Source: Naumovozyma dairenensis CBS 421
Lineage: Eukaryota; Ascomycota; Saccharomycetes; Saccharomycetales; Saccharomycetaceae
DNA length: 64,000 nt
Assembly: GCF_000227115.2 (NCBI RefSeq)
Contig: NC_016486.1
Coordinates: forward strand, 1 to 64,000
Direction of reading: 5' to 3'
A program made the position numbers and the translations under genes. The notes under the pieces are model-generated. The model ran no database searches. It was not told where the DNA came from and saw only the letters and a program-made list of their open reading frames with translations. Shown in pieces: positions 1-64,000 of the stretch (position 1 is its first letter; each line of letters starts with the position of its first letter).

Positions 1-601
1 CGCAAACACAAACGCAAACGCAAACGAAACCGAAATTAATGGGCTTGCAATCTTCCGTCCAAAGGAGAATATTGAGTTAGAAGACATTACGAAGGAGGTT
101 AAAGAGGTGATTCCATCGCAGGATCATGGAAAAGACAAACCTATTGCTATAAACAATCCCAAACAGAGACTTGAGGTCAAACCAGAACGTCAATTGGATG
201 AGATCGCACCGAACAAGGTCGGCACAACCGAAAAGAAACGAAATGTCTCGTTTTTCCGAAAGTTCTCCAATAATTCCGCCACAATAAAAGGTTACGATCA
301 CGAGATATATGTTAACATCGGTTCGCGACAGTTGTATACTGGATTGAGAAAGTTGTTAGAAGGATGGACACAGTATGGATTAAAAGACGTGAGGTCAGAC
401 AATACCGCAATGAAGATTACCGGGAAATTAGCTAATGACAATATACTTTCGTTAAGGTCTACACTGTTCGAACTACTGGTAGAGCCTAAGGGATCCAAGT
501 ATAGTCTGATTGGGTTTACAAAAGTGCAAGGATCTAGTAAAGTTGTGAGACGGTTATTTACTGAAATCGAAAAAGTATTAAATAAAGAGGGTGTTTTATA
601 A
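1..601 (+). CDS. C-terminal part of a GIN4/KCC4-type septin-associated kinase (5' end outside the window)
   Basis: The reading frame is open from the left edge (codons start at base 2) to the TAA at 599-601, giving about 199 C-terminal residues with no start codon in view. The last 100 or so residues look like a KA1 domain, the phospholipid-binding tail of the bud-neck kinases Gin4, Kcc4 and Hsl1. Recognisable blocks are the stretch ending in GLRKLLEGWTQYGLKDV, the NILSLRSTLFELLVEPKG segment and the final VVRRLFTEIEKVL. The kinase domain is not in the window. I cannot separate GIN4 from KCC4 on the tail alone. The gene ends about 160 bp from the a1 gene, so its 3' end borders, or may belong to, the Z side of the mating-type cassette. 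Confidence 0.75.
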   Translation, partial: ANTNANANETEINGLAIFRPKENIELEDITKEVKEVIPSQDHGKDKPIAINNPKQRLEVKPERQLDEIAPNKVGTTEKKRNVSFFRKFSNNSATIKGYDHEIYVNIGSRQLYTGLRKLLEGWTQYGLKDVRSDNTAMKITGKLANDNILSLRSTLFELLVEPKGSKYSLIGFTKVQGSSKVVRRLFTEIEKVLNKEGVL

Positions 602-719
602 AAAGTGTATGTATATATAAAAAAAACTGGACAGTTTCTTGCTCTTACGGTGTGAACAGAGAAACCACTTTGCAAATACCCGTCCCATCCTCACAGATAC
701 CCCCCTCATGCCCTATTGC

Positions 720-733
720 ATTACACTGTTCCG
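720..733 (-). other. HO-endonuclease-like site; probable Y/Z junction of the mating-type cassette
   Basis: On the minus strand this reads CGGAACAGTGTAAT. The S. cerevisiae HO cleavage core is CGCAACAGTATAAT, so 12 of 14 bases agree, including the AACA that HO leaves as an overhang. It lies about 25 bp downstream of the a1 stop, which is where the Y/Z boundary sits in MATa. The minus-strand frame equivalent to the alpha1 frame stays open across it for about 30 codons, to a stop near 645. That is what a Z segment encoding the alpha1 C-terminus would need. The match is visible in the sequence; cleavage is inference. Confidence 0.6.
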
Positions 734-757
734 AACAAATGATAAAAATTACTGATT

Positions 758-1164
758 TTATTTTATTTTAGTACGCATGCGTTTATTTATGAACTATATA
801 GGTGTTAGTAACGGAGCACAATAAGAAATAAATCTGAAGCAATCAAACATACCCACACTCTGACTTGCAATGCTGACATTCCACAGGATTTTGCAACAAA
901 TTCCCTTTCTTTCGTATTCAACCACGGCTTTTTCTGGAAAATATTTTCTAACAATAGTTTATTCTCCTTGGAGATAGGCGACCTTGATCTATAGTACAAG
1001 TAATTCTCATACACCTGTTTAAGAAGTAAACTCTTCTTAAACAAACTAAGCGACGAATTCAGAATATCCTACTTCTTGTGGTTAGTCATCTTGAAATACT
1101 GCAAGAGGGTTACCGAACTTAAACATACCTGTGAAGTTTCGTTGAAACTATCTTGTAATAACAT
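758..1164 (-). CDS. MATA1: MATa1 (a1) homeodomain mating-type protein, three exons
   Basis: Haploid-repressor homeodomain protein that pairs with alpha2 in a/alpha cells. Exon 1 is 1164-1129, intron 1 1128-1069 (GTATGT...GACTAAC...TAG, 60 bp), exon 2 1068-853, intron 2 852-794 (GTATGT...TACTAAC...TAG, 59 bp), exon 3 793-758. Joined, they give 95 residues with no stop and consistent phase 0. The homeodomain covers about residues 33-95. Helix 3 is split by intron 2 exactly between W and F of the QVRVW-FINKRMR recognition helix, the same place as in S. cerevisiae a1. The protein is shorter than the 126-residue S. cerevisiae version because the N-terminal region is reduced. The start ATG at 1164 is the one that joins cleanly to intron 1. 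The sequence alone does not show whether this copy is MAT or a silent HMR-like copy. Confidence 0.9.
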
Positions 1165-1625
1165 TGCAATGTATAATTGTTTATTGAGGAGGGGGGTGAG
1201 CGGTGGTTGGATTGTATATTGATTGAGACGAGGGGATATACCCGCCTATTTGTATAATAGATCTTTGCTACTTATAATAATTTTTCCAATCTGAATACGA
1301 CCAGGTCATTATTACTGAAAGGGGAAAAATTGAAGTTTCTTGGTACATTAGAACTTGAAACACGAAAACGACGTGAACACTACTCTCAACAACATGATAT
1401 ATATAGACAGTAAACATTACATGGTTAATGAACTGTCAGGCTAACATGTTAGGTATGGCAAAAGTTTAATTGTTCGCGACTGCGGACATCCGCGCCCAGC
1501 CAGAAACTTGAAATAAATGAAGCTTGAGGGTCCTTCAAATATTATCACTTTTAACGGATGTTTGGGTGGATTTTGTTTACTTTTGGAAAATCCACCATGA
1601 ACTGGTCACTTATAGTTGGGCTCGA
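1165..1625. other. Gap between a1 and SIR1: a1 promoter and possible silencer
   Basis: This 461-bp stretch lies upstream of a1 and downstream of the SIR1-like gene. No alpha2/a2 homeodomain remnant could be found in it on either strand. A TATA-like run is near 1237-1255. An Abf1-type and a Rap1-type site lie side by side at 1544-1569. Confidence 0.55.
1544..1569. promoter_or_regulatory. Adjacent Abf1-type and Rap1-type sites, candidate silencer
   Basis: Bases 1544-1556 (ATCACTTTTAACG) fit the Abf1 consensus RTCRYNNNNNACG exactly. Bases 1557-1569 on the minus strand (CCACCCAAACATC) closely resemble the Rap1 site ACACCCATACATT. S. cerevisiae HMR-E combines ORC, Rap1 and Abf1 sites, and Sir1 is recruited through ORC. 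A convincing ORC consensus was not seen; a weak T-rich candidate is near 1570-1586. The role as silencer is inferred from site pairing and location. Confidence 0.4.
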
Positions 1626-3086
1626 CTACTGTCCCTGACTGGCGATATACAAACTTTTTAGCTCATTAAAGGATTTGATGTAGTAGCTTCGTTGTTGATC
1701 ATAACTCACTAATGTGGCTACATCCTTGAGGAACGTGAAATATTCTTCGTCTTGTAAGTCTTTACTTTCATGATATCCTCCAAGTAAACTCTCTAAGCTA
1801 TCATTGGCAAATGGATTTTCCGGTAGTGGCACCTTCTTCAGCGGTTCGTATATATGTCTCCATCCAAAACTTTTAAAATGAAGTGGTATAGACCTGTATT
1901 TTCGTGGAGTTAACGCACCTTTATATTCAGTAGGTGGAACAATCCACAAATCCCCATTTTTATCTTCATAGAAATCCTCATTATTTGCGTTTAATGTATC
2001 AAATAACTGTGGCGAATCAACAGCATACGGATGTTTTGTTAATTTTAATATATTCCAATCAACGAGATCACACTCCTCAATATATTCTTTTTCCTCATCG
2101 GTAAGATTTCGTAAATAGTCTTGCTCATTGGGGTTAATTATCTTCTTCTCTATTATGTCAACAAGAAATCCACCGGTAACCATCAATGAATCTGATATTT
2201 TGAACAAAGTTGCCTTCGAAGAATTTGATTCTCTAATCCATTCACTTATTAGACTTGGAAATACAGATTTGCTAACATACTTTATATTTTGAAGCAGTTT
2301 TGTTTTGCTTTTCTCGTATATTAGTTTAAACGTAACAAAGTCATCTTCGGATCTCCCGTCTGAGAAAAAATACTCTTTCATTTTTCGAAGTCGCCAGTAG
2401 TTCTTCTCTAAACTCATATCAAATAAACTTCGTTGTAAGACTTCCAATTCTTTGACCTTGTCTTGTTCTTCTTTCTTTTCTAAATTCTTGACTTTAAGTC
2501 GGGTAATAGGTGGTTTGATCTTGATGAAATAATGCTCAGGAATATATTTGACATCTGGTAGAGAGAAACCTTTTAGCTGATCCATAGATATATCAGAATT
2601 ATTTGTTATGGTGTGTTCTGTGTTTAGAGTTTCGCAAACCTGTTGATCTTTTAATTGTTGGTTAAAGGGCCCGCTGTATGCTTCCTGTGTGCCCGTTAAT
2701 GGTTCCTCTAAGACCATATATTTACTCACAGTCTCTTCTAATCTTACAATGGGAATAGATATAGCTTTATGAGTGGCTTGATGCCTGGTACATGGTTCAC
2801 AGTAGTATTTGCTATTCCTTTCACAAAACTTGACATAGATGTATGGTTTCAATATCCAAAGCAGTACACTCTTATTAGTAAACATATAATTTGAATCAAT
2901 AAAGTATAGTTTGGTTAAAGACATTGGATTGTAAGTATTTTTCAGCAAGTACCAACCACCAGGTGTTAGCGTTGTTTTACTTTCATCTGATGATAAGTCT
3001 GTAACAACTTTGCTATTGAGGTTGATTAGGAAACCATCAATAATAGTGAATTGACCTTTCGGTACCGTAATAATCGGATACTGCAT
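1626..3086 (-). CDS. SIR1: Sir1/Kos-family silencing protein
   Basis: 486 residues from the first in-frame ATG at 3086; the frame runs upstream to 3152 but without another ATG. Sir1-family proteins bind Orc1 through OIR modules and help to establish silencing at HM cassettes. Two module-like repeats are visible. Residues 10-90 contain IIDGFLINLNSK, WYLLKNTYNPMSL and a KFC segment. Residues 300-405 contain VTGGFLVDIIEKKIINPN, LVDWNILKLTKHP and an LF segment. The spacing and key residues (GFL, W, the K..P turn) resemble S. cerevisiae Sir1 as I know it. The C-terminus has the family-like YDQQRSYYIKSFNELK. The protein is shorter than S. cerevisiae Sir1 (over 650 residues) and lacks the first N-terminal module. 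It lies next to the a1 gene, which makes a local silencing role attractive. It could equally be called KOS1, KOS2 or KOS3. Confidence 0.78.
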   Translation of the reverse strand: MQYPIITVPKGQFTIIDGFLINLNSKVVTDLSSDESKTTLTPGGWYLLKNTYNPMSLTKLYFIDSNYMFTNKSVLLWILKPYIYVKFCERNSKYYCEPCTRHQATHKAISIPIVRLEETVSKYMVLEEPLTGTQEAYSGPFNQQLKDQQVCETLNTEHTITNNSDISMDQLKGFSLPDVKYIPEHYFIKIKPPITRLKVKNLEKKEEQDKVKELEVLQRSLFDMSLEKNYWRLRKMKEYFFSDGRSEDDFVTFKLIYEKSKTKLLQNIKYVSKSVFPSLISEWIRESNSSKATLFKISDSLMVTGGFLVDIIEKKIINPNEQDYLRNLTDEEKEYIEECDLVDWNILKLTKHPYAVDSPQLFDTLNANNEDFYEDKNGDLWIVPPTEYKGALTPRKYRSIPLHFKSFGWRHIYEPLKKVPLPENPFANDSLESLLGGYHESKDLQDEEYFTFLKDVATLVSYDQQRSYYIKSFNELKSLYIASQGQ

Positions 3087-3852
3087 TGTTCTTTTGAGAG
3101 GAATTATACAACTTATTATGCTTTCTGTACTGTTTTCATGAAAAGATGGCAAACTTTTCTCATTTCTCGTTTTTCCTTCTCTTTCCCTCAGAAAAATGTT
3201 TACTTTTTGGAGATTCTAGGTTTTTCGAAATCGGCCTCTCAATGAGAAAAAGCTTAAGTTATGAAGAATGTGTGCTCAAAAATAATCAACTGTGAATGAT
3301 CAACAAATTGAAGGAAAAAACAGATACAAATCCTACAGATAAAAAATTAACCTGGGCTTTCTAGCTAGTAATGTATCTGTCTATATCTGACCTCAGTTAC
3401 GATATTCCATTAATTGGGAATCTTCTGGCAGACAGATAGAAGTACAGTTGTAACCTTAGTGACTAGATATTCAAATTAGGCAAAAACGATAATTGTCCTT
3501 AAACCTCTCGAGTCAATATATATAATATAATACATCAATATAAATTTTATATTATAAAGGCTTGATATGTAGTATTTTGCTCTCATTACAAATCATTATT
3601 CAGAGTTAGAGTGTCATTACATTTTTGCTATTTGAAACAGTCGTGTCACTTCCCCAAATAAAGACGTCTCATGCTGTCCATTTTATTTTTATAATCAAAG
3701 ATAAATCTATAATATATAATATGTAAGATATAAACATTGACTAAAACATTTAAACGATAATATAGTGTATTCTAGGCAACAAAAATATTTTTTAAACAGG
3801 TAATCCCAATCGGTCGATGGTATTAGAGAAAAAGTACTCTTATATACTACTC
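3087..3852. other. Gap between URA1 3' end and SIR1 5' end
   Basis: 766 bp of AT-rich sequence, presumably with the SIR1 promoter and the URA1 terminator. An open stretch on the plus strand at 3051-3245 overlaps the SIR1 5' end and looks like a chance frame. No RNA gene or repeat was recognised. Confidence 0.5.
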
Positions 3853-4797
3853 TCATATACTGGCTAACTTCCCACGAAATTCGTCAATTGTTTCATAACC
3901 TTTCTCCTCCATTATTTCTATCAATTCTTTCTGGACTCGATCAAAAACAGAGATACCATCTTTTTGTAGTTCTGTTCCAATTTGAAGCATTGTTGCGCCA
4001 CATAATAAATGTTCAAAAGCATCTTTTCCTGTAGTAATACCACCAGTACCAAATATCTTAATATTTTTATTTAAGCGGGTATAAAAGGCTCTCACATTAG
4101 CCAAAGCTGTTGGTTTAACATATTCACCGCCAATACCACCAAATCCGTTCTTAGGTTTAATGACAACACTTTCTTTGTCGATATCAACGTAAAGTCCATT
4201 ACCGATACTATTGATTGAGTTTACATAGCTTAGTGGGAATTGATTTAAAATATCTGCCATTATATCAAAATGGGCAAAATCAAAATAAGGTGGTAATTTG
4301 ATACCTAACGGTTTTTTAAAAAAACTAAACACCTTTTCTAAGATTTCCTTCGTCAATTCGAAATCATATGCTACCTGTGGTTTGCCTGGTACATTAGGAC
4401 AGGATAAATTTAATTCGGTAATTCCTTTAAAATCACTCTCTTGAATTATCTTTAAAAGTTTTAAATTTTCTTCCACACTCATCCCTGCTACAGAAAAGAA
4501 AATTGGCCCTTCGTCTGGGAATTTTCTTTGACGTTCCAAAACATAAGATAAGTAGTAGTCAATACCTTTGTTTGGTAATCCCATCGAGTTTATACTCCCA
4601 AGCGGCACTGAAAAATATCTTGGTTCTGGGTTTCCTTCTCTCAAAGATGTAGTTGCACTTTTAGTAATGAAAGCACCAGCTTCTGATGTAGCTAATTCAT
4701 CCAAATCCTTTGTTGTCATACAATGTACACCAGATGCATTCATGAATGGATTTTCATATGTGTAATCTAAAAATTTAGTAGCAAGTGATACAGTCAT
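3853..4797 (-). CDS. URA1: Dihydroorotate dehydrogenase (fumarate-type, cytosolic, class 1A)
   Basis: 314 residues, the same length as S. cerevisiae Ura1. It oxidises dihydroorotate to orotate in the cytosol with fumarate as acceptor, the fourth step of pyrimidine synthesis, and so works without respiration. Visible family features are the N-terminal [11 protein letters not shown] block, the active-site loop [14 protein letters not shown] with the catalytic Cys, the substrate segment around NSINSIGNG, and the FMN-phosphate loop [21 protein letters not shown]. Class 1A enzymes in yeasts are established as having come from lactic acid bacteria by horizontal transfer. There is no targeting sequence. 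A Ppr1-type site is located about 200 bp upstream. The gene sits among subtelomere-type genes. Confidence 0.96.
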
Positions 4798-6369
4798 TTC
4801 TAATGAGTCAATATTCTGGGTTTCTTCTTGGACTAGCTAACCTTTCCAGCACCATCGTCGTGAATATGAATTTTGAAACGAAAAATGACCTTTTATATTT
4901 CCCGGTTGATGAAAAATATTACGTAAAGTTAATTCCTTTTTGTTCAATATTCAATAAGTTCCATGAAGTTAAAAAATTGGTTAAAATCGAAAGTTCGGAG
5001 ATTTCCGAAATTACATTCGCGTGCGCAAAACTTGACTTTCTCTCCTCATTGTTGATACGGAAAAGAAGACGCTTAAGCGTAGAAGGTTCCGAGTTATGTT
5101 TAGACTCTAAGTGACAGAAAAGTGGAAGTATAGAGCATGAAAACGGATCAGTTGGATAGAGAGTTATAGCCTAATACGCAGAAGCAACGAAGTTTCAGAT
5201 AAGCTATATATGATGCACAGTATTGGTGGGAACATATCATCGTATAGATAGAAATATCTGAGGGCGTGCAACGGATTGCTGTGTCCCATAATAGCTATTG
5301 TAGAAACGTGTCTTAAACACAAAATATAATTTCAAGGGATAATTATTACTTTAAGGAAATCCATCAAAGGGCTGAGATATAGATTAGAGAAATAACACTA
5401 TTCGAGAAACATATAAAAAGGATGACAGTTTATATATTTTATATACCATTTCCTTTCTGTTTATTATATAGTCGCTACATAGAAAAACAACAAGCTTTTA
5501 CAAGTAATCAACTGCATACTCAGTTATCATCTACTAATATACTATGTCTTCTAATAATAATAACATTGACATTAACACCCAAAACGCCATCACCCACTCT
5601 TCTTTGAGTTCATCTCAATACATAAAGTTAATGAACGACTTAATCTTTATTTTTATTTTTGTTTATCCTTCAGCTATAGTGTGAATTATGTAAACAAGAC
5701 TTGATTATGCACAAAAAATCGTTAACATTATTGTTTTTAGTGACGGGGAACTCATTTGGTAACGATAGTTCTACTACTCCTCCATAGAGCACTAGCTAGC
5801 TACTACGTAACAAACACATTACCACTAAACAAATTCTTGGCGTGCCCACAGCTCTTCCTACCATTAAGGTCTATAAGGAATATTTTATATTGTAATAATC
5901 GATCCAAATGAGTTACTTTCAAGCCTTTGGGTGATTATTTCTAGTCTTTTCTACGTGCAGTGCAGAAAGACTTTTAATCTGCAGAACAAATATCTGGTAT
6001 CGCATGTAGTCGATATTTTCTTCATTACTTGTATAATGCAGGACCAGAGGGCCAGTTGGAATACCCTTTCTTATTATTTAGGAAATGGTAGGATCCAAGT
6101 TTTCAGTAATTTAAAGTTCAGTCAAAAGAAAAGGATACTATCTAGTACGAGTAAAATAGATCACCCTACTACATAACTGTCTATGGTGGTCTACAAAACC
6201 TTAATGATCACTATGAAAATTTCTTAATATATCCTCTCCATTAATTAGAACACATATATCAATATAAAACGAAGTTCAGTAGAAGAACCAAAAATTAAAT
6301 TTATCTTATATAGATTTTATAAACATGAAACGTTTACAATTATAACTGACCTGGAGCCTAGATTAGTAA
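4798..6369. other. 1.6-kb gap upstream of URA1
   Basis: It holds the URA1 promoter with its Ppr1-type site. Beyond that are several short open frames with no recognisable protein: 4803-5114 plus (across the promoter), one starting with an ATG near 5545 with an N-rich beginning, and 5931-6176 plus. These could be chance frames or decayed genes; I cannot assign them. Confidence 0.45.
4994..5009. promoter_or_regulatory. Ppr1-type activator site upstream of URA1
   Basis: The palindrome TTCGGAGATTTCCGAA has the CGG-N6-CCG form bound by the zinc-cluster activator Ppr1, which induces URA1, URA3 and URA4 in response to dihydroorotate in S. cerevisiae. It lies about 200 bp upstream of the URA1 ATG, a normal distance. 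Binding is inferred from the motif. Confidence 0.7.
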
Positions 6370-6750
6370 ACTAATGAACTATATGAATGGTATTTGTCCG
6401 GCAAAAATGATTTCGTTGACCTAAGAGTTGATGACTATACAAAGGGCCATATTAGAGCAGCTTGGAATTTTGCCACTGTAGGTTAGTTCACCGATGAAGA
6501 TTTAGTTTGTTTGTCGAAGCGGTTAGAAGAAATTCCTGGAAGTGATGTTTCTAGTCATAAAATTAAGGCGATTTTTCATTGTTCTTCCTCTAGAGGACGT
6601 TGCCCAAGGGTGGCTCAGCAATTTAAAGACTTCAGTGATCAAAATAAATTTCAGGAAAATTTTGAAAGCTATGTCTTGGTTGGCAGCTTTACTGGTTGGA
6701 TGTCATTGACCGAGGAAAAATATACCTTTGACTCGGTCACTATTTCATGA
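6370..6750 (+). pseudogene. ARR2: Broken arsenate reductase gene (ARR2/ACR2)
   Basis: The frame translates to an Arr2-like rhodanese/Cdc25-fold protein. A segment with FVDLRVDDYTKGHIRAAWNF is followed by an in-frame TAG at 6484-6486. The rest, from about 6487 to the TGA at 6748-6750, contains the active-site loop HCSSSRGR (H-C-X5-R, bases 6577-6600) and the FESYVLVGSFTGW segment of the family. There is no usable ATG: the frame is also stopped by TAG-TAA at 6364-6369, just before the first recognisable residues. Intact Arr2 (about 130 residues) reduces arsenate to arsenite for export by Arr3. The catalytic loop is still well conserved, so the decay looks recent. ARR3 follows in convergent orientation, whereas in S. 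cerevisiae the two genes are divergent. Confidence 0.82.
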
Positions 6751-7540
6751 TGAATAATAGATTATAAGAGATGATATGATTTATACTTTGATATATATCC
6801 TGATTTCTTGACTATGTGTGTTGGGTGTGTAACAGAATTTTGCTACTGAGCCATAATATTGTGGAATGAACGAAAAGATTAGAAGTTCTACCATTGGTAG
6901 TGATATTACATGGACATCTTACGTGTGTCAGTTTCCGCGAGAAACTCAGATTGTATAGTGCCTCCCAGCCGAATGAGGTTTCGATAAAAGACGTTCATAG
7001 TAATAAATAAGTTTGCTACGGTAAAATAATATTATTTGGTATTTATCTGGTATTTATCTGGTATAAACACCATATCGAAGATCAAGATGTTGGAGTATAC
7101 GTTCTGGTCTATACATTATATATATATATATAATAACAGCGAATTCTTTTCTTCTTAGTCGTTCTTTCATACTATGTGCATTTTACAGTTACTGTTCTTA
7201 TATCCGCATAGGGATATGGAATATGCGCGTAACTTCTATGCTAGCAAATAGTTATAATATACTTATCCTAGTTTGTTATCTTTAGTTGTAATTCATTTAT
7301 TGTAACTCACTGTGAAATCACATTGGCATATGTATAATATAACTTGAGAGGTTTGTCCAGTAGAATTTATCTAGCCATTTTTAGGTTAGGTTGATGCATC
7401 ATATATAATTATATATGAAATTAGGGGCCAGTACTCAAATCGGATTTGAATTACGTTCGTTTTAGAACAGACTCTGACTTAGAATAATTGGACCTTTTGT
7501 TTGAAAGCGGCGGTAAAAACTAATTTAATGAAAATCGATT
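6751..7540. other. Gap between the ARR2 remnant and ARR3
   Basis: About 790 bp of AT-rich sequence between convergent ends, with a short (TA)n run near 7117-7131. No gene or RNA was recognised, and no ARR1 (Yap8-type bZIP) coding sequence is visible here. Confidence 0.5.
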
Positions 7541-8764
7541 TTATACCTTTTCTTTGTCAGTCTCCTCAATAACAACTTGGCTGTTCCTCCATATGAATGC
7601 ATGCTCGAAATATTTCGAAAAGATAGCTAATATTAGTAAGATTGGTACTTCCAATAAAGGACCAAATGTTGCGGCTATTGCTTGTTTACTAGAGTTCCCA
7701 TATAACGAAACTGCTACAGCTAGCGAAAGTTCGAAATTATTCGAAGCCGCCGTAAAACATTGAGTCATGGTAATTGGAAAATCTGCACTACAAGTTTTTT
7801 TACCGTAATATTTACCGTCAAGCAGTAATTGTTTTTCGCAATTACAATCGGTTTCATTGTCATTCGTGGTAGCTGATGAAGGATTTTCTCTTTTGCTTCT
7901 GGTTAACACTCGCATTAGGAAAAAGCAGCCGAACCATGTAATTATGAAGTAAAGAGTTAAAGGAACAAAGCAAAGGAATGCCGACCCGATGTGGTGCAGG
8001 AAACTGTGGCCATTTCCAATAAATATCACAATAATTGTGTAATGGAACGCGATTAATCCCCATGGTTTGATAAGGGGCATGACTCGTTTGTTAAAGTTTT
8101 CTTTGCCTACTAGTGCAAAACTTGCGAATCTGATGATAAAGCCTGCTCCCAAAGGAATACCTAAAAATACACCCACAGACTTAGCAACATCACTGTAAAC
8201 ATTTACATTATGATTGTAGGACGTCCCAGTAATAACATAGCAAAAAAATATTTGATAAGGGGCATATAGTACCATTTGTAAAAGAGAATTTATAATAACA
8301 ATGACGACACAAAGCATCATATCTCCTCCCGAGATCTGATTCCAAGTAATCACCATTGCAATACATCTGGCCATACCAATCATTATGATACCTTCACGAT
8401 ACTCTGGTTCCTTAAATAAGACGAGCCATGCTAATCCGAACATGATAAATGGACATATTATCCAATTTAGCACCAAAGAATAGATCAACTGTTTCCCAAT
8501 ATATGGACTCCAAATATAGGAAGGTAATACCTCCCATTCTACATTACATAAAGGCGGCAACATCATAATAACCATCCCAACAGCTAAGGGAATGGATACT
8601 CCTACCAAATTTTGATGAGGCGATGGTGTAAAAGGCTTTCGAGCATTTTCACAATATTCTGAGATAACTAAACCGATAATAATGGATATTATAATAGTAA
8701 ATGGAAGCAAGATATCTGTCCAAGACAGTTTCTTTATTATCTGCAACCATGTACTACGTTTCAT
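7541..8764 (-). CDS. ARR3: Arsenite/antimonite exporter of the plasma membrane (Acr3 family)
   Basis: 407 residues, close to the 404 of S. cerevisiae Arr3. It exports As(III) by proton antiport. About ten hydrophobic segments run through the protein. The family block with the essential Cys is visible as [19 protein letters not shown] near residue 130, and a second conserved region lies near [20 protein letters not shown] close to the C-terminus. A hydrophilic loop with an acidic, Asn-rich stretch lies around residues 295-320. The start is the ATG at 8764. It is the only intact member of the ARR cluster in the window: ARR2 is broken and ARR1 was not found nearby. Confidence 0.95.
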
Positions 8765-10246
8765 AGTGTCCTTTCTTAGTTTTATGAATGGAAGAAGAGC
8801 TTTTTATTCGTTTGTGGAGGTTACTTAATAGATACATTCAACAGATTACTCGCGGCTCATTATCGTTGTATTAAAAAGTTTTTTACATTAATTCAAAAAA
8901 TTGTCGGCGGAGATAATGCCGACTCACTGGTTACAGCCATGCGTCACTTTTCTCAACCTCGACCTTTTTTGTGTAGCTTGAGTAAAGGTCGGTCAAATAA
9001 TATGTGCATGATAATAAAAGAGATCTTAGGAGTAAAAATATATATATTAAGTCCCAATAATTAACCTCGGTTAGGATATTTCTCTCTAACTAAAATAACA
9101 TGTACTAAATATCCAAAAATGTTTATTAATTCATGGAGTCAAAACAAGTCGTCATTATTTTATACTTCTGTACACCTATATACTTTCTACCTTAAGTTAT
9201 CTAATAGCTTCCCGAATATGAATACATATATATAACTTTTAAACTGGAAAAATATTATATTTGACATTGTAATTATCTACCAAGAATTTCTTCGTTAGGT
9301 ATAATTTATTAGTTATCGGCAGTTCAGAGTTATATATTAACCAATTTTAGGTTTGACATGTAAACTAAACATGTTTTATAATTAGTATGAATATAATAAT
9401 GTGAATAATCAAATGTTCCAATATATTTTGCTAACATTTTCTGGCATACCTACGCTACGACATTTATCCTTCGTTCTTGTAATTATTATCAAACTGGTGT
9501 GTTGCAGATGCGGGTAGAAGACATAAGTAGTGTGTGAGTGAATCAACATATGTAGCCCGGATCAACCCCTTCAATTAAACCGCGGTATGGAATATATAAA
9601 TGGGCATTGTAGTAAGATAGAAGATTAGAAAGATCATCCTTGAATATGTACTAAAACTGAAGAACAAAAGAACTAACATATAATAGACATAATGAATTAG
9701 CCAGATACACTAGTAAATAACTATTAAATAATTAATCCACAACATCAACATCAACAACTACATTATGAACAACAACAACAATACTCAAGACAGCACTGTG
9801 TAACTCTCAGGTAAATGAACAAATAGACCCCCCTGACTCTAGTGCTAAATAAGCACAAGTAGTATTGTCATTTTACTGATCAGGTTATAAATAATGTCCA
9901 GGATACTAATGCTATAACATGCTTGCATGCCACAACCTAGATATATGACTTGTACCAATTAAACTAACCCCACAATTTTTTCTTGTGTACAAACCATCTA
10001 GCTGCATAATAATGAAAATAACCCAATCTCGGCTTTTTTCATTGCCTATATTACCTTTATACGGTTAATTGGACACGAGTTAAATGAAATTCTCTGAAAT
10101 TAAGTATGTATTATTATTGTACGGAGTTAATATTAGTAAAAATGATGCAAGATATATATAGTGTCTATAAATGTGAGCATCGATGGTTTATGACTGTATA
10201 TACAGATATGATTATTAAGGTTTTGGGTAATTGCACATACAAATGA
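8765..10246. other. 1.5-kb gap upstream of ARR3
   Basis: AT-rich sequence between the ARR3 5' end and the ARN1-like 3' end. It holds the ARR3 promoter with the palindrome at 8903-8923. I saw no copy of the Yap8 site TGATTAATAATCA. No coding sequence, tRNA or repeat was recognised. Confidence 0.45.
8903..8923. promoter_or_regulatory. Inverted repeat with CGG-N11-CCG spacing upstream of ARR3
   Basis: GTCGGC and GCCGAC are perfect 6-bp arms 9 bp apart, which places CGG (8905-8907) and CCG (8919-8921) exactly 11 bp apart, as in Gal4-type zinc-cluster sites. It lies about 140 bp upstream of the ARR3 ATG. Which factor binds, if any, is unknown. Confidence 0.4.
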
Positions 10247-12145
10247 TTAAGCGTCTTCGTCAGATTTCTTGGAACGGCCAAAAACTTTCTTTAACCAATC
10301 GAAGAACACATCACTATCTTCTTTCGAAACATATTCACCTTCTTTGATATTTTCATGTGCAATTTCGTCGGTTAGCTTAGCATCTCTCAAGCATAATGAG
10401 AAGATAATAAGTGGCACACAGAAAACTAAAGCAACAATTGTTTCTAATCTTTGAATATATCTATACGATTCAACAACAGCGTCTCTAACAGGTGTACCCC
10501 AAGTATATTTTGTGATAAAAGTATAAGGAGATGAGTAAGCTTCAGTTGCAATTGTAACTGCTTCTGTAGCACCCACCACTTCTGTAACACGTTTCAATAT
10601 ATCTGGATATAATTTTTGTGTCCAAATGGCACCACTAACTGCAGCACCAATCGCAGAACCTAAACGATAACATGTATAATTAATAGCTGTAACAGTTGCC
10701 ATATTTTCATGACTGGTAGCTGATTGTACTGATACATTAACTGGATATGTAAACAAAGTTGTCCCAATACCCCATACACATAGTGCACCAATAATACCTG
10801 AGTGTGATTGTTCACCACCTCTGAAATGATATAACAATCCCATACTAAGCATCCACAATGAGCAACCTACCATGATGAAGGGTTTTAATCTAGAACATCT
10901 AGTTAACAATAATGCGAAAAATGGAGAGGCAACAGTAGATACAAAGGATGATAATGAAGAAATTCTAGTAGCAGATTTGACCGATTCATGGACTGCGACG
11001 ATTAAGACTGTATATAGGTAGTCTGAGGCCATATAAAAGATAAAATCGATCAAGAAAGAAATACCCATTGATGCCCAAACACCACGATCTTTAATTAAGG
11101 CATATGGAATTAAGGGATCTCTTGCGAAAAAATACTCCCAAGCAGCAAAGATTGGAACTAAGACGAAACCTAAGACAAATGGACCAATAATTCTACCATC
11201 ATTCCATTTGGATTTAACACCACCAGCAAGGGTAAGTGGGACTAATATACAACCTAACCATGCAACCATTAACAAAACACCAATGATATCTAACCTCCAA
11301 AACAATTCCTTCAAAGTCAATAGTAGACCATGTTTTTCATAATAAGATTTTTCCTTTTTCAATTCTTTCCATTCTTCAGTTTTGGAAGCCTTCCATTGCA
11401 TATGAATCATACATAACAGCATTGGTATGCAAGATAATGGGAAAATGAAAGCCCACATACCGACATCCCATGACCAATGAACTAAAGGATTAGCCGCCAA
11501 GGTGATGTTACCAGAGATCCAAGTATTGATAATAAATGGCCACGTTGGAGCAAATTGATAGAATAATCTCCACTTTAATGATGAGAAATCTGACAATATC
11601 AGTAATAGAATTAATAACACACCAACATAACCAGCGTTATAGAAAATTGCACCTGCAGCATATCTTTGAACGTCATAAGCTTGTGATTGAATAATGGTAC
11701 CTACGACGTAAAGAACAATAGCAATAACGAACAGAATAAACCTACCAAAGAAATCAGATAACCTCGAGTAAACAATTTGAGATGCAGCTGAGACAACAGC
11801 GTTAATAACGGTAACAGTAGATAATAAAGAATGTTCGGCATATGAGGATGTAGCATAACCTGTATAAATGTAACGGATGTTACCATCAAGACCATAACCA
11901 TAACCACAAATGAAAGCAGATACCAACAATACGACATGATAGTACCACTTGTCGTAAACAGAAGCCATAACTTCAGTTTGTTTGATGACTAAACTCTTCT
12001 TTGGTGGAGGAGAACGAATAGTGATATCATCATCAGTTTCATTTGTTTCGATATCTTTTTCTTTAGAAGATACTACATGGACATTTTCGATCGGACCAAT
12101 CTTACTAAGACGCATTGCCTGGTCACCACTTGATATTGAAGACAT
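10247..12145 (-). CDS. ARN1: Siderophore-iron transporter of the ARN family
   Basis: 632 residues, major-facilitator superfamily with about 14 membrane segments. ARN proteins take up ferric hydroxamate siderophores at the plasma membrane and endosomes. The family hallmark SAFICGYGYGLDGNIRYIYT follows the first membrane segment near residue 75-95. Further family blocks are SQAYDVQRYAAGAIFYNAGY and LKPFIMVGCSLWMLSMGLLY. Its C-terminal tail is charged and cytosolic. The name ARN1 rests on similarity and on its position next to EFM1, as with YHL040C and YHL039W. ARN2 and SIT1 are close alternatives. Two TGCACCT sequences at 12620-12626 and 12683-12689 are one base off the Aft1 core TGCACCC. Confidence 0.88.
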   Translation of the reverse strand: MSSISSGDQAMRLSKIGPIENVHVVSSKEKDIETNETDDDITIRSPPPKKSLVIKQTEVMASVYDKWYYHVVLLVSAFICGYGYGLDGNIRYIYTGYATSSYAEHSLLSTVTVINAVVSAASQIVYSRLSDFFGRFILFVIAIVLYVVGTIIQSQAYDVQRYAAGAIFYNAGYVGVLLILLLILSDFSSLKWRLFYQFAPTWPFIINTWISGNITLAANPLVHWSWDVGMWAFIFPLSCIPMLLCMIHMQWKASKTEEWKELKKEKSYYEKHGLLLTLKELFWRLDIIGVLLMVAWLGCILVPLTLAGGVKSKWNDGRIIGPFVLGFVLVPIFAAWEYFFARDPLIPYALIKDRGVWASMGISFLIDFIFYMASDYLYTVLIVAVHESVKSATRISSLSSFVSTVASPFFALLLTRCSRLKPFIMVGCSLWMLSMGLLYHFRGGEQSHSGIIGALCVWGIGTTLFTYPVNVSVQSATSHENMATVTAINYTCYRLGSAIGAAVSGAIWTQKLYPDILKRVTEVVGATEAVTIATEAYSSPYTFITKYTWGTPVRDAVVESYRYIQRLETIVALVFCVPLIIFSLCLRDAKLTDEIAHENIKEGEYVSKEDSDVFFDWLKKVFGRSKKSDEDA

Positions 12146-13154
12146 TATTAAAAAGCTCGTATTTTTTTATCTTAACGGTAGGGTGATCACTATTTATCTT
12201 TAATTCAACAGAGTGAAATAAAAATAAATTGAGAAGAGATGAGATGAGATGAGATGAGATGAGATGAGATGAGATGACCTTGGCAGCCTATTAACTTATA
12301 TATGTCTTGCTGGCAAGGACAATTGTCCATCATCTTGAAAACTAATGCCGTTAAAGCTCTTGCTTCAACTACTACTTCTTCATTGTGGCTTTTCCTTAGC
12401 AAACTTTAATTCTGCCAAGAACAACGCTTCCAGCATTATCAAAAGGATATCAGTCGTACGGTTCTTCATGAGAAAGTCAGGTGCAATCTCAATTCTCAAA
12501 CCGTTCTCAGTCCTAGATCTTGAAACTTTTTATGAAGAAACTCCGCAGCAGCATTTCCTCGAGGAAAAAAAAAGGAAATATTATTATATAATATAATATA
12601 TGAACGAGGAAAAGGAAAGTGCACCTGTTTGGGACTGATCACCCGTAGTTACGTACGTAGTATAGGGAGGTTGTTGATAAACTGCACCTCTATCTCTTGA
12701 ACACCAATAAAAAAACAAGAACAATTTCTTCATTAGTTACTTTCATAATAGTATGTATGCTCCACAGATCTAGATTGAAGGGAGGTGTGGATAAACGATT
12801 TAGCCACACCTTACAAAATGTATCCCTCAATCCGGTATTTTACAAAGTTAAAGCCATTCTGTACGGGATTGCATTCGCGTGTATCTTAGTCCATCGATGA
12901 TTGCCTGAAGAAGTGTCCATACTGTACCATCTTTATACATTCGTCTTTTGTAATTGTATTTCTACTTGCAACGCCAAGGTAAAAGGACGGCGCAGCTGTC
13001 TGTTTATTGGAAAAAAAAATATAATAATTTTCCATAGAGAAATTGATAAGTGTGTGATGAGCACTTTTTTAATCGGAAGAAAGCTACATTTTCAAATTCA
13101 TCGAACCAAATATTTCCATTTGATAAGCGTGTGTCTATATCCGAACTGTGCAAA
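12146..13154. other. Divergent promoter region between ARN1 and EFM1
   Basis: About 1 kb. It holds the GAGAT microsatellite and two near-matches to the iron-regulator site. Several short plus-strand open frames (for example 12345-12596 and 12697-12900) have no recognisable product and are probably chance. Confidence 0.5.
12236..12275 (+). repeat. (GAGAT)8 microsatellite
   Basis: Eight uninterrupted copies of the pentamer GAGAT, about 90 bp upstream of the ARN1 ATG. It lies in the ARN1 promoter or 5' leader, so copy number could affect expression; this is inference. Confidence 0.95.
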
Positions 13155-14924
13155 ATGATGATCTCAGGAAAAAAATATGATGATTTCTTTGAATGGTGCA
13201 AAGCTAATAATTGTTTCATCGATGACAGAATTTCATTCAAGTTCACTGATTCTGCAGGTATAACCGCTTATGCTAATTCATCAATTCCTATTCAACAAAC
13301 ACCATTGATATCTGTGCCAACAAATCTTTTATTAACATATCAAAATGCAACTGACTTTTTTAATTGGTCAATTGCAAAGGGAGGGAATTTACCAACAAAT
13401 AATCCAAATGCTATAACACAATTGTATCTATCTCATTTAAAATTGAATCCAGAAGCAAAAAAATCTCAGTGGGATAAATACGTAGAAATATTATCATTGG
13501 ATTTAAATCAACCGTATTTTTGGACTGTAGATCAATTACAACAGTTGAAAGGGACAGATCTTTATATCAAGATTCAACAAGATTTTGCTACAATTATTCA
13601 AGAATACATTGAATTATTACAAATCTTAAAGGTAGATATACTTGACCAAGAAAAGTTACAAACTGCAACTATTTCACATTATATCAACTCTCACTTACCG
13701 ACGCTATTAGATGGGAAATTACCCTGGAATCATTTCGTTTCATACCTTTGGAGTCATTGTATTTTCAAGTCAAGAGCATTCCCTCAATTATTATTGAATA
13801 ACGCTGGTAGTGACGTTGGCAATATAAATTTAGCATTTTTATTCCCAATTGTTGATTTATTAAACCATAAGAATGATGTCGTAGTGAAATGGGAGAGCTC
13901 AAACGATATCAATAACAAAAATGACAATAAAGTACTTACTTTCATTACGCAAGAAACATTACATGTCGGTGATCAAATTTTCAATAATTACGGTAATAAG
14001 TCCAATGAAGAATTATTATTAGGATATGGATTCATTCAAGAAAACAATAACAATTATGATTATTCTGAATTAACTTTAAAACTAAACGAAGAGACTATCA
14101 ACGAATCATTGAAGTTTTGTGATTTGCAAAAACATGATAATATAGTTAAACGAGATTGTGTTTCCTTTGAATTGAATACAAAGGAACCAATCCCTGATAA
14201 TTTATTGAAGTTTTTCGGATTTTTAAGTAAATTACAAACAGAACAAGTGCTCACATTAAGAAGCATATTAGATGGGTCAGATGAGTTATACTCCATCTTA
14301 TTATCCAAATTAGATTTCTTTAAAAATCATAAACTCCCAAGTTCAAATTTGAAACCATATAGATTGACTAAGCAATATTTTAATTGCCAGAGGAAAATAT
14401 TTCAAAACTCTATAGACTATCTGCTAAAGATCCAAAAATCCATTTTAAAAGAGAATAATAATAATCTTACCTCGAATCTAGTCTCGTTTAAGACGATTTT
14501 GAAAAATGATGAAATTTTCTTGAATTCATTATTACAATCATTTGGTATTACGAACTTTGATGATATCATACAGAAAGATTTTTTAAAGCAGTCCTTATTA
14601 TTATGGATAGTTAGAATGTCTAATATTGAATCATACCCTTCGAAAGAACAAAAAAAACTATCATCATGGGATTGGTTAGATATTCAAGAAACATTCCGAG
14701 AAGTAGCTAATTCTATTGTCATAGAAAAAGAAGACGTTATGGAATTTATTGAATTTTATACCAATGCATTTCCTAAGTTAAGTAATGAAATTCCTGAAGT
14801 TTATGATAAAGGTGATTGGAAAATAAAACAATTTATCATTGCAGATACAGTTATGGACATATTAGTTTGGACTAGAAAATTAACCAATGAGCCATTTTTC
14901 ATTAAGAAACAACAACCGTTATAA
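13155..14924 (+). CDS. EFM1: SET-domain protein lysine methyltransferase (eEF1A methylation)
   Basis: 589 residues from the ATG at 13155; the frame extends further upstream only from a GTG. S. cerevisiae Efm1 has 585 residues and methylates a lysine of translation elongation factor eEF1A. The split SET domain (RKM/LSMT type) shows SHCIFKSRAFPQLLL, the NH motif in FPIVDLLNHKNDV near residue 230, and the tyrosine segment NNYGNKSNEELLLGYGF near 275-292. The C-terminal half is the helical substrate-binding domain. Identity as EFM1 rather than RKM1 is based on the neighbours ARN1 and CBP2, as at YHL038C-YHL040C. Confidence 0.85.
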   Translation: MMISGKKYDDFFEWCKANNCFIDDRISFKFTDSAGITAYANSSIPIQQTPLISVPTNLLLTYQNATDFFNWSIAKGGNLPTNNPNAITQLYLSHLKLNPEAKKSQWDKYVEILSLDLNQPYFWTVDQLQQLKGTDLYIKIQQDFATIIQEYIELLQILKVDILDQEKLQTATISHYINSHLPTLLDGKLPWNHFVSYLWSHCIFKSRAFPQLLLNNAGSDVGNINLAFLFPIVDLLNHKNDVVVKWESSNDINNKNDNKVLTFITQETLHVGDQIFNNYGNKSNEELLLGYGFIQENNNNYDYSELTLKLNEETINESLKFCDLQKHDNIVKRDCVSFELNTKEPIPDNLLKFFGFLSKLQTEQVLTLRSILDGSDELYSILLSKLDFFKNHKLPSSNLKPYRLTKQYFNCQRKIFQNSIDYLLKIQKSILKENNNNLTSNLVSFKTILKNDEIFLNSLLQSFGITNFDDIIQKDFLKQSLLLWIVRMSNIESYPSKEQKKLSSWDWLDIQETFREVANSIVIEKEDVMEFIEFYTNAFPKLSNEIPEVYDKGDWKIKQFIIADTVMDILVWTRKLTNEPFFIKKQQPL

Positions 14925-15107
14925 TAAATCAGAGCGAACTATCTTTTAATTATAGACATAACTATGGTCTGTAACTTTACTTAATTAAAAACTATTGTTA
15001 TTTTTCTTTTCTTTTCAGAGTAAATTTTATAATTTTATATGCTTTATATATCAAAACATTAAATCGATATGTATTTATATAATCTAGTTTGATTTAATTC
15101 AATTTAA

Positions 15108-15750
15108 TTAAGCCTTACCTCTGCTAACCTTATCTAAGACATCTTCGTATGATACTTCAGAGAAATCTGTACCTTGAATATCCACAGCAATACCGTTCAA
15201 AGCTCTTCTTAAGGCATCTTTAGAGGAAGCGTAGACCATTTTTGATCTAATTGGAGCCACATCTGGAGACCATGTGAAGAAAATAATCTTAGACCTCTTA
15301 CCTTCACTAGCGTTAATTTCGTATTCAAAATCATAGACGGCATATAAACAATCATTTTCTGGTAGCTTTTCTAAGAATGCATCATAAGATTGGTCAGTAG
15401 AGGTCTCCTTCACGACGATTTCAGTCTTTTCATCATTTAAAGCAAATAAGATGAATTTGTATTTTTTACCTAATTTTAAGTCGTTGAAGGCACTTAAGGA
15501 TTCATCTGCGACAGCAACACTGGTTTTCTCGTAAAGTTCAGTGTATTTTTTTCTCTTCAATTGCTTCTTGTATTCTCCAAGAGAAAGGAACAAGACACAG
15601 AAAAAAAGTAAAAAACATGACAGTACAATTATTGTTAGTTCTCGAATGTTCAATGGTAAAATGAACAGAAATACCATGTTTTCCTGAATAGGGGAAAACA
15701 TAGCATCTGTTCAAAAAATAGTTTCAATTGACATACCCAGATCTTGACAT
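15108..15750 (-). CDS. COF1: Cofilin, with one intron
   Basis: Actin-severing and depolymerising protein of cortical patches. Exon 1 is 15750-15737 (14 nt, MSRS plus two bases of Gly). The intron is 15736-15520 (GTATGT donor, AACTAAC branch-like sequence near 15634-15640, CAG acceptor). Exon 2 is 15519-15108. The product is 141 residues against 143 in S. cerevisiae. It reads MSRSGVAVADES..., with the ADF-fold blocks [29 protein letters not shown] and the actin-binding helix [18 protein letters not shown]. The tiny first exon ends in the same glycine codon as in S. cerevisiae COF1. A reading frame that runs on into the intron is not the real N-terminus. It represents the chromosome XII (YLL050C) partner of this segment. 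Confidence 0.96.
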
Positions 15751-16145
15751 TTTGTATGGAAATAATATATATTAATGGAGGATTGTTTCAAATTGGTAAC
15801 AACCTGTTTAATAAATTTAGTAATCCTCTTTTAGCTTCTTTTGAGAATCTTATTTCCCACCTTGTTACAATTGAAAGGACAACAATTTGTCAATTTCAGT
15901 TTGTTGTTGTAACTTTTAAATTTTCCAAATTTATCAAACTAGAAGGGGGGCCCGGGTAACACCGTATTTGTTGAAGTGTCACAGGCGTTAATGATGACTG
16001 TATTTATTTTTGTGTCGCTTTTATTTTGTTTATAGTAACTATCACCTTCAAGGCTGACAAATAATCTAGTAAGGTTTCGAGGATATATATATTTACAAGT
16101 TAATTTTAAGAGCTACATATCTATTCAGACAATTAACCCATTATG
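15751..16145. other. COF1 promoter / CBP2 3' flank
   Basis: 395 bp. A short plus-strand open frame overlaps the COF1 start and is probably chance. A G-then-C run (gggggg-cccggg) is near 15944-15956. No other feature was seen. Confidence 0.5.
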
Positions 16146-18032
16146 CTAATCGACCTCGTCTACTATTGTCTGCATCAATTTTTCTTGAGATAACTGTTTG
16201 AAATCTTTCAAACGATACAAATACAAAAATGTATCTTTGTCAATCATTTTCTTGAAAGTGCACATAGAGTATCCATTTCTATCAACGTCTTCTGGATCAT
16301 TAACAAACTGCGTATAGATTTTGCTATTATATTGTAGCAATTTCGCAACTTCTTTAGGAAATGGAAGCTTAGATAAGATAACCAATTTCCAATTCTCCAT
16401 TCGGGTTACTTCAACGATTTTTAGTGGTTTATTATTTGCAAACTTATCCTCATATAAATAAGCTTCTGCATCTAACATTGCTTTCATAATTGCATTAATT
16501 TTTTCTCCTTCAAAAATCATATTTTCCTCTTGTCTTTTATGTATATTGTTTGGTTCCAATTTCAAACCGAAATCCGGTAAGCTATCATTAATTAGAGTCA
16601 TGAAGCCTGGATAAAACACCTGGATCCATTTATTATTTTGCAAAATTGTTTGGAAAATAATAGATACTGTTATAGCTCTTGGTGGAGCTGTAGGAGCAGA
16701 AGTACCCTCTAAAAATTTTGTCTTAAGATGTTTCATTTCAGAAACAATCATGCATTGGTAATTCAGTAATTTTTTCAAAAATTCATCAAATCTTTCCTTT
16801 GCTAAGACCACATCATCTAAATTTTGTGGTAGTTCCATTGCATTTATTTCTTCGTGCTTTCTCCAAATATATAAATCCCAACTCTTCCAATTCAAATTAT
16901 CAATTACTTGTCCAGAAGAGGAATAATTACGTATATCAATAATATCCTTTTTAAGTTGATCATTCAATCTCCAGGATTGAGTCAAAATATTATATAAGAT
17001 AAAACTCTTGATAAATTCAACTCTAATGGCATTTGTATCAATTTCATTGGAAAGTAAAATGCAACGTAAAACATCCGCTGGACATGTTCGATCTTCACTT
17101 TTCGCTCTACTCCATAACGTTTTATGACTTATAGTTCTCTCTAACAATCTCTTTAATGACGTCAATTCGCCTTTAGGAGGTTTTATTTTGGCTTCACGAC
17201 GATTGTGAATAGATTTGTTGAAACCTTTAATTAAACTTGTCCTCTCATTTTTGATTTTTTCTAGTTCTTTATGATTGCATGGAGGTGAATCAATAGAAGC
17301 CCCATAGGAATCAAGAAGGTCAAGCTGATGAAATAATTTCCTATGTTCAGGCACAAATCGTGGGAAAATACCTATAGAATCACATCCATCTGGTATATCA
17401 CCAACGTTCTCTAATATAAGTATTGGTAAATGGTTACCATTTGACGGATTGATAAACGTCATCGGTTTCCCCTTTCCTTGCAGTTCATTGTATTTTTGAT
17501 TATTTACACCAATGGCTCGACAATTATTTGAAAAGATGGACTGAGGCCAGAGTGTTTTATTCAGAATAATATTCTGATCAGCAGTTGATACCAATTTTAT
17601 AGTTTGCTTCATTGCAAATTCAGGCCATTGACTGTTATTTTTGTTTGCTAGTTCATAATTTGGTAAGATTGGATTAATGAACATAGGGACAATGGAAGCC
17701 CAATCTGCTATTTCCAGATGCTTCATTGATTGGGAAGCTTTGTCTGTTCTTACCAACTGTATCGCAGAGGAACCTTTAGGAATATTTATATCTTTAATGA
17801 GTATATCTTGTAATTGAGGGATCTCTATATTTGAGAGAGTTCGATAAGTCTCTATGGGTACCTTTGTTAGATTCTCATGATTTATACATTCTATTGTGGA
17901 ATTAAGGGAACGTGTTCTTAAAAATGGGACATTATCTCTATAATTGAATCTTTTTGCTAATGCCTGCCTTCTCATTGAGGCAAATAGTAAAGATACCCAT
18001 GGTTTAAGGGTATTGTTTGCAGATTTCGGCAT
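16146..18032 (-). CDS. CBP2: Mitochondrial cytochrome b pre-mRNA splicing factor
   Basis: 628 residues from the first ATG at 18032; S. cerevisiae Cbp2 has 630. Cbp2 binds the group I intron bI5 of mitochondrial COB and helps it to fold. The N-terminus is basic with a W..LLFASMRRQ segment resembling the start of S. cerevisiae Cbp2. I see no well-known domain signature in the rest. The assignment rests mainly on length, N-terminal resemblance and position next to MUP3 and the ABC transporter, the order and strand of YHL038C-YHL036W-YHL035C. Its presence suggests that the mitochondrial genome still has a Cbp2-dependent intron, or that the protein has another task. Confidence 0.78.
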   Translation of the reverse strand: MPKSANNTLKPWVSLLFASMRRQALAKRFNYRDNVPFLRTRSLNSTIECINHENLTKVPIETYRTLSNIEIPQLQDILIKDINIPKGSSAIQLVRTDKASQSMKHLEIADWASIVPMFINPILPNYELANKNNSQWPEFAMKQTIKLVSTADQNIILNKTLWPQSIFSNNCRAIGVNNQKYNELQGKGKPMTFINPSNGNHLPILILENVGDIPDGCDSIGIFPRFVPEHRKLFHQLDLLDSYGASIDSPPCNHKELEKIKNERTSLIKGFNKSIHNRREAKIKPPKGELTSLKRLLERTISHKTLWSRAKSEDRTCPADVLRCILLSNEIDTNAIRVEFIKSFILYNILTQSWRLNDQLKKDIIDIRNYSSSGQVIDNLNWKSWDLYIWRKHEEINAMELPQNLDDVVLAKERFDEFLKKLLNYQCMIVSEMKHLKTKFLEGTSAPTAPPRAITVSIIFQTILQNNKWIQVFYPGFMTLINDSLPDFGLKLEPNNIHKRQEENMIFEGEKINAIMKAMLDAEAYLYEDKFANNKPLKIVEVTRMENWKLVILSKLPFPKEVAKLLQYNSKIYTQFVNDPEDVDRNGYSMCTFKKMIDKDTFLYLYRLKDFKQLSQEKLMQTIVDEVD

Positions 18033-18649
18033 TTTGATTTTGTTATCAGGCCTCAACAACTTCTGCCTCCGCTTCAAAGTTTTTCACTTGGCATTACATT
18101 CCAAACTAAAAGCCAAAGTCACTTCAAGAAGTGAGATAAAAACGAAATATCAAAGGATTTCATGTCTGTCTTCTATCTCTCCATGACCGATAATTATAAA
18201 TCCAGACCATGTGACTTCAAAAAATTATCTATGTCTCCAGAACGTTTACTAACCCTCTAGATCACATGATAAAATTAAAACTGTGTAAAAAAATTATTAA
18301 CTCTCCCACAATTTTTTTCTCTTTTTGCCTTTATGCCTTGCTTATCTAATAAAGGACCTCGAAGGTTAAACATTACGTAGTTAGAATCTTTAGATAAGCC
18401 AAGATGAGTAATATCAAAAAATAAGGATAGAACAGAAAGAAGTCAGTCTAACTTTTCTTAGTAAACATAGATCAAAGTTAAAAAAGATTTTAGTTATATC
18501 TATATATAATGATAACATGGCTATCTGTATATTTACTTAAAAAATGTCCCTAGTTTGGAGAAATTCTCATTCTCGAACATCTTACCTACTTACTACCAAA
18601 AAACCCTATACTACAGCATAGTTTAGAATTATTCAACTAATTAAAAACT
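18033..18649. other. Divergent promoter region between CBP2 and MUP3
   Basis: 617 bp, AT-rich, serving genes read in opposite directions. A CATGTGA-type E-box half site lies near 18208 and another TCACATGA near 18262. No RNA gene was recognised. Confidence 0.45.
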
Positions 18650-20356
18650 ATGCCTGATTCAATAACAGAATCTTTACTGCCAAATGAAAACAGAATGGGC
18701 TCGAGATCATGTAGTACTGATTCCTCATCGGTAGAAGACCTTGAAGTTGGGAAGCACTACACATTGGAGTATGGTTCAACGTCACCTTCTGGCTCTTTCA
18801 GTTCGTTAGATACCGTAACAGCATTCGAGACAAGACAGTCCATACAAAAGAACACCATAGATGTACCACAAGGTAGACATTTGGGTGTATTTTCTACAAT
18901 GATTCTTTTCATTTCAAGAATATTAGGATCAGGCATCTTTTCTGTGCCGAGTGCCATGTACGTAAACTGTGGTGGAAATACCTTACTTTATTTCTTAATT
19001 TGGTCCTTAACAGCCATATTTGTCATTCTCTGGATTATATTTATTTCTGGAATTTGGTGCTTGGTTACCAAATACAGGGGGAAGAAGAATTTCTTAGAAC
19101 AAACATATGATAGACCAAGATTAATGATGGGTGTGACGTTTGGTATTTACACAGTACTGTCAGGAATGTCCTTATCTAGTGCAATAGTATTTGGAAAATA
19201 TATCCTATATGCTTTAGGATTTGATCACCATATAGCTGAATCATATTGGTGTAAATTAATTAGCATCTTCATTGTGATTGCGGCAGTGTTGACTCATGGT
19301 TTATCAATTAAACGCGGTGTTCAAATACAAAATGCACTAGGTTCAATGAAATTGATTTTAATCATGTTGATGTATTGTACTGGTCTATATGCTTTATTGT
19401 TTTATTCCCCTTCAGAATCATATAATACAGCATGGAATTCATCCTGGACTAGCTTCCAAGATAAAAACATGATATCTACATCTTCTATTGCAGCAGCTTT
19501 CATTAGTTCATTTTTCTGTTTTTCTGGTTGGGATAGTGTTCATGCAGTCACTTCAGAAATTAAAAATCCAACAAGAACTTTGAAAATTGCAGGACCCTTA
19601 TCCTTGTTTGTTTGTCTCATTTGTTATTTATTAATGAATGTTGCTTATTTAAAACTTTTGACCTACGAGGAAATTAAAAATGCAGGACCATTGGTTGGAC
19701 AGGTATTATATACTAAATTGTTTGGTGCTGAATTAGGTGGTAGGTTGGTTTCGTTATCAATCGCATTATCGTCTGTTTCAAATATGCTAGTCGTCATTTA
19801 TGGTACTTCAAGAATGAATCAAGAAGTTTTTAAAGAGGGATACTTACCATATAGCAAACTTTTCCTAAAAGAAATATATGGAAATCCAACATTCCCTGCC
19901 ATTTTAGTTTGCGGTGGCCTTACAGCTATATGGATTCTGATTTTACCTAGTCAAGGCCCCTCGTTTGATTATTTAATTTCTATGGAAGGATGGGGTAATC
20001 AAGTGTTCTTACTACTAATTGCAATTGGGCTTTTCATTTACAGATATCGTCATAGAAATGATGATGCTGAAGACAAACCAACAATAAAGGCTTCACCTAT
20101 TGGTGTTCTAGGTATCATACTAGTTTCCTCATATATGGTTATTGCTCCATTTATTGGTGATCAGTCGAATAATAGTGTGGGCTTTTTACCTCCATACCAA
20201 GTGACTTCACTCTTAATCATATCATTGTGTTTCTTCGTATGGTTAGTCAGATTTTCCATTTTGCCATGGCTTTTCAATTATACTTTGAAGCCAAAATTAT
20301 TATTCTTGAAAGATGGGTTGTTAGTGACGCAATGGGTTAAAAAGTACTCATATTAG
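18650..20356 (+). CDS. MUP3: Low-affinity methionine permease (LAT-type amino acid transporter)
   Basis: 568 residues; S. cerevisiae Mup3 has 546. The first 85 residues are hydrophilic and Ser-rich. They are followed by about 12 membrane segments starting at residue 87. The transporter signature LFISRILGSGIFSVP in helix 1 is the GSG-containing substrate-binding loop of the LAT/APC family, and FFCFSGWDSVHAVTSEIKNP is the conserved helix 6 to 7 region. Position between CBP2 and the ABC transporter matches YHL036W. MUP1 is a less likely alternative because of synteny and length. Confidence 0.88.
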   Translation: MPDSITESLLPNENRMGSRSCSTDSSSVEDLEVGKHYTLEYGSTSPSGSFSSLDTVTAFETRQSIQKNTIDVPQGRHLGVFSTMILFISRILGSGIFSVPSAMYVNCGGNTLLYFLIWSLTAIFVILWIIFISGIWCLVTKYRGKKNFLEQTYDRPRLMMGVTFGIYTVLSGMSLSSAIVFGKYILYALGFDHHIAESYWCKLISIFIVIAAVLTHGLSIKRGVQIQNALGSMKLILIMLMYCTGLYALLFYSPSESYNTAWNSSWTSFQDKNMISTSSIAAAFISSFFCFSGWDSVHAVTSEIKNPTRTLKIAGPLSLFVCLICYLLMNVAYLKLLTYEEIKNAGPLVGQVLYTKLFGAELGGRLVSLSIALSSVSNMLVVIYGTSRMNQEVFKEGYLPYSKLFLKEIYGNPTFPAILVCGGLTAIWILILPSQGPSFDYLISMEGWGNQVFLLLIAIGLFIYRYRHRNDDAEDKPTIKASPIGVLGIILVSSYMVIAPFIGDQSNNSVGFLPPYQVTSLLIISLCFFVWLVRFSILPWLFNYTLKPKLLFLKDGLLVTQWVKKYSY

Positions 20357-20585
20357 GTAATAAAAATAGTCAAAAAAACATTTATAGTATTATATATTCA
20401 TTTCGCATACGCATTTTAAGAAGAAAAAAAGTTCTTTGAAAAAAGATAGTCTTCATATTCGATTGTAAGTTTTATGTACCGTTACAAAATCTATAACTAA
20501 TAATAAAGACACGAATTACAATTTTACACTAAAATAATTTTGATAAATTACATATATTGGGTTTGAATTATTTTATATAGTCTGC

Positions 20586-23500
20586 TTATTTCGAGTTTAA
20601 TTTTTCAACAAAGGAACCTTTAGCCATATCTATAAGAGCATCAAGTTCACCACTTTGTTCACACATACTGTAAAATATACTGTTCTTATTCAATAACAAA
20701 GAATATGGATGATCATATTCTTTAACTTCACCAGCGTCCATGACAAGAATTTTATCATAATCACAAACCGATCTCAAACGATGTGCAATAGTTAAAATAG
20801 TACTTTCTTTAAATTCCTTTCTGATTGTTTCTTGAATCTTAGCATCTGACGCGTTATCAATGGAAGCTGTTGCTTCATCTAACAAGATAATCTTTGGACA
20901 ACGTAATAATGAACGCGCTAAACAAACTAATTGTCTTTGACCGTGAGATAGATTATTACCACCTTCAGTAATTTCATTTTTCAAATTCAAAAACTTATTG
21001 ACATTTTCAGTACTAGAAGGAGAAGTTTCACTAGATGCAGGTCCGGTAGATTCATTTTCATTGATTAAATTCACCCGTCTTAATGCTTTGAAGATGGCAT
21101 CATCGGAAAACTCATTGTACGGATCTAAATTGGAACGGATTGTGCCGCTAAATAGAGTTGGGTCTTGAGGAATAATAGTTATGGAACGACGTAATTTAGT
21201 TAAATTAACGGTCGTGATATCAATATCATCAATTTTAATGTATCCTGTTTCAGCATCTAAAAATCTAAAGAGAGCTGTAATGATGGTAGATTTCCCTGCA
21301 CCAGTACGTCCTACTACACCAACTTTACAATTTGGCTCAACAACGAAAGTAACATTTTTAATGACTTTTGGAAGATTTGGCGCATAACGTAATGATAAAT
21401 TGTTAACTTCGATCTTACCATTTCTTGGCCAATTATCAACGGCTAATACTTCTGATCTTTCGAGATGTTCTTCATACGGTTCTTGATCAATTTCCATATA
21501 TTCCTTTAATCTTTCTACGGAATTCATATTCATTTCCACATCTGCATAAAATCTCACTAGCCATAAGGCGGCCTCGGTGAAAGAAATAGCATATGTCAAA
21601 GAAATACCAGCTAACCCAGAATCTAAATTATCAATATTTAGAATAATGAAAACACCAGCACCAAAGACAACCAAAGAACCAATCATATCAATTCTGAATG
21701 ACAACCACCTATTGAATGCCCATAAATAAAAGAACGGTTTGTTATTTTCATCGATTTTATGTAAGTTTTCTAACATGAACCTTTTTTCATCACCATAAGC
21801 ACGAATTGTAACAATACCTACAAGTGTTTCAGAGAAATGTTGATAAATTGGAGATTTTGTAACGGATTCAAATCTTTTTAACTCACGAGACGCAGCCATG
21901 TAGAAATATCCAACTAGGTAATATAAAAATCCAATAAAAATAGCCAAAATTAGAAATTGAGGTGTAATAAATGCAATCAACAACATAGTTGAAACACATT
22001 CAACCAAACAATAGAAAGCAGCCTCCAAATATGGTGTCAATTCTTGATCAACAGCTTCTATATCCTTAGAAAATCGATTCATAATTCTACCAATTGGTGT
22101 TGCATCAAAAAATCTTAACTTGGAATGAAGAACAGTATGTAACAATGACTTGAAAATTTTCCTAGAGGCATTAAGACCAGTAGTGAAGTTAATAATATTC
22201 CTTATTGCTGCTAATGATGATTGTAAAGCCCCAATGCCAAAATAAATTGAAAGATAATAAAAGGTTGAGTGTGAAGTATTTGTCACAGCTTGTTTGTCTT
22301 GCGTGGAGATCATTAAGGGTCCATGATTGTACCTCATATTCATTACTGAACCGATATTGGTAGTTAGAGAAGCATGTATTCTCTGTTTCACAAAAGTATA
22401 TACTTCATGTATACTAGTAGATACCCAATGACGGACCCACCATGATTGGGATATAAAGACTAATTGAGTAGCAACAAATATAGTAGACAAAAATGATATA
22501 GTTTTCCAGCCACCAAAGATATTCAAATACCATTGGTAAACTCTAATACTGACAACGCCATTTGCTTTCGTTTCTTCTTCAATTAATCTACCAGCAGCGA
22601 GATTGGCTGTATTATCTCCATCTTCTTTCTTGGCCGTAACTTTATCAGCTTCTGCTAAGTTAATAGCCGAGTTGGAACTCAAGTTAACTGAAGAATTTGT
22701 TCTGGAAAGGATGCTACTCTTAACTAATTCATCATCACCTAATAGGCCCTTTTGTAAAATAGTTACAGGGTCACCTTGATCTTTGACTCTACCATCTTCC
22801 AATATCACCACTAGTTCAGCATTTCTTAGAGTCAAAGCAATATTATGAGAAACTAAAATACATGTTCTATTCTCCATCAATGGACCTGTAATACAATTGT
22901 CATAAATCCATAATGCGGTATGTGAATCAACCGCACTCAAACAATCATCCAGTAGAACGTGTCTAGAATTCGAATATAATGCACGAGCTAAGGACACCCT
23001 TTGTTTTTGCCCACCTGATAGTGTTATACCCTTTTCACCAATCTCAGTCATATCACCAGCTTTTAAGATTTCAAAATCACGTTTCAAACAACAAGCCTCA
23101 ACGACCGCGTTGTATCGAGCTTCATTATATGGAGAGTTGAATAAAATATTATTTCTAACAGTATCGTTCAACAACCAAGCACCTTGGGAGCAATACGCGA
23201 TGGAGTTTGTCATTCCATCATGGTCAATTACTAATTCATCTCTAGGATCTAAAGATGGGACTATAATATTACCATTTTCTAAATGCATTTCACCTAATAA
23301 AGCCAATAACAAAGAGGATTTACCCGAACCAGTTGGACCAATTACTACATTCAACTTCCCCGGCTTAAAATCAATATTCAAATCTCTTAATTTAAATTCA
23401 CTATTCTTTTTATCCCAAGCAACTGTTGCATTCTGGAAAGCAATGCGGTTTCCATTTTTATCAATAGTTAATTGCGAATATTTTTCTGTTTCTTTTTCTT

Positions 23501-25634
23501 GCAATAAGTCTTGAATTCTATCTAAGGAGACTTTCGATTGTATTACAAAACTAATCATGTTTGATAATTGATCTAATGGAGTTTTCAGTAAAGTAAATAA
23601 CGATAGAGCTGTAAATGCCACTGGTGTTGTCAATGTTTCACCTTGCACATAGATATAAAATGCAAAGGAACAACTTGTGACGATTGAAGGAGTAATAAAC
23701 CAAATAAATGAACTAAAAGCCCAAATCAATGATCTTTTGAATAGTAGATGTAATTCCTTTTCCCTTACAGTTTCAATATCACGAGTAAAATTATCTTCCC
23801 AAGAAAAGTATTTAATAATACGAATTGCTTGAAACGTTTCATTTAATTTTTGGATACGTTTATCTGTTACAGCTAGAGATTTTTTCTGATATTCTCCCAA
23901 TAATGTGGCTAATTTTAGATTCAATGGTAAGAATGCAACGACTAATGCTCCACCAACCAGTGCTGCATACCCTAACAGGTGATAAAGTAATGCCAATGCT
24001 ACAACGACCATCAATAACGCTTCTACAAAGAAATGTAAATATCCACAAATTTCAGAGACTTTAAATGCATCGACAGCCATAAGGTTAATAATTGCACCAA
24101 GATTTGCAGACGAAGCAGGAGAATTATCAGTTTCTTTCTTACTAGCATCAGTTGTTTCATTTAGGGCATCAATTTCCTCAGCTGTCACTGGAGATTCAGG
24201 CAACGCTGTTGTGATATCTTGGAGATCTTCAGTATTTGTCTCTTGATCCTTTTCATCATCATCATCATTTTTGTTAGTCATTGTAGAAGCTTTTCTTCTC
24301 AAAGCTTTAGAATAAATTTCAGATATGATAATACTTCTCATTCTGACACATACTCTTCTTCCATAAAATAAAGCTTGACCTCTAAAGATAGCACCTAATA
24401 CCCCACATGCAAACATACAAGAGACATAAAACCATGCTAAATTTTTAGGAGCTGATGATTGATCATCTACGTATTCTAAAATTCTTTTCAATAACACAGT
24501 GGGGACAAAACTAATTGGAGCACTTAAACAAGCCCAAAACCCTTGAAGTAGGAAATATTTCATGAAGAATAAGAATAAATTCGATGAGAAATTGTTTTGT
24601 GAGAAGGGACGTGTAATAAAAGTTTTAAATTTTTTAACAACGAAGATTGAATAGTCATCAATTCTTAGAGCCCAGATATCTTTAAATACAAGAGTATTTT
24701 GGTGTGCGACCCATACGAAGGAATCTAACCAACTCCATGATATAAATGAACAAATTGATGATGTTGGTTCTGGAGATGGATCTATCCAATCATCGGTCTT
24801 ATAAATCACTGGTAATTTATTTCCTACTTGTGCAGTAAATAATAGGAAGAATAGGACAAAATTTAAGCAAAATTGAGAGAGGTAATAATTCTTGACCATA
24901 TTATTTTTTATGTTATGAATAAGAATGGAACGGAATGGTAATAATGTTGAAGTAAAGGCAAACAAATATGCAACGAATGATATAGACCATAAATTCCCTG
25001 GGTATTTATTGACCCATTTTGAATTTTGATTGATATTCCATATACGTAAAACAATTATTATGGTTAAGATTGACCACAATAAAGCATTTATGAAGGAATT
25101 CTTATGATTAAAGTCTGAGATTCCCTTATTTGAATATTTGAAGAGGATTAAACCATGAAGATAAAGTTGTATGACCACTATTATAAACTCTGATAAAATT
25201 CTAGATTTTTCTGTAAAGGAACGATGGATGACATTTGGTGTACCGTGGATAGATCCGTCCGGTTTAAGTAATTTAATTTTCTCTATTGAGAAATGTCTTT
25301 CAGAAAGTTCTTCCTCCTTGGGGACTTCTACACCATTATATTGTGTAGCTGCATTTCTAGCATTTGATAGTAGAGGTTGATTTTCAGTTTCAGTTTCTTC
25401 TTCAGAGGCTGTAGTATCATATAGAAGTTGATCGATTAAATTTTCCTTTTTTAAATGCAAATAATCATAGTTATAATAATTGGAAATGATATTGTATGCA
25501 ATGAATACGATACCAAATACAATTATTAGGAAGGGGATATCATAACCTATATATTTGACTCTCCCACATTCAGGGACATCGTCATAATGCCAAAACGGGC
25601 ATGATTGAAGAACAGTAGGATTAGAAGAGTCCAT
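20586..25634 (-). CDS. YBT1: Vacuolar ABC transporter of the MRP/ABCC type (Ybt1/Vmr1)
   Basis: 1682 residues. It is a full-length ABCC transporter: an N-terminal TMD0 with about five helices, TMD1, NBD1 near residues 740-950, TMD2, and NBD2 near 1410-1650. NBD1 has Walker A GPTGSGKSS, signature LSGGQ, and Walker B ending LLDDCLSAVDS, with Asp in place of the catalytic Glu, as is usual for ABCC NBD1. NBD2 has Walker A GRTGAGKST, the variant signature LSHGQ and LLDEATASIDN. An acidic, Asn/Asp-rich insert lies in TMD1 near residues 445-520. S. cerevisiae has two copies, YBT1 (1661 residues, bile acid and phosphatidylcholine transport) and VMR1 (1592). This locus corresponds to the ancestor of both; YBT1 fits better by length. 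Confidence 0.88.
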   Translation of the reverse strand: MDSSNPTVLQSCPFWHYDDVPECGRVKYIGYDIPFLIIVFGIVFIAYNIISNYYNYDYLHLKKENLIDQLLYDTTASEEETETENQPLLSNARNAATQYNGVEVPKEEELSERHFSIEKIKLLKPDGSIHGTPNVIHRSFTEKSRILSEFIIVVIQLYLHGLILFKYSNKGISDFNHKNSFINALLWSILTIIIVLRIWNINQNSKWVNKYPGNLWSISFVAYLFAFTSTLLPFRSILIHNIKNNMVKNYYLSQFCLNFVLFFLLFTAQVGNKLPVIYKTDDWIDPSPEPTSSICSFISWSWLDSFVWVAHQNTLVFKDIWALRIDDYSIFVVKKFKTFITRPFSQNNFSSNLFLFFMKYFLLQGFWACLSAPISFVPTVLLKRILEYVDDQSSAPKNLAWFYVSCMFACGVLGAIFRGQALFYGRRVCVRMRSIIISEIYSKALRRKASTMTNKNDDDDEKDQETNTEDLQDITTALPESPVTAEEIDALNETTDASKKETDNSPASSANLGAIINLMAVDAFKVSEICGYLHFFVEALLMVVVALALLYHLLGYAALVGGALVVAFLPLNLKLATLLGEYQKKSLAVTDKRIQKLNETFQAIRIIKYFSWEDNFTRDIETVREKELHLLFKRSLIWAFSSFIWFITPSIVTSCSFAFYIYVQGETLTTPVAFTALSLFTLLKTPLDQLSNMISFVIQSKVSLDRIQDLLQEKETEKYSQLTIDKNGNRIAFQNATVAWDKKNSEFKLRDLNIDFKPGKLNVVIGPTGSGKSSLLLALLGEMHLENGNIIVPSLDPRDELVIDHDGMTNSIAYCSQGAWLLNDTVRNNILFNSPYNEARYNAVVEACCLKRDFEILKAGDMTEIGEKGITLSGGQKQRVSLARALYSNSRHVLLDDCLSAVDSHTALWIYDNCITGPLMENRTCILVSHNIALTLRNAELVVILEDGRVKDQGDPVTILQKGLLGDDELVKSSILSRTNSSVNLSSNSAINLAEADKVTAKKEDGDNTANLAAGRLIEEETKANGVVSIRVYQWYLNIFGGWKTISFLSTIFVATQLVFISQSWWVRHWVSTSIHEVYTFVKQRIHASLTTNIGSVMNMRYNHGPLMISTQDKQAVTNTSHSTFYYLSIYFGIGALQSSLAAIRNIINFTTGLNASRKIFKSLLHTVLHSKLRFFDATPIGRIMNRFSKDIEAVDQELTPYLEAAFYCLVECVSTMLLIAFITPQFLILAIFIGFLYYLVGYFYMAASRELKRFESVTKSPIYQHFSETLVGIVTIRAYGDEKRFMLENLHKIDENNKPFFYLWAFNRWLSFRIDMIGSLVVFGAGVFIILNIDNLDSGLAGISLTYAISFTEAALWLVRFYADVEMNMNSVERLKEYMEIDQEPYEEHLERSEVLAVDNWPRNGKIEVNNLSLRYAPNLPKVIKNVTFVVEPNCKVGVVGRTGAGKSTIITALFRFLDAETGYIKIDDIDITTVNLTKLRRSITIIPQDPTLFSGTIRSNLDPYNEFSDDAIFKALRRVNLINENESTGPASSETSPSSTENVNKFLNLKNEITEGGNNLSHGQRQLVCLARSLLRCPKIILLDEATASIDNASDAKIQETIRKEFKESTILTIAHRLRSVCDYDKILVMDAGEVKEYDHPYSLLLNKNSIFYSMCEQSGELDALIDMAKGSFVEKLNSK

Positions 25635-26142
25635 TATTTTTCTTTCACAATTGAACTTATTATTTTCAAAAAATGATAGACCAAATTAGAATAACAGAAA
25701 AAGATGTGAATTTCTAAACTTTTGATAGGGGGTTATTTATGGATACTACTTAACTTTCGTGGTCTGTGGGAATGATGAACAGAAATAAAAGCTTTTGTTT
25801 TTGAAAATGCAACATCATATAACACAAGATTAATTCATTCCAGTATGGTCGCATCGCCTTTATGGAAAATTTCAAGCGCCGTTTCTTACCAAATTGGAAA
25901 AAAAAAATTTAGAATGGCACCTTCTTATCCATTACATACAGCACAATACAATACATAGACCATTAAGCATTCATTGGTTTATAAATAAAGATGCTTTTGT
26001 AGAATTTTAGATTAGAAAATGGGTGAAAAAAAGTAAATGAGTTGAATAGAAATAAAAACACTAACTAGTAGTATATATTAAGTACCTATAGGGAAATTGA
26101 AAATGGAAAAAAAAAAGCTTACTAGAAGATGGCCAAATATAT
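25635..26142. other. Upstream region of the ABC transporter / SBP1 3' flank
   Basis: 508 bp. No drug-response element (TCCGYGGA) or other clear site was seen. Contains several A-runs only. Confidence 0.4.
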
Positions 26143-27045
26143 TTATTGTTCTTCATTTTCAACTTTTTCCTTTTCTTCTTCAGCATTTTTTTGTTCTTCA
26201 GAATCTTCAGCTGATCCCTTAGACTCTTCTTCAAGCTTTGGTTTCACAACAGCAACATCAATGACTAATTCTCTATCCTGTAGAGTTCTACCTTGCAATT
26301 CATCACGTTTATCAGCAATATCAGAAGTTAAACCTTCGAAAGTGACAAAGGCAATACCCCTATTCAAAGTATCGGACATGAAAAGCTTACCTGTAGCTTC
26401 ATCTCTCATTCTTCTCTTTGGTAAGACAATCAATTCTGGTTTAGTACCAAACAATTCAGCAATTTCAATTGCAGTAGCTGAATAAGGTAAATTATTAACA
26501 TATAAAGTATCCTTTGATCTTTCCATTTCATCTAATGTATCTTTCTCTCTTATTCCGAATCCACCTCTTCCACCTCTGAAACCACCTCTACCACCTCTGA
26601 AACTTCCTCCTCTACCGCCTCTAAGTCCACCTCTGAAACCAGCTCTTCCGCCTCTAAAGTTACCTCTGTAACCACCCCTTTGGCTAGCAAAATTACGTAA
26701 TTGGTCAGCGGTTTTAGCTCTCTTGATATGAATTTCTCTTTCATGAATCACGGTGGTATCATATTTAGCCTTAATAGCATCGTAATCAATTTCTTGAGGG
26801 AAGATAACTAAAGCATGCTTACTTGCAGGAGCATGACCAGCTTTATTATGATGTTCTTTGTTTGGTAAATCAATTTCCACTGAACCGAATTCATCTTTGA
26901 AGACATTTTCTAAATCCTCGACGGTAGCTTCATGAGCAACATTACCGACGAATATGGTGGTTGCTGGATTAATGACACGTCTTGGTTGGACATCTACGTT
27001 TTCAGTTTCTTCAATTGGTTGTTGTTGTTCTTTAGTTTCTGACAT
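26143..27045 (-). CDS. SBP1: RNA-binding protein with two RRMs and a central RGG box
   Basis: 300 residues from the ATG at 27045; S. cerevisiae Sbp1 has 294. Sbp1 binds eIF4G through its RGG motif, represses translation and promotes decapping in P-bodies. RRM1 covers about residues 29-110 ([15 protein letters not shown]). The RGG/FRGG-rich block is at 123-163, with repeated RGG units that are methylation targets of Hmt1. RRM2 covers 178-266 ([18 protein letters not shown]). The tail is acidic and Glu-rich. The order RRM-RGG-RRM separates Sbp1 from the paralogue Rnp1, which lacks the RGG region. In-frame codons upstream of 27045 have no ATG. Confidence 0.93.
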
Positions 27046-29017
27046 TATTGCTTGTTTGTTTTGACTATGATTTTGAACAGATATTTCTTCTTTCCTTTTT
27101 TTTCCTTTCTGTCGTAGAGTTATCCTAGATGGTATTTTCTTATTATTCTTCTTCTTACAGAGAGTGGGGAATTCAATTGCACTGGTTTGTGTATTAAACT
27201 TGTGTATTAATTGTATGGTTTCCACCGAGGAATAAGGTGTGTTTTTGTGTTATAGAGAAATTTGCCTCCCTTTTTACCAGAAAAGGTTATTCTTGCCTTG
27301 TTTGTTTGTTCGCTTTGCTNNNNNNNNNNNNNNNNNNNNNNNNNNNNNNNNNNNNNNNNNNATTGTGATCCATTATGAATGAATAACAGTGAACAAACGA
27401 GTGTCATAGGTACGTAGGTAGATGACCAGCGATTAGCATGAAGAGTGTCTTGGATTGTATGGCTGGTGCATAAGCAATTTATGAAATCTTCTTTTGAAGT
27501 TCAACCAAGTTCTGCGGTTATTTTTTCTTGCGTCACACTTTTTGAATCAGAGCCAAAGAGGTCTGACAAAGTCTATTCCAAAAATGCTGGAATTCCGAAA
27601 GAAGAAATAATTAAGACTTAGTATCTGTATATACTAAGTAGTAGTAAGGTATTATATCCAATATGGACATTTACTATTATGCGACTACCCGAAGAAAATA
27701 GAATTTTAGTTAAACTGGTCAAACAAAAAAAATAAGAATAATTTATTACTTTAAGGTACACTTCATATATTGTACTACATTTATATATATTATATAAAAT
27801 GATATAGAAAAGAAGGAAGCAATAGCAACTTTAAGTTATTGTACTAAATCTATTACAACCTTAACTAATAGTCTATCTTAATCATGTCTGCCCCATTCAA
27901 TGTTTTTACAATATATTAATAACCTGCACTAAGACAAAAATATTGAAAACTCCATAGTCATAGAGAATAGTATTATAAGAATAAAAGTCTTGAATAATGG
28001 TAGTAATAACGAATAACATAACCATAATGTAATTACAAGTTGAACAAGGGTCTTGGCAATTTTTTTGGCAGGCAAAATGTAGTAAATATTATATGCTGAC
28101 AGGTACGATGGTGCCAATTTTGTATGCACACTATATTGTATGCTTTTTACGACTATAGACCTGAATATGGACAACACAGAACATCGATTTCATTAAATTA
28201 CCGGTAAGAAGATTAGTGTTGAAAATTGAAAGTTGAAAGATAAAACTTTTTAGTAAAACAGAAGAGACAGCAGAAAATGACTTTTTCTTTGTGATCTTTC
28301 TGTATAAACATGTTCTCTACAGAAAGTAAATATAATTCCTTGATAACCAAACCTACATTCGTGGTTCTTCAAAATACTTTTTCCATCAATTTTTGATTAC
28401 AAACTTGCTTGTAAAATGACGTTATATTATTTTCTATAAGACTTAAACAAAAAATCAACAAGAACAATTCGTCGTTTTTAACCTTAAAAACAAACAATTG
28501 TTGCAATATAATTTTATTGCCAAAGTAATTGAATTAACAAAATGATGACAATTAAGACAAATGGAAAGCAAAATATAATAATAGAAAAGGGAACAGTCAT
28601 TAATAATGGTTCTGGAATTTATACGTAATTAATTTTTAGGGAAAAAACAAGAATATTGAGTAACTTCTTAATATTAAAAAAAGAACGTCATCTCATGATA
28701 ATATTAAATTATGTAGAGTTTGATAATAATTTCTGTAACATGAAAGTCCAGTAATCGACATTTCCCCTTCAAAAGGTAACCGAACATTTTTTACGTTATC
28801 AACATGATTATTTTACCTTAATAATCACTACTTCGTCCAAAATATTTCACGTTGCCCTATAAGAGAAACATTTTCAATAACTGATGATCCATTCATGCTT
28901 CAACAAAATTATCATCGGAAAATTATGCAGTGAATTATCAAAAAAGATAATTATAATTAAAGTATTAGGTATACAAAAAAGTCTTAGGGAATAATAAACA
29001 ATACCAGCCTTTCAACC
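27046..29017. other. 2-kb gap upstream of SBP1, with an assembly gap
   Basis: It includes the SBP1 promoter and pyrimidine-rich leader and the N-run at 27320-27361. The remainder is AT-rich with no coding sequence I can support; the 82-codon minus frame at 27929-28177 has no recognisable features. A C-box-like ATGATGA at 28541 has no matching D box, so no snoRNA is called. Confidence 0.45.
27320..27361. other. Assembly gap (42 N)
   Basis: A run of 42 undetermined bases in the SBP1 upstream region, flanked by T-rich sequence. The true length is unknown. Confidence 0.99.
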
Positions 29018-29788
29018 TTAGTTGGATTCAGCAGCCTTAGTCTTCTTAGCAATCTTAGCTTGAGCTTTGTTACCCATGATACCACCACCCCAGTGCTTCT
29101 TGACTTCGTCGTATTTGTCAGCGAAATTAGCATCAATGGTAGAAACCAACTTACCTAAAGCAGCTTCATCTTCAGATCTAACTTCAGTCAAAGCAGCAAC
29201 AGCAGAGGTCTTTTGGTTAACTAAAGTACCTAATCTAGCCTTACCCTTGACAATGGCGTATGGAACACCCATCTTCTTACATAAAGCTGGTAAGAAAATA
29301 ACCAATTCAATTGGGTCAACATCATTAGCGATCAAAACTAACTTAGCCTTCTTGTTTTCAATCAAAGAGACAACATGGTTCAAACCAAACTTAACAGCAT
29401 ATGGCTTTGGAGAAGCTTCTTGTCTAGTCTTACCTTCAGCAATGGCAGCAGCTTCCTTAGTTAATCTTTCCTTCTTTTCAGCTGAAGATTCTGGTCTGTA
29501 CTTGTTGAATAATTTGAAAGTTTCAGAAGCAGTGTTTCTGTCCAAAGTGTATTGGAATTGAGCAATGGTTGGTGGAACCTTCAATCTGATAGATAAGATC
29601 TTCTTTTGTCTTTGTAATCTAACATATTCTGGCCATTTGACGTATCTGGACAAGTTTCTCTTTGGTTGAATGGATTGACCGATACCAAAGTTCTTTGGAG
29701 TAGAATGAGTCAATGGGTTCTTAGCCTTAGTAGACTTGGTAGATTTAGCACCGAATGGGACTGGAGCAACTTTCTTACCTGGAGCCAT
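29018..29788 (-). CDS. RPL8: Ribosomal protein eL8 of the 60S subunit
   Basis: 256 residues, the length of Rpl8A/Rpl8B in S. cerevisiae. It is a highly basic protein with the L7Ae/L30e fold. Family blocks visible are the N-terminal [31 protein letters not shown], the L7Ae core [20 protein letters not shown], and the C-terminal [19 protein letters not shown]. There is no intron, as in S. cerevisiae. Codon use is strongly biased to preferred codons, as expected for a highly expressed gene. Two Rap1 sites lie upstream. Confidence 0.98.
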
Positions 29789-29999
29789 TTTGTTAATTGA
29801 TTATCTAGATGGTTGAGACGTTCTTCGGGTATCTTATTTTGTTGGAAAGTTACAATTTAGTTATGTTTCATGCCATTGAATCTTGAAAATGAGGATTGCC
29901 TTTATAGTGGTTGCTGTGACAAAGTAGCCTATGTATTAATTTTCATCCAATTTTTTAGTTTTCCCCAGTTTTCTTATTTTTATTTTACGTTTTTGTCAG

Positions 30000-30035
30000 A
30001 TGTACGGATGTAAGTTTTTCAAACACCCATCCATT
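30000..30035. promoter_or_regulatory. Pair of Rap1 sites upstream of RPL8
   Basis: The minus strand of 30000-30011 reads ACATCCGTACAT, and the plus strand of 30023-30035 reads ACACCCATCCATT (12 of 13 bases of the Rap1 consensus). Paired Rap1 sites 200-450 bp upstream are the standard ribosomal-protein gene arrangement. These lie about 210-250 bp from the ATG. Confidence 0.85.
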
Positions 30036-30806
30036 ATTACAAAAACAGTCATTACAACCCACGTCCTAGACCCTTCCAGAACTACGATTAATTAGTACTA
30101 CATTTTATGTCCTCTATTTTTGTTTGAAAACATTAAAACAAGGTCTTGAAGTTATATCTCAGCCTTTTTATAAGTCTCAAGCGTTAGTGTACCATTTAGA
30201 TTCATTCAGTTGTTCATTTTCGTCTCATACAAAATTCAAAAAGCTTAACTTATAGTTTAACGTATTTAGTAAAATTAACTGTGCTTAATAATTTTATACT
30301 TTTTTAAGCATACATTTCCAAAATAAAAAAGATAAAAAACTCTTGAAATAAAACAATTTTTTGTATTTCAATTTCTCTTTTTTTGGTTGTATGAAACGTT
30401 AAACTAACCTAGCTCTAAGATAAGTATAATGAGATTATTAGGTACGTTTTTTAGTTTCGTAGATGTAATTTACTCCTTATTGATAGTTCAGGGCTATCCA
30501 CTAGAACGTCCATGTATAATATATACGTTACGTTTATTTACCAATTTTACACAATAAGTAGGCCCCATAAAAAGATGAAAGCCGAAAGGTTTTTTGATTG
30601 GCAACGTTCTCTGAACTAGCTTTGGTTGTAAATTTATTTTTAGTAGTTCTTGAAAAGGTTTTCAAGCCCAGCTTGTCACATGAAATGTAAAGAAAATATA
30701 AACATAATATCAAGAAATTTTGAAAATGCAAGCTAAACTGTAAATAAAAGGTATAATTCATTAAATATTATATATAACGGTCGTTAGTTACAATAGGGTA
30801 GAAGGA

Positions 30807-30859
30807 ATAAATAAAATAAAATAAAATAAAATAAAATAAAATAAAATAAAATAAAATAA
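30807..30859 (+). repeat. (ATAAA)n microsatellite
   Basis: About ten tandem pentamers of ATAAA type, degrading to ATAAG at the right end. It is located about 100 bp downstream of the GUT1 stop codon, in the likely 3' flank. Confidence 0.95.
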
Positions 30860-30958
30860 GATAAGATAAAATTGTCGTCATATTCTCAAAAAGAAAAAAA
30901 TCATTTGTCATGAATATTATTAGCAGTCATAAAGTCGTTATCTTTTTCGGCCCTGTTT

Positions 30959-33391
30959 CTAAGGGGTCACTTCGGGGACTTCTTCATGTTCTCCATCTAC
31001 ATCTTTTAACCAACCAGTTGATCTCTTAACTGCAGTTTGCCATAATTTCCAATGTTTCCTTCTATCTTCATCATCAAGTTTCCCTCTAAAAATTTTTAAA
31101 CTTGGATGCATTAATTGTGGAATATTATCATCTTTAGAGTAACCATTATACATGACCCATTTTTTGGCATCATTTAAATCTTTCCAAAGGACTCTATCTT
31201 CAACATTTTTGTAAGCCATATTTGCCGCAATTGCAGCACCTAATGCAGTACATTCCACAATGGGAGATCTTCTTAATTTAATACAAGGTCCTAAGATATC
31301 AGCTTGAATTTGCATGACTTCATCAGATTTAGACATCCCACCATCAACAGACAATGTAACTACGGTACCCTTTTCATAACCATCTTCAATCTTATCTCCA
31401 CTCATAGCTTTCAAAATGGCTCTAACTTGGAAACAAACGCCTTCAATGGCAGCTCTAGCAATATGTGATGCTGTAGTAGATTGTGAGATACCCATGATAG
31501 TAGCTCTTGTATCAGGGTCCCAATAAGGAGCAAATAGTCCATTGAATGCAGGGACGAACACAACACCGCCAGAATCACGTACACGGGATGCCAAAGGTCC
31601 CACATGTTCAGATTTTGGAATCAAACGTAAGTTATCTCTTAACCATTGTACCACTGCACCACCTACAGCAATGGACCCCTCTAGGGCAAAATGTGGTTTT
31701 GAATCTTCACCGGATAAATTGGGGAACCAATAAGCTGGAGTAGTTAATGCACCATTTTCAGAGGTTAATTTTTCTTTACCAGTATTATATAGTAGGAAAC
31801 AACCTGTTCCGTAAGTACATTTAGCGGAACCTGGTTTGAATGCCATTTGTCCCACTAGCGATGCAGTTTGATCACCGATACAACCTTGAATTGGGATTTT
31901 CACGGCTTGGAAATTAGTTAATTCATTCCAAATATCTGGAGCAATGAAATTTTTAGTAAATCTTGGTATTTTAAAATCTCCATAATATTCAGCTGATGAA
32001 ACTATTTTTGGTAAATTAATTAAGTTTGGATCTAATCCCCAAAATGATAACAATTCATTATCATATTGTAAAGTTTCAATATTCATGAACCCTGTTCTTG
32101 AAGCGTTAGTAACGTCTGTAACGAATGTTTTATTTGGAGTCAGATTATAAATGATCCATGTATCTAAAGTACCAAACATCAAATCACCTTCGTTATAAGC
32201 TTTTAATACTAGTGGTTCATTATTTAATAACCACTTCAATTTAGAAGAGGAGAAATAAGTTGAGAATAAAGGTAAACCTGTCTTTTTAGCTAACATTTTT
32301 TGGACCACATTAGGGGTTGATTCTTGTAAATGTTTAATAATTTTCAAATTTCTTGTATCATTCCATAGGATACCATAATTTACGATAGGTAAACCTGTTT
32401 TTTTAGACCAAACGAAGGTAGTTTCTCTCATGTTTGTAATTCCTATACAATGAACTTTATATAGAGGTAAATTATTTGTTTCTCTATATTTATTAACTTT
32501 GGAAATTGATTTTATTGTGGAACCAAGACATTGTATGATATTAATTAATAAAGTCATTGGATTACATTGAATCCAACCTGGTCTTGGATAAGTTAAAGTT
32601 GGACCACTTGAAAGATGAGTGGCTATTTTTGTTGGTGGTTCGTTTGTAGAAGTGGATGATTCTGAAATATGAATTGGAGTTGATTCTCTTTTCAGTTTAG
32701 TTTCTTTATCTAATAGAATCAAATCTTCAATTTCTATATCTTTATTTTGTTCGATGGAGATACCTTCCGCTGTGAAGATAGGTGTTGGTTTCGCCATTTT
32801 GGAAACAGGTTCTAAATTTGCTTGTTCTTCTTCATTACCGATAGTGGAAGGTGCTGGAGTTGGAATGGAGAATTCAGTAGAGAATCTTCTCTTACCTAAG
32901 ACTGAAAATTTCTCTTTTGAAGCAGAAGTGGAATATTCAATTTGATGTTTTTCCACTTCTTGACCAATTTTGTTAAATAAGATGACTCTTGAAGAAGTCG
33001 TACCCACATCGATGGATGCAATTAAGGGAATATGAGACCCATCATTGGATGCAGTTCTTAATTGCTGCGGTTCAATATTGTTATTGGAAGTTGTGGCAGT
33101 GGCAGTGCCAGTAGTAGTGCCAGTAGTAGTGCCAGTGGTATCAGCTGACAGAGACGATGTAGTTGGCATAGTCAATGTCCTTTTGATGGTGCTTTGTAAT
33201 TGTAATTGTAATTGTGATTGTAATTGTAACTTTGTTTGTTTGTAAGAATGAATATTATTTCTAAAAGTGTTTATATATGTTAGTACAGGTTTCCTTTGGA
33301 GTGAGTTTATTACTTTGGAAGAAGTCTTAAATAGACGAGTTATTGTTAGTCTTGTATTGTTTGGATAAGAAGATGAAATAAGAAAAGGCAT
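30959..33391 (-). CDS. GUT1: Glycerol kinase
   Basis: 810 residues, about 100 longer than S. cerevisiae Gut1 (709). It phosphorylates glycerol to glycerol-3-phosphate in the first step of glycerol use. The FGGY-kinase ATP-loop IASIDVGTTSSRVILFN begins near residue 124. Other conserved blocks are GITNMRETTFVW, NYGILWNDTR, GCIGDQTASLVGQMAF, KCTYGTGCFLLYNTG and ALGAAIAANMAYK. The N-terminus is unusual: 75 basic, Ser/Leu/Gln-rich residues with no acidic residue, then a Thr/Gly repeat region (TGTTTGTT) at 86-100. A Met at residue 75 is a possible second start. An insert of about 60 residues with Pro/Ser/Glu follows the first block. The gene is divergent from FPS1, the glycerol channel. Confidence 0.94.
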   Translation of the reverse strand: MPFLISSSYPNNTRLTITRLFKTSSKVINSLQRKPVLTYINTFRNNIHSYKQTKLQLQSQLQLQLQSTIKRTLTMPTTSSLSADTTGTTTGTTTGTATATTSNNNIEPQQLRTASNDGSHIPLIASIDVGTTSSRVILFNKIGQEVEKHQIEYSTSASKEKFSVLGKRRFSTEFSIPTPAPSTIGNEEEQANLEPVSKMAKPTPIFTAEGISIEQNKDIEIEDLILLDKETKLKRESTPIHISESSTSTNEPPTKIATHLSSGPTLTYPRPGWIQCNPMTLLINIIQCLGSTIKSISKVNKYRETNNLPLYKVHCIGITNMRETTFVWSKKTGLPIVNYGILWNDTRNLKIIKHLQESTPNVVQKMLAKKTGLPLFSTYFSSSKLKWLLNNEPLVLKAYNEGDLMFGTLDTWIIYNLTPNKTFVTDVTNASRTGFMNIETLQYDNELLSFWGLDPNLINLPKIVSSAEYYGDFKIPRFTKNFIAPDIWNELTNFQAVKIPIQGCIGDQTASLVGQMAFKPGSAKCTYGTGCFLLYNTGKEKLTSENGALTTPAYWFPNLSGEDSKPHFALEGSIAVGGAVVQWLRDNLRLIPKSEHVGPLASRVRDSGGVVFVPAFNGLFAPYWDPDTRATIMGISQSTTASHIARAAIEGVCFQVRAILKAMSGDKIEDGYEKGTVVTLSVDGGMSKSDEVMQIQADILGPCIKLRRSPIVECTALGAAIAANMAYKNVEDRVLWKDLNDAKKWVMYNGYSKDDNIPQLMHPSLKIFRGKLDDEDRRKHWKLWQTAVKRSTGWLKDVDGEHEEVPEVTP

Positions 33392-34280
33392 TCAATCCAA
33401 AAATCATTTATATATATAATAATATAAGCAAAACAATTTCAAGTGTATTTTTTTATAGCAATGCTGTTTTTGTCCAGTAGTTTTTTTTCCCAGGTGTAGC
33501 TACAGTTTGTTTAAATAAATGGAGCGATGATGATGACTGTATATATCATATAATAACCACCCTTTTCCCACGTTTTATTGACGGATGTTGATGTCCTCTC
33601 CATTTACGTTGTCACATTCTTACGCATTACACAATAACAGAACAGCTGTTTTAGCAATGATATGATTGTTCTAAGCTCTGTGTATGTATAACTCATAGGC
33701 CTTATGGCGGTTTGTTTCGGGGTTTGTGACTCCAAGCGTGGGGAAGGAGGGTGGGTGGGTGTCTTAAAAGCTATCGGTGGCAGTTGGTTTTGAGAGACCC
33801 CTAAAACAAACAAACAAAGGTTCCAATAAAGCGACCAGGCCCTGCGGAAATGTCGGCACGTGATCTCACGTTTCTTGGAGTTCTCACTAGCATATATGGA
33901 CCCGTAAATACTCAGAAATAGTTTTTCAGTTTTTCCAAAATTTTCAGAATTTTTCAATTTTCTCGAAAGAGATGAAATTTACTCAGGATATACGCGGGCA
34001 TATGTGCTTCCCGTACCATACATACAGTACAGTACAATACATTCTGTTACATGTATTGCATAAGCCGCATCAGAAATAAAAACATTGATGATATTAGGTA
34101 TATGTTGAATTTTGAATATCTTATTCCTAGAAGTTGATTTCCAGAAGAACTTAGTGCTCTTCACACAGGCGACATAAGGTATTAGGTATCAGAGGTTAAC
34201 GTACAGGCCAAGAATATCATATAGGTTCGAATACACCAGTTACACTATTACCGGCTCCAGTGTTCTGTGTGTGTGACACG
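33392..34280. other. Shared promoter region of GUT1 and FPS1
   Basis: 889 bp between divergent genes of glycerol metabolism and glycerol export. A CACGTG E-box is at 33857-33862. Short open frames here have no recognisable product. Confidence 0.55.
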
Positions 34281-36449
34281 ATGTCAAGTCCAAACCAAGC
34301 TATGAATGATTTCTTGACTGATTCTAATAATAACAACAATAACATTAATAGAAGTAATACGAATAAAAATGATAGTCGGGATGACGTTCCAATAAATAGT
34401 AATAACGGTGCTACTCGTAACGATGATTATGATTACGATTATGAAATGCAAGATTATAGAACACCTGCTCAAATTAATAGGTCAAACACAACAACAAGTA
34501 ATCGTCCCACAACTAATTATATCATCCCACAATATTCTATGAACATGGGTCAAGGTATGAATTCATTCCCTATACAAGAAGTCGTACCGAGTAGTCAAAT
34601 GGCAATATCAACAGGGATTGAGACGCATCATCATCATCATTTCACAGATAATAATAACAATAATCCTGGAGATAATTCAAATACAAGAATTTTAAGACCA
34701 AGAGGACAAACCACTGTATCAACAAATATCCACAACGTAAATGAATTCTATAACAATAATAACAACAATCCGGACAACACTAGTGCCATTCATTCTACTT
34801 CACAATCACAATCACAACAACAACGTCAAGAAAGAAATTCAAATACAGGTCATACATCTCCTACTCAATTACAACAACAACAATATAACGATCCTTTCCC
34901 CCTATACCACGATATGAATAATAACAACGAAGATGAAGAACCAAATGTTCCTATGATGGTCAAACCAAAAACATTATATCAAAATCCACAAACTCCAACA
35001 GTCTTACCATCCACATATCATCCAATCAATAAATGGTCCGCTATGAAACAATCATATTTGAAAGAATTCCTTGCAGAATTCTTAGGGACCATGGTAATGA
35101 TACTTTTCGGAACAGCAGTTTGTGTTCAAGTCAACGTATCAGGTAAATTACAACAAAACAATTTCAACGATGCACTATATAAATTATCTTCTAACAATAC
35201 AATAAACGCTAACACCGTGGAAACATTCCAAACTTTACAAAATTTAGTATCAAGTGTCTCTGGTGGTACTTTCGATGATATACCCCTAGGTTGGGGTGCT
35301 GCTGTCGTCATGGGATATTTTTCAGCAGGCGGGAGTGCCATCTCCGGTGCTCATTTGAACCCCTCAATTACCTTGGCTAATTTAATGTATAGAGGATTCC
35401 CCATTAAAAAATTACCATACTATATTGGTGGACAAATGCTTGGTGGCTTTGCAGGAGCTTTAATTCTTTTCATTTATTATAAGAAAGTCTTAATGTACGC
35501 ATATGATGATTGGTGGATGAATGAAAGTGTCATTAATATGTTCGTGACTGTTCCGAAACCGTTCCTATCGACGGCAAGACAATTTACAAGTGAATTTATT
35601 ACTACTGCGGCGTTGCAAGCTGGTATTTTCGCATTGACTGATCCTTATACTTGTTTATCTTCAGATGTGTTCCCGTTAATGTTGTTTATTTTGATTTTCA
35701 TTTTAAATGCATCAATGGGAGTACAAACTGGTTGTGCTATTAATATGGCAAGAGATTTGGGACCAAGATTAGCGTTATATGCGTGTGGATTTGATAGGAA
35801 ACTTTTATGGGAAAGTCATCATCATTATTTTTGGATCCCAATGGTCGCTCCCTTTGTCGGGGCCCTATGTGGTGGATTAATTTATGATGTTTGTATTTAT
35901 CAAGGTCATGAATCTCCTGTTAATTGGCCATTGGCATTATATAAGGAATATTTCTTAAATATTTGGTTTAGAAGACCTGGTTGGAAAAAGAGAAATAGAG
36001 CAAGAGCAACTTCTGATTTATCTGATTTCTCATATAATAACGATGACGACGAAGATGAAGAAGAAGGTAATACAACAAATGATTATGAAAGTAATGGATT
36101 AAATGATTCTGATTCTATAATGAAAAATGCTGAATTTACTGAAGAGACTAAACGTCCAAAAAATGATGTTAGTGGTAAAAGTATACTGAAGGGGTCTAAA
36201 ATGAAGAAGACTAAATCAAAAATTTCGACAAAAGAATCCAATTCTATTTCAACTGATACTAACAATCATGTTCAATTTAGATCAGTACAAAGAAATGGTT
36301 CTAGAGGATATGGTGGTATTCCTACCATTTTGGAAGAGGAAGATTCAATTGAAACAGCATCATTGGGAAGTTCTGAAAACCAATCGCTAAATTTTTCTGA
36401 GGGTTCATCTGGACCATTTATAGACCATAACCTTTCAAATAATAGCTAA
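34281..36449 (+). CDS. FPS1: Aquaglyceroporin, glycerol export channel
   Basis: 722 residues from the ATG at 34281 (a longer frame starts only at a GTG); S. cerevisiae Fps1 has 669. It releases glycerol under low osmolarity and also lets arsenite in. The N-terminal 250 residues are Asn/Gln-rich with several Asn runs and a His run. The MIP channel covers about residues 254-545. The two pore motifs are non-standard: NPS in SGAHLNPSITLAN and NMA in CAINMARDLGPRLALY, where S. cerevisiae has NPS and NLA. The long C-terminal tail is acidic and Ser-rich. The stretch KEYF...GHESPVNWPLALYK just after the pore is like the Fps1 C-terminal control region. Divergent from GUT1. Confidence 0.95.
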   Translation: MSSPNQAMNDFLTDSNNNNNNINRSNTNKNDSRDDVPINSNNGATRNDDYDYDYEMQDYRTPAQINRSNTTTSNRPTTNYIIPQYSMNMGQGMNSFPIQEVVPSSQMAISTGIETHHHHHFTDNNNNNPGDNSNTRILRPRGQTTVSTNIHNVNEFYNNNNNNPDNTSAIHSTSQSQSQQQRQERNSNTGHTSPTQLQQQQYNDPFPLYHDMNNNNEDEEPNVPMMVKPKTLYQNPQTPTVLPSTYHPINKWSAMKQSYLKEFLAEFLGTMVMILFGTAVCVQVNVSGKLQQNNFNDALYKLSSNNTINANTVETFQTLQNLVSSVSGGTFDDIPLGWGAAVVMGYFSAGGSAISGAHLNPSITLANLMYRGFPIKKLPYYIGGQMLGGFAGALILFIYYKKVLMYAYDDWWMNESVINMFVTVPKPFLSTARQFTSEFITTAALQAGIFALTDPYTCLSSDVFPLMLFILIFILNASMGVQTGCAINMARDLGPRLALYACGFDRKLLWESHHHYFWIPMVAPFVGALCGGLIYDVCIYQGHESPVNWPLALYKEYFLNIWFRRPGWKKRNRARATSDLSDFSYNNDDDEDEEEGNTTNDYESNGLNDSDSIMKNAEFTEETKRPKNDVSGKSILKGSKMKKTKSKISTKESNSISTDTNNHVQFRSVQRNGSRGYGGIPTILEEEDSIETASLGSSENQSLNFSEGSSGPFIDHNLSNNS

Positions 36450-36469
36450 TTATCTATCAATACCAAGAA

Positions 36470-36489
36470 NNNNNNNNNNNNNNNNNNNN
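36470..36489. other. Assembly gap (20 N)
   Basis: Twenty undetermined bases between the FPS1 stop and the GOS1 stop, in the convergent 3' region. No coding sequence is interrupted. Confidence 0.99.
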
Positions 36490-36672
36490 AGAGTAACTAT
36501 ACTCTAAAAGGACTATAAATTATGAGGTGATGCGAACTCTATTTTTATATTTTTTCGAAGAAGTACTTAACTCTCATATTTAGCGCTTTTCTTTCACTAT
36601 TATACTATAATATACAGTTGTAAATATTAAGAAAAATATAGGAACAACGATGAGGGGCAGAGGAATGCTATC

Positions 36673-37341
36673 CTACCACGTGAAGAATAGGAATAAGATA
36701 CATAAAGTAGTCACAGTGGCCAATATAAATGCATTTTTTTTCCTTCTTGTATTTATTTTGGCAATAACATGATTCAAACCAGGGATTCTTTGTAAAGTTT
36801 GTAAGATTCTATTATTTGCATTATGTAAAAGAACTGATTGGTTTTGGAATTGATCTCTCGTTTCAAAAGCTTGTGATATTAATCTATCCAAGACATTATT
36901 TGATTGATCAATTCTTCTGGATTCATTTTGAATATATTCATTTTCATTCGTTGCAGGATCGTTCGTTTTATTGTTATGTTGAGCTATATCTGTCTTGACA
37001 CTAAACAATAGGTTCAATCTGTTACGTTCTTGTTGAATGGATGATCTAATATTACGGAAATTTTTCCAATGATCTTGCAATATTTCCTTATGACGTTGTA
37101 ATTGTGATAATTTAGAGGATGAGATATTTGGATTTTTCTGAACGATTTTATCTAGTGAATCAATAATTTCTTGCCTCTTGTATAATTTTTTTTCAATTTG
37201 TTCATCTAATGCCTTTTCATCGCCATTTGCTTGTGAACTTGTAGTTTGTGCAAATGTAGAATAACGAGATAATGAAGATTCTGTTTGTGATTCCAATGAA
37301 ATGATTTGTCCTCTGACGGTAACAAATGAAGCAGCTGTCAT
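36673..37341 (-). CDS. GOS1: Golgi v-SNARE
   Basis: 222 residues from the ATG at 37341; S. cerevisiae Gos1 has 223. It acts in ER-Golgi and intra-Golgi transport with Sed5, Ykt6 and Sft1. The N-terminus has SFVTVRGQIISLESQTESSL and a following TFAQTTS. The central region KLSQLQRHKEILQDHWKNFR is the Habc-like helix bundle. The SNARE helix spans about residues 140-195 with Q at the zero layer, and the C-terminal membrane anchor is ILATVTTLCILFLFFTW, ending at the last residue (type IV tail anchor). Nothing is missing. Confidence 0.96.
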   Translation of the reverse strand: MTAASFVTVRGQIISLESQTESSLSRYSTFAQTTSSQANGDEKALDEQIEKKLYKRQEIIDSLDKIVQKNPNISSSKLSQLQRHKEILQDHWKNFRNIRSSIQQERNRLNLLFSVKTDIAQHNNKTNDPATNENEYIQNESRRIDQSNNVLDRLISQAFETRDQFQNQSVLLHNANNRILQTLQRIPGLNHVIAKINTRRKKNAFILATVTTLCILFLFFTW

Positions 37342-37915
37342 GATTCTTTGTGATTGTAAGAGAAAATGCGTTGAAGTAAACAATTGATGGGGTGTGGTTT
37401 ATATCTTTGGTTGGCCCTGGAGATGTATTGTTATTTCAGCTTTCTTTTCTACGTACATATGTATTTCTTTATGTCTTCTGTTTCCCATATTTTTCAATTT
37501 CAAGTATATGTACATATAAAGGCGCAACGCCTTTTGAGTAAGTAAATACGTGGATTATTAAATGGTTACGTGTAGCAAATACAATGATTATTTAAGTTTT
37601 AGTACGTAAAGTACTTGAGAAGCAAAATGAAGTCCTAATAAAAAAGAATATATATCTAATTTTGTATGTTTATAAAAAAAATAGATAATAAATAAATAAG
37701 TTCAATAAATAAGTTTAATAAATATATATGTACGTCAATAAATAAAATAACTTCTTTTTGATTTTGAAGAGAACTGTGTTTGACACATCTTCAAATAAAA
37801 AAATTAATTATAAGGTTTTCTTTTCCAGAAAGATACTTTTTTTGTAACACTTTTGTTTGTTTGTTTGTTTTCTTTTTTTCCATCGCATAAAATGAAATCA
37901 TTTACATTAAGATCA
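37342..37915. other. GOS1 promoter / SDH2 3' flank
   Basis: 574 bp of AT-rich sequence with (AATA)-rich and T-rich tracts, including (TTTG)n near 37853-37870. No gene recognised. Confidence 0.5.
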
Positions 37916-38764
37916 TCACATCATAGCCAAACTTTTCTTAATCTTAGCGATAGCAAAACCAGGATTCAACCCCTTTGGACAAGTCTTAGTACAATTCATA
38001 ATAGTATGACATCTATACAATGACATTGAATTTTCCAACATTGTCTTTCTAGCCTTTGTAGCTTGATCTCTTGAGTCGATCAACCAACGATAAGCTTGCA
38101 TCAACACTGCGGGACCCAAATATTCTTCTTGATTCCACCAATATGAAGGGCACGAGGTGGAACAACAGGCACAAAGGATACATTCATACAATCCGTCCAA
38201 TTTCTTACGATCTTCAATGGATTGTAACACTTCTTTACCATCCTTTGGGAATTCTGATCTTTGTAAATAAGGTTGAATAGATTTATATTGTTGATAAAAA
38301 TTGGTTAAATCAGGGACTAAATCCTTAACGACGTACATGTGAGGTAATGGATAAATTTTCAAATCTTTTGATTCATTTTGATCAATTTTACAAAGACATG
38401 CTAAAGTATTTCTACCACCTATATTCATGGCGCATGAACCACAGATACCTTCTCTACATGATCTTCTAAAAGTTAAAGATGAATCTTGTTCGTCTTTAAT
38501 TTTCAAAAGGGCATCAAGAACCATGGGACCACAGTTGTTTAAATCTATTTGGAATGATTGTAGATGTGGTTTTTCAACTGGTTTATCTGGATTCCATCTA
38601 TAAATTTTAAAAGTTTTCAAACGTGGAGATGATGATGATGATGATGATTCTGTGGCTGCCGCGGCGGTTGCTAATGACCTTTGGAATTGGGCGGTTCTTG
38701 TTATGCTGTTTAAACTATTGAATAATAGTTGGGATCTTTTTAGTATGATATTATTCATGATCAT
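37916..38764 (-). CDS. SDH2: Succinate dehydrogenase iron-sulfur subunit
   Basis: 282 residues; S. cerevisiae Sdh2 has 266. It carries electrons from FAD in Sdh1 to ubiquinone in complex II at the inner mitochondrial membrane. A basic, Ser/Ala-rich presequence covers about the first 40 residues. The 2Fe-2S cluster ligands are in [10 protein letters not shown] plus the following Cys in LACLC. The 4Fe-4S and 3Fe-4S ligands are in [17 protein letters not shown] and [16 protein letters not shown] second ATG two codons in (38758) is also possible as start. A HAP-type CCAAT site lies 245 bp upstream. Confidence 0.97.
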
Positions 38765-39008
38765 ATATATGCAGTTCTTTTAGCGACAGGGGAATACTTT
38801 CCGAATGATAGTATTAAGTTATGGATTCTATATTTCTTGGTACAGTGAAAAATATATTCTTTATATCCTCTGTATATATTCTTTATATTTTTAATCTGTA
38901 TATTCCTTTTATTGGAGATACCGAATGTAATAAAATGAGATTCATGTGAGTGTTAAAGTGTTATCATTATACAGCAACAACCTTTTTTGAAGGGTTTAAA
39001 GCAAGACA

Positions 39009-39016
39009 ACCAATAA
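39009..39016 (+). promoter_or_regulatory. Hap2/3/4/5-type CCAAT site for SDH2
   Basis: ACCAATAA fits the yeast HAP complex consensus ACCAATNA. It is about 245 bp upstream of the SDH2 ATG. SDH2 is a known HAP target in S. cerevisiae. Confidence 0.55.
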
Positions 39017-39544
39017 GAACAGTGTATAGCCCCCGCGCTTATTATAACGAGAGAGTGGCATATATAATATTATTATATAATTATATCTGTATAGTGAAGG
39101 TCCGAGACCTCGGATTTCCTCCACGATCTGGGGCCGCGGGGGGGGGAGGGACAGAGTATGTGTTCGGGGGCTCCGGTCACGTGCAGCAAAGCGAAGGGGA
39201 AGGGAACGGAAACTGTCAATTATAATTATTGGTATAACTCACTATAATATAACAAGCGTCACTGTGACTTATATATAATCTAAAGGCCCTGTTTGTTTAT
39301 CAAGAGAGTACTTTCATATGTCTGGAATCTAAGTTCAAAACGTTTATTAGAATCTCCGCATTAGCAAAGAGCAGTGTGGTATATATATACATATTAAGGT
39401 GGACGATAACCATACAAAAGCCTCTGTGTAGATCTATACACCCGTTCAACATCCACAGAATTGGAGAGTCTTCCTCTATAGTAGACTATCTATTCATTCA
39501 TCGTTTGATAGTTGTCCTTATAGTTATTTCAAACTCCGTTTCCA

Positions 39545-39595
39545 ATTCCCTTTCCCTTTCCCTTTCCCTTTCCCTTTCCCTTTCCCTTTCCCTTT
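39545..39595 (+). repeat. (TTTCCC)n microsatellite
   Basis: Seven perfect hexamers at 39551-39592 with partial copies at both ends. It lies about 255 bp upstream of ECM29. The opposite strand is G-rich (GGGAAA), so it could form secondary structure. Confidence 0.95.
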
Positions 39596-39694
39596 ACAAT
39601 TTGAAGTCCCACTTCTACAAATGGCATAAACTGGGGCGGGAAATTTTTGCCGCTCAGCTCGAATCTTAAGATTATACCAGATATAATATGGGAA

Positions 39695-39703
39695 ATCGCC
39701 ACC
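39695..39703 (-). promoter_or_regulatory. Candidate proteasome-associated control element (Rpn4 site) for ECM29
   Basis: On the minus strand this reads GGTGGCGAT, one or two bases away from the PACE consensus GGTGGCAAA, about 145 bp upstream of the ECM29 ATG. A second variant, AGCGGCAAA, lies on the minus strand at 39646-39654. Both are inexact. Confidence 0.4.
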
Positions 39704-39846
39704 CAATCTTAAAAGTAAATATGACACCTTTATTCTACAACAAAAGAGAATAAACAAATATATCCAAAACCATAAATAATAAAGATATTAGCTTAACCTT
39801 ACACTCATAGCCATTACATTCAAATAAATAACAGTTAAAAAAAGAT

Positions 39847-42800
39847 ATGAGTTCACCTGGCCCAACAAAAACTGCTCTGTCAGAACAAAAGGAATTGGAA
39901 CTAATTGAAAAAGTAGAGTTGAAATTAGCATTCGCAGATAATTCAATCAAATATCAACAAAATTTGGATATATTCTTAGCTCCATTATTATTAAAATTAA
40001 ATTCCATTCATGATTCAGTAAGAAAGGCAGTCTTTAATTCATTGAAAAATATATTATCAAGATTAAACACTTCAACTGATATTAAATTACCTATATCAAA
40101 ATTATTAAATCAAGTACATTCCCAATCTCAATCTCAATTGCAATCTGAAAATCAAGAATCAAATCAAGTCATACTGTACAGTCTATTATTAATATCAAAG
40201 GGAATTGATAGATTATCTAACGAGGAAAAACATGATTTAGTACCACAAGTAATGAATGGAATTTCCAAACTTTCTTCAATTTCAGCAAAGGCAAGAACTT
40301 TCCATATATTATGTAAATTATTATTATCATGGAACCCACCTTTAAAGGGGACTCCACAAGAACAAGATACCATAACATTCTTACATTTACCTGATTCAAA
40401 TGATTTCCAATTCTTACTAAATTATTTTACTAAATTTTTTTTCTTAATTCCAGCAAAACCAGATCCTCAAACCCCAACAATTATTCCAAGAGGTTATACA
40501 TGTCCAGGTTTATCCAAAGATGATGTTTCATTTTTCACTTATAGTGCTGGGATCACTTTCAATAAAGATCAATTATTAAAATTTAAATGGGGGATTTTCA
40601 AATTCGTAACAAATGGATTTGTATCAAATGATCAAGTGTTAATCAAATTCATATCCGTGGTATCCACAGATCAATCATCATCATCCTTATCAGAAGCAGC
40701 AATACAATTCAGTAAAAGATTACAAATACCACATGAAGATATAGATTTCATTCAATATTTAATTGATTTATATACAGGTGATAAATCAAATGGTATACCA
40801 CCTGTAAATCATTTCTTACAAGAAAAAATTTTAATTATTTTAAATTCAAGTATAGTGGCCACTTCAAATCATAAAAACGTTTCAAAAATTTGTTCCATTG
40901 GTTTAAACTCTTCTCATTTTAAATTAAGATCATTATGTTTAAATTTTATTCGTCATGTCACCAAGTATAACCACATGAATTTAATTGTTCAAGAACAAGA
41001 TGCTGCTGAGAACACAAGTGAAGATTTTACATTGAATATCAACATTGCATCATTAATTAGAAATAATTTACATGCAGAAGGATGGCCAAGATTACAATTG
41101 AATTCATCAACTCCAGTGTTCAGTACAACATTGGAACAAAGAAGATTACAATACGAAACATTAGGTGACATCTTAAAGAAAAATTTACAATTAATTTCAG
41201 ATTTCTCATTCATTGAATTTCTTTTCGATTCATTAATTGGTGATTTATCGGAATTTAGATCAAGTATTCAAGAAGCGTTATTATCATTATCTCATTATCT
41301 TTATAAATTACCACCATCATCAAAGGAAAAATTGAAAAAATTAGCAAGAACATATTTACAAAATGATGATAAACTTGAAAATGATCCTTCAAAATCATCA
41401 CAACAAGAATCGAAAGAAAATGTTGATTCAATAATGTCAGTTAGATTCATCTTAATAAAATTTATTAATGCAACTTTCCCATTTGATGATCAAGAAGCAA
41501 GATTATTTAATATTTTTGGTACTTCTCCATATAATAAGTTCGATATCATCGAACAATCCTTTAAAGGACTACATCCATATTGGTTTAGAATTGAACAAGC
41601 TTCAATCCGTCAAACGGATTCTGACTCTGACTCTGACTCTGACCCCGATAAAGATGGCGGCAAGATAATTAAAACTATTGATAAATTAGGTACAGATACT
41701 AATATACAAACAATTTTCCCCAATTTTAAAGATTTTATAGATTTAATATTATCAGAAATTGCTTCGATCCAAAACAACAACAACAACTTTTCCTCAACCA
41801 CACCTACCATAAGAAACTGTCTCAATACTGCAGTTAGATTCAGTAAACAGGCCCTAATATCACAAGCTATACAAAAACTAGAACAAGCAAAAATTATTGT
41901 CACACAAGATGAAGATTGGTCCATAAGAATTGAAAAATCAATTGAATTAGATGATAATGTATCCCTCGCAGTGAACAAATTGATTTCCCAATTCAATAGT
42001 GATCAATGGTTCCATGATTTTTTGAAATTACTTTGTGCCGAATTCATAATAAAGGATGGTAATGGTAAAATTATTGCAATCTCAAATAAACCAGATGTCA
42101 TCTTTGGTGACACATTACTAACCATCTTAAAATTATCGAATGTCACAATATTACAAAGCATTCAATCATTAGTTCCCGATTTATTCCATTATTTAGAAGG
42201 AATTCAAACTAATACGGATAAAGACTTAGAAATATGTGCTAATGTCCTTGCGATTATTACTTCAAGTGGCTCTTTTGATGATGTCTCGACCTCACAACTT
42301 TTAAGTAAAATATCCAATATCCCAACTGATACAACTAACTTAGTATCACAATTACCAGTTTTATATGTTTCCTCTTATATCATTCCAAGGTTGTATCTAA
42401 GAGATATGAATTCTCTGTTTATTCAAAACAATAAGCCTTTAATCAAATCGTTAATCGATCGTCTTATATCATCATTGAATTCTACAACAACAGGTTCTCC
42501 AAGGAAAACAATCTTGAAACTGATATCTCAAGTTCTTAAATACGGATTATTATCCATTTTAGATGAAATTGACAGAATATCAATTGTAGTATCAATCACA
42601 CAAAATATAAGAGATAAATTAATTAATGATGAAATTGCTATCGCAACATGGGGTTATCTATCATTATATTCCAATGAATTTGATGAAAATTTGAAATCTG
42701 AAATTTTTTATGAAAAATTGTTCGATACTTACACTTCGAAACAAGTTGAATTTCTTTTCACCACGGGTGAAGTAATGTCTATCCTGGCCGGTGGTTGGAA

Positions 42801-45666
42801 TTCTAAATTCTTACTTAAACAATTAGATTTGCTCGACATAAATCCATCAATAAGTTCCCTTCAAACAACATTCAATGATCAACATTTAGACACCATTCTT
42901 GATAAAGTATTAAAATCATGTGACTCCACAAAACCAAGTTTAAGAAAGGCAAGTTGTATTTGGCTTTTATCAATACTTCAATATTTAGGTCATCATCCAA
43001 AAGTGATTTCTCAATCATCTCAAATCCATTTAAGATTTATGAAATTTTTAGCTGACCGTGATGAATTCCTTCAAGAATCTGCAGCAAGAGGTTTAAGTTT
43101 AGTGTATGAGATTGGTAACGCAGATTTGAAGGAAACTATGATCAAGGGTCTTTTAAGATCATTCACAGATTCCACTTCAGCAGCCACTACCCAAATGACA
43201 TCCGGCTCACTCTCTGAAGAAACAACGTTATTTGAGCCTGGTATGATGAATACTGGAGATGGATCAGTGAGTACTTATAAAGATATATTGAATTTAGCTT
43301 CAGAAGTTGGTGATCCATCTCTTGTTTATAAATTCATGTCTTTGGCCAAAAGTTCTAGCCTATGGTCTTCAAGGAAAGGTATAGCATTTGGGATAGGCGC
43401 CATCATATCAAAATCATCATTAGAACAAATGTTATTAGAAGATCAATCTACTGCTAGAGTTTTAATTCCAAAATTATTTAGATATAGATTTGATCCTTAC
43501 TCAATTGTGTCGCGTTCAATGAATGATATATGGAACTCTTTAATTTCAAACTCATCAGCAGTTATCTCAAAATATTTTGATGATATTTTGAAGGAATTAT
43601 TAACTAGTATGTCTAATAAAGAATGGAGAGTTCGTGAAGCAAGTACAAATGCCTTGCTACAATTAATTCAAACTCAACCACAAGAAAAATTTAATGATCA
43701 GATTTTAGATATTTGGACTATGGGATTTAGAGTAATGGATGATATAAAAGAAAGTGTTAGAGAAGCAGGTACGAAATTTACAACTGTATTATCCAAGATA
43801 TTAGCAAGATCAATTGATATCAGTAACGGTGTTAAACCAGATAAATCAAAACAAATTCTAGATATGATTTTACCCTTTTTATTAGGTACAAAGGGCCTTA
43901 ATAGTGATGCCGAAGAAGTTAGAAAATTTTCCTTGACGACTTTAATTGATTTAGTGAAAAATACTGGTACAGCAATTAAACCGTATGCACCTGAGCTAGT
44001 TTATGATTTTACTTTATTATTCTCATCCATTGAACCTCAAGTAATTAATTATTTGACATTAAATGCTAAAAATTATAATATAGATGCAGAAACCATTGAT
44101 ATCCATAGACAGAAAGGTGTTATCGCTTCTCCTTTGTTTGAAACGATTGATAAATTAATATCAAAATCTGATGATTCGACAATGGAGGAACACATAAATT
44201 ACAGTATTAAAGCTGTGAAAAAATCAGTGGGGTTGCCTTCCAAAATTGCAGCTTCTCAAGTTATGATTTTGCTGGTGAAAAGATATGGTTTGGATTTGAA
44301 ATCATATACCGGTAAAATGTTGAAAGTCTGCATGAGCATGTTAGATGACAGGAATGAATCTGTGAATATGGCATTTGCAGTAACTATAGGACGTATATAT
44401 AATATTACCGGAGTAGATAAAGCAGTGAAGTACGCAAAACTGATAGTTGAAAGATATTTTAATGTTAATAATGCTTCTTCGAAGAACGTTGTTGGAGTAA
44501 CATTAGAAGCTATTTTGAATCAAGCACCTGCATCTTTTGAAAATTTGGGGGACATTTTTATCCCCTTGATATTTATTGGATCAAGCGATGTTGAAGAAAA
44601 AACTAGAACTCTCTATTCTAAAATATGGACAGAAGCATCGACATCTGGTGCAGGAGCAATTAAACTATATCTGAATGAAATATTAAATTTGGTGTCTGCT
44701 AATATTGTGTCGAATGATTTTGGGATTAGAAGATCATGCGCTAAATCTGTCTCTACCTTATGTCATATTATTGATGGGAACGTTCCAGAAGAACAGATTT
44801 TGAAATTATTTGAAATTCTTAATAAATCATTAATTGGAAGATCATGGGATGGGAAAGACTTGATTGTTGATGCATTAGTGTCAATAACAGGTAAATTTGA
44901 CGAGTTTGTGAAAAATAATAATGACTTGAAACAATCCATTTTGAAGACATGTAATACTGAAGTTTCTAGGAATAATGATTCATATGTTAAAAAAGTAATT
45001 CTTTCATATGCAAATCTATTAAAGATCTTCCCGGAAAAAGACTTGATTATTATATTGCTTTCTCGTTCACATCATATTTTAAACATCATACAAGAGAAAC
45101 AAGGTATGAATGATGAGATGAAAGGAAATGAAAATAATGATGTGGAATCTTCAAATAAGAGAATAAAGACTGATTCTGATGTCAGTAAAAAGTCTTCGAA
45201 GTCTAATATTGAAAAGGAAGAATACGTCATAAAGTTACTTCATTCCTGTGCGGATATATGTGAAGTACTAACTAAGAATGAAGATGCATCATTATACTCA
45301 GTTGAGCTTTTGGATTTTGTTGTAGATAATACTATATCATTATTTGAAAATGAAACCATAATTTACACGTGGAGAACTCAAATAGCAGGCAGTGAATTAG
45401 GTATCAAACTAACAAACTACAACAGCAATGAAGTACTTGATGAAGTTTTAAAACAAAGGTTGTCGAAATTATGGAATAAACTAATTAAATATAATAGTGA
45501 AAGAGAAACGATTGAAAATGTTAAATTGAAATTAATTAAGTTTGGAGGAGTTCTGATGAGTAAGTTTGTTGAGTTAAGACCCACTATTGAAGAATCGCTA
45601 CGCCGCATATCTGAACTTGATGAAACATCCAGAATCGTGAATGAGCTTAAGAATATCGGCTTATAA
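39847..45666 (+). CDS. ECM29: Proteasome-associated scaffold Ecm29
   Basis: 1939 residues; S. cerevisiae Ecm29 has 1868. It is a HEAT-repeat solenoid that links the 26S core and regulatory particles and acts in quality control. Helical repeat pairs run through the whole protein. Conserved family segments include EWRVREASTNALLQLIQ near residue 1260 and LARRSHHILNI-like SRSHHILNIIQEKQG near 1740. Ser/Gln-rich (QSQSQSQLQS) and Asp/Ser-rich (DSDSDSDSD) low-complexity inserts lie near residues 92-103 and 590-600. No stop or frameshift interrupts the frame. The position corresponds to YHL030W. Confidence 0.94.
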   Translation: MSSPGPTKTALSEQKELELIEKVELKLAFADNSIKYQQNLDIFLAPLLLKLNSIHDSVRKAVFNSLKNILSRLNTSTDIKLPISKLLNQVHSQSQSQLQSENQESNQVILYSLLLISKGIDRLSNEEKHDLVPQVMNGISKLSSISAKARTFHILCKLLLSWNPPLKGTPQEQDTITFLHLPDSNDFQFLLNYFTKFFFLIPAKPDPQTPTIIPRGYTCPGLSKDDVSFFTYSAGITFNKDQLLKFKWGIFKFVTNGFVSNDQVLIKFISVVSTDQSSSSLSEAAIQFSKRLQIPHEDIDFIQYLIDLYTGDKSNGIPPVNHFLQEKILIILNSSIVATSNHKNVSKICSIGLNSSHFKLRSLCLNFIRHVTKYNHMNLIVQEQDAAENTSEDFTLNINIASLIRNNLHAEGWPRLQLNSSTPVFSTTLEQRRLQYETLGDILKKNLQLISDFSFIEFLFDSLIGDLSEFRSSIQEALLSLSHYLYKLPPSSKEKLKKLARTYLQNDDKLENDPSKSSQQESKENVDSIMSVRFILIKFINATFPFDDQEARLFNIFGTSPYNKFDIIEQSFKGLHPYWFRIEQASIRQTDSDSDSDSDPDKDGGKIIKTIDKLGTDTNIQTIFPNFKDFIDLILSEIASIQNNNNNFSSTTPTIRNCLNTAVRFSKQALISQAIQKLEQAKIIVTQDEDWSIRIEKSIELDDNVSLAVNKLISQFNSDQWFHDFLKLLCAEFIIKDGNGKIIAISNKPDVIFGDTLLTILKLSNVTILQSIQSLVPDLFHYLEGIQTNTDKDLEICANVLAIITSSGSFDDVSTSQLLSKISNIPTDTTNLVSQLPVLYVSSYIIPRLYLRDMNSLFIQNNKPLIKSLIDRLISSLNSTTTGSPRKTILKLISQVLKYGLLSILDEIDRISIVVSITQNIRDKLINDEIAIATWGYLSLYSNEFDENLKSEIFYEKLFDTYTSKQVEFLFTTGEVMSILAGGWNSKFLLKQLDLLDINPSISSLQTTFNDQHLDTILDKVLKSCDSTKPSLRKASCIWLLSILQYLGHHPKVISQSSQIHLRFMKFLADRDEFLQESAARGLSLVYEIGNADLKETMIKGLLRSFTDSTSAATTQMTSGSLSEETTLFEPGMMNTGDGSVSTYKDILNLASEVGDPSLVYKFMSLAKSSSLWSSRKGIAFGIGAIISKSSLEQMLLEDQSTARVLIPKLFRYRFDPYSIVSRSMNDIWNSLISNSSAVISKYFDDILKELLTSMSNKEWRVREASTNALLQLIQTQPQEKFNDQILDIWTMGFRVMDDIKESVREAGTKFTTVLSKILARSIDISNGVKPDKSKQILDMILPFLLGTKGLNSDAEEVRKFSLTTLIDLVKNTGTAIKPYAPELVYDFTLLFSSIEPQVINYLTLNAKNYNIDAETIDIHRQKGVIASPLFETIDKLISKSDDSTMEEHINYSIKAVKKSVGLPSKIAASQVMILLVKRYGLDLKSYTGKMLKVCMSMLDDRNESVNMAFAVTIGRIYNITGVDKAVKYAKLIVERYFNVNNASSKNVVGVTLEAILNQAPASFENLGDIFIPLIFIGSSDVEEKTRTLYSKIWTEASTSGAGAIKLYLNEILNLVSANIVSNDFGIRRSCAKSVSTLCHIIDGNVPEEQILKLFEILNKSLIGRSWDGKDLIVDALVSITGKFDEFVKNNNDLKQSILKTCNTEVSRNNDSYVKKVILSYANLLKIFPEKDLIIILLSRSHHILNIIQEKQGMNDEMKGNENNDVESSNKRIKTDSDVSKKSSKSNIEKEEYVIKLLHSCADICEVLTKNEDASLYSVELLDFVVDNTISLFENETIIYTWRTQIAGSELGIKLTNYNSNEVLDEVLKQRLSKLWNKLIKYNSERETIENVKLKLIKFGGVLMSKFVELRPTIEESLRRISELDETSRIVNELKNIGL

Positions 45667-45882
45667 TTAAAACTATAGCCTACCCCCCGCCAAAAACAGC
45701 TAAAAGCAATAATATAAAAACTTCAAATTGTCCCGATTGACTCAGAGACAGATAGTCATTTATAGAGGAATAGAATATTGTAATTGAACATACGTAATTT
45801 ACTTTAAATTGTTCGTGTATATACTCTTTACATAATTACACAGATTCAAAGACGATAGTAACATCCAGGCAGCGCCTAAATT

Positions 45883-48176
<2,294 letters not shown>

Positions 48177-49109
48177 TTAGCGGAAGGGATTAGTTAAAGA
48201 AAACTTTTTTTTCGAATTGTCCATATTATCTGTTTCTAATAAAGTATTTGATGTTTCATTCAAATAATGACTGTATGAATTATCCTCAGAAATATAAGTG
48301 TCATTAGTATTATCAATAGAAGTATCCACCAAGTTGGATTCTTCTTCTTCTAATGGATCCAATCTAAACCTAGAAGATGAAGTTCTTAAAAAATCACTGG
48401 TATTTTTTAATGGTCTTCTTTTTAAATCTATACTATTCGAGTTACCACTACTACTTTGTCTATATGCAATTGAAGATGTATTACCATTACCATTATCGTT
48501 GTTATCTCTTCGTATAAAGTATCTTTCTGAGTTTGAACTTGATCTATTTACCATCATTACATCTGATTTAGTAAATGAGTTTCTCAAATGACTATTATCA
48601 GTAGACTTTCTTCCTGGAGAAGAAATACTTGATCTAAATTGAATGACATCCTTCCTTCGTTGTTCTAATAAGTTTTCATTATTAATTAAGTTAGTCATAT
48701 CCTCTGCTATAACTTTGATTTGTCCAATCATTTTACTATCAGCACTGTTATCTTGAAGTTGGAAATTGCATTTCTTAGTAATGTTTTCAACTAGATAAAA
48801 ATTCAATCTTAACCATTCAATAAATTCATTTGATCCATTGTTAATCAAGTAAGATATTAGAGTCAATGTCTTAATAATATAAACAGAGGTCTTATGGCTC
48901 AATTTCTTATTAGAAGATGTAGCAGATGATAATCTTTTCTTAATGACTTGAATGATATCTTTTAAAGTCTTGGGACTATATGTTAGGACAGATATTTCAT
49001 TCATCAAAGTACCTGTAGCACCTGTAGTTTCGTTGTCATCTGTAGCTTGTTTCACTTTAGATTCAGTAGGCGTTTGAACAAAATTTTTCACTGTATCAAA
49101 TAGTGGCAT
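48177..49109 (-). CDS. ENT4: Epsin-like ENTH-domain protein
   Basis: 310 residues from the ATG at 49109 (MPLFDTVKNF; the frame above has only a GTG); S. cerevisiae Ent4 has 247. ENTH proteins bind phosphoinositides; Ent4 acts in endosomal and vacuolar sorting. The domain covers about residues 1-140 with ESKVKQATDDNETTGATG and EISVLTYSPKTLKDIIQVI. After it come the conserved QFRSSISSPGRKSTDNSHL and a long Ser/Asn-rich linker. The last residues NPFR match the end of S. cerevisiae Ent4 and contain an NPF motif, the usual EH-domain ligand. Length is larger because of the linker. Confidence 0.93.
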   Translation of the reverse strand: MPLFDTVKNFVQTPTESKVKQATDDNETTGATGTLMNEISVLTYSPKTLKDIIQVIKKRLSSATSSNKKLSHKTSVYIIKTLTLISYLINNGSNEFIEWLRLNFYLVENITKKCNFQLQDNSADSKMIGQIKVIAEDMTNLINNENLLEQRRKDVIQFRSSISSPGRKSTDNSHLRNSFTKSDVMMVNRSSSNSERYFIRRDNNDNGNGNTSSIAYRQSSSGNSNSIDLKRRPLKNTSDFLRTSSSRFRLDPLEEEESNLVDTSIDNTNDTYISEDNSYSHYLNETSNTLLETDNMDNSKKKFSLTNPFR

Positions 49110-49405
49110 CTCTGGTTGTGCTAATGTACTTGTGTCCGAGTGAAGCACTTTCTTCTTCTACTTCTCCTGGGTTTTGATGATCTACTTCAATTTGCGAGTT
49201 ATATATATATAATAGAGGTTTTTTCAATCGAATTTAATTTCTCGGCAATACACAAATGAGTCGCTTTCTATTATAATACAGTAACTAAGCAAACTTGCTT
49301 GGCAAAAAATAGGAAAGAGAATAACTAGTTATGTAGTACATGTGATTACTCAAAATATGTATATATGGTATGGTATGGTATTTTTTGCTTGCCCGAATTA
49401 ATCAA

Positions 49406-51553
49406 TCAATCATTTGTTGAAGTTTCTTCCAATTCTCTATATAACCATTTCCTCCAAATATCACCGGCATTATTTAAAATATTATTAAATGAATGAGAAG
49501 ACTTACCATCATTGCCTAATTCTATCATCATATGAGAAGACGAAGCCGATGCTGATGAAGTTGTCGATGTAGCGATGTTGTTATTACTACTATTTGTATT
49601 ATCATTTGCGTTGATTGAAGTAGGTTTTAAAGGTTGTGAAAATAAATTATCATTTGGTGGTAATGTCGCAGTAGTTGTAGTAGTAGTAGTTGTACTCCGA
49701 TTTATAATGGTGGATGGCGTGGGTATATTTAAAGAATCTGGATCGTATAATTTTCTAAAATTGAAATCATCTGTCTTGGATAACATTGGAATATTACTTA
49801 AGAATTCTGAAATTTCAGTTTCTTCAAATTCTAATAGTTTAAATTCATTATATTGTAGGATGGCAATATAGATAAAAATTAATTCAATATGAGGGTCAAT
49901 CAATGAATACGGTATCATTGGAATATTTGCCGCTATTGTTGTTGTTGTTGTTGTTGTGCTTGTGTTTGTGTTTGTATTCATCGTGTTTGTGCTTGAATTT
50001 TTGGAATTTGTACCATCGTATCTATTTCTAAATAGAATTTCTTTGAAGATGTTATAATCGTAGGGAAATTGTTTAGATCCCATTGCGACAGAATCCAAAT
50101 CAGGGAACCAAAATGGGTCATTTTTCTTCAAAAATGGTTCTATAAGTTGATATTGTGTTGTTGAATAAAGTTGATCAAATTTCTTGGTATTATAATTTAA
50201 GAAGAAATTGATTGATTCTACTGTTGGTTTTGGTCTCCAACCTAATAATATATCCCATAATCTACCTCTATCTTGTCTTTGTAAAGCTTTTGCACCTGAA
50301 AATTTCAACCACCAATAAAGCCATTTGTTTTTGATTGTAGTTGGTTGTAAAGAACTTTCCTCCGTTAAAGGTTGATATAATTCTGGTAATATGGATGAAA
50401 ATACTTTAAAGAAGATTTGAGTTTGGAATGATAAATCACCACCAGAAAGGATTGGGAAATAATTTGTTAAGTTTGAAATTTTATCAATTGGAGGGAAATC
50501 ATTATTAATATTTGTGTTTGCTAAATTAGTATCCGGGCAATTCAAAATTATTAGACATAGCCTTTCAAATAGTTGATCGAAATTGAAAAGATGTGAATTT
50601 TTATCATTTAATTTTAATCTCTTTCGGATATGATTAGGTAGTGGATATTCTTGATACAAATAATTTAATGATAAGGAGCGCTCATCTTTCGATTCTTTGT
50701 TATGATTATTATGATGGTTAGATATCATTAAAAGTTTGTTTTTTTGATGATAATATCTTTTCCCAGTTAATAATAAAGGACCGAGTTCATCATCATTATT
50801 ATTATTACTGTCATCATTGTCAGAGTTGCATGGAGAGCACCATTCAGCTAAACCTAATGCAATCCAAGTTAATCCCAGTTCATAATTAAATATTCTTGAC
50901 CATTTAGATAAGAAGTTTAGTATAGCTGTTTTCAATAAATCTATCACTTCATTTTCATCATTAATATTCGGTATCAACTTCGTATCGTTACTATTTTCAT
51001 TGTTATTATTGTTATGTGAAGGAGAGGTCATGGTATCATTAGATACATTTGATGTTGAATGATTTATTTTATTATGAGAATTAGTTTTCTTGTAATGGAA
51101 ATATTTTTTCAAATCATGTAAGATGATTGATTCTAAATCTTTCGTATTTGGATCCTTTGTTTTCTCTTTTACTTCTGGAGAAGAAGGAGAAGGTGATGAA
51201 GAGGATAATGAAGCTACTTTCCTTGAGGTATGAGAATTGATACTTATATTATTTGAATTCTCAATGACATGATATTTATTTGTCATGGAGTCCCAAGTGA
51301 CAGTATTTGGATCAATATTTGGAGATATGGACATTGGGTGATATTTAAGTAAGATGGGCCATACCAGATGTCTTAATTGCGGAGGGATACCATCATTTCT
51401 TGCAATATATGCTAGAGCAACATGATCGTTATTATTAATTAAATCTATTACTAAGTTTATAAGGTTCCTATTTCTGTCTTGTTGTTTTAAATTTTTTAGA
51501 TGATGATGAGATGAAGGTAATGACGTAGTAGATGATTTTTTATTCTCAGGCAT
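49406..51553 (-). CDS. OCA5: TBC/Rab-GAP-like protein of the OCA group
   Basis: 715 residues from the ATG at 51553; S. cerevisiae Oca5 has 679. It is a cytoplasmic protein with a partial TBC domain, grouped genetically with the Oca phosphatases. Conserved blocks are GIPPQLRHLVWPILLKYHPM near residues 50-70, LGLTWIALGLAEWC, GGDLSFQTQIFFKVFSSILPELYQPLTEESSLQP and SGAKALQRQDRGRLWDILLGWRP. The catalytic Arg/Gln fingers of active TBC GAPs are not clear. Asn- and Thr-rich low-complexity inserts lie between blocks. The end GDIWRKWLYRELEE matches the family terminus. Divergent from RIM101, as in S. cerevisiae (YHL029C). Confidence 0.92.
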   Translation of the reverse strand: MPENKKSSTTSLPSSHHHLKNLKQQDRNRNLINLVIDLINNNDHVALAYIARNDGIPPQLRHLVWPILLKYHPMSISPNIDPNTVTWDSMTNKYHVIENSNNISINSHTSRKVASLSSSSPSPSSPEVKEKTKDPNTKDLESIILHDLKKYFHYKKTNSHNKINHSTSNVSNDTMTSPSHNNNNNENSNDTKLIPNINDENEVIDLLKTAILNFLSKWSRIFNYELGLTWIALGLAEWCSPCNSDNDDSNNNNDDELGPLLLTGKRYYHQKNKLLMISNHHNNHNKESKDERSLSLNYLYQEYPLPNHIRKRLKLNDKNSHLFNFDQLFERLCLIILNCPDTNLANTNINNDFPPIDKISNLTNYFPILSGGDLSFQTQIFFKVFSSILPELYQPLTEESSLQPTTIKNKWLYWWLKFSGAKALQRQDRGRLWDILLGWRPKPTVESINFFLNYNTKKFDQLYSTTQYQLIEPFLKKNDPFWFPDLDSVAMGSKQFPYDYNIFKEILFRNRYDGTNSKNSSTNTMNTNTNTSTTTTTTTIAANIPMIPYSLIDPHIELIFIYIAILQYNEFKLLEFEETEISEFLSNIPMLSKTDDFNFRKLYDPDSLNIPTPSTIINRSTTTTTTTTATLPPNDNLFSQPLKPTSINANDNTNSSNNNIATSTTSSASASSSHMMIELGNDGKSSHSFNNILNNAGDIWRKWLYRELEETSTND

Positions 51554-52361
51554 TATTATCTTGTAATAAGTGAGCAGTTGTTGTTTTCTTCTAAAATATT
51601 GTAGGTTGGTATATTCTCCAATCAAATCTAACTTATATACTTTCAAATTGTGTTATTGCGACAACTAATGAATAGTGTAATTGTCTGTTTCTCTAGAAAT
51701 ACTCTGGATGTAGGGGAATGATTTTATTTTCAAAGCAGCATATATATCGAATAGAAATATGATATTATATGATATTTGACGACAGATATTCTAAATAATC
51801 TTTATGGTTGGCCACACTTCATCCAATCTTCTATAAATAAACCATAGTAGTGTTCTCTTTATGGTAATCAATCAATTAATCAATCATCATCATCCTCATC
51901 ATCAGTAGTAGTTTGTATTGATGTTGTGAAAAATGATTCATATACTTCCGAAAGACATTTCTACACCTCCAAACCACGTGATAATGGCTTTAGGGTTTTA
52001 TTCAACATTTTATTAGGGATAGGAACAAAAATGCTGGAACAAGCCCTTAGGGTTTGTTAATTCAACCACGTGCACCAGTTCACCCAGACACCCTGGAATT
52101 TTTGGGTTTTTTTCAAAGGTTTTTCTCAAAAAAAGAACTGCGCCGTCTGTCTGTACTAATGGTAATGATAGTAATGGTGATAAGTAATAGTAATAATTTC
52201 CAGCTGTTATAATTATTATTATTGCTATTATCATCAGAACAGAACTTTTCCATAAGAAATAGTGAACTTTATAGGTCAAGAAGTCAGATACTCAAGAAAA
52301 CTGCGTCACACGATAATATCCCAAGAGAGACTTTCGAGCAAAAACCAAAGATATTCAAAAG
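51554..52361. other. Divergent promoter region between OCA5 and RIM101
   Basis: 808 bp, with (ATC)n near 51882-51903 and ATT-rich tracts near 52185-52230. A CACGTG E-box is at 51975-51980 and another at 52067-52072. The WSC4 gene found in this interval in S. cerevisiae is absent. Confidence 0.5.
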
Positions 52362-53601
52362 ATGGCCGTCCTTTTGCAAGACCTTTTGAATAACGATTCA
52401 GTAGCAGGAGGAAATTCCCAGCGCAATACCAATCAAACAACAATAAATGCAGATGTTACAAACGTACCAAGGTCATCTCCAAATGGCTACCCTGTCAACA
52501 GAGATACTAATAACCATAATCATGGTAGTAACGCAACCTCGCTTGCATCTCGATCTCACTCTCCTACCGCGGTTCCAATCAGTATGATGATGACTGAACC
52601 CATTTCAAGCATTCCTAAAGGAAATGTTACTCCACATTATATTCATCATAATGAACAACAAAAATCCATCGGTACGACTTTCCCAATCTCTCCTAACAAT
52701 GAAAGAAAATCTTCTCAAACTGATTCCACTACAAGCACTTCCTCTTATGCAGATTCCCATCCAAGTCCAACAACTTTAAGTCCTCCATCTTCAGCAGCAT
52801 CTCCTCCTTCTCATCCGTCATCATCATCGTCATCGACCTCTTCTCCGTCTGCTGAAGAAGACCATCCTACGATGACAAATGCCGCCGCCGCTACAACTAA
52901 TAATAACACCGATATATTGGTTTGTAAATGGAGCGATTGTCATGAAAGTTTCAATCAACCTGATCTCTTATATCTTCACTTATGTCAAGATCATGTCGGT
53001 AGAAAATCAAAAAAGAATCTACAATTAAATTGTCAATGGGAAAATTGTTGTACAAAGACTGATAAAAGAGATCATATTACATCTCATTTAAGAGTTCATA
53101 TCCCTTTGAAACCATTCCAGTGTTCCACTTGTACCAAGAAATTTAAAAGACCACAAGATTTGAAAAAGCATTTAAAGACTCATTTGGAATCAAATTCCAT
53201 TAAAAGGAAAAGAAGAGGTCCTAAGATTGGATCCAAAAAGAAGAACTTTATCACAAAGGATACAAACACGACTTCTGTACTACCACACTTGGTACCATTG
53301 AATCAATTCGTTTCTAATGAATTAAATTCATTCGACCCAATTTATACTTCAAAATTGAGTAATAGATTGCAAAATACTACTATAATCCCACATGATAATA
53401 ATAATAATAATAATAATAATACGAAAGTTAATTCTCACACCGCTGCTAATGCTGTTAACTTCTTTACAAGTTTATCAAGTAACATGAGAAATATATTAAA
53501 TCATTCAAACACAAACACAAGCAATACAGCATCCTATCAATCATCTTATGTTCAAGCACCTCCTTCATCAACATCATCATCTTCATTCCCACAGCAGCAG
53601 C

Positions 53602-53633
<32 letters not shown>

Positions 53634-54269
53634 ACACCAATAATATTAACAAAATATCCGCAATTGCCATCTTTAACAAATAACTTCAATCATACTCATC
53701 ATCCACAGTTACCAATCCAACAGCAACAACAACAAATGCAAATGCAAATGCAAACGCAAATGCAAAGCATTGTTATGGAAGGCAATGGTTCTAACTCAAC
53801 TAGTAATTTCACATTACCACCACTTTCATTCAACCCACCTACAGCTACTTCTACCTCTTCTTCACCTCATTGCATCATTCCAATTATTACTCCTCGTTAC
53901 GTTGCATATGATAGAACAAATTCAGTTGCAGGTACTAACAACTCTTATTATAATCACAACAACAATAACAACTACAGCAATAATACAATCGGTTTCAGTA
54001 CCATTCAAAAGAACAACAATAAGAAGAAAGATGAAACTGAAGCAACCATTGATGATAAATTATTATCTCTAGCTATCAATGATCATGACGATGAAGAAAT
54101 GTTCTTGGATACTTTGGAATATGTAAACATTATCAAAGATTATTATCTTTGTTCCTTATTAGAAGATGAATATAGTGATGATGATAATGATGATTCAAAT
54201 GAGGAAATGAAGTTGAAAAAAAATGATTCCGTCCTAAAAAATAGAAAATACCCAAGAGTATTGATATAA
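52362..54269 (+). CDS. RIM101: Alkaline-pH response zinc-finger regulator
   Basis: 635 residues; S. cerevisiae Rim101 has 625. It is a PacC-type factor, activated by C-terminal cleavage at alkaline pH, which represses NRG1 and SMP1. Three C2H2 fingers cover about residues 184-278: [10 protein letters not shown]...[31 protein letters not shown], and [22 protein letters not shown] basic stretch [14 protein letters not shown] follows, a likely nuclear signal. The middle part is rich in Asn, Ser and Gln with Gln runs near residues 412-425 and MQ repeats near 460-472. The acidic C-terminal tail ([24 protein letters not shown]) corresponds to the region removed by Rim13. Confidence 0.95.
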
Positions 54270-55796
54270 AAAAAATATACCTTGAATGCTCGGGACTCTT
54301 CATTCTGAAGAAGTCTCTACTATATTAAACAATCCTTTTTTCTAAATGAGGTGATTGTCAGGAACAATTCAAACCCATACTTATATATGTATATATATAT
54401 TAAAGTACTAATACTAAAGAACAATTAAACTTAATAATTAATACTCGCTATATATATATATATATGTATAATACTCACAAGTGCGATTGTTGATTGGTTT
54501 TCCCTCCAGTCAGGTGAGCAAGAAAGTGCCAGCTTCCCGCGTCACACTGAAAAAACACATTAATAAACTATTCATTCTCTAATGGTCATAAATATATTCA
54601 AGAGTGGTTTATACGTACTTTATTTCTTTTACAGATTGTTATCTTTGAGAAACTTTTATTTTGTTTTCCATTGGACATAATGAAATGCCCATACATATAT
54701 TTAATTCGGGGAGGAATTCCCTAAAGAAAACTATAGGGCTATAAAATTCTTCTGGTGTATTCAAAAGCTCCTCTTTTGAGGCAGTCTATAAGTCTTTCTA
54801 ATTTCCTTCAGGCACCTATAATTCCACTCTATAAGCAAAGAATTTGATTAGAATATAGTTTATAACGAACACAAGGAAAAGTACCATCTGCTTAAAAGGT
54901 AAACTAACGGTTACGTCTAGTCCACCGGGTCTCATCTTTCGGGTAGTTTTTGATGGACTCACCCACACCTAATAGAACAACCAGGAGACATATAGGATGG
55001 CTTGATATTATCCTGAGTACTGTAGAATTTAAAAAGGTATCCAATAGTTAGAATATAGGTATCTTAGAACCGGCTTAGCCTAAAGAATACATATGTAGGT
55101 ATAAATTGCATGGAGGGACAAACAAGTTTACGTAGTTCTTCAGAGTGGGTGGGAAGAAAAAGTACCAATGGGAGTTTATTCTCTTGCAAATACAATTTGA
55201 TCAATTCTTTCTTAGATTCGTTCTTTTTCTTCATGATCAATTAATATAATATTGTTTCTTTTCAACAATTTTTATTTCCATTAGGAACATCTGTATGACA
55301 ATGGTAATAAGGTAAATCATACAGTTTAGGTGTATCTCGTGCCAAAAACCTTTTGCTATCTTCATTGATTATTTCAATAAAATAACTTTCTTCTAAACCC
55401 CTCCTCAAGATTGTGTTCTTTTTGCGACAGACCATGGAAATCCTTCCCCTTTTTTCTAAAGAAACACTCTTCTGGATAGAGAAACTATAGACCACGTACT
55501 TATTAATTAAATATAACCTCCACCCAACCATTAAAATACTCTCTAAACAGGTTCATATGGATGGCTTTAGCTAATACTATGTCGCTCGTTTTTTGGCTTT
55601 ACACTATGTTATCCTGTTTATAGTAACGATATCTATATATATATGTTAAGCGCTGGGAATTAAAACAATGAAATTCTATAATTTGAAAGAAAAGAATATA
55701 TATATAAAGCAGAAAACAACAACCAGGGATAATCATCAACAATAACCATTCATATAGAGATAACATATCATACCATACTATATCATTTATTCCATT
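54270..55796. other. 1.5-kb gap between RIM101 and SNF6
   Basis: Holds the SNF6 promoter. S. cerevisiae has YHL026C here, a membrane protein of about 315 residues; no trace was recognised. An 89-codon minus-strand frame at 55262-55531 is the only longer open stretch and has no recognisable domain. (TA)n tracts lie near 54387-54402 and 54448-54469. Confidence 0.5.
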
Positions 55797-56921
55797 ATGG
55801 CGGTTGTCAAGAAACCACGCCGGTCTGCCCATTCTAAGTCCTTCCGTCAACAACAACAACAACAGACACCAATCCAGCAACAACAATCGCAACAACAACA
55901 ACAACAATCAAAATTCCAAAATGTTCCAAGAGTAGGCCCCATACTCCAATTAAACAACTCACTCTTTGAATCAAATAGATTGAAAGCAGAACCATCAACT
56001 TCAATAGTTCATGATGAAAGTGATACCATATCATTCAGACAATACATTTTGAAGAATTTCATTGAATCTTCAAAATTAATGACCGTCTTGACTACTAGTT
56101 TAGTACCCAATGATAAAATTATACCCACTCCATTATATTTTACCGATGGAGTCATATCAACTGGTATCGACAATGAAAATAAAGCTTCTTTAGTAAGTCA
56201 ATTAGAACAAAAATTAAACTCCGAAATAATCGAATTGAACCAATTAAAACGACAAGAGGAAACCGAAGAACTGATAATAAGTGAAGACCAAGAGAATCAA
56301 TTTTTCAAAGATAAATTATTACAATTGAACAATAATAATTCAAACAATATGGAACTCAATGATAAGATCTTAAAGGAATATACAGATAAATTCAAATTAA
56401 GGTCACAAGAGAATACAATGGTCATTTATAAAGATGAATTTTCCAGTTCTTTAAGACAGGATACAAGAGAAGCTCCTACAAATTACTGGGATGACTATTT
56501 TGCAATCAAGAAGAAATTAGCAACTATGGCTGCAGAATCACAAAGAAGACAAACCGAATTGCAAAAGAATTTACAATTAGAACAACAAGAAGAATTGAAA
56601 AGAACGCAGGATGAGTTGCAAAAACAACAACAAAATCAACAGCAGCAGCAACAACAACAACAACAACAGATGCATCAGCAGCAGCAATCACAGCAACAGC
56701 AGCAGCAGCAACAACAGCAACAACCAAACCAAACCAACAGTGCAAAAGAACAATCTGGTACTGCTACAGCTTTAATTGATAATATGTTTGACGATTTTAA
56801 TTCTACAGAAAACTCAACCAGTAATACTGGTAATAGTAATAGTAATGGTAAAAGTAGTAGCGATCAATTTAATACTAACTTCGATGATGACTTCGGTGAT
56901 CTAGACAACGTCTTCTTTTAA
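55797..56921 (+). CDS. SNF6: SWI/SNF chromatin-remodelling subunit Snf6
   Basis: 374 residues; S. cerevisiae Snf6 has 332. Snf6 is a yeast-specific subunit that helps the SWI/SNF complex contact activators. It was recognised from three matching patches: IVHDESDTISFRQYILKNFI near residue 70-90, TREAPTNYWDDYF near residue 226, and the final NFDDDFGDLDNVFF. In between the sequence is little conserved, with long Gln runs near the N-terminus (residues 18-37) and from about residue 277 to 310. The start at 55797 (MAVVKKPRRSAHSK) fits the basic N-terminus of the family. Located as YHL025W. Confidence 0.93.
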   Translation: MAVVKKPRRSAHSKSFRQQQQQQTPIQQQQSQQQQQQSKFQNVPRVGPILQLNNSLFESNRLKAEPSTSIVHDESDTISFRQYILKNFIESSKLMTVLTTSLVPNDKIIPTPLYFTDGVISTGIDNENKASLVSQLEQKLNSEIIELNQLKRQEETEELIISEDQENQFFKDKLLQLNNNNSNNMELNDKILKEYTDKFKLRSQENTMVIYKDEFSSSLRQDTREAPTNYWDDYFAIKKKLATMAAESQRRQTELQKNLQLEQQEELKRTQDELQKQQQNQQQQQQQQQQQMHQQQQSQQQQQQQQQQQPNQTNSAKEQSGTATALIDNMFDDFNSTENSTSNTGNSNSNGKSSSDQFNTNFDDDFGDLDNVFF

Positions 56922-57503
56922 GAGATCTGCTGATGGCACAATGTTCTTGTGTGGTCTTTAGAATCGGTCTTATCCATAATTCAGTAAGCAAGTATATCTT
57001 TATGAATCCCTAACGATATCCCAAATAGGAAGATTGGATTTCTTGGCAGTTACCGAAGAATTTTAATCGAATCAAATCAGTTAAGAGGAGGAAATATATC
57101 AAGATTGTTCTTGTGATATTAGTCTGGACTGATCGGGACTGCTAGTATGAATGTACTACATTCTCACCCTATAACCAAAGAGAGCCTGGATCTGGTGAAC
57201 TTAATGGGGAAAAAATGACGCTGAATTCATGAATAATTGTTGGTACTTACCACTAGATGTGCCGTAAAATCCTAAATGGTTTACAAAATGAGAAATCGAA
57301 GGTCCCTGATAAACCGGTACACTTGAGTATTGTATGCTCCAGATGTCATTATACAAGTTGTAACATTACACATTATATATTAATTGTAATCAATAATATG
57401 ATTTTCTTTTTCTTTATGAATAATTGTCTATCTGTATCTTAAATAAAAACTGTAGAATAAATACTTTACTTACGGATGCTACCGTATGTATGTATCGAGC
57501 GGC
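56922..57503. other. Convergent gap between SNF6 and GPI13
   Basis: 582 bp without a recognised gene. In S. cerevisiae the two genes lie on different chromosomes, so many ancestral genes that stood between them have been lost here. Confidence 0.5.
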
Positions 57504-60500
57504 TCATTTCCAAAAGATATCATTAATGTTTCGAATCAGTCTCTCACTTGCAAATGCAATAGTACCAAATGTAATAACAATTTGCGTAACAATTAATGAA
57601 GCACAAGCAAATAAAAATCTTGGACAAAAAATTTTCCATACCATTAAGTGTCGACGGAAATAAGTCACCCAAATAAAGGAACTTAGACACAATATTGTAT
57701 TATAAATGATTAATGTACCACAATTAGAGACAATTCTACCCAATAATGTTTGTGGTTTTAAAACATCTGGCGGTTGTTTCCATAACGTTAATAATGCAAC
57801 ACTTAACGCTATTATGATTTGTGGGCCAAATGTATTTAATGCCAAGGATAAATGCGTCAGGGGGAATGTAATACTGTCACTTAAAATAAATCCAACATCC
57901 CATTGAATTGATGGTATGGTAGCTTGATGACCAGTTGTGAAAAATTGTTGATAAGAAACAAGCGCTAATACCACGGGACCAATAATGTTTTCTCTTAATT
58001 TTAATAAATCAATGATTTCTAAAATGGAAAGAGTTTGATTACACATTAAAAATAATGATAATTGGGCTAATGGTTTCATGAAAAGGATTATGCTCATTAA
58101 TGAATTGATTATTAACAGGAAGAATTGAGATCCATAAATGTTTGTATAACCTAAAATGGTTGCTTGATGAGATTTTACATCAGTGTTGTGAACATTTAAT
58201 TTAATACAAAGAGGACCCATAATCCAACCAACGTTGGATGCAATAAGACTAAACCCTGTGACAATTCGGGCGATGGTTAATTTGAAAATTTTCAAATCAT
58301 ACTGCCATTCTGGTATAGTATTTTCAAAGCCAGTGATTGCCCAATATAAGAAATTAACAAAGAGAACACCTTTTAGAAACACGTCGATCCAGATTGGTGC
58401 AGCAGCCTGATAAGATGAGGATAAATTATAATATCCTTTAATACATGCAGGAATCATGAATATAATCAAAAAGCATAGCGATAGACACCACAGGGAATAA
58501 TTATTTTTCGTGGTGAAAGTGGGTACACAATATTCTCCTTGTTCCTCTCGGCAAACAGTTATTAAAGAAGCTAATCTGGTACATATGATTAACGTAATTG
58601 AATGGTATCCACCTAACAATCTCGCAAATCTTGTTATAGGTAAGGAATTAGAATTCGCCGTAGATGCATTAACTCCCGATGTTGTACCTTCATTTTCACT
58701 TATTGTAGCGGTCAATAATCCACTATTATTGCTTGATTGTCTATTAGGTAAAAAAACAAACTCATAAAGTGTTAACATACCGAAAGTTATTATTAGGAAA
58801 CCGACAATTCTATCTTCCCATATAGTAAAAGAGTTTGATGTAAACAACAACGAATGAATTATTAAGAATGTGGCAGCAATACGAGACCAATAATCTGATA
58901 ATAAATCTTGGATGACTCTAGTAAATAACCATTTCAAGTTATAACGGTCAAAAATTGGGATACATATACCCAGTATGATACCGATTGATGTAGCAAACAA
59001 AGTGCCCCATATGTAATTATTAATGAACAATGGTTGATGGAACACATAATAAACACCATGGAAACAGACATTAGATATTAGAGTCATTATAATGATTGAA
59101 GGTACAAATTCTGATACCATTTGATTTACTACAATGGATGGAATTAAATTTGTCACTGAAACTAATAATATAACAGATATAGTTAAGAGACATATTCCTG
59201 TGGCTATACTATAATAATCGAAATTCGTCCAAAGGTCTCTGTATAATTGTAATAGCTCAATTTGATAATCATGACCCAACGTGGTATCGTTTTGAGCTTG
59301 TTGCCATAATTCTTCTAATAATCTTTTCTTCTCTTGGGTGGGTGGTTCGATACCTATAGTATGTGTATACCTCTCCAATTGATTTAAGATAGCCTTTGTA
59401 TAAAAGCGATCCTCGTCAAAATTCTTTGCAATTTCCTTAATAGGCCAACCTAAATTATTAAATGGTATAGGTAATCCTGTAAGTAATGATAAAGTCGGTA
59501 CAAGATCGATTTGGTTTACTTGTCTGTAATGTTTCCCCAATTTATTGACGTTGTATAAAGTTTCTTGATTATCAGGATCCAGATTCCACATTTGCTGTTT
59601 CTTCGAAAATAAAAACAAAGTACTTTCCAATTCATCTTGAGAATCGCCGCCATGGTTTCCTGTATGATCCATACCATGATCACCCATTACAACAAGTAAA
59701 GTGTCTTCATCTAGTGAATCTATAACTTTAGTGACGAACTCATTCAGTTGTAATTGTTTATCCTTCATTGAAAAATGAGAAGGACCGTACTTATGACCTA
59801 CATGATCCATTCCTAACATATGACCAATCAATACATCCCATTCTTTTTCTTCTTTTTGGTTGTTTTTCTTCGATATAAGTTCCTTTTCAAAATATGAGAT
59901 GACACCATTATCAACTGTATCTAAATCCCAAACATTCAATGATTCAAATGGTTGGCTCTTTGATGATAAGAATGGATGGAATAATGAATCCCATGTATCA
60001 TCCCCGACAAAATATACGGTCTTATTGTTCAAATACATCTGTTTGATTAGGTTATCTTCTTCGATGACACTCCCGTCAAAATTCGAACCAGCGTCTATAA
60101 ATGTGGGTAATGAGCCCGTCGTTAAACCTTTTAATCTTTGTAATGTTGTTGTTGGTGGATCAGCTATAAATTTCAATAATAGCGAGGAATCAGCACTTGA
60201 TGTCTCATTGAAGTGATCATACATGACTTTAAAATTGTTATGGTAATTTGGATTGTAATTTGGATTGGATTCATCAACTGGAATGACAAAATCAAACCTT
60301 AGGGCATCAATGACTACGATTACGGTTTTATCGAATTTCGCAATATCAGATGGATTATTAAATATTGGGTTTGATTCAAGTATTGAAGTGTAATCATTTA
60401 ATGTGGATACATTTTCTAAAACATTTCTGGTCAATAGGAATCCCTTAATGAAGAAAGCGATAGCAATGAATTGTAATATTGCTAGAGAGATGAAAAATAG

Positions 60501-60608
60501 CACGTATAATTTATGTGATTTGGAAAACTTTTGAATTCTTGACTTGTATATTCTTTTCTCGTCAGCAGACGTACTGAGAATAGATCGCTTGATAGAACGT
60601 TCATCCAT
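57504..60608 (-). CDS. GPI13: GPI ethanolamine-phosphate transferase 3
   Basis: 1034 residues; S. cerevisiae Gpi13 has 1017. It adds phosphoethanolamine to the third mannose of the GPI anchor in the ER, the group later linked to protein. One N-terminal membrane anchor lies near residues 33-60. The lumenal alkaline-phosphatase-type domain follows, with metal and nucleophile motifs VIVVIDALRFDF (about 96-107), GLTTGSLPTFIDAGSNFDG, GHMLGMDHVGHKYGP and VVMGDHGMDHTGNHGGDS. More than ten membrane segments make up the C-terminal half. Synteny (YLL031C) and length favour GPI13 over MCD4 or LAS21. Confidence 0.94.
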   Translation of the reverse strand: MDERSIKRSILSTSADEKRIYKSRIQKFSKSHKLYVLFFISLAILQFIAIAFFIKGFLLTRNVLENVSTLNDYTSILESNPIFNNPSDIAKFDKTVIVVIDALRFDFVIPVDESNPNYNPNYHNNFKVMYDHFNETSSADSSLLLKFIADPPTTTLQRLKGLTTGSLPTFIDAGSNFDGSVIEEDNLIKQMYLNNKTVYFVGDDTWDSLFHPFLSSKSQPFESLNVWDLDTVDNGVISYFEKELISKKNNQKEEKEWDVLIGHMLGMDHVGHKYGPSHFSMKDKQLQLNEFVTKVIDSLDEDTLLVVMGDHGMDHTGNHGGDSQDELESTLFLFSKKQQMWNLDPDNQETLYNVNKLGKHYRQVNQIDLVPTLSLLTGLPIPFNNLGWPIKEIAKNFDEDRFYTKAILNQLERYTHTIGIEPPTQEKKRLLEELWQQAQNDTTLGHDYQIELLQLYRDLWTNFDYYSIATGICLLTISVILLVSVTNLIPSIVVNQMVSEFVPSIIIMTLISNVCFHGVYYVFHQPLFINNYIWGTLFATSIGIILGICIPIFDRYNLKWLFTRVIQDLLSDYWSRIAATFLIIHSLLFTSNSFTIWEDRIVGFLIITFGMLTLYEFVFLPNRQSSNNSGLLTATISENEGTTSGVNASTANSNSLPITRFARLLGGYHSITLIICTRLASLITVCREEQGEYCVPTFTTKNNYSLWCLSLCFLIIFMIPACIKGYYNLSSSYQAAAPIWIDVFLKGVLFVNFLYWAITGFENTIPEWQYDLKIFKLTIARIVTGFSLIASNVGWIMGPLCIKLNVHNTDVKSHQATILGYTNIYGSQFFLLIINSLMSIILFMKPLAQLSLFLMCNQTLSILEIIDLLKLRENIIGPVVLALVSYQQFFTTGHQATIPSIQWDVGFILSDSITFPLTHLSLALNTFGPQIIIALSVALLTLWKQPPDVLKPQTLLGRIVSNCGTLIIYNTILCLSSFIWVTYFRRHLMVWKIFCPRFLFACASLIVTQIVITFGTIAFASERLIRNINDIFWK

Positions 60609-61137
60609 TTGAGGAGTATATTTTGAGATTCCTGCAAACGCCTATGGGTAGGAATGTTTTGCAATAATAGTTTAAAGAGCAGTGCAAACCGGCCGAAAAG
60701 AGATAAATACACTGAATGTTCTTAGAGTTCTATCAGCTAAAAAAATACAATAAATAGCAACTAGAAAACAAATATCGCGATAAAATTGAAGTTATGAAAT
60801 TGCCTTTTATCTGTCCTTGGGTTGAGATATAACTGAAATACCTTGGCTTTTAATCCAAATCATAACCATCACTATATATAACTTTGAACTTGAAATCAAA
60901 ATATCGTGCTACATGTCTTTTCATATAACAAAAAAAGTCTCACGTGACCAGGAGGCTCCACTGCGCATTTCGGAGCGCAATTTTTCCAAAAATTTCAAAA
61001 AAATTTCAGAAAATTTTTCCTCGAGAATTTGTTAGCTTGTTGTCAGGGGCAACGGTTGGTCGCCAGGGGACCAAGGGAACCAAGGGAACCAGGGTGCAGT
61101 TAGTTCTCTTTGCAGTATAAGTATAAGAAATGTAGTC
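60609..61137. other. Divergent promoter region between GPI13 and FRA1
   Basis: 529 bp. A CACGTGA E-box lies at 60942-60948. T- and A-rich runs dominate near 60980-61022, and short imperfect repeats of ACCAAGGGA type lie at 61069-61090. No RNA gene found. Confidence 0.45.
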
Positions 61138-63426
61138 ATGCTTGATCTACAAAAAAGTTACACTGCTAAAAATGCTACTTTCACGTTGATTGATGAAAGA
61201 ACGGATCTTCCAATGATCATTAAAAGTTATAACCCAGTCAGATCAATAATGATCCAATTACAAAATACACGTACCACAAGACAAACAGACCGATTGTTCG
61301 GTTCATGTTCTTCATCTCATCATTGTCCCATTAGCAGATCCCTATTCTTTAACAATAGGCAGAGCAGACAATCAAGAATATTGTTGAGACGTTTAACCAC
61401 GCATTCACAGCAAAGGAAAAGAATTTACTTGTCTGATAAGAATGAACGGAAATGTTCTTCCACTGTTCACTCGTCCTCTCCTTCTTCCGATGCAAACACA
61501 TTGGTTTCTACCAATGAAGTCGAAAAGGTAGATACTACAGAGAGATTGAAAGCTTTAAGAAATGAAATGCGAAAAGAAAATTTGGTGTGTTATATAGTGC
61601 CAAGTCAAGATGAGCATCAATCTGAATACGTTTCTGTCGCTGATGAAAGAAGGAGATTTATATCTGGCTTTTCTGGTTCTGCCGGTATTGCTTGCGTTAC
61701 AAGATCGTTGAATCATTCTGGTGATGGAGATGCTGCTGCGTTAAGTACAGATGGGAGATATTTCAATCAAGCAGGTAAACAATTGGACCATAATTGGCAA
61801 CTAATCAAGCAGGGTACAGATAACTTCACATGGCAAGAATGGTGTATCAAGAAAGTGAAAGAAATGGCCGATACCAACAACAAAGAACCGTTGAGCATAG
61901 GGATTGATCCGAAATTAATTAGTTATGAAAGTGTTACATTATTCAAGCAACTACTGAGAGAAACTGCCGACACAAATTCAATTAAATTAAAACCTGTAGA
62001 CAGAAATTTAATTGACTCTATTTGGAATGATTTCGAACCAAAACCTATCAGACCCAAGAACAAGTTGATTCTATTACCTTTCCAATTTCATGGGGAGCAT
62101 CTCGAAAGCAAGCGTAAAAGAGTCTTTGAATATATCAGGAAGAAATATCCCTCTAACGGTACCACAAATAAGGCGCTAATTGTTGTGGCTCTAGATGATA
62201 TTTGTTGGTTCTTAAACTTACGTGGATCTGATATTGCATATAATCCTTGTTTTTTCTCATATTTGATAATACATGAAAATGAGATCGTATTGTTTACCGA
62301 CAATCCTATATCGAAAGAGCTTTTACAATATCTAAAAGAAAATAATGTCACTGTGAAACCTTATAATTCTATTTGGGTTCATCTTACGAAAATTGATTAT
62401 CCAGTTTTCGCTCCTAAAACATCTTCCTGGAAATTAATTCAATCTATTCCACTTGCAAATTCAGAGTGTACACACAAATCACAAATAATACCATCAATAA
62501 TTGAAGCTTTAAAGGCAGTGAAGAATCCCATAGAAATTTCTAATGCCCGAATTGCTCAAAGAAAAGATGCGTTGTCGATAATAAAATATTTTGCATGGTT
62601 AGAAAAGAATCTATTATCACCATCCATCACGGACGACGTTACTACTATTAATGAATATGAAGGTGCAGAATATTTACGTAGTTTAAGAATGGAAACTCAA
62701 CCCACTTTCATGGGAAATTCATTTGAAACAATCTCGTCGAGTGGATCTAATGCAGCTATCATTCATTATTCACCAACAGCAAAGAATTCTTCCATAATTG
62801 ATCCAACGAAAATATATTTATGTGACACAGGTGGTCAATATCTCGAAGGAACTACTGATATTACAAGGACTATTCATTTCACTGAACCATCTGACGAGGA
62901 AAGAAGGAATTATACTTTGGTATTGAAGGGTAATCTTTCTTTGGAGAGATTTATTTTCATTGAAGGTACATCTGGAGAAAAATTGGATGCCATTGCAAGA
63001 CAACATTTATGGTCCAATGGATTGAATTACAGACATGGGACAAGTCATGGTATTGGTTCGTTTTTGAATGTTCATGAGGGTCCCATTGGTATTGGTACTA
63101 GATCAGAAATACCATTAAAAGTAGGGAATATTGTTAGTAATGAACCTGGTTATTATAAAGATGATTGTTACGGAATTAGAATTGAAAATGATGTTTGCGT
63201 TAAGAAGATTAAAGGTCTTCAATTCGATGGAACTCCATTTCTAACCTTTGAAAATTTGACTTTAGTCCCATACTGTTCTAAACTAATTGATGTTACGTTG
63301 TTGACCAACGAAGAAAGGAACCAAATCAACTGGTATCACCAAAAGATATGGAATAACTTGAAAGAATCTTTTGACGTAAACTCAGATGAATATAAATGGT
63401 TACAAAGGGAAACTACTCCACTGTAA
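61138..63426 (+). CDS. FRA1: Aminopeptidase P-type protein Fra1
   Basis: 762 residues; S. cerevisiae Fra1 has 749. Fra1 is a cytosolic partner of Fra2 and Grx3/4 in the signal that keeps Aft1 off iron genes. It has the full X-Pro aminopeptidase three-domain layout. The creatinase-like N-domain begins near residue 135 (LVCYIVPSQDEHQSEYVSVAD). The catalytic pita-bread domain contains metal ligands in IYLCDTGGQ, GTTDITRTIHF, HGTSHGIG, NEPGYYKD and GIRIEN, all present, so peptidase activity is possible. The first 120 residues are basic and Ser-rich. The window thus ends with an iron-sensing gene and has an iron-uptake gene, ARN1, at its left. Confidence 0.94.
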   Translation: MLDLQKSYTAKNATFTLIDERTDLPMIIKSYNPVRSIMIQLQNTRTTRQTDRLFGSCSSSHHCPISRSLFFNNRQSRQSRILLRRLTTHSQQRKRIYLSDKNERKCSSTVHSSSPSSDANTLVSTNEVEKVDTTERLKALRNEMRKENLVCYIVPSQDEHQSEYVSVADERRRFISGFSGSAGIACVTRSLNHSGDGDAAALSTDGRYFNQAGKQLDHNWQLIKQGTDNFTWQEWCIKKVKEMADTNNKEPLSIGIDPKLISYESVTLFKQLLRETADTNSIKLKPVDRNLIDSIWNDFEPKPIRPKNKLILLPFQFHGEHLESKRKRVFEYIRKKYPSNGTTNKALIVVALDDICWFLNLRGSDIAYNPCFFSYLIIHENEIVLFTDNPISKELLQYLKENNVTVKPYNSIWVHLTKIDYPVFAPKTSSWKLIQSIPLANSECTHKSQIIPSIIEALKAVKNPIEISNARIAQRKDALSIIKYFAWLEKNLLSPSITDDVTTINEYEGAEYLRSLRMETQPTFMGNSFETISSSGSNAAIIHYSPTAKNSSIIDPTKIYLCDTGGQYLEGTTDITRTIHFTEPSDEERRNYTLVLKGNLSLERFIFIEGTSGEKLDAIARQHLWSNGLNYRHGTSHGIGSFLNVHEGPIGIGTRSEIPLKVGNIVSNEPGYYKDDCYGIRIENDVCVKKIKGLQFDGTPFLTFENLTLVPYCSKLIDVTLLTNEERNQINWYHQKIWNNLKESFDVNSDEYKWLQRETTPL

Positions 63427-64000
63427 TCTTATCTTTCCACATATATATATATATATAACTGCCCTAGAGGTAAAAATATATCTTTTACATATCTAACCCC
63501 TTCATATTGACTTTTTCGAGCCCTTTTTCGTTCAATAATTTCCAACATTTAAGGCTATATAGTATTGAGACTAATTCTCTTTTTGACCTGTTTTGGTAGC
63601 CTAAGTTATATAGTGGTGAATATGATCCCAGAGTTAAGATTATTAGTTTTTGAATGATAGATATTCAAGCTTTTAAAAGAGATGAAGAAGTAAAAGAACA
63701 AATTGAATAGTTTTTATTTAGAATTGGGTTTTATAAATTTTCTGTTAATGCTTTATTTCAATGTGATTGTAAGCTCCTTTTCAATATTCAAAACTAAACA
63801 AAAACCCCAATAAAGAAAAAAAAACATCGTGGTTTAATTTGGTCACGTTGTGTCTCAGTCTTCCTGTTATTCATTAACAAAAACTAGAATACCGAGAACC
63901 TTCTTAGTATTTCACGGGCCCCTAAAAGCTTTTTGTCTATTTGGGTCCATTTGGATGACACAGGAAGCAGAATTTTGTTGATTATATCTTTAACTCCTTC
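63427..64000. other. FRA1 3' flank to window end
   Basis: 574 bp of AT-rich DNA, with a short (TA)n tract at 63440-63458 just after FRA1. No gene or RNA was recognised before the edge. Confidence 0.5.

Follow-up and report, generated by a model that had tools for sequence, protein, structure and literature searches.

The KOS3 gene adjoins the HMRa cassette of Naumovozyma dairenensis across a candidate silencer that belongs to a subtelomeric element family

Sir1 and Sir4 bridge ORC and Rap1 at silencers, and in the HMR-E silencer of Saccharomyces the Abf1 and Rap1 sites are conserved while the ORC site is conserved poorly (both from the accessible text of PMC2994660). The X elements near S. 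cerevisiae chromosome ends contain ORC and Abf1 sites (excerpts of PMC2994660 and PMC3060084). The closest described arrangements to the one reported here are in T. delbrueckii, where roughly 1 kb separates KOS3 and HMR (Ellahi and Rine, 2016, cited by PMC6405483 in its accessible part), and in a Z. rouxii hybrid, where the same text places two KOS3 copies upstream of HMRa. In Z. rouxii, SIR1 also served as one of the flank markers in mapping the mating-type loci (excerpt of PMC3628578).

We analyzed the left end of contig C8 (NC_016486.1) of N. dairenensis CBS 421, a stretch of 64,000 nucleotides referred to here as the window, and searched a genome of 13,527,580 bases on 11 contigs. The window begins inside a mating-type cassette. 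Its box on the kinase-gene side (the Z side, 1-733) is severed by the contig end, matches HMLalpha at 98%, and includes the 3′ end of a kinase gene with a fungal KA1 domain, which we take to be GIN4-like. The cassette X box (823-1443) matches HMLalpha at 99% (C1:2266-2886) and contains exons 1 and 2 of a three-exon a1 homeodomain gene on the minus strand (1164-1129, 1068-853, and 793-758). The exons were identified by splice sites and translation; the introns have GTATGT donors and GACTAAC/TACTAAC branch sites. MATa is located at C1:124241-125683, with one mismatch in 1443 against window 1-1443, and HMLalpha is located at C1:139-2886, at the left end of C1. The match between HMR and MAT stops at 1443, and the match between HML and MAT runs 271 bases further. 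With a1 in boxes common to MAT and HML, at a contig end, the cassette is by its sequence HMRa, a complete a1 cassette whose silent state is assigned by type.

Exons 1 and 2 of a1 (window 823-1164) fall within the X box, so they are present at HMLalpha as well (C1:2266-2610). Only exon 3 is specific to a, and it encodes the end of the recognition helix. HMLalpha has an alpha1 ORF (C1:783-1190) of 135 aa, and PF04769 matches it at profile positions 36-96 of 194 only. The ORFs that follow HMLalpha (C1:4652-9527) are presumably CHA1-, VAC17-, and MRC1-like, named from S. cerevisiae synteny.

An intact ORF of 486 aa occupies the minus strand at 1626-3086, and its stop codon is 182 bp from the X box (1444-1625). 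Its protein matches the Sir1 ORC-binding domain (PF11603) in two stretches with 124.3 bits (E 4.6e−36, cut-off 24 bits). In a protein search it is 43% identical to Naumovozyma castellii Kos3a (NCAS_0A15340) over 99% of its length, and two other relatives were found, one at 36% over 100% and one from Zygosaccharomyces bailii at 29% over 99%. These three relatives are 475-489 aa long, and the C-terminal tail can be aligned with all three Kos3-type proteins, as the predicted family C-terminus would have it. A wider alignment search for Kos3 sequences gave four proteins, the sole newcomer being a paralog from the same genome. An AlphaFold model built from four Kos3-type sequences has a mean pLDDT of 50.8, a confidence too low to support a fold search. 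The original prediction of a Sir1/Kos gene beside an a1 cassette is thus borne out by the PF11603 match, by the identity to Kos3a, and by the three-exon a1 in shared boxes. The stretch upstream of the gene (3087-3206, minus strand) is a likely promoter and is common to a second copy on contig C5; the 10-base block GTTTACTTTT, discussed below, also occurs there at 3198.

The two PF11603 stretches differ in strength. The C-terminal ORC-interacting (OIR) module (1848-2201, minus strand) covers positions 1-120 of the 120-position profile with 110.3 bits, and module 2 searched alone (window 1812-2216) gives 110.6 bits (E 8.6e−32). A profile of it finds the solved S. cerevisiae Sir1 OIR (1zbx) at E 8.7e−19. 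The N-terminal OIR-like module (2799-3053, minus strand) is weak, covering profile positions 5-87 with 20.2-20.8 bits; module 1 alone (window 2697-3086) gives 20.8 bits (E 5.5e−4), below the 24-bit cut-off, and its profile found no Sir1 match among solved structures. Compared directly, the profiles of the two modules match at E 4.6e−6 with 86% probability, a match that spans 47 columns only. In a tree of 21 modules, Kos3 module 1 clusters with the middle modules of two longer paralogs from the same genome (support 100/99), and the C-terminal modules cluster together (91/94); the deepest forks of this tree are weak (74/74). We accept a two-module layout on the strength of module 2 itself and, for module 1, on the profile comparison and the tree, as the original prediction had it.

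The two longer paralogs (C10:765501 and C4:1211393) bear an additional N-terminal OIR; the middle module of the C4 paralog was missed by the Pfam model and assigned from the tree. Kos3 lacks this extra module. The claim that the first N-terminal module of Sir1 is missing is right relative to these two paralogs, which are the basis of the comparison; S. cerevisiae Sir1 (1z1a, 1zhi, 1zbx) was compared by its OIR chain only, and shares the C-terminal OIR module with Kos3. N. castellii Kos3a has the same length and two-module layout as the N. dairenensis protein. Full-length and collinear with a named Kos3, and without the extra N-terminal module, the predicted product of 1626-3086 is Kos3, the two-module form of the Sir1/Kos family.

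The gene and its neighborhood recur elsewhere in the genome. The first 1836 bases of C5 match window 1357-3206 at 97% DNA identity and hold the end of an X box, the intervening element described below, and a KOS copy. This copy has 26 substitutions relative to KOS3, 10 of them silent (a silent excess with P 0.02 under a simple binomial) and 16 not, and two one-base indels about 80 bp apart. The C5 copy could be read as a dead pseudogene; given these differences, a sequencing error may account for the indels instead. Beyond it on the C5 left end (L019:1-4239), a Dicer-like gene of the RNase III type (PF20860) is placed divergently. Outward of the C5 contig end there may be a fourth cassette. 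Three truncated KOS relics are found at the C9, C10, and C4 ends, and the relic at C9 is a 3′ piece that was kept together with the element. The N-terminal relics at C10:299-475 and C4:4307-4444 are the same short piece (window 2928-3078, about 80%) and were probably spread by subtelomeric duplication, judging from this likeness.

An assembly artifact that joined HMR and KOS3 through a repeat has some features in its favor: both C8 and C5 start within a cassette box, an X box in the case of C5, and X boxes occur more than once. We consider it highly improbable. The HMRa-KOS3 stretch is gap-free, the first run of Ns in the window being at 27320, the element adjoins KOS sequence at C5 too and a KOS relic at C9, and the same linkage is reported in other species (T. 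delbrueckii and Z. rouxii; accessible part of PMC6405483). Because the stretch is gap-free, the linkage recurs at a second contig end, and it has been reported in those two yeasts, it is neither unique to this contig nor misassembled. The linkage that was predicted to be striking is real, but it is less surprising than that word implies, as the reports in PMC6405483, so far as the accessible text goes, precede it.

The linkage could also be a by-product of subtelomeric shuffling, in which KOS3 copies were scattered and one stayed near HMR without functional coupling. Besides C8, there are KOS matches at the ends of C5 (the 97% copy), C9, C10, and C4. The three relics at other ends show KOS3 being carried along as subtelomeric blocks spread, and the case for a selected linkage is the weaker for it. 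Shuffling alone sits poorly with the T. delbrueckii and Z. rouxii reports (PMC6405483, in part), and, in small numbers, with the placement of the copies: both full-length Kos3 copies in the genome adjoin X boxes, whereas the C9 and C4 relics do not. With only 299 bases between the C10 relic and the contig end, the outer neighbor of that relic is unreadable. We regard uncoupled shuffling as somewhat unlikely. The KOS3-HMRa linkage in this post-duplication yeast is real, old, and conserved, and its kind is known. It is tighter than in T. delbrueckii, with 182 bp to the X box against about 1 kb there, and, unlike the description for T. delbrueckii, the N. dairenensis linkage, known from sequence alone, has an element of a subtelomeric family between KOS3 and HMR. 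Z. rouxii has KOS3 beside HMRa as in N. dairenensis; no shared chromosome-end element is described there in the accessible text.

This dispersed subtelomeric element extends from 1472 to 1651 and overlaps the last KOS3 codons. A search with window 1440-1700 matched 12 places in the genome, itself included: one each on C8, C5, C9, C11, and C6, two each on C3 and C4, and three on C2. The C9 copy matches from 1472 and most other copies match 1501-1651. Ten of the 12 copies are at most 13 kb from a contig end, and the other two flank an inverted pair at 105-113 kb on C2. At 10 of the 12 places, the next feature towards the chromosome end is an OIR-bearing Y′-like ORF or its remains, mostly 0.45-0.75 kb away. 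At C8 and C5, the X box occupies the position held elsewhere by the Y′-like ORF. The element thus recurs at chromosome ends, centromere-proximal to Y′-like ORFs, which is the position of core X; the layout of element and Y′-like ORF resembles that of core X and Y′ in S. cerevisiae, a likeness by position and motifs.

Eleven copies were aligned and the twelfth was read separately. In the alignment, 64 of 124 columns are invariant, including 11 of 13 in the Abf1 window, and the two variable Abf1 columns stay within the R and Y classes. A GTTTAC block is conserved as well as or better than the Abf1 window. The aligned copies are not independent, as eight of them (all but those at C8, C5, and C9) are 87-98% alike. 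A possible thirteenth copy is a diverged stretch at the C5 right end (L034, around 5803), upstream of a Y′-like ORF, that has an ATCAC-type Abf1 site and, about as far from it as in the other copies, GTTTACTTTT. The Abf1 pattern led to it; the 12-place search did not list it, and it is left out of the count.

The interval 1165-1625, proposed earlier as the place where the protein would be found, holds the candidate silencer, with motifs at 1544-1584. An Abf1 consensus (RTCRYNNNNNACG) is located at 1544-1556 on the plus strand and is present in all 12 copies, as ATCAC, ATCAT, or ATCGC followed by TTTTAACG. This consensus is that of S. cerevisiae; the motif models used here come from S. cerevisiae and N. 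castellii. Directly after the Abf1 site is a Rap1-like site (1556-1567, plus strand) that fits the N. castellii Rap1 minimal site in 10 of 12 positions (minimal site from an excerpt of PMC6915718). The third motif is an invariant block, GTTTACTTTT (1575-1584, plus strand), found in 12/12 copies and within 60 bases of the Abf1 consensus in each. It scores 8/11 against the ARS consensus, and its minus strand carries a forkhead-like GTAAACAA. No perfect ARS consensus is present in window 1-3400. The best score in 1444-1660 is 8/11, and the 8/11 of GTTTACTTTTG is equaled by three other places there. With a perfect Abf1 consensus and a 10/12 Rap1-like site, the element has, by motif match, the Abf1 and Rap1 sites of an HMR-E type silencer, both of which S. 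cerevisiae HMR-E has; an ORC site in the element is at most putative.

Both motifs also occur outside the element. Across 280,486 bases scanned, 35 matches to the Abf1 pattern and 18 Rap1-like sites of at least 10/12 were counted; element copies account for ten and two of these, respectively. Among 2000 dinucleotide shuffles of 1444-1660, 50 contained an Abf1 site, 19 a Rap1-like site, and 1 both. A perfect N. castellii Rap1 minimal site is found at window 52082 on the minus strand, far from the cassette.

A Rap1-like site adjoins the Abf1 site at C8 and C5 only; in the other ten copies the core scores 7 or 8. Six of the ten, namely the copies on C9 and C11, the pair on C4, and the two in the interior of C2, do have a perfect RTGTRYGGGTG 235-874 bp towards the chromosome end; at the remaining four none was found within the stretch examined (290 bases only at the right-end C3 copy). 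We therefore rejected the idea that a Rap1 site is exclusive to the cassettes, given these six perfect cores at a greater distance. The cassette-side copies differ from the others in Rap1 spacing, not in Rap1 presence.

The element could instead be an upstream promoter element of the Y′-like ORFs, with Abf1 as an ordinary transcription factor, and HMRa could have moved into a Y′ position where the element was kept. The ten copies next to an OIR-bearing ORF or its remains are all upstream of it in the same orientation, and the element is upstream of a1 too, its Abf1 site being 380 bp from the a1 ATG. On the other hand, a1 at MAT, which must be expressed, has no such element (the match between the window and MAT ends at 1443), the conserved GTTTACTTTT block is left unexplained by a promoter, and the place between subtelomeric genes and Y′-like ORFs is that of core X. 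A promoter role seems to us unlikely.

The large ORFs outward of the element share a domain with Kos3. A genome scan with PF11603 gave at least 28 matches, at least 24 of them over the cut-off. Of the 28 matches listed, nine belong by position to the two Kos3 copies and the two longer paralogs, 18 to large subtelomeric ORFs or their remains, and one more is located at C2:447322. The subtelomeric ORFs that start with the Sir1 ORC-binding domain include C11:655-5370, C3:628-4278, C5:1181562 to the end, one at the C2 right end, and others. In a Pfam scan of four subtelomeric ORFs or pieces, two had both Sir1 and helicase domains over the cut-off (DEAD and Helicase_C in one, DEAD in the other), one had Sir1 and a sub-threshold Helicase_C, and one was a helicase part only. 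A helicase over the cut-off follows the Sir1 domain in at least the C11 (L030) and C5 (L034) ORFs. The label Y′-like refers to position and domain content. Seven OIR modules of these ORFs form one group in the 21-module tree (94/97), apart from those of Kos3.

Two observations concern the chromosome ends themselves. C2:105505-112808 is a 7.3 kb inverted pair (98.4%) of Y′-like ends, head to head, with a gap of 20 Ns near its center (C2:109150-109169); it could be a fusion of two telomeres, a true palindrome, or a mis-join made in scaffolding. A second Dicer-like gene is located on C11 (L031:8609-10000), about 18.6 kb from the end and near a Y′-like chromosome end.

The candidate HMR silencer and the chromosome-end element of N. 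dairenensis are thus one sequence family, unlike HMR-E and core X in S. cerevisiae. We found no description of a shared silencer-like element or of OIR-bearing Y′ ORFs in titles and abstract openings, a body of text that leaves most subscription papers outside. The new part is the sequence family that the HMR candidate silencer has in common with chromosome ends.

The reading that we favor, and consider reasonably probable, is that KOS3 stands beside HMRa in an old arrangement and that the 182 bp between them are a candidate silencer on the X side, in the position of HMR-E, at which Kos3 docks. The predicted silencer would consist of an Abf1 site, a Rap1-like site directly next to it, and a block that resembles an ORC or forkhead site. 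Abf1, Rap1, and ORC would bind the element between HMRa and KOS3, Kos3 would bind ORC via its C-terminal OIR module and bridge to Sir4, and this bridge would start Sir2/Sir4 silencing over a1. The element would be kin of a core-X-like protosilencer that elsewhere is found at the base of Y′-like chromosome ends, and the Rap1-like site adjoining Abf1 at HMR may turn the protosilencer into a silencer.

Components of such a pathway are encoded in the genome. We found a Sir4 SID domain (E 9.5e−60), five BAH domain matches, Sir2-family genes at five places, and two ABF1-like genes (C8:552368-554884 and C11:341228-342394), of which the second has the shorter open frame, 434 codons. Three points speak against the favored reading: the ORC site is at most putative, Rap1 sites are not confined to the cassettes, and the genome also has RNAi genes, two with Piwi domains and Dicer-like ones on C5 and C11, through which some of the subtelomeric repression may go.

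At HMLalpha, we found no perfect Abf1, ACS, or Rap1 match in C1:1-4700, and there are no perfect silencer motifs around MAT. A relaxed cluster is present within 120 bases (C1:3178-3297) just past the X-box match, which ends at C1:3156, in a position that matches the HMR element. GTTTACTTTT opens it at 3178, and a Rap1-like site (9/12, at 3261) and an Abf1 site with one mismatch (at 3285) follow. Relaxed matches are common in the 4.7 kb at HMLalpha (seven Abf1-like, three GTTTACTTTT, and two Rap1-like), and the cluster is a post hoc pick. It is a possible lead to an HML silencer.

The chromatin nucleated by Kos3 could also silence KOS3 itself, so that its dose is self-limiting. The distance and orientation of KOS3 to the element fit such feedback. 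Gallagher et al. are said to have found in 2009 that most SIR1-family genes are near telomeres and that at least one is under telomere position effect, which would be in keeping with it. Against strong feedback, about 1.5 kb separates the KOS3 start codon from the Abf1 site, and the similarly placed T. delbrueckii KOS3 is key in silencing and so cannot be strongly off (accessible part of PMC6405483). We regard self-limiting feedback as distinctly unlikely; with its 3′ end facing the silencer and its start codon that far off, mild self-silencing of KOS3 would be possible. The other idea put forward with feedback, that the linkage keeps silencer and Sir1 variant co-adapted, is likewise a hypothesis.

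A wider proposal extends the favored silencer reading to the chromosome ends. HMR silencing and the Y′-type helicase elements would form one subtelomeric system, with Rap1 beside Abf1 in a core-X-like element, Kos3 travelling along, and the OIR of the Y′-like ORFs docking on, or competing for, the ORC/Sir platform. That Kos3 travels with the element is suggested by the order KOS3, element, HMR at C8 and KOS relic, element, Y′ at C9. We rate this single system as rather unlikely.

Silencers evolve fast, and their origin is therefore hard to trace. A candidate HMR silencer that is recognizably kin to an element at ten Y′-side places would make the step from protosilencer to silencer testable. 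The KOS3-HMR linkage, retained from pre- to post-duplication yeasts, would make the joint inheritance of a silencing protein and its silencer testable as well.
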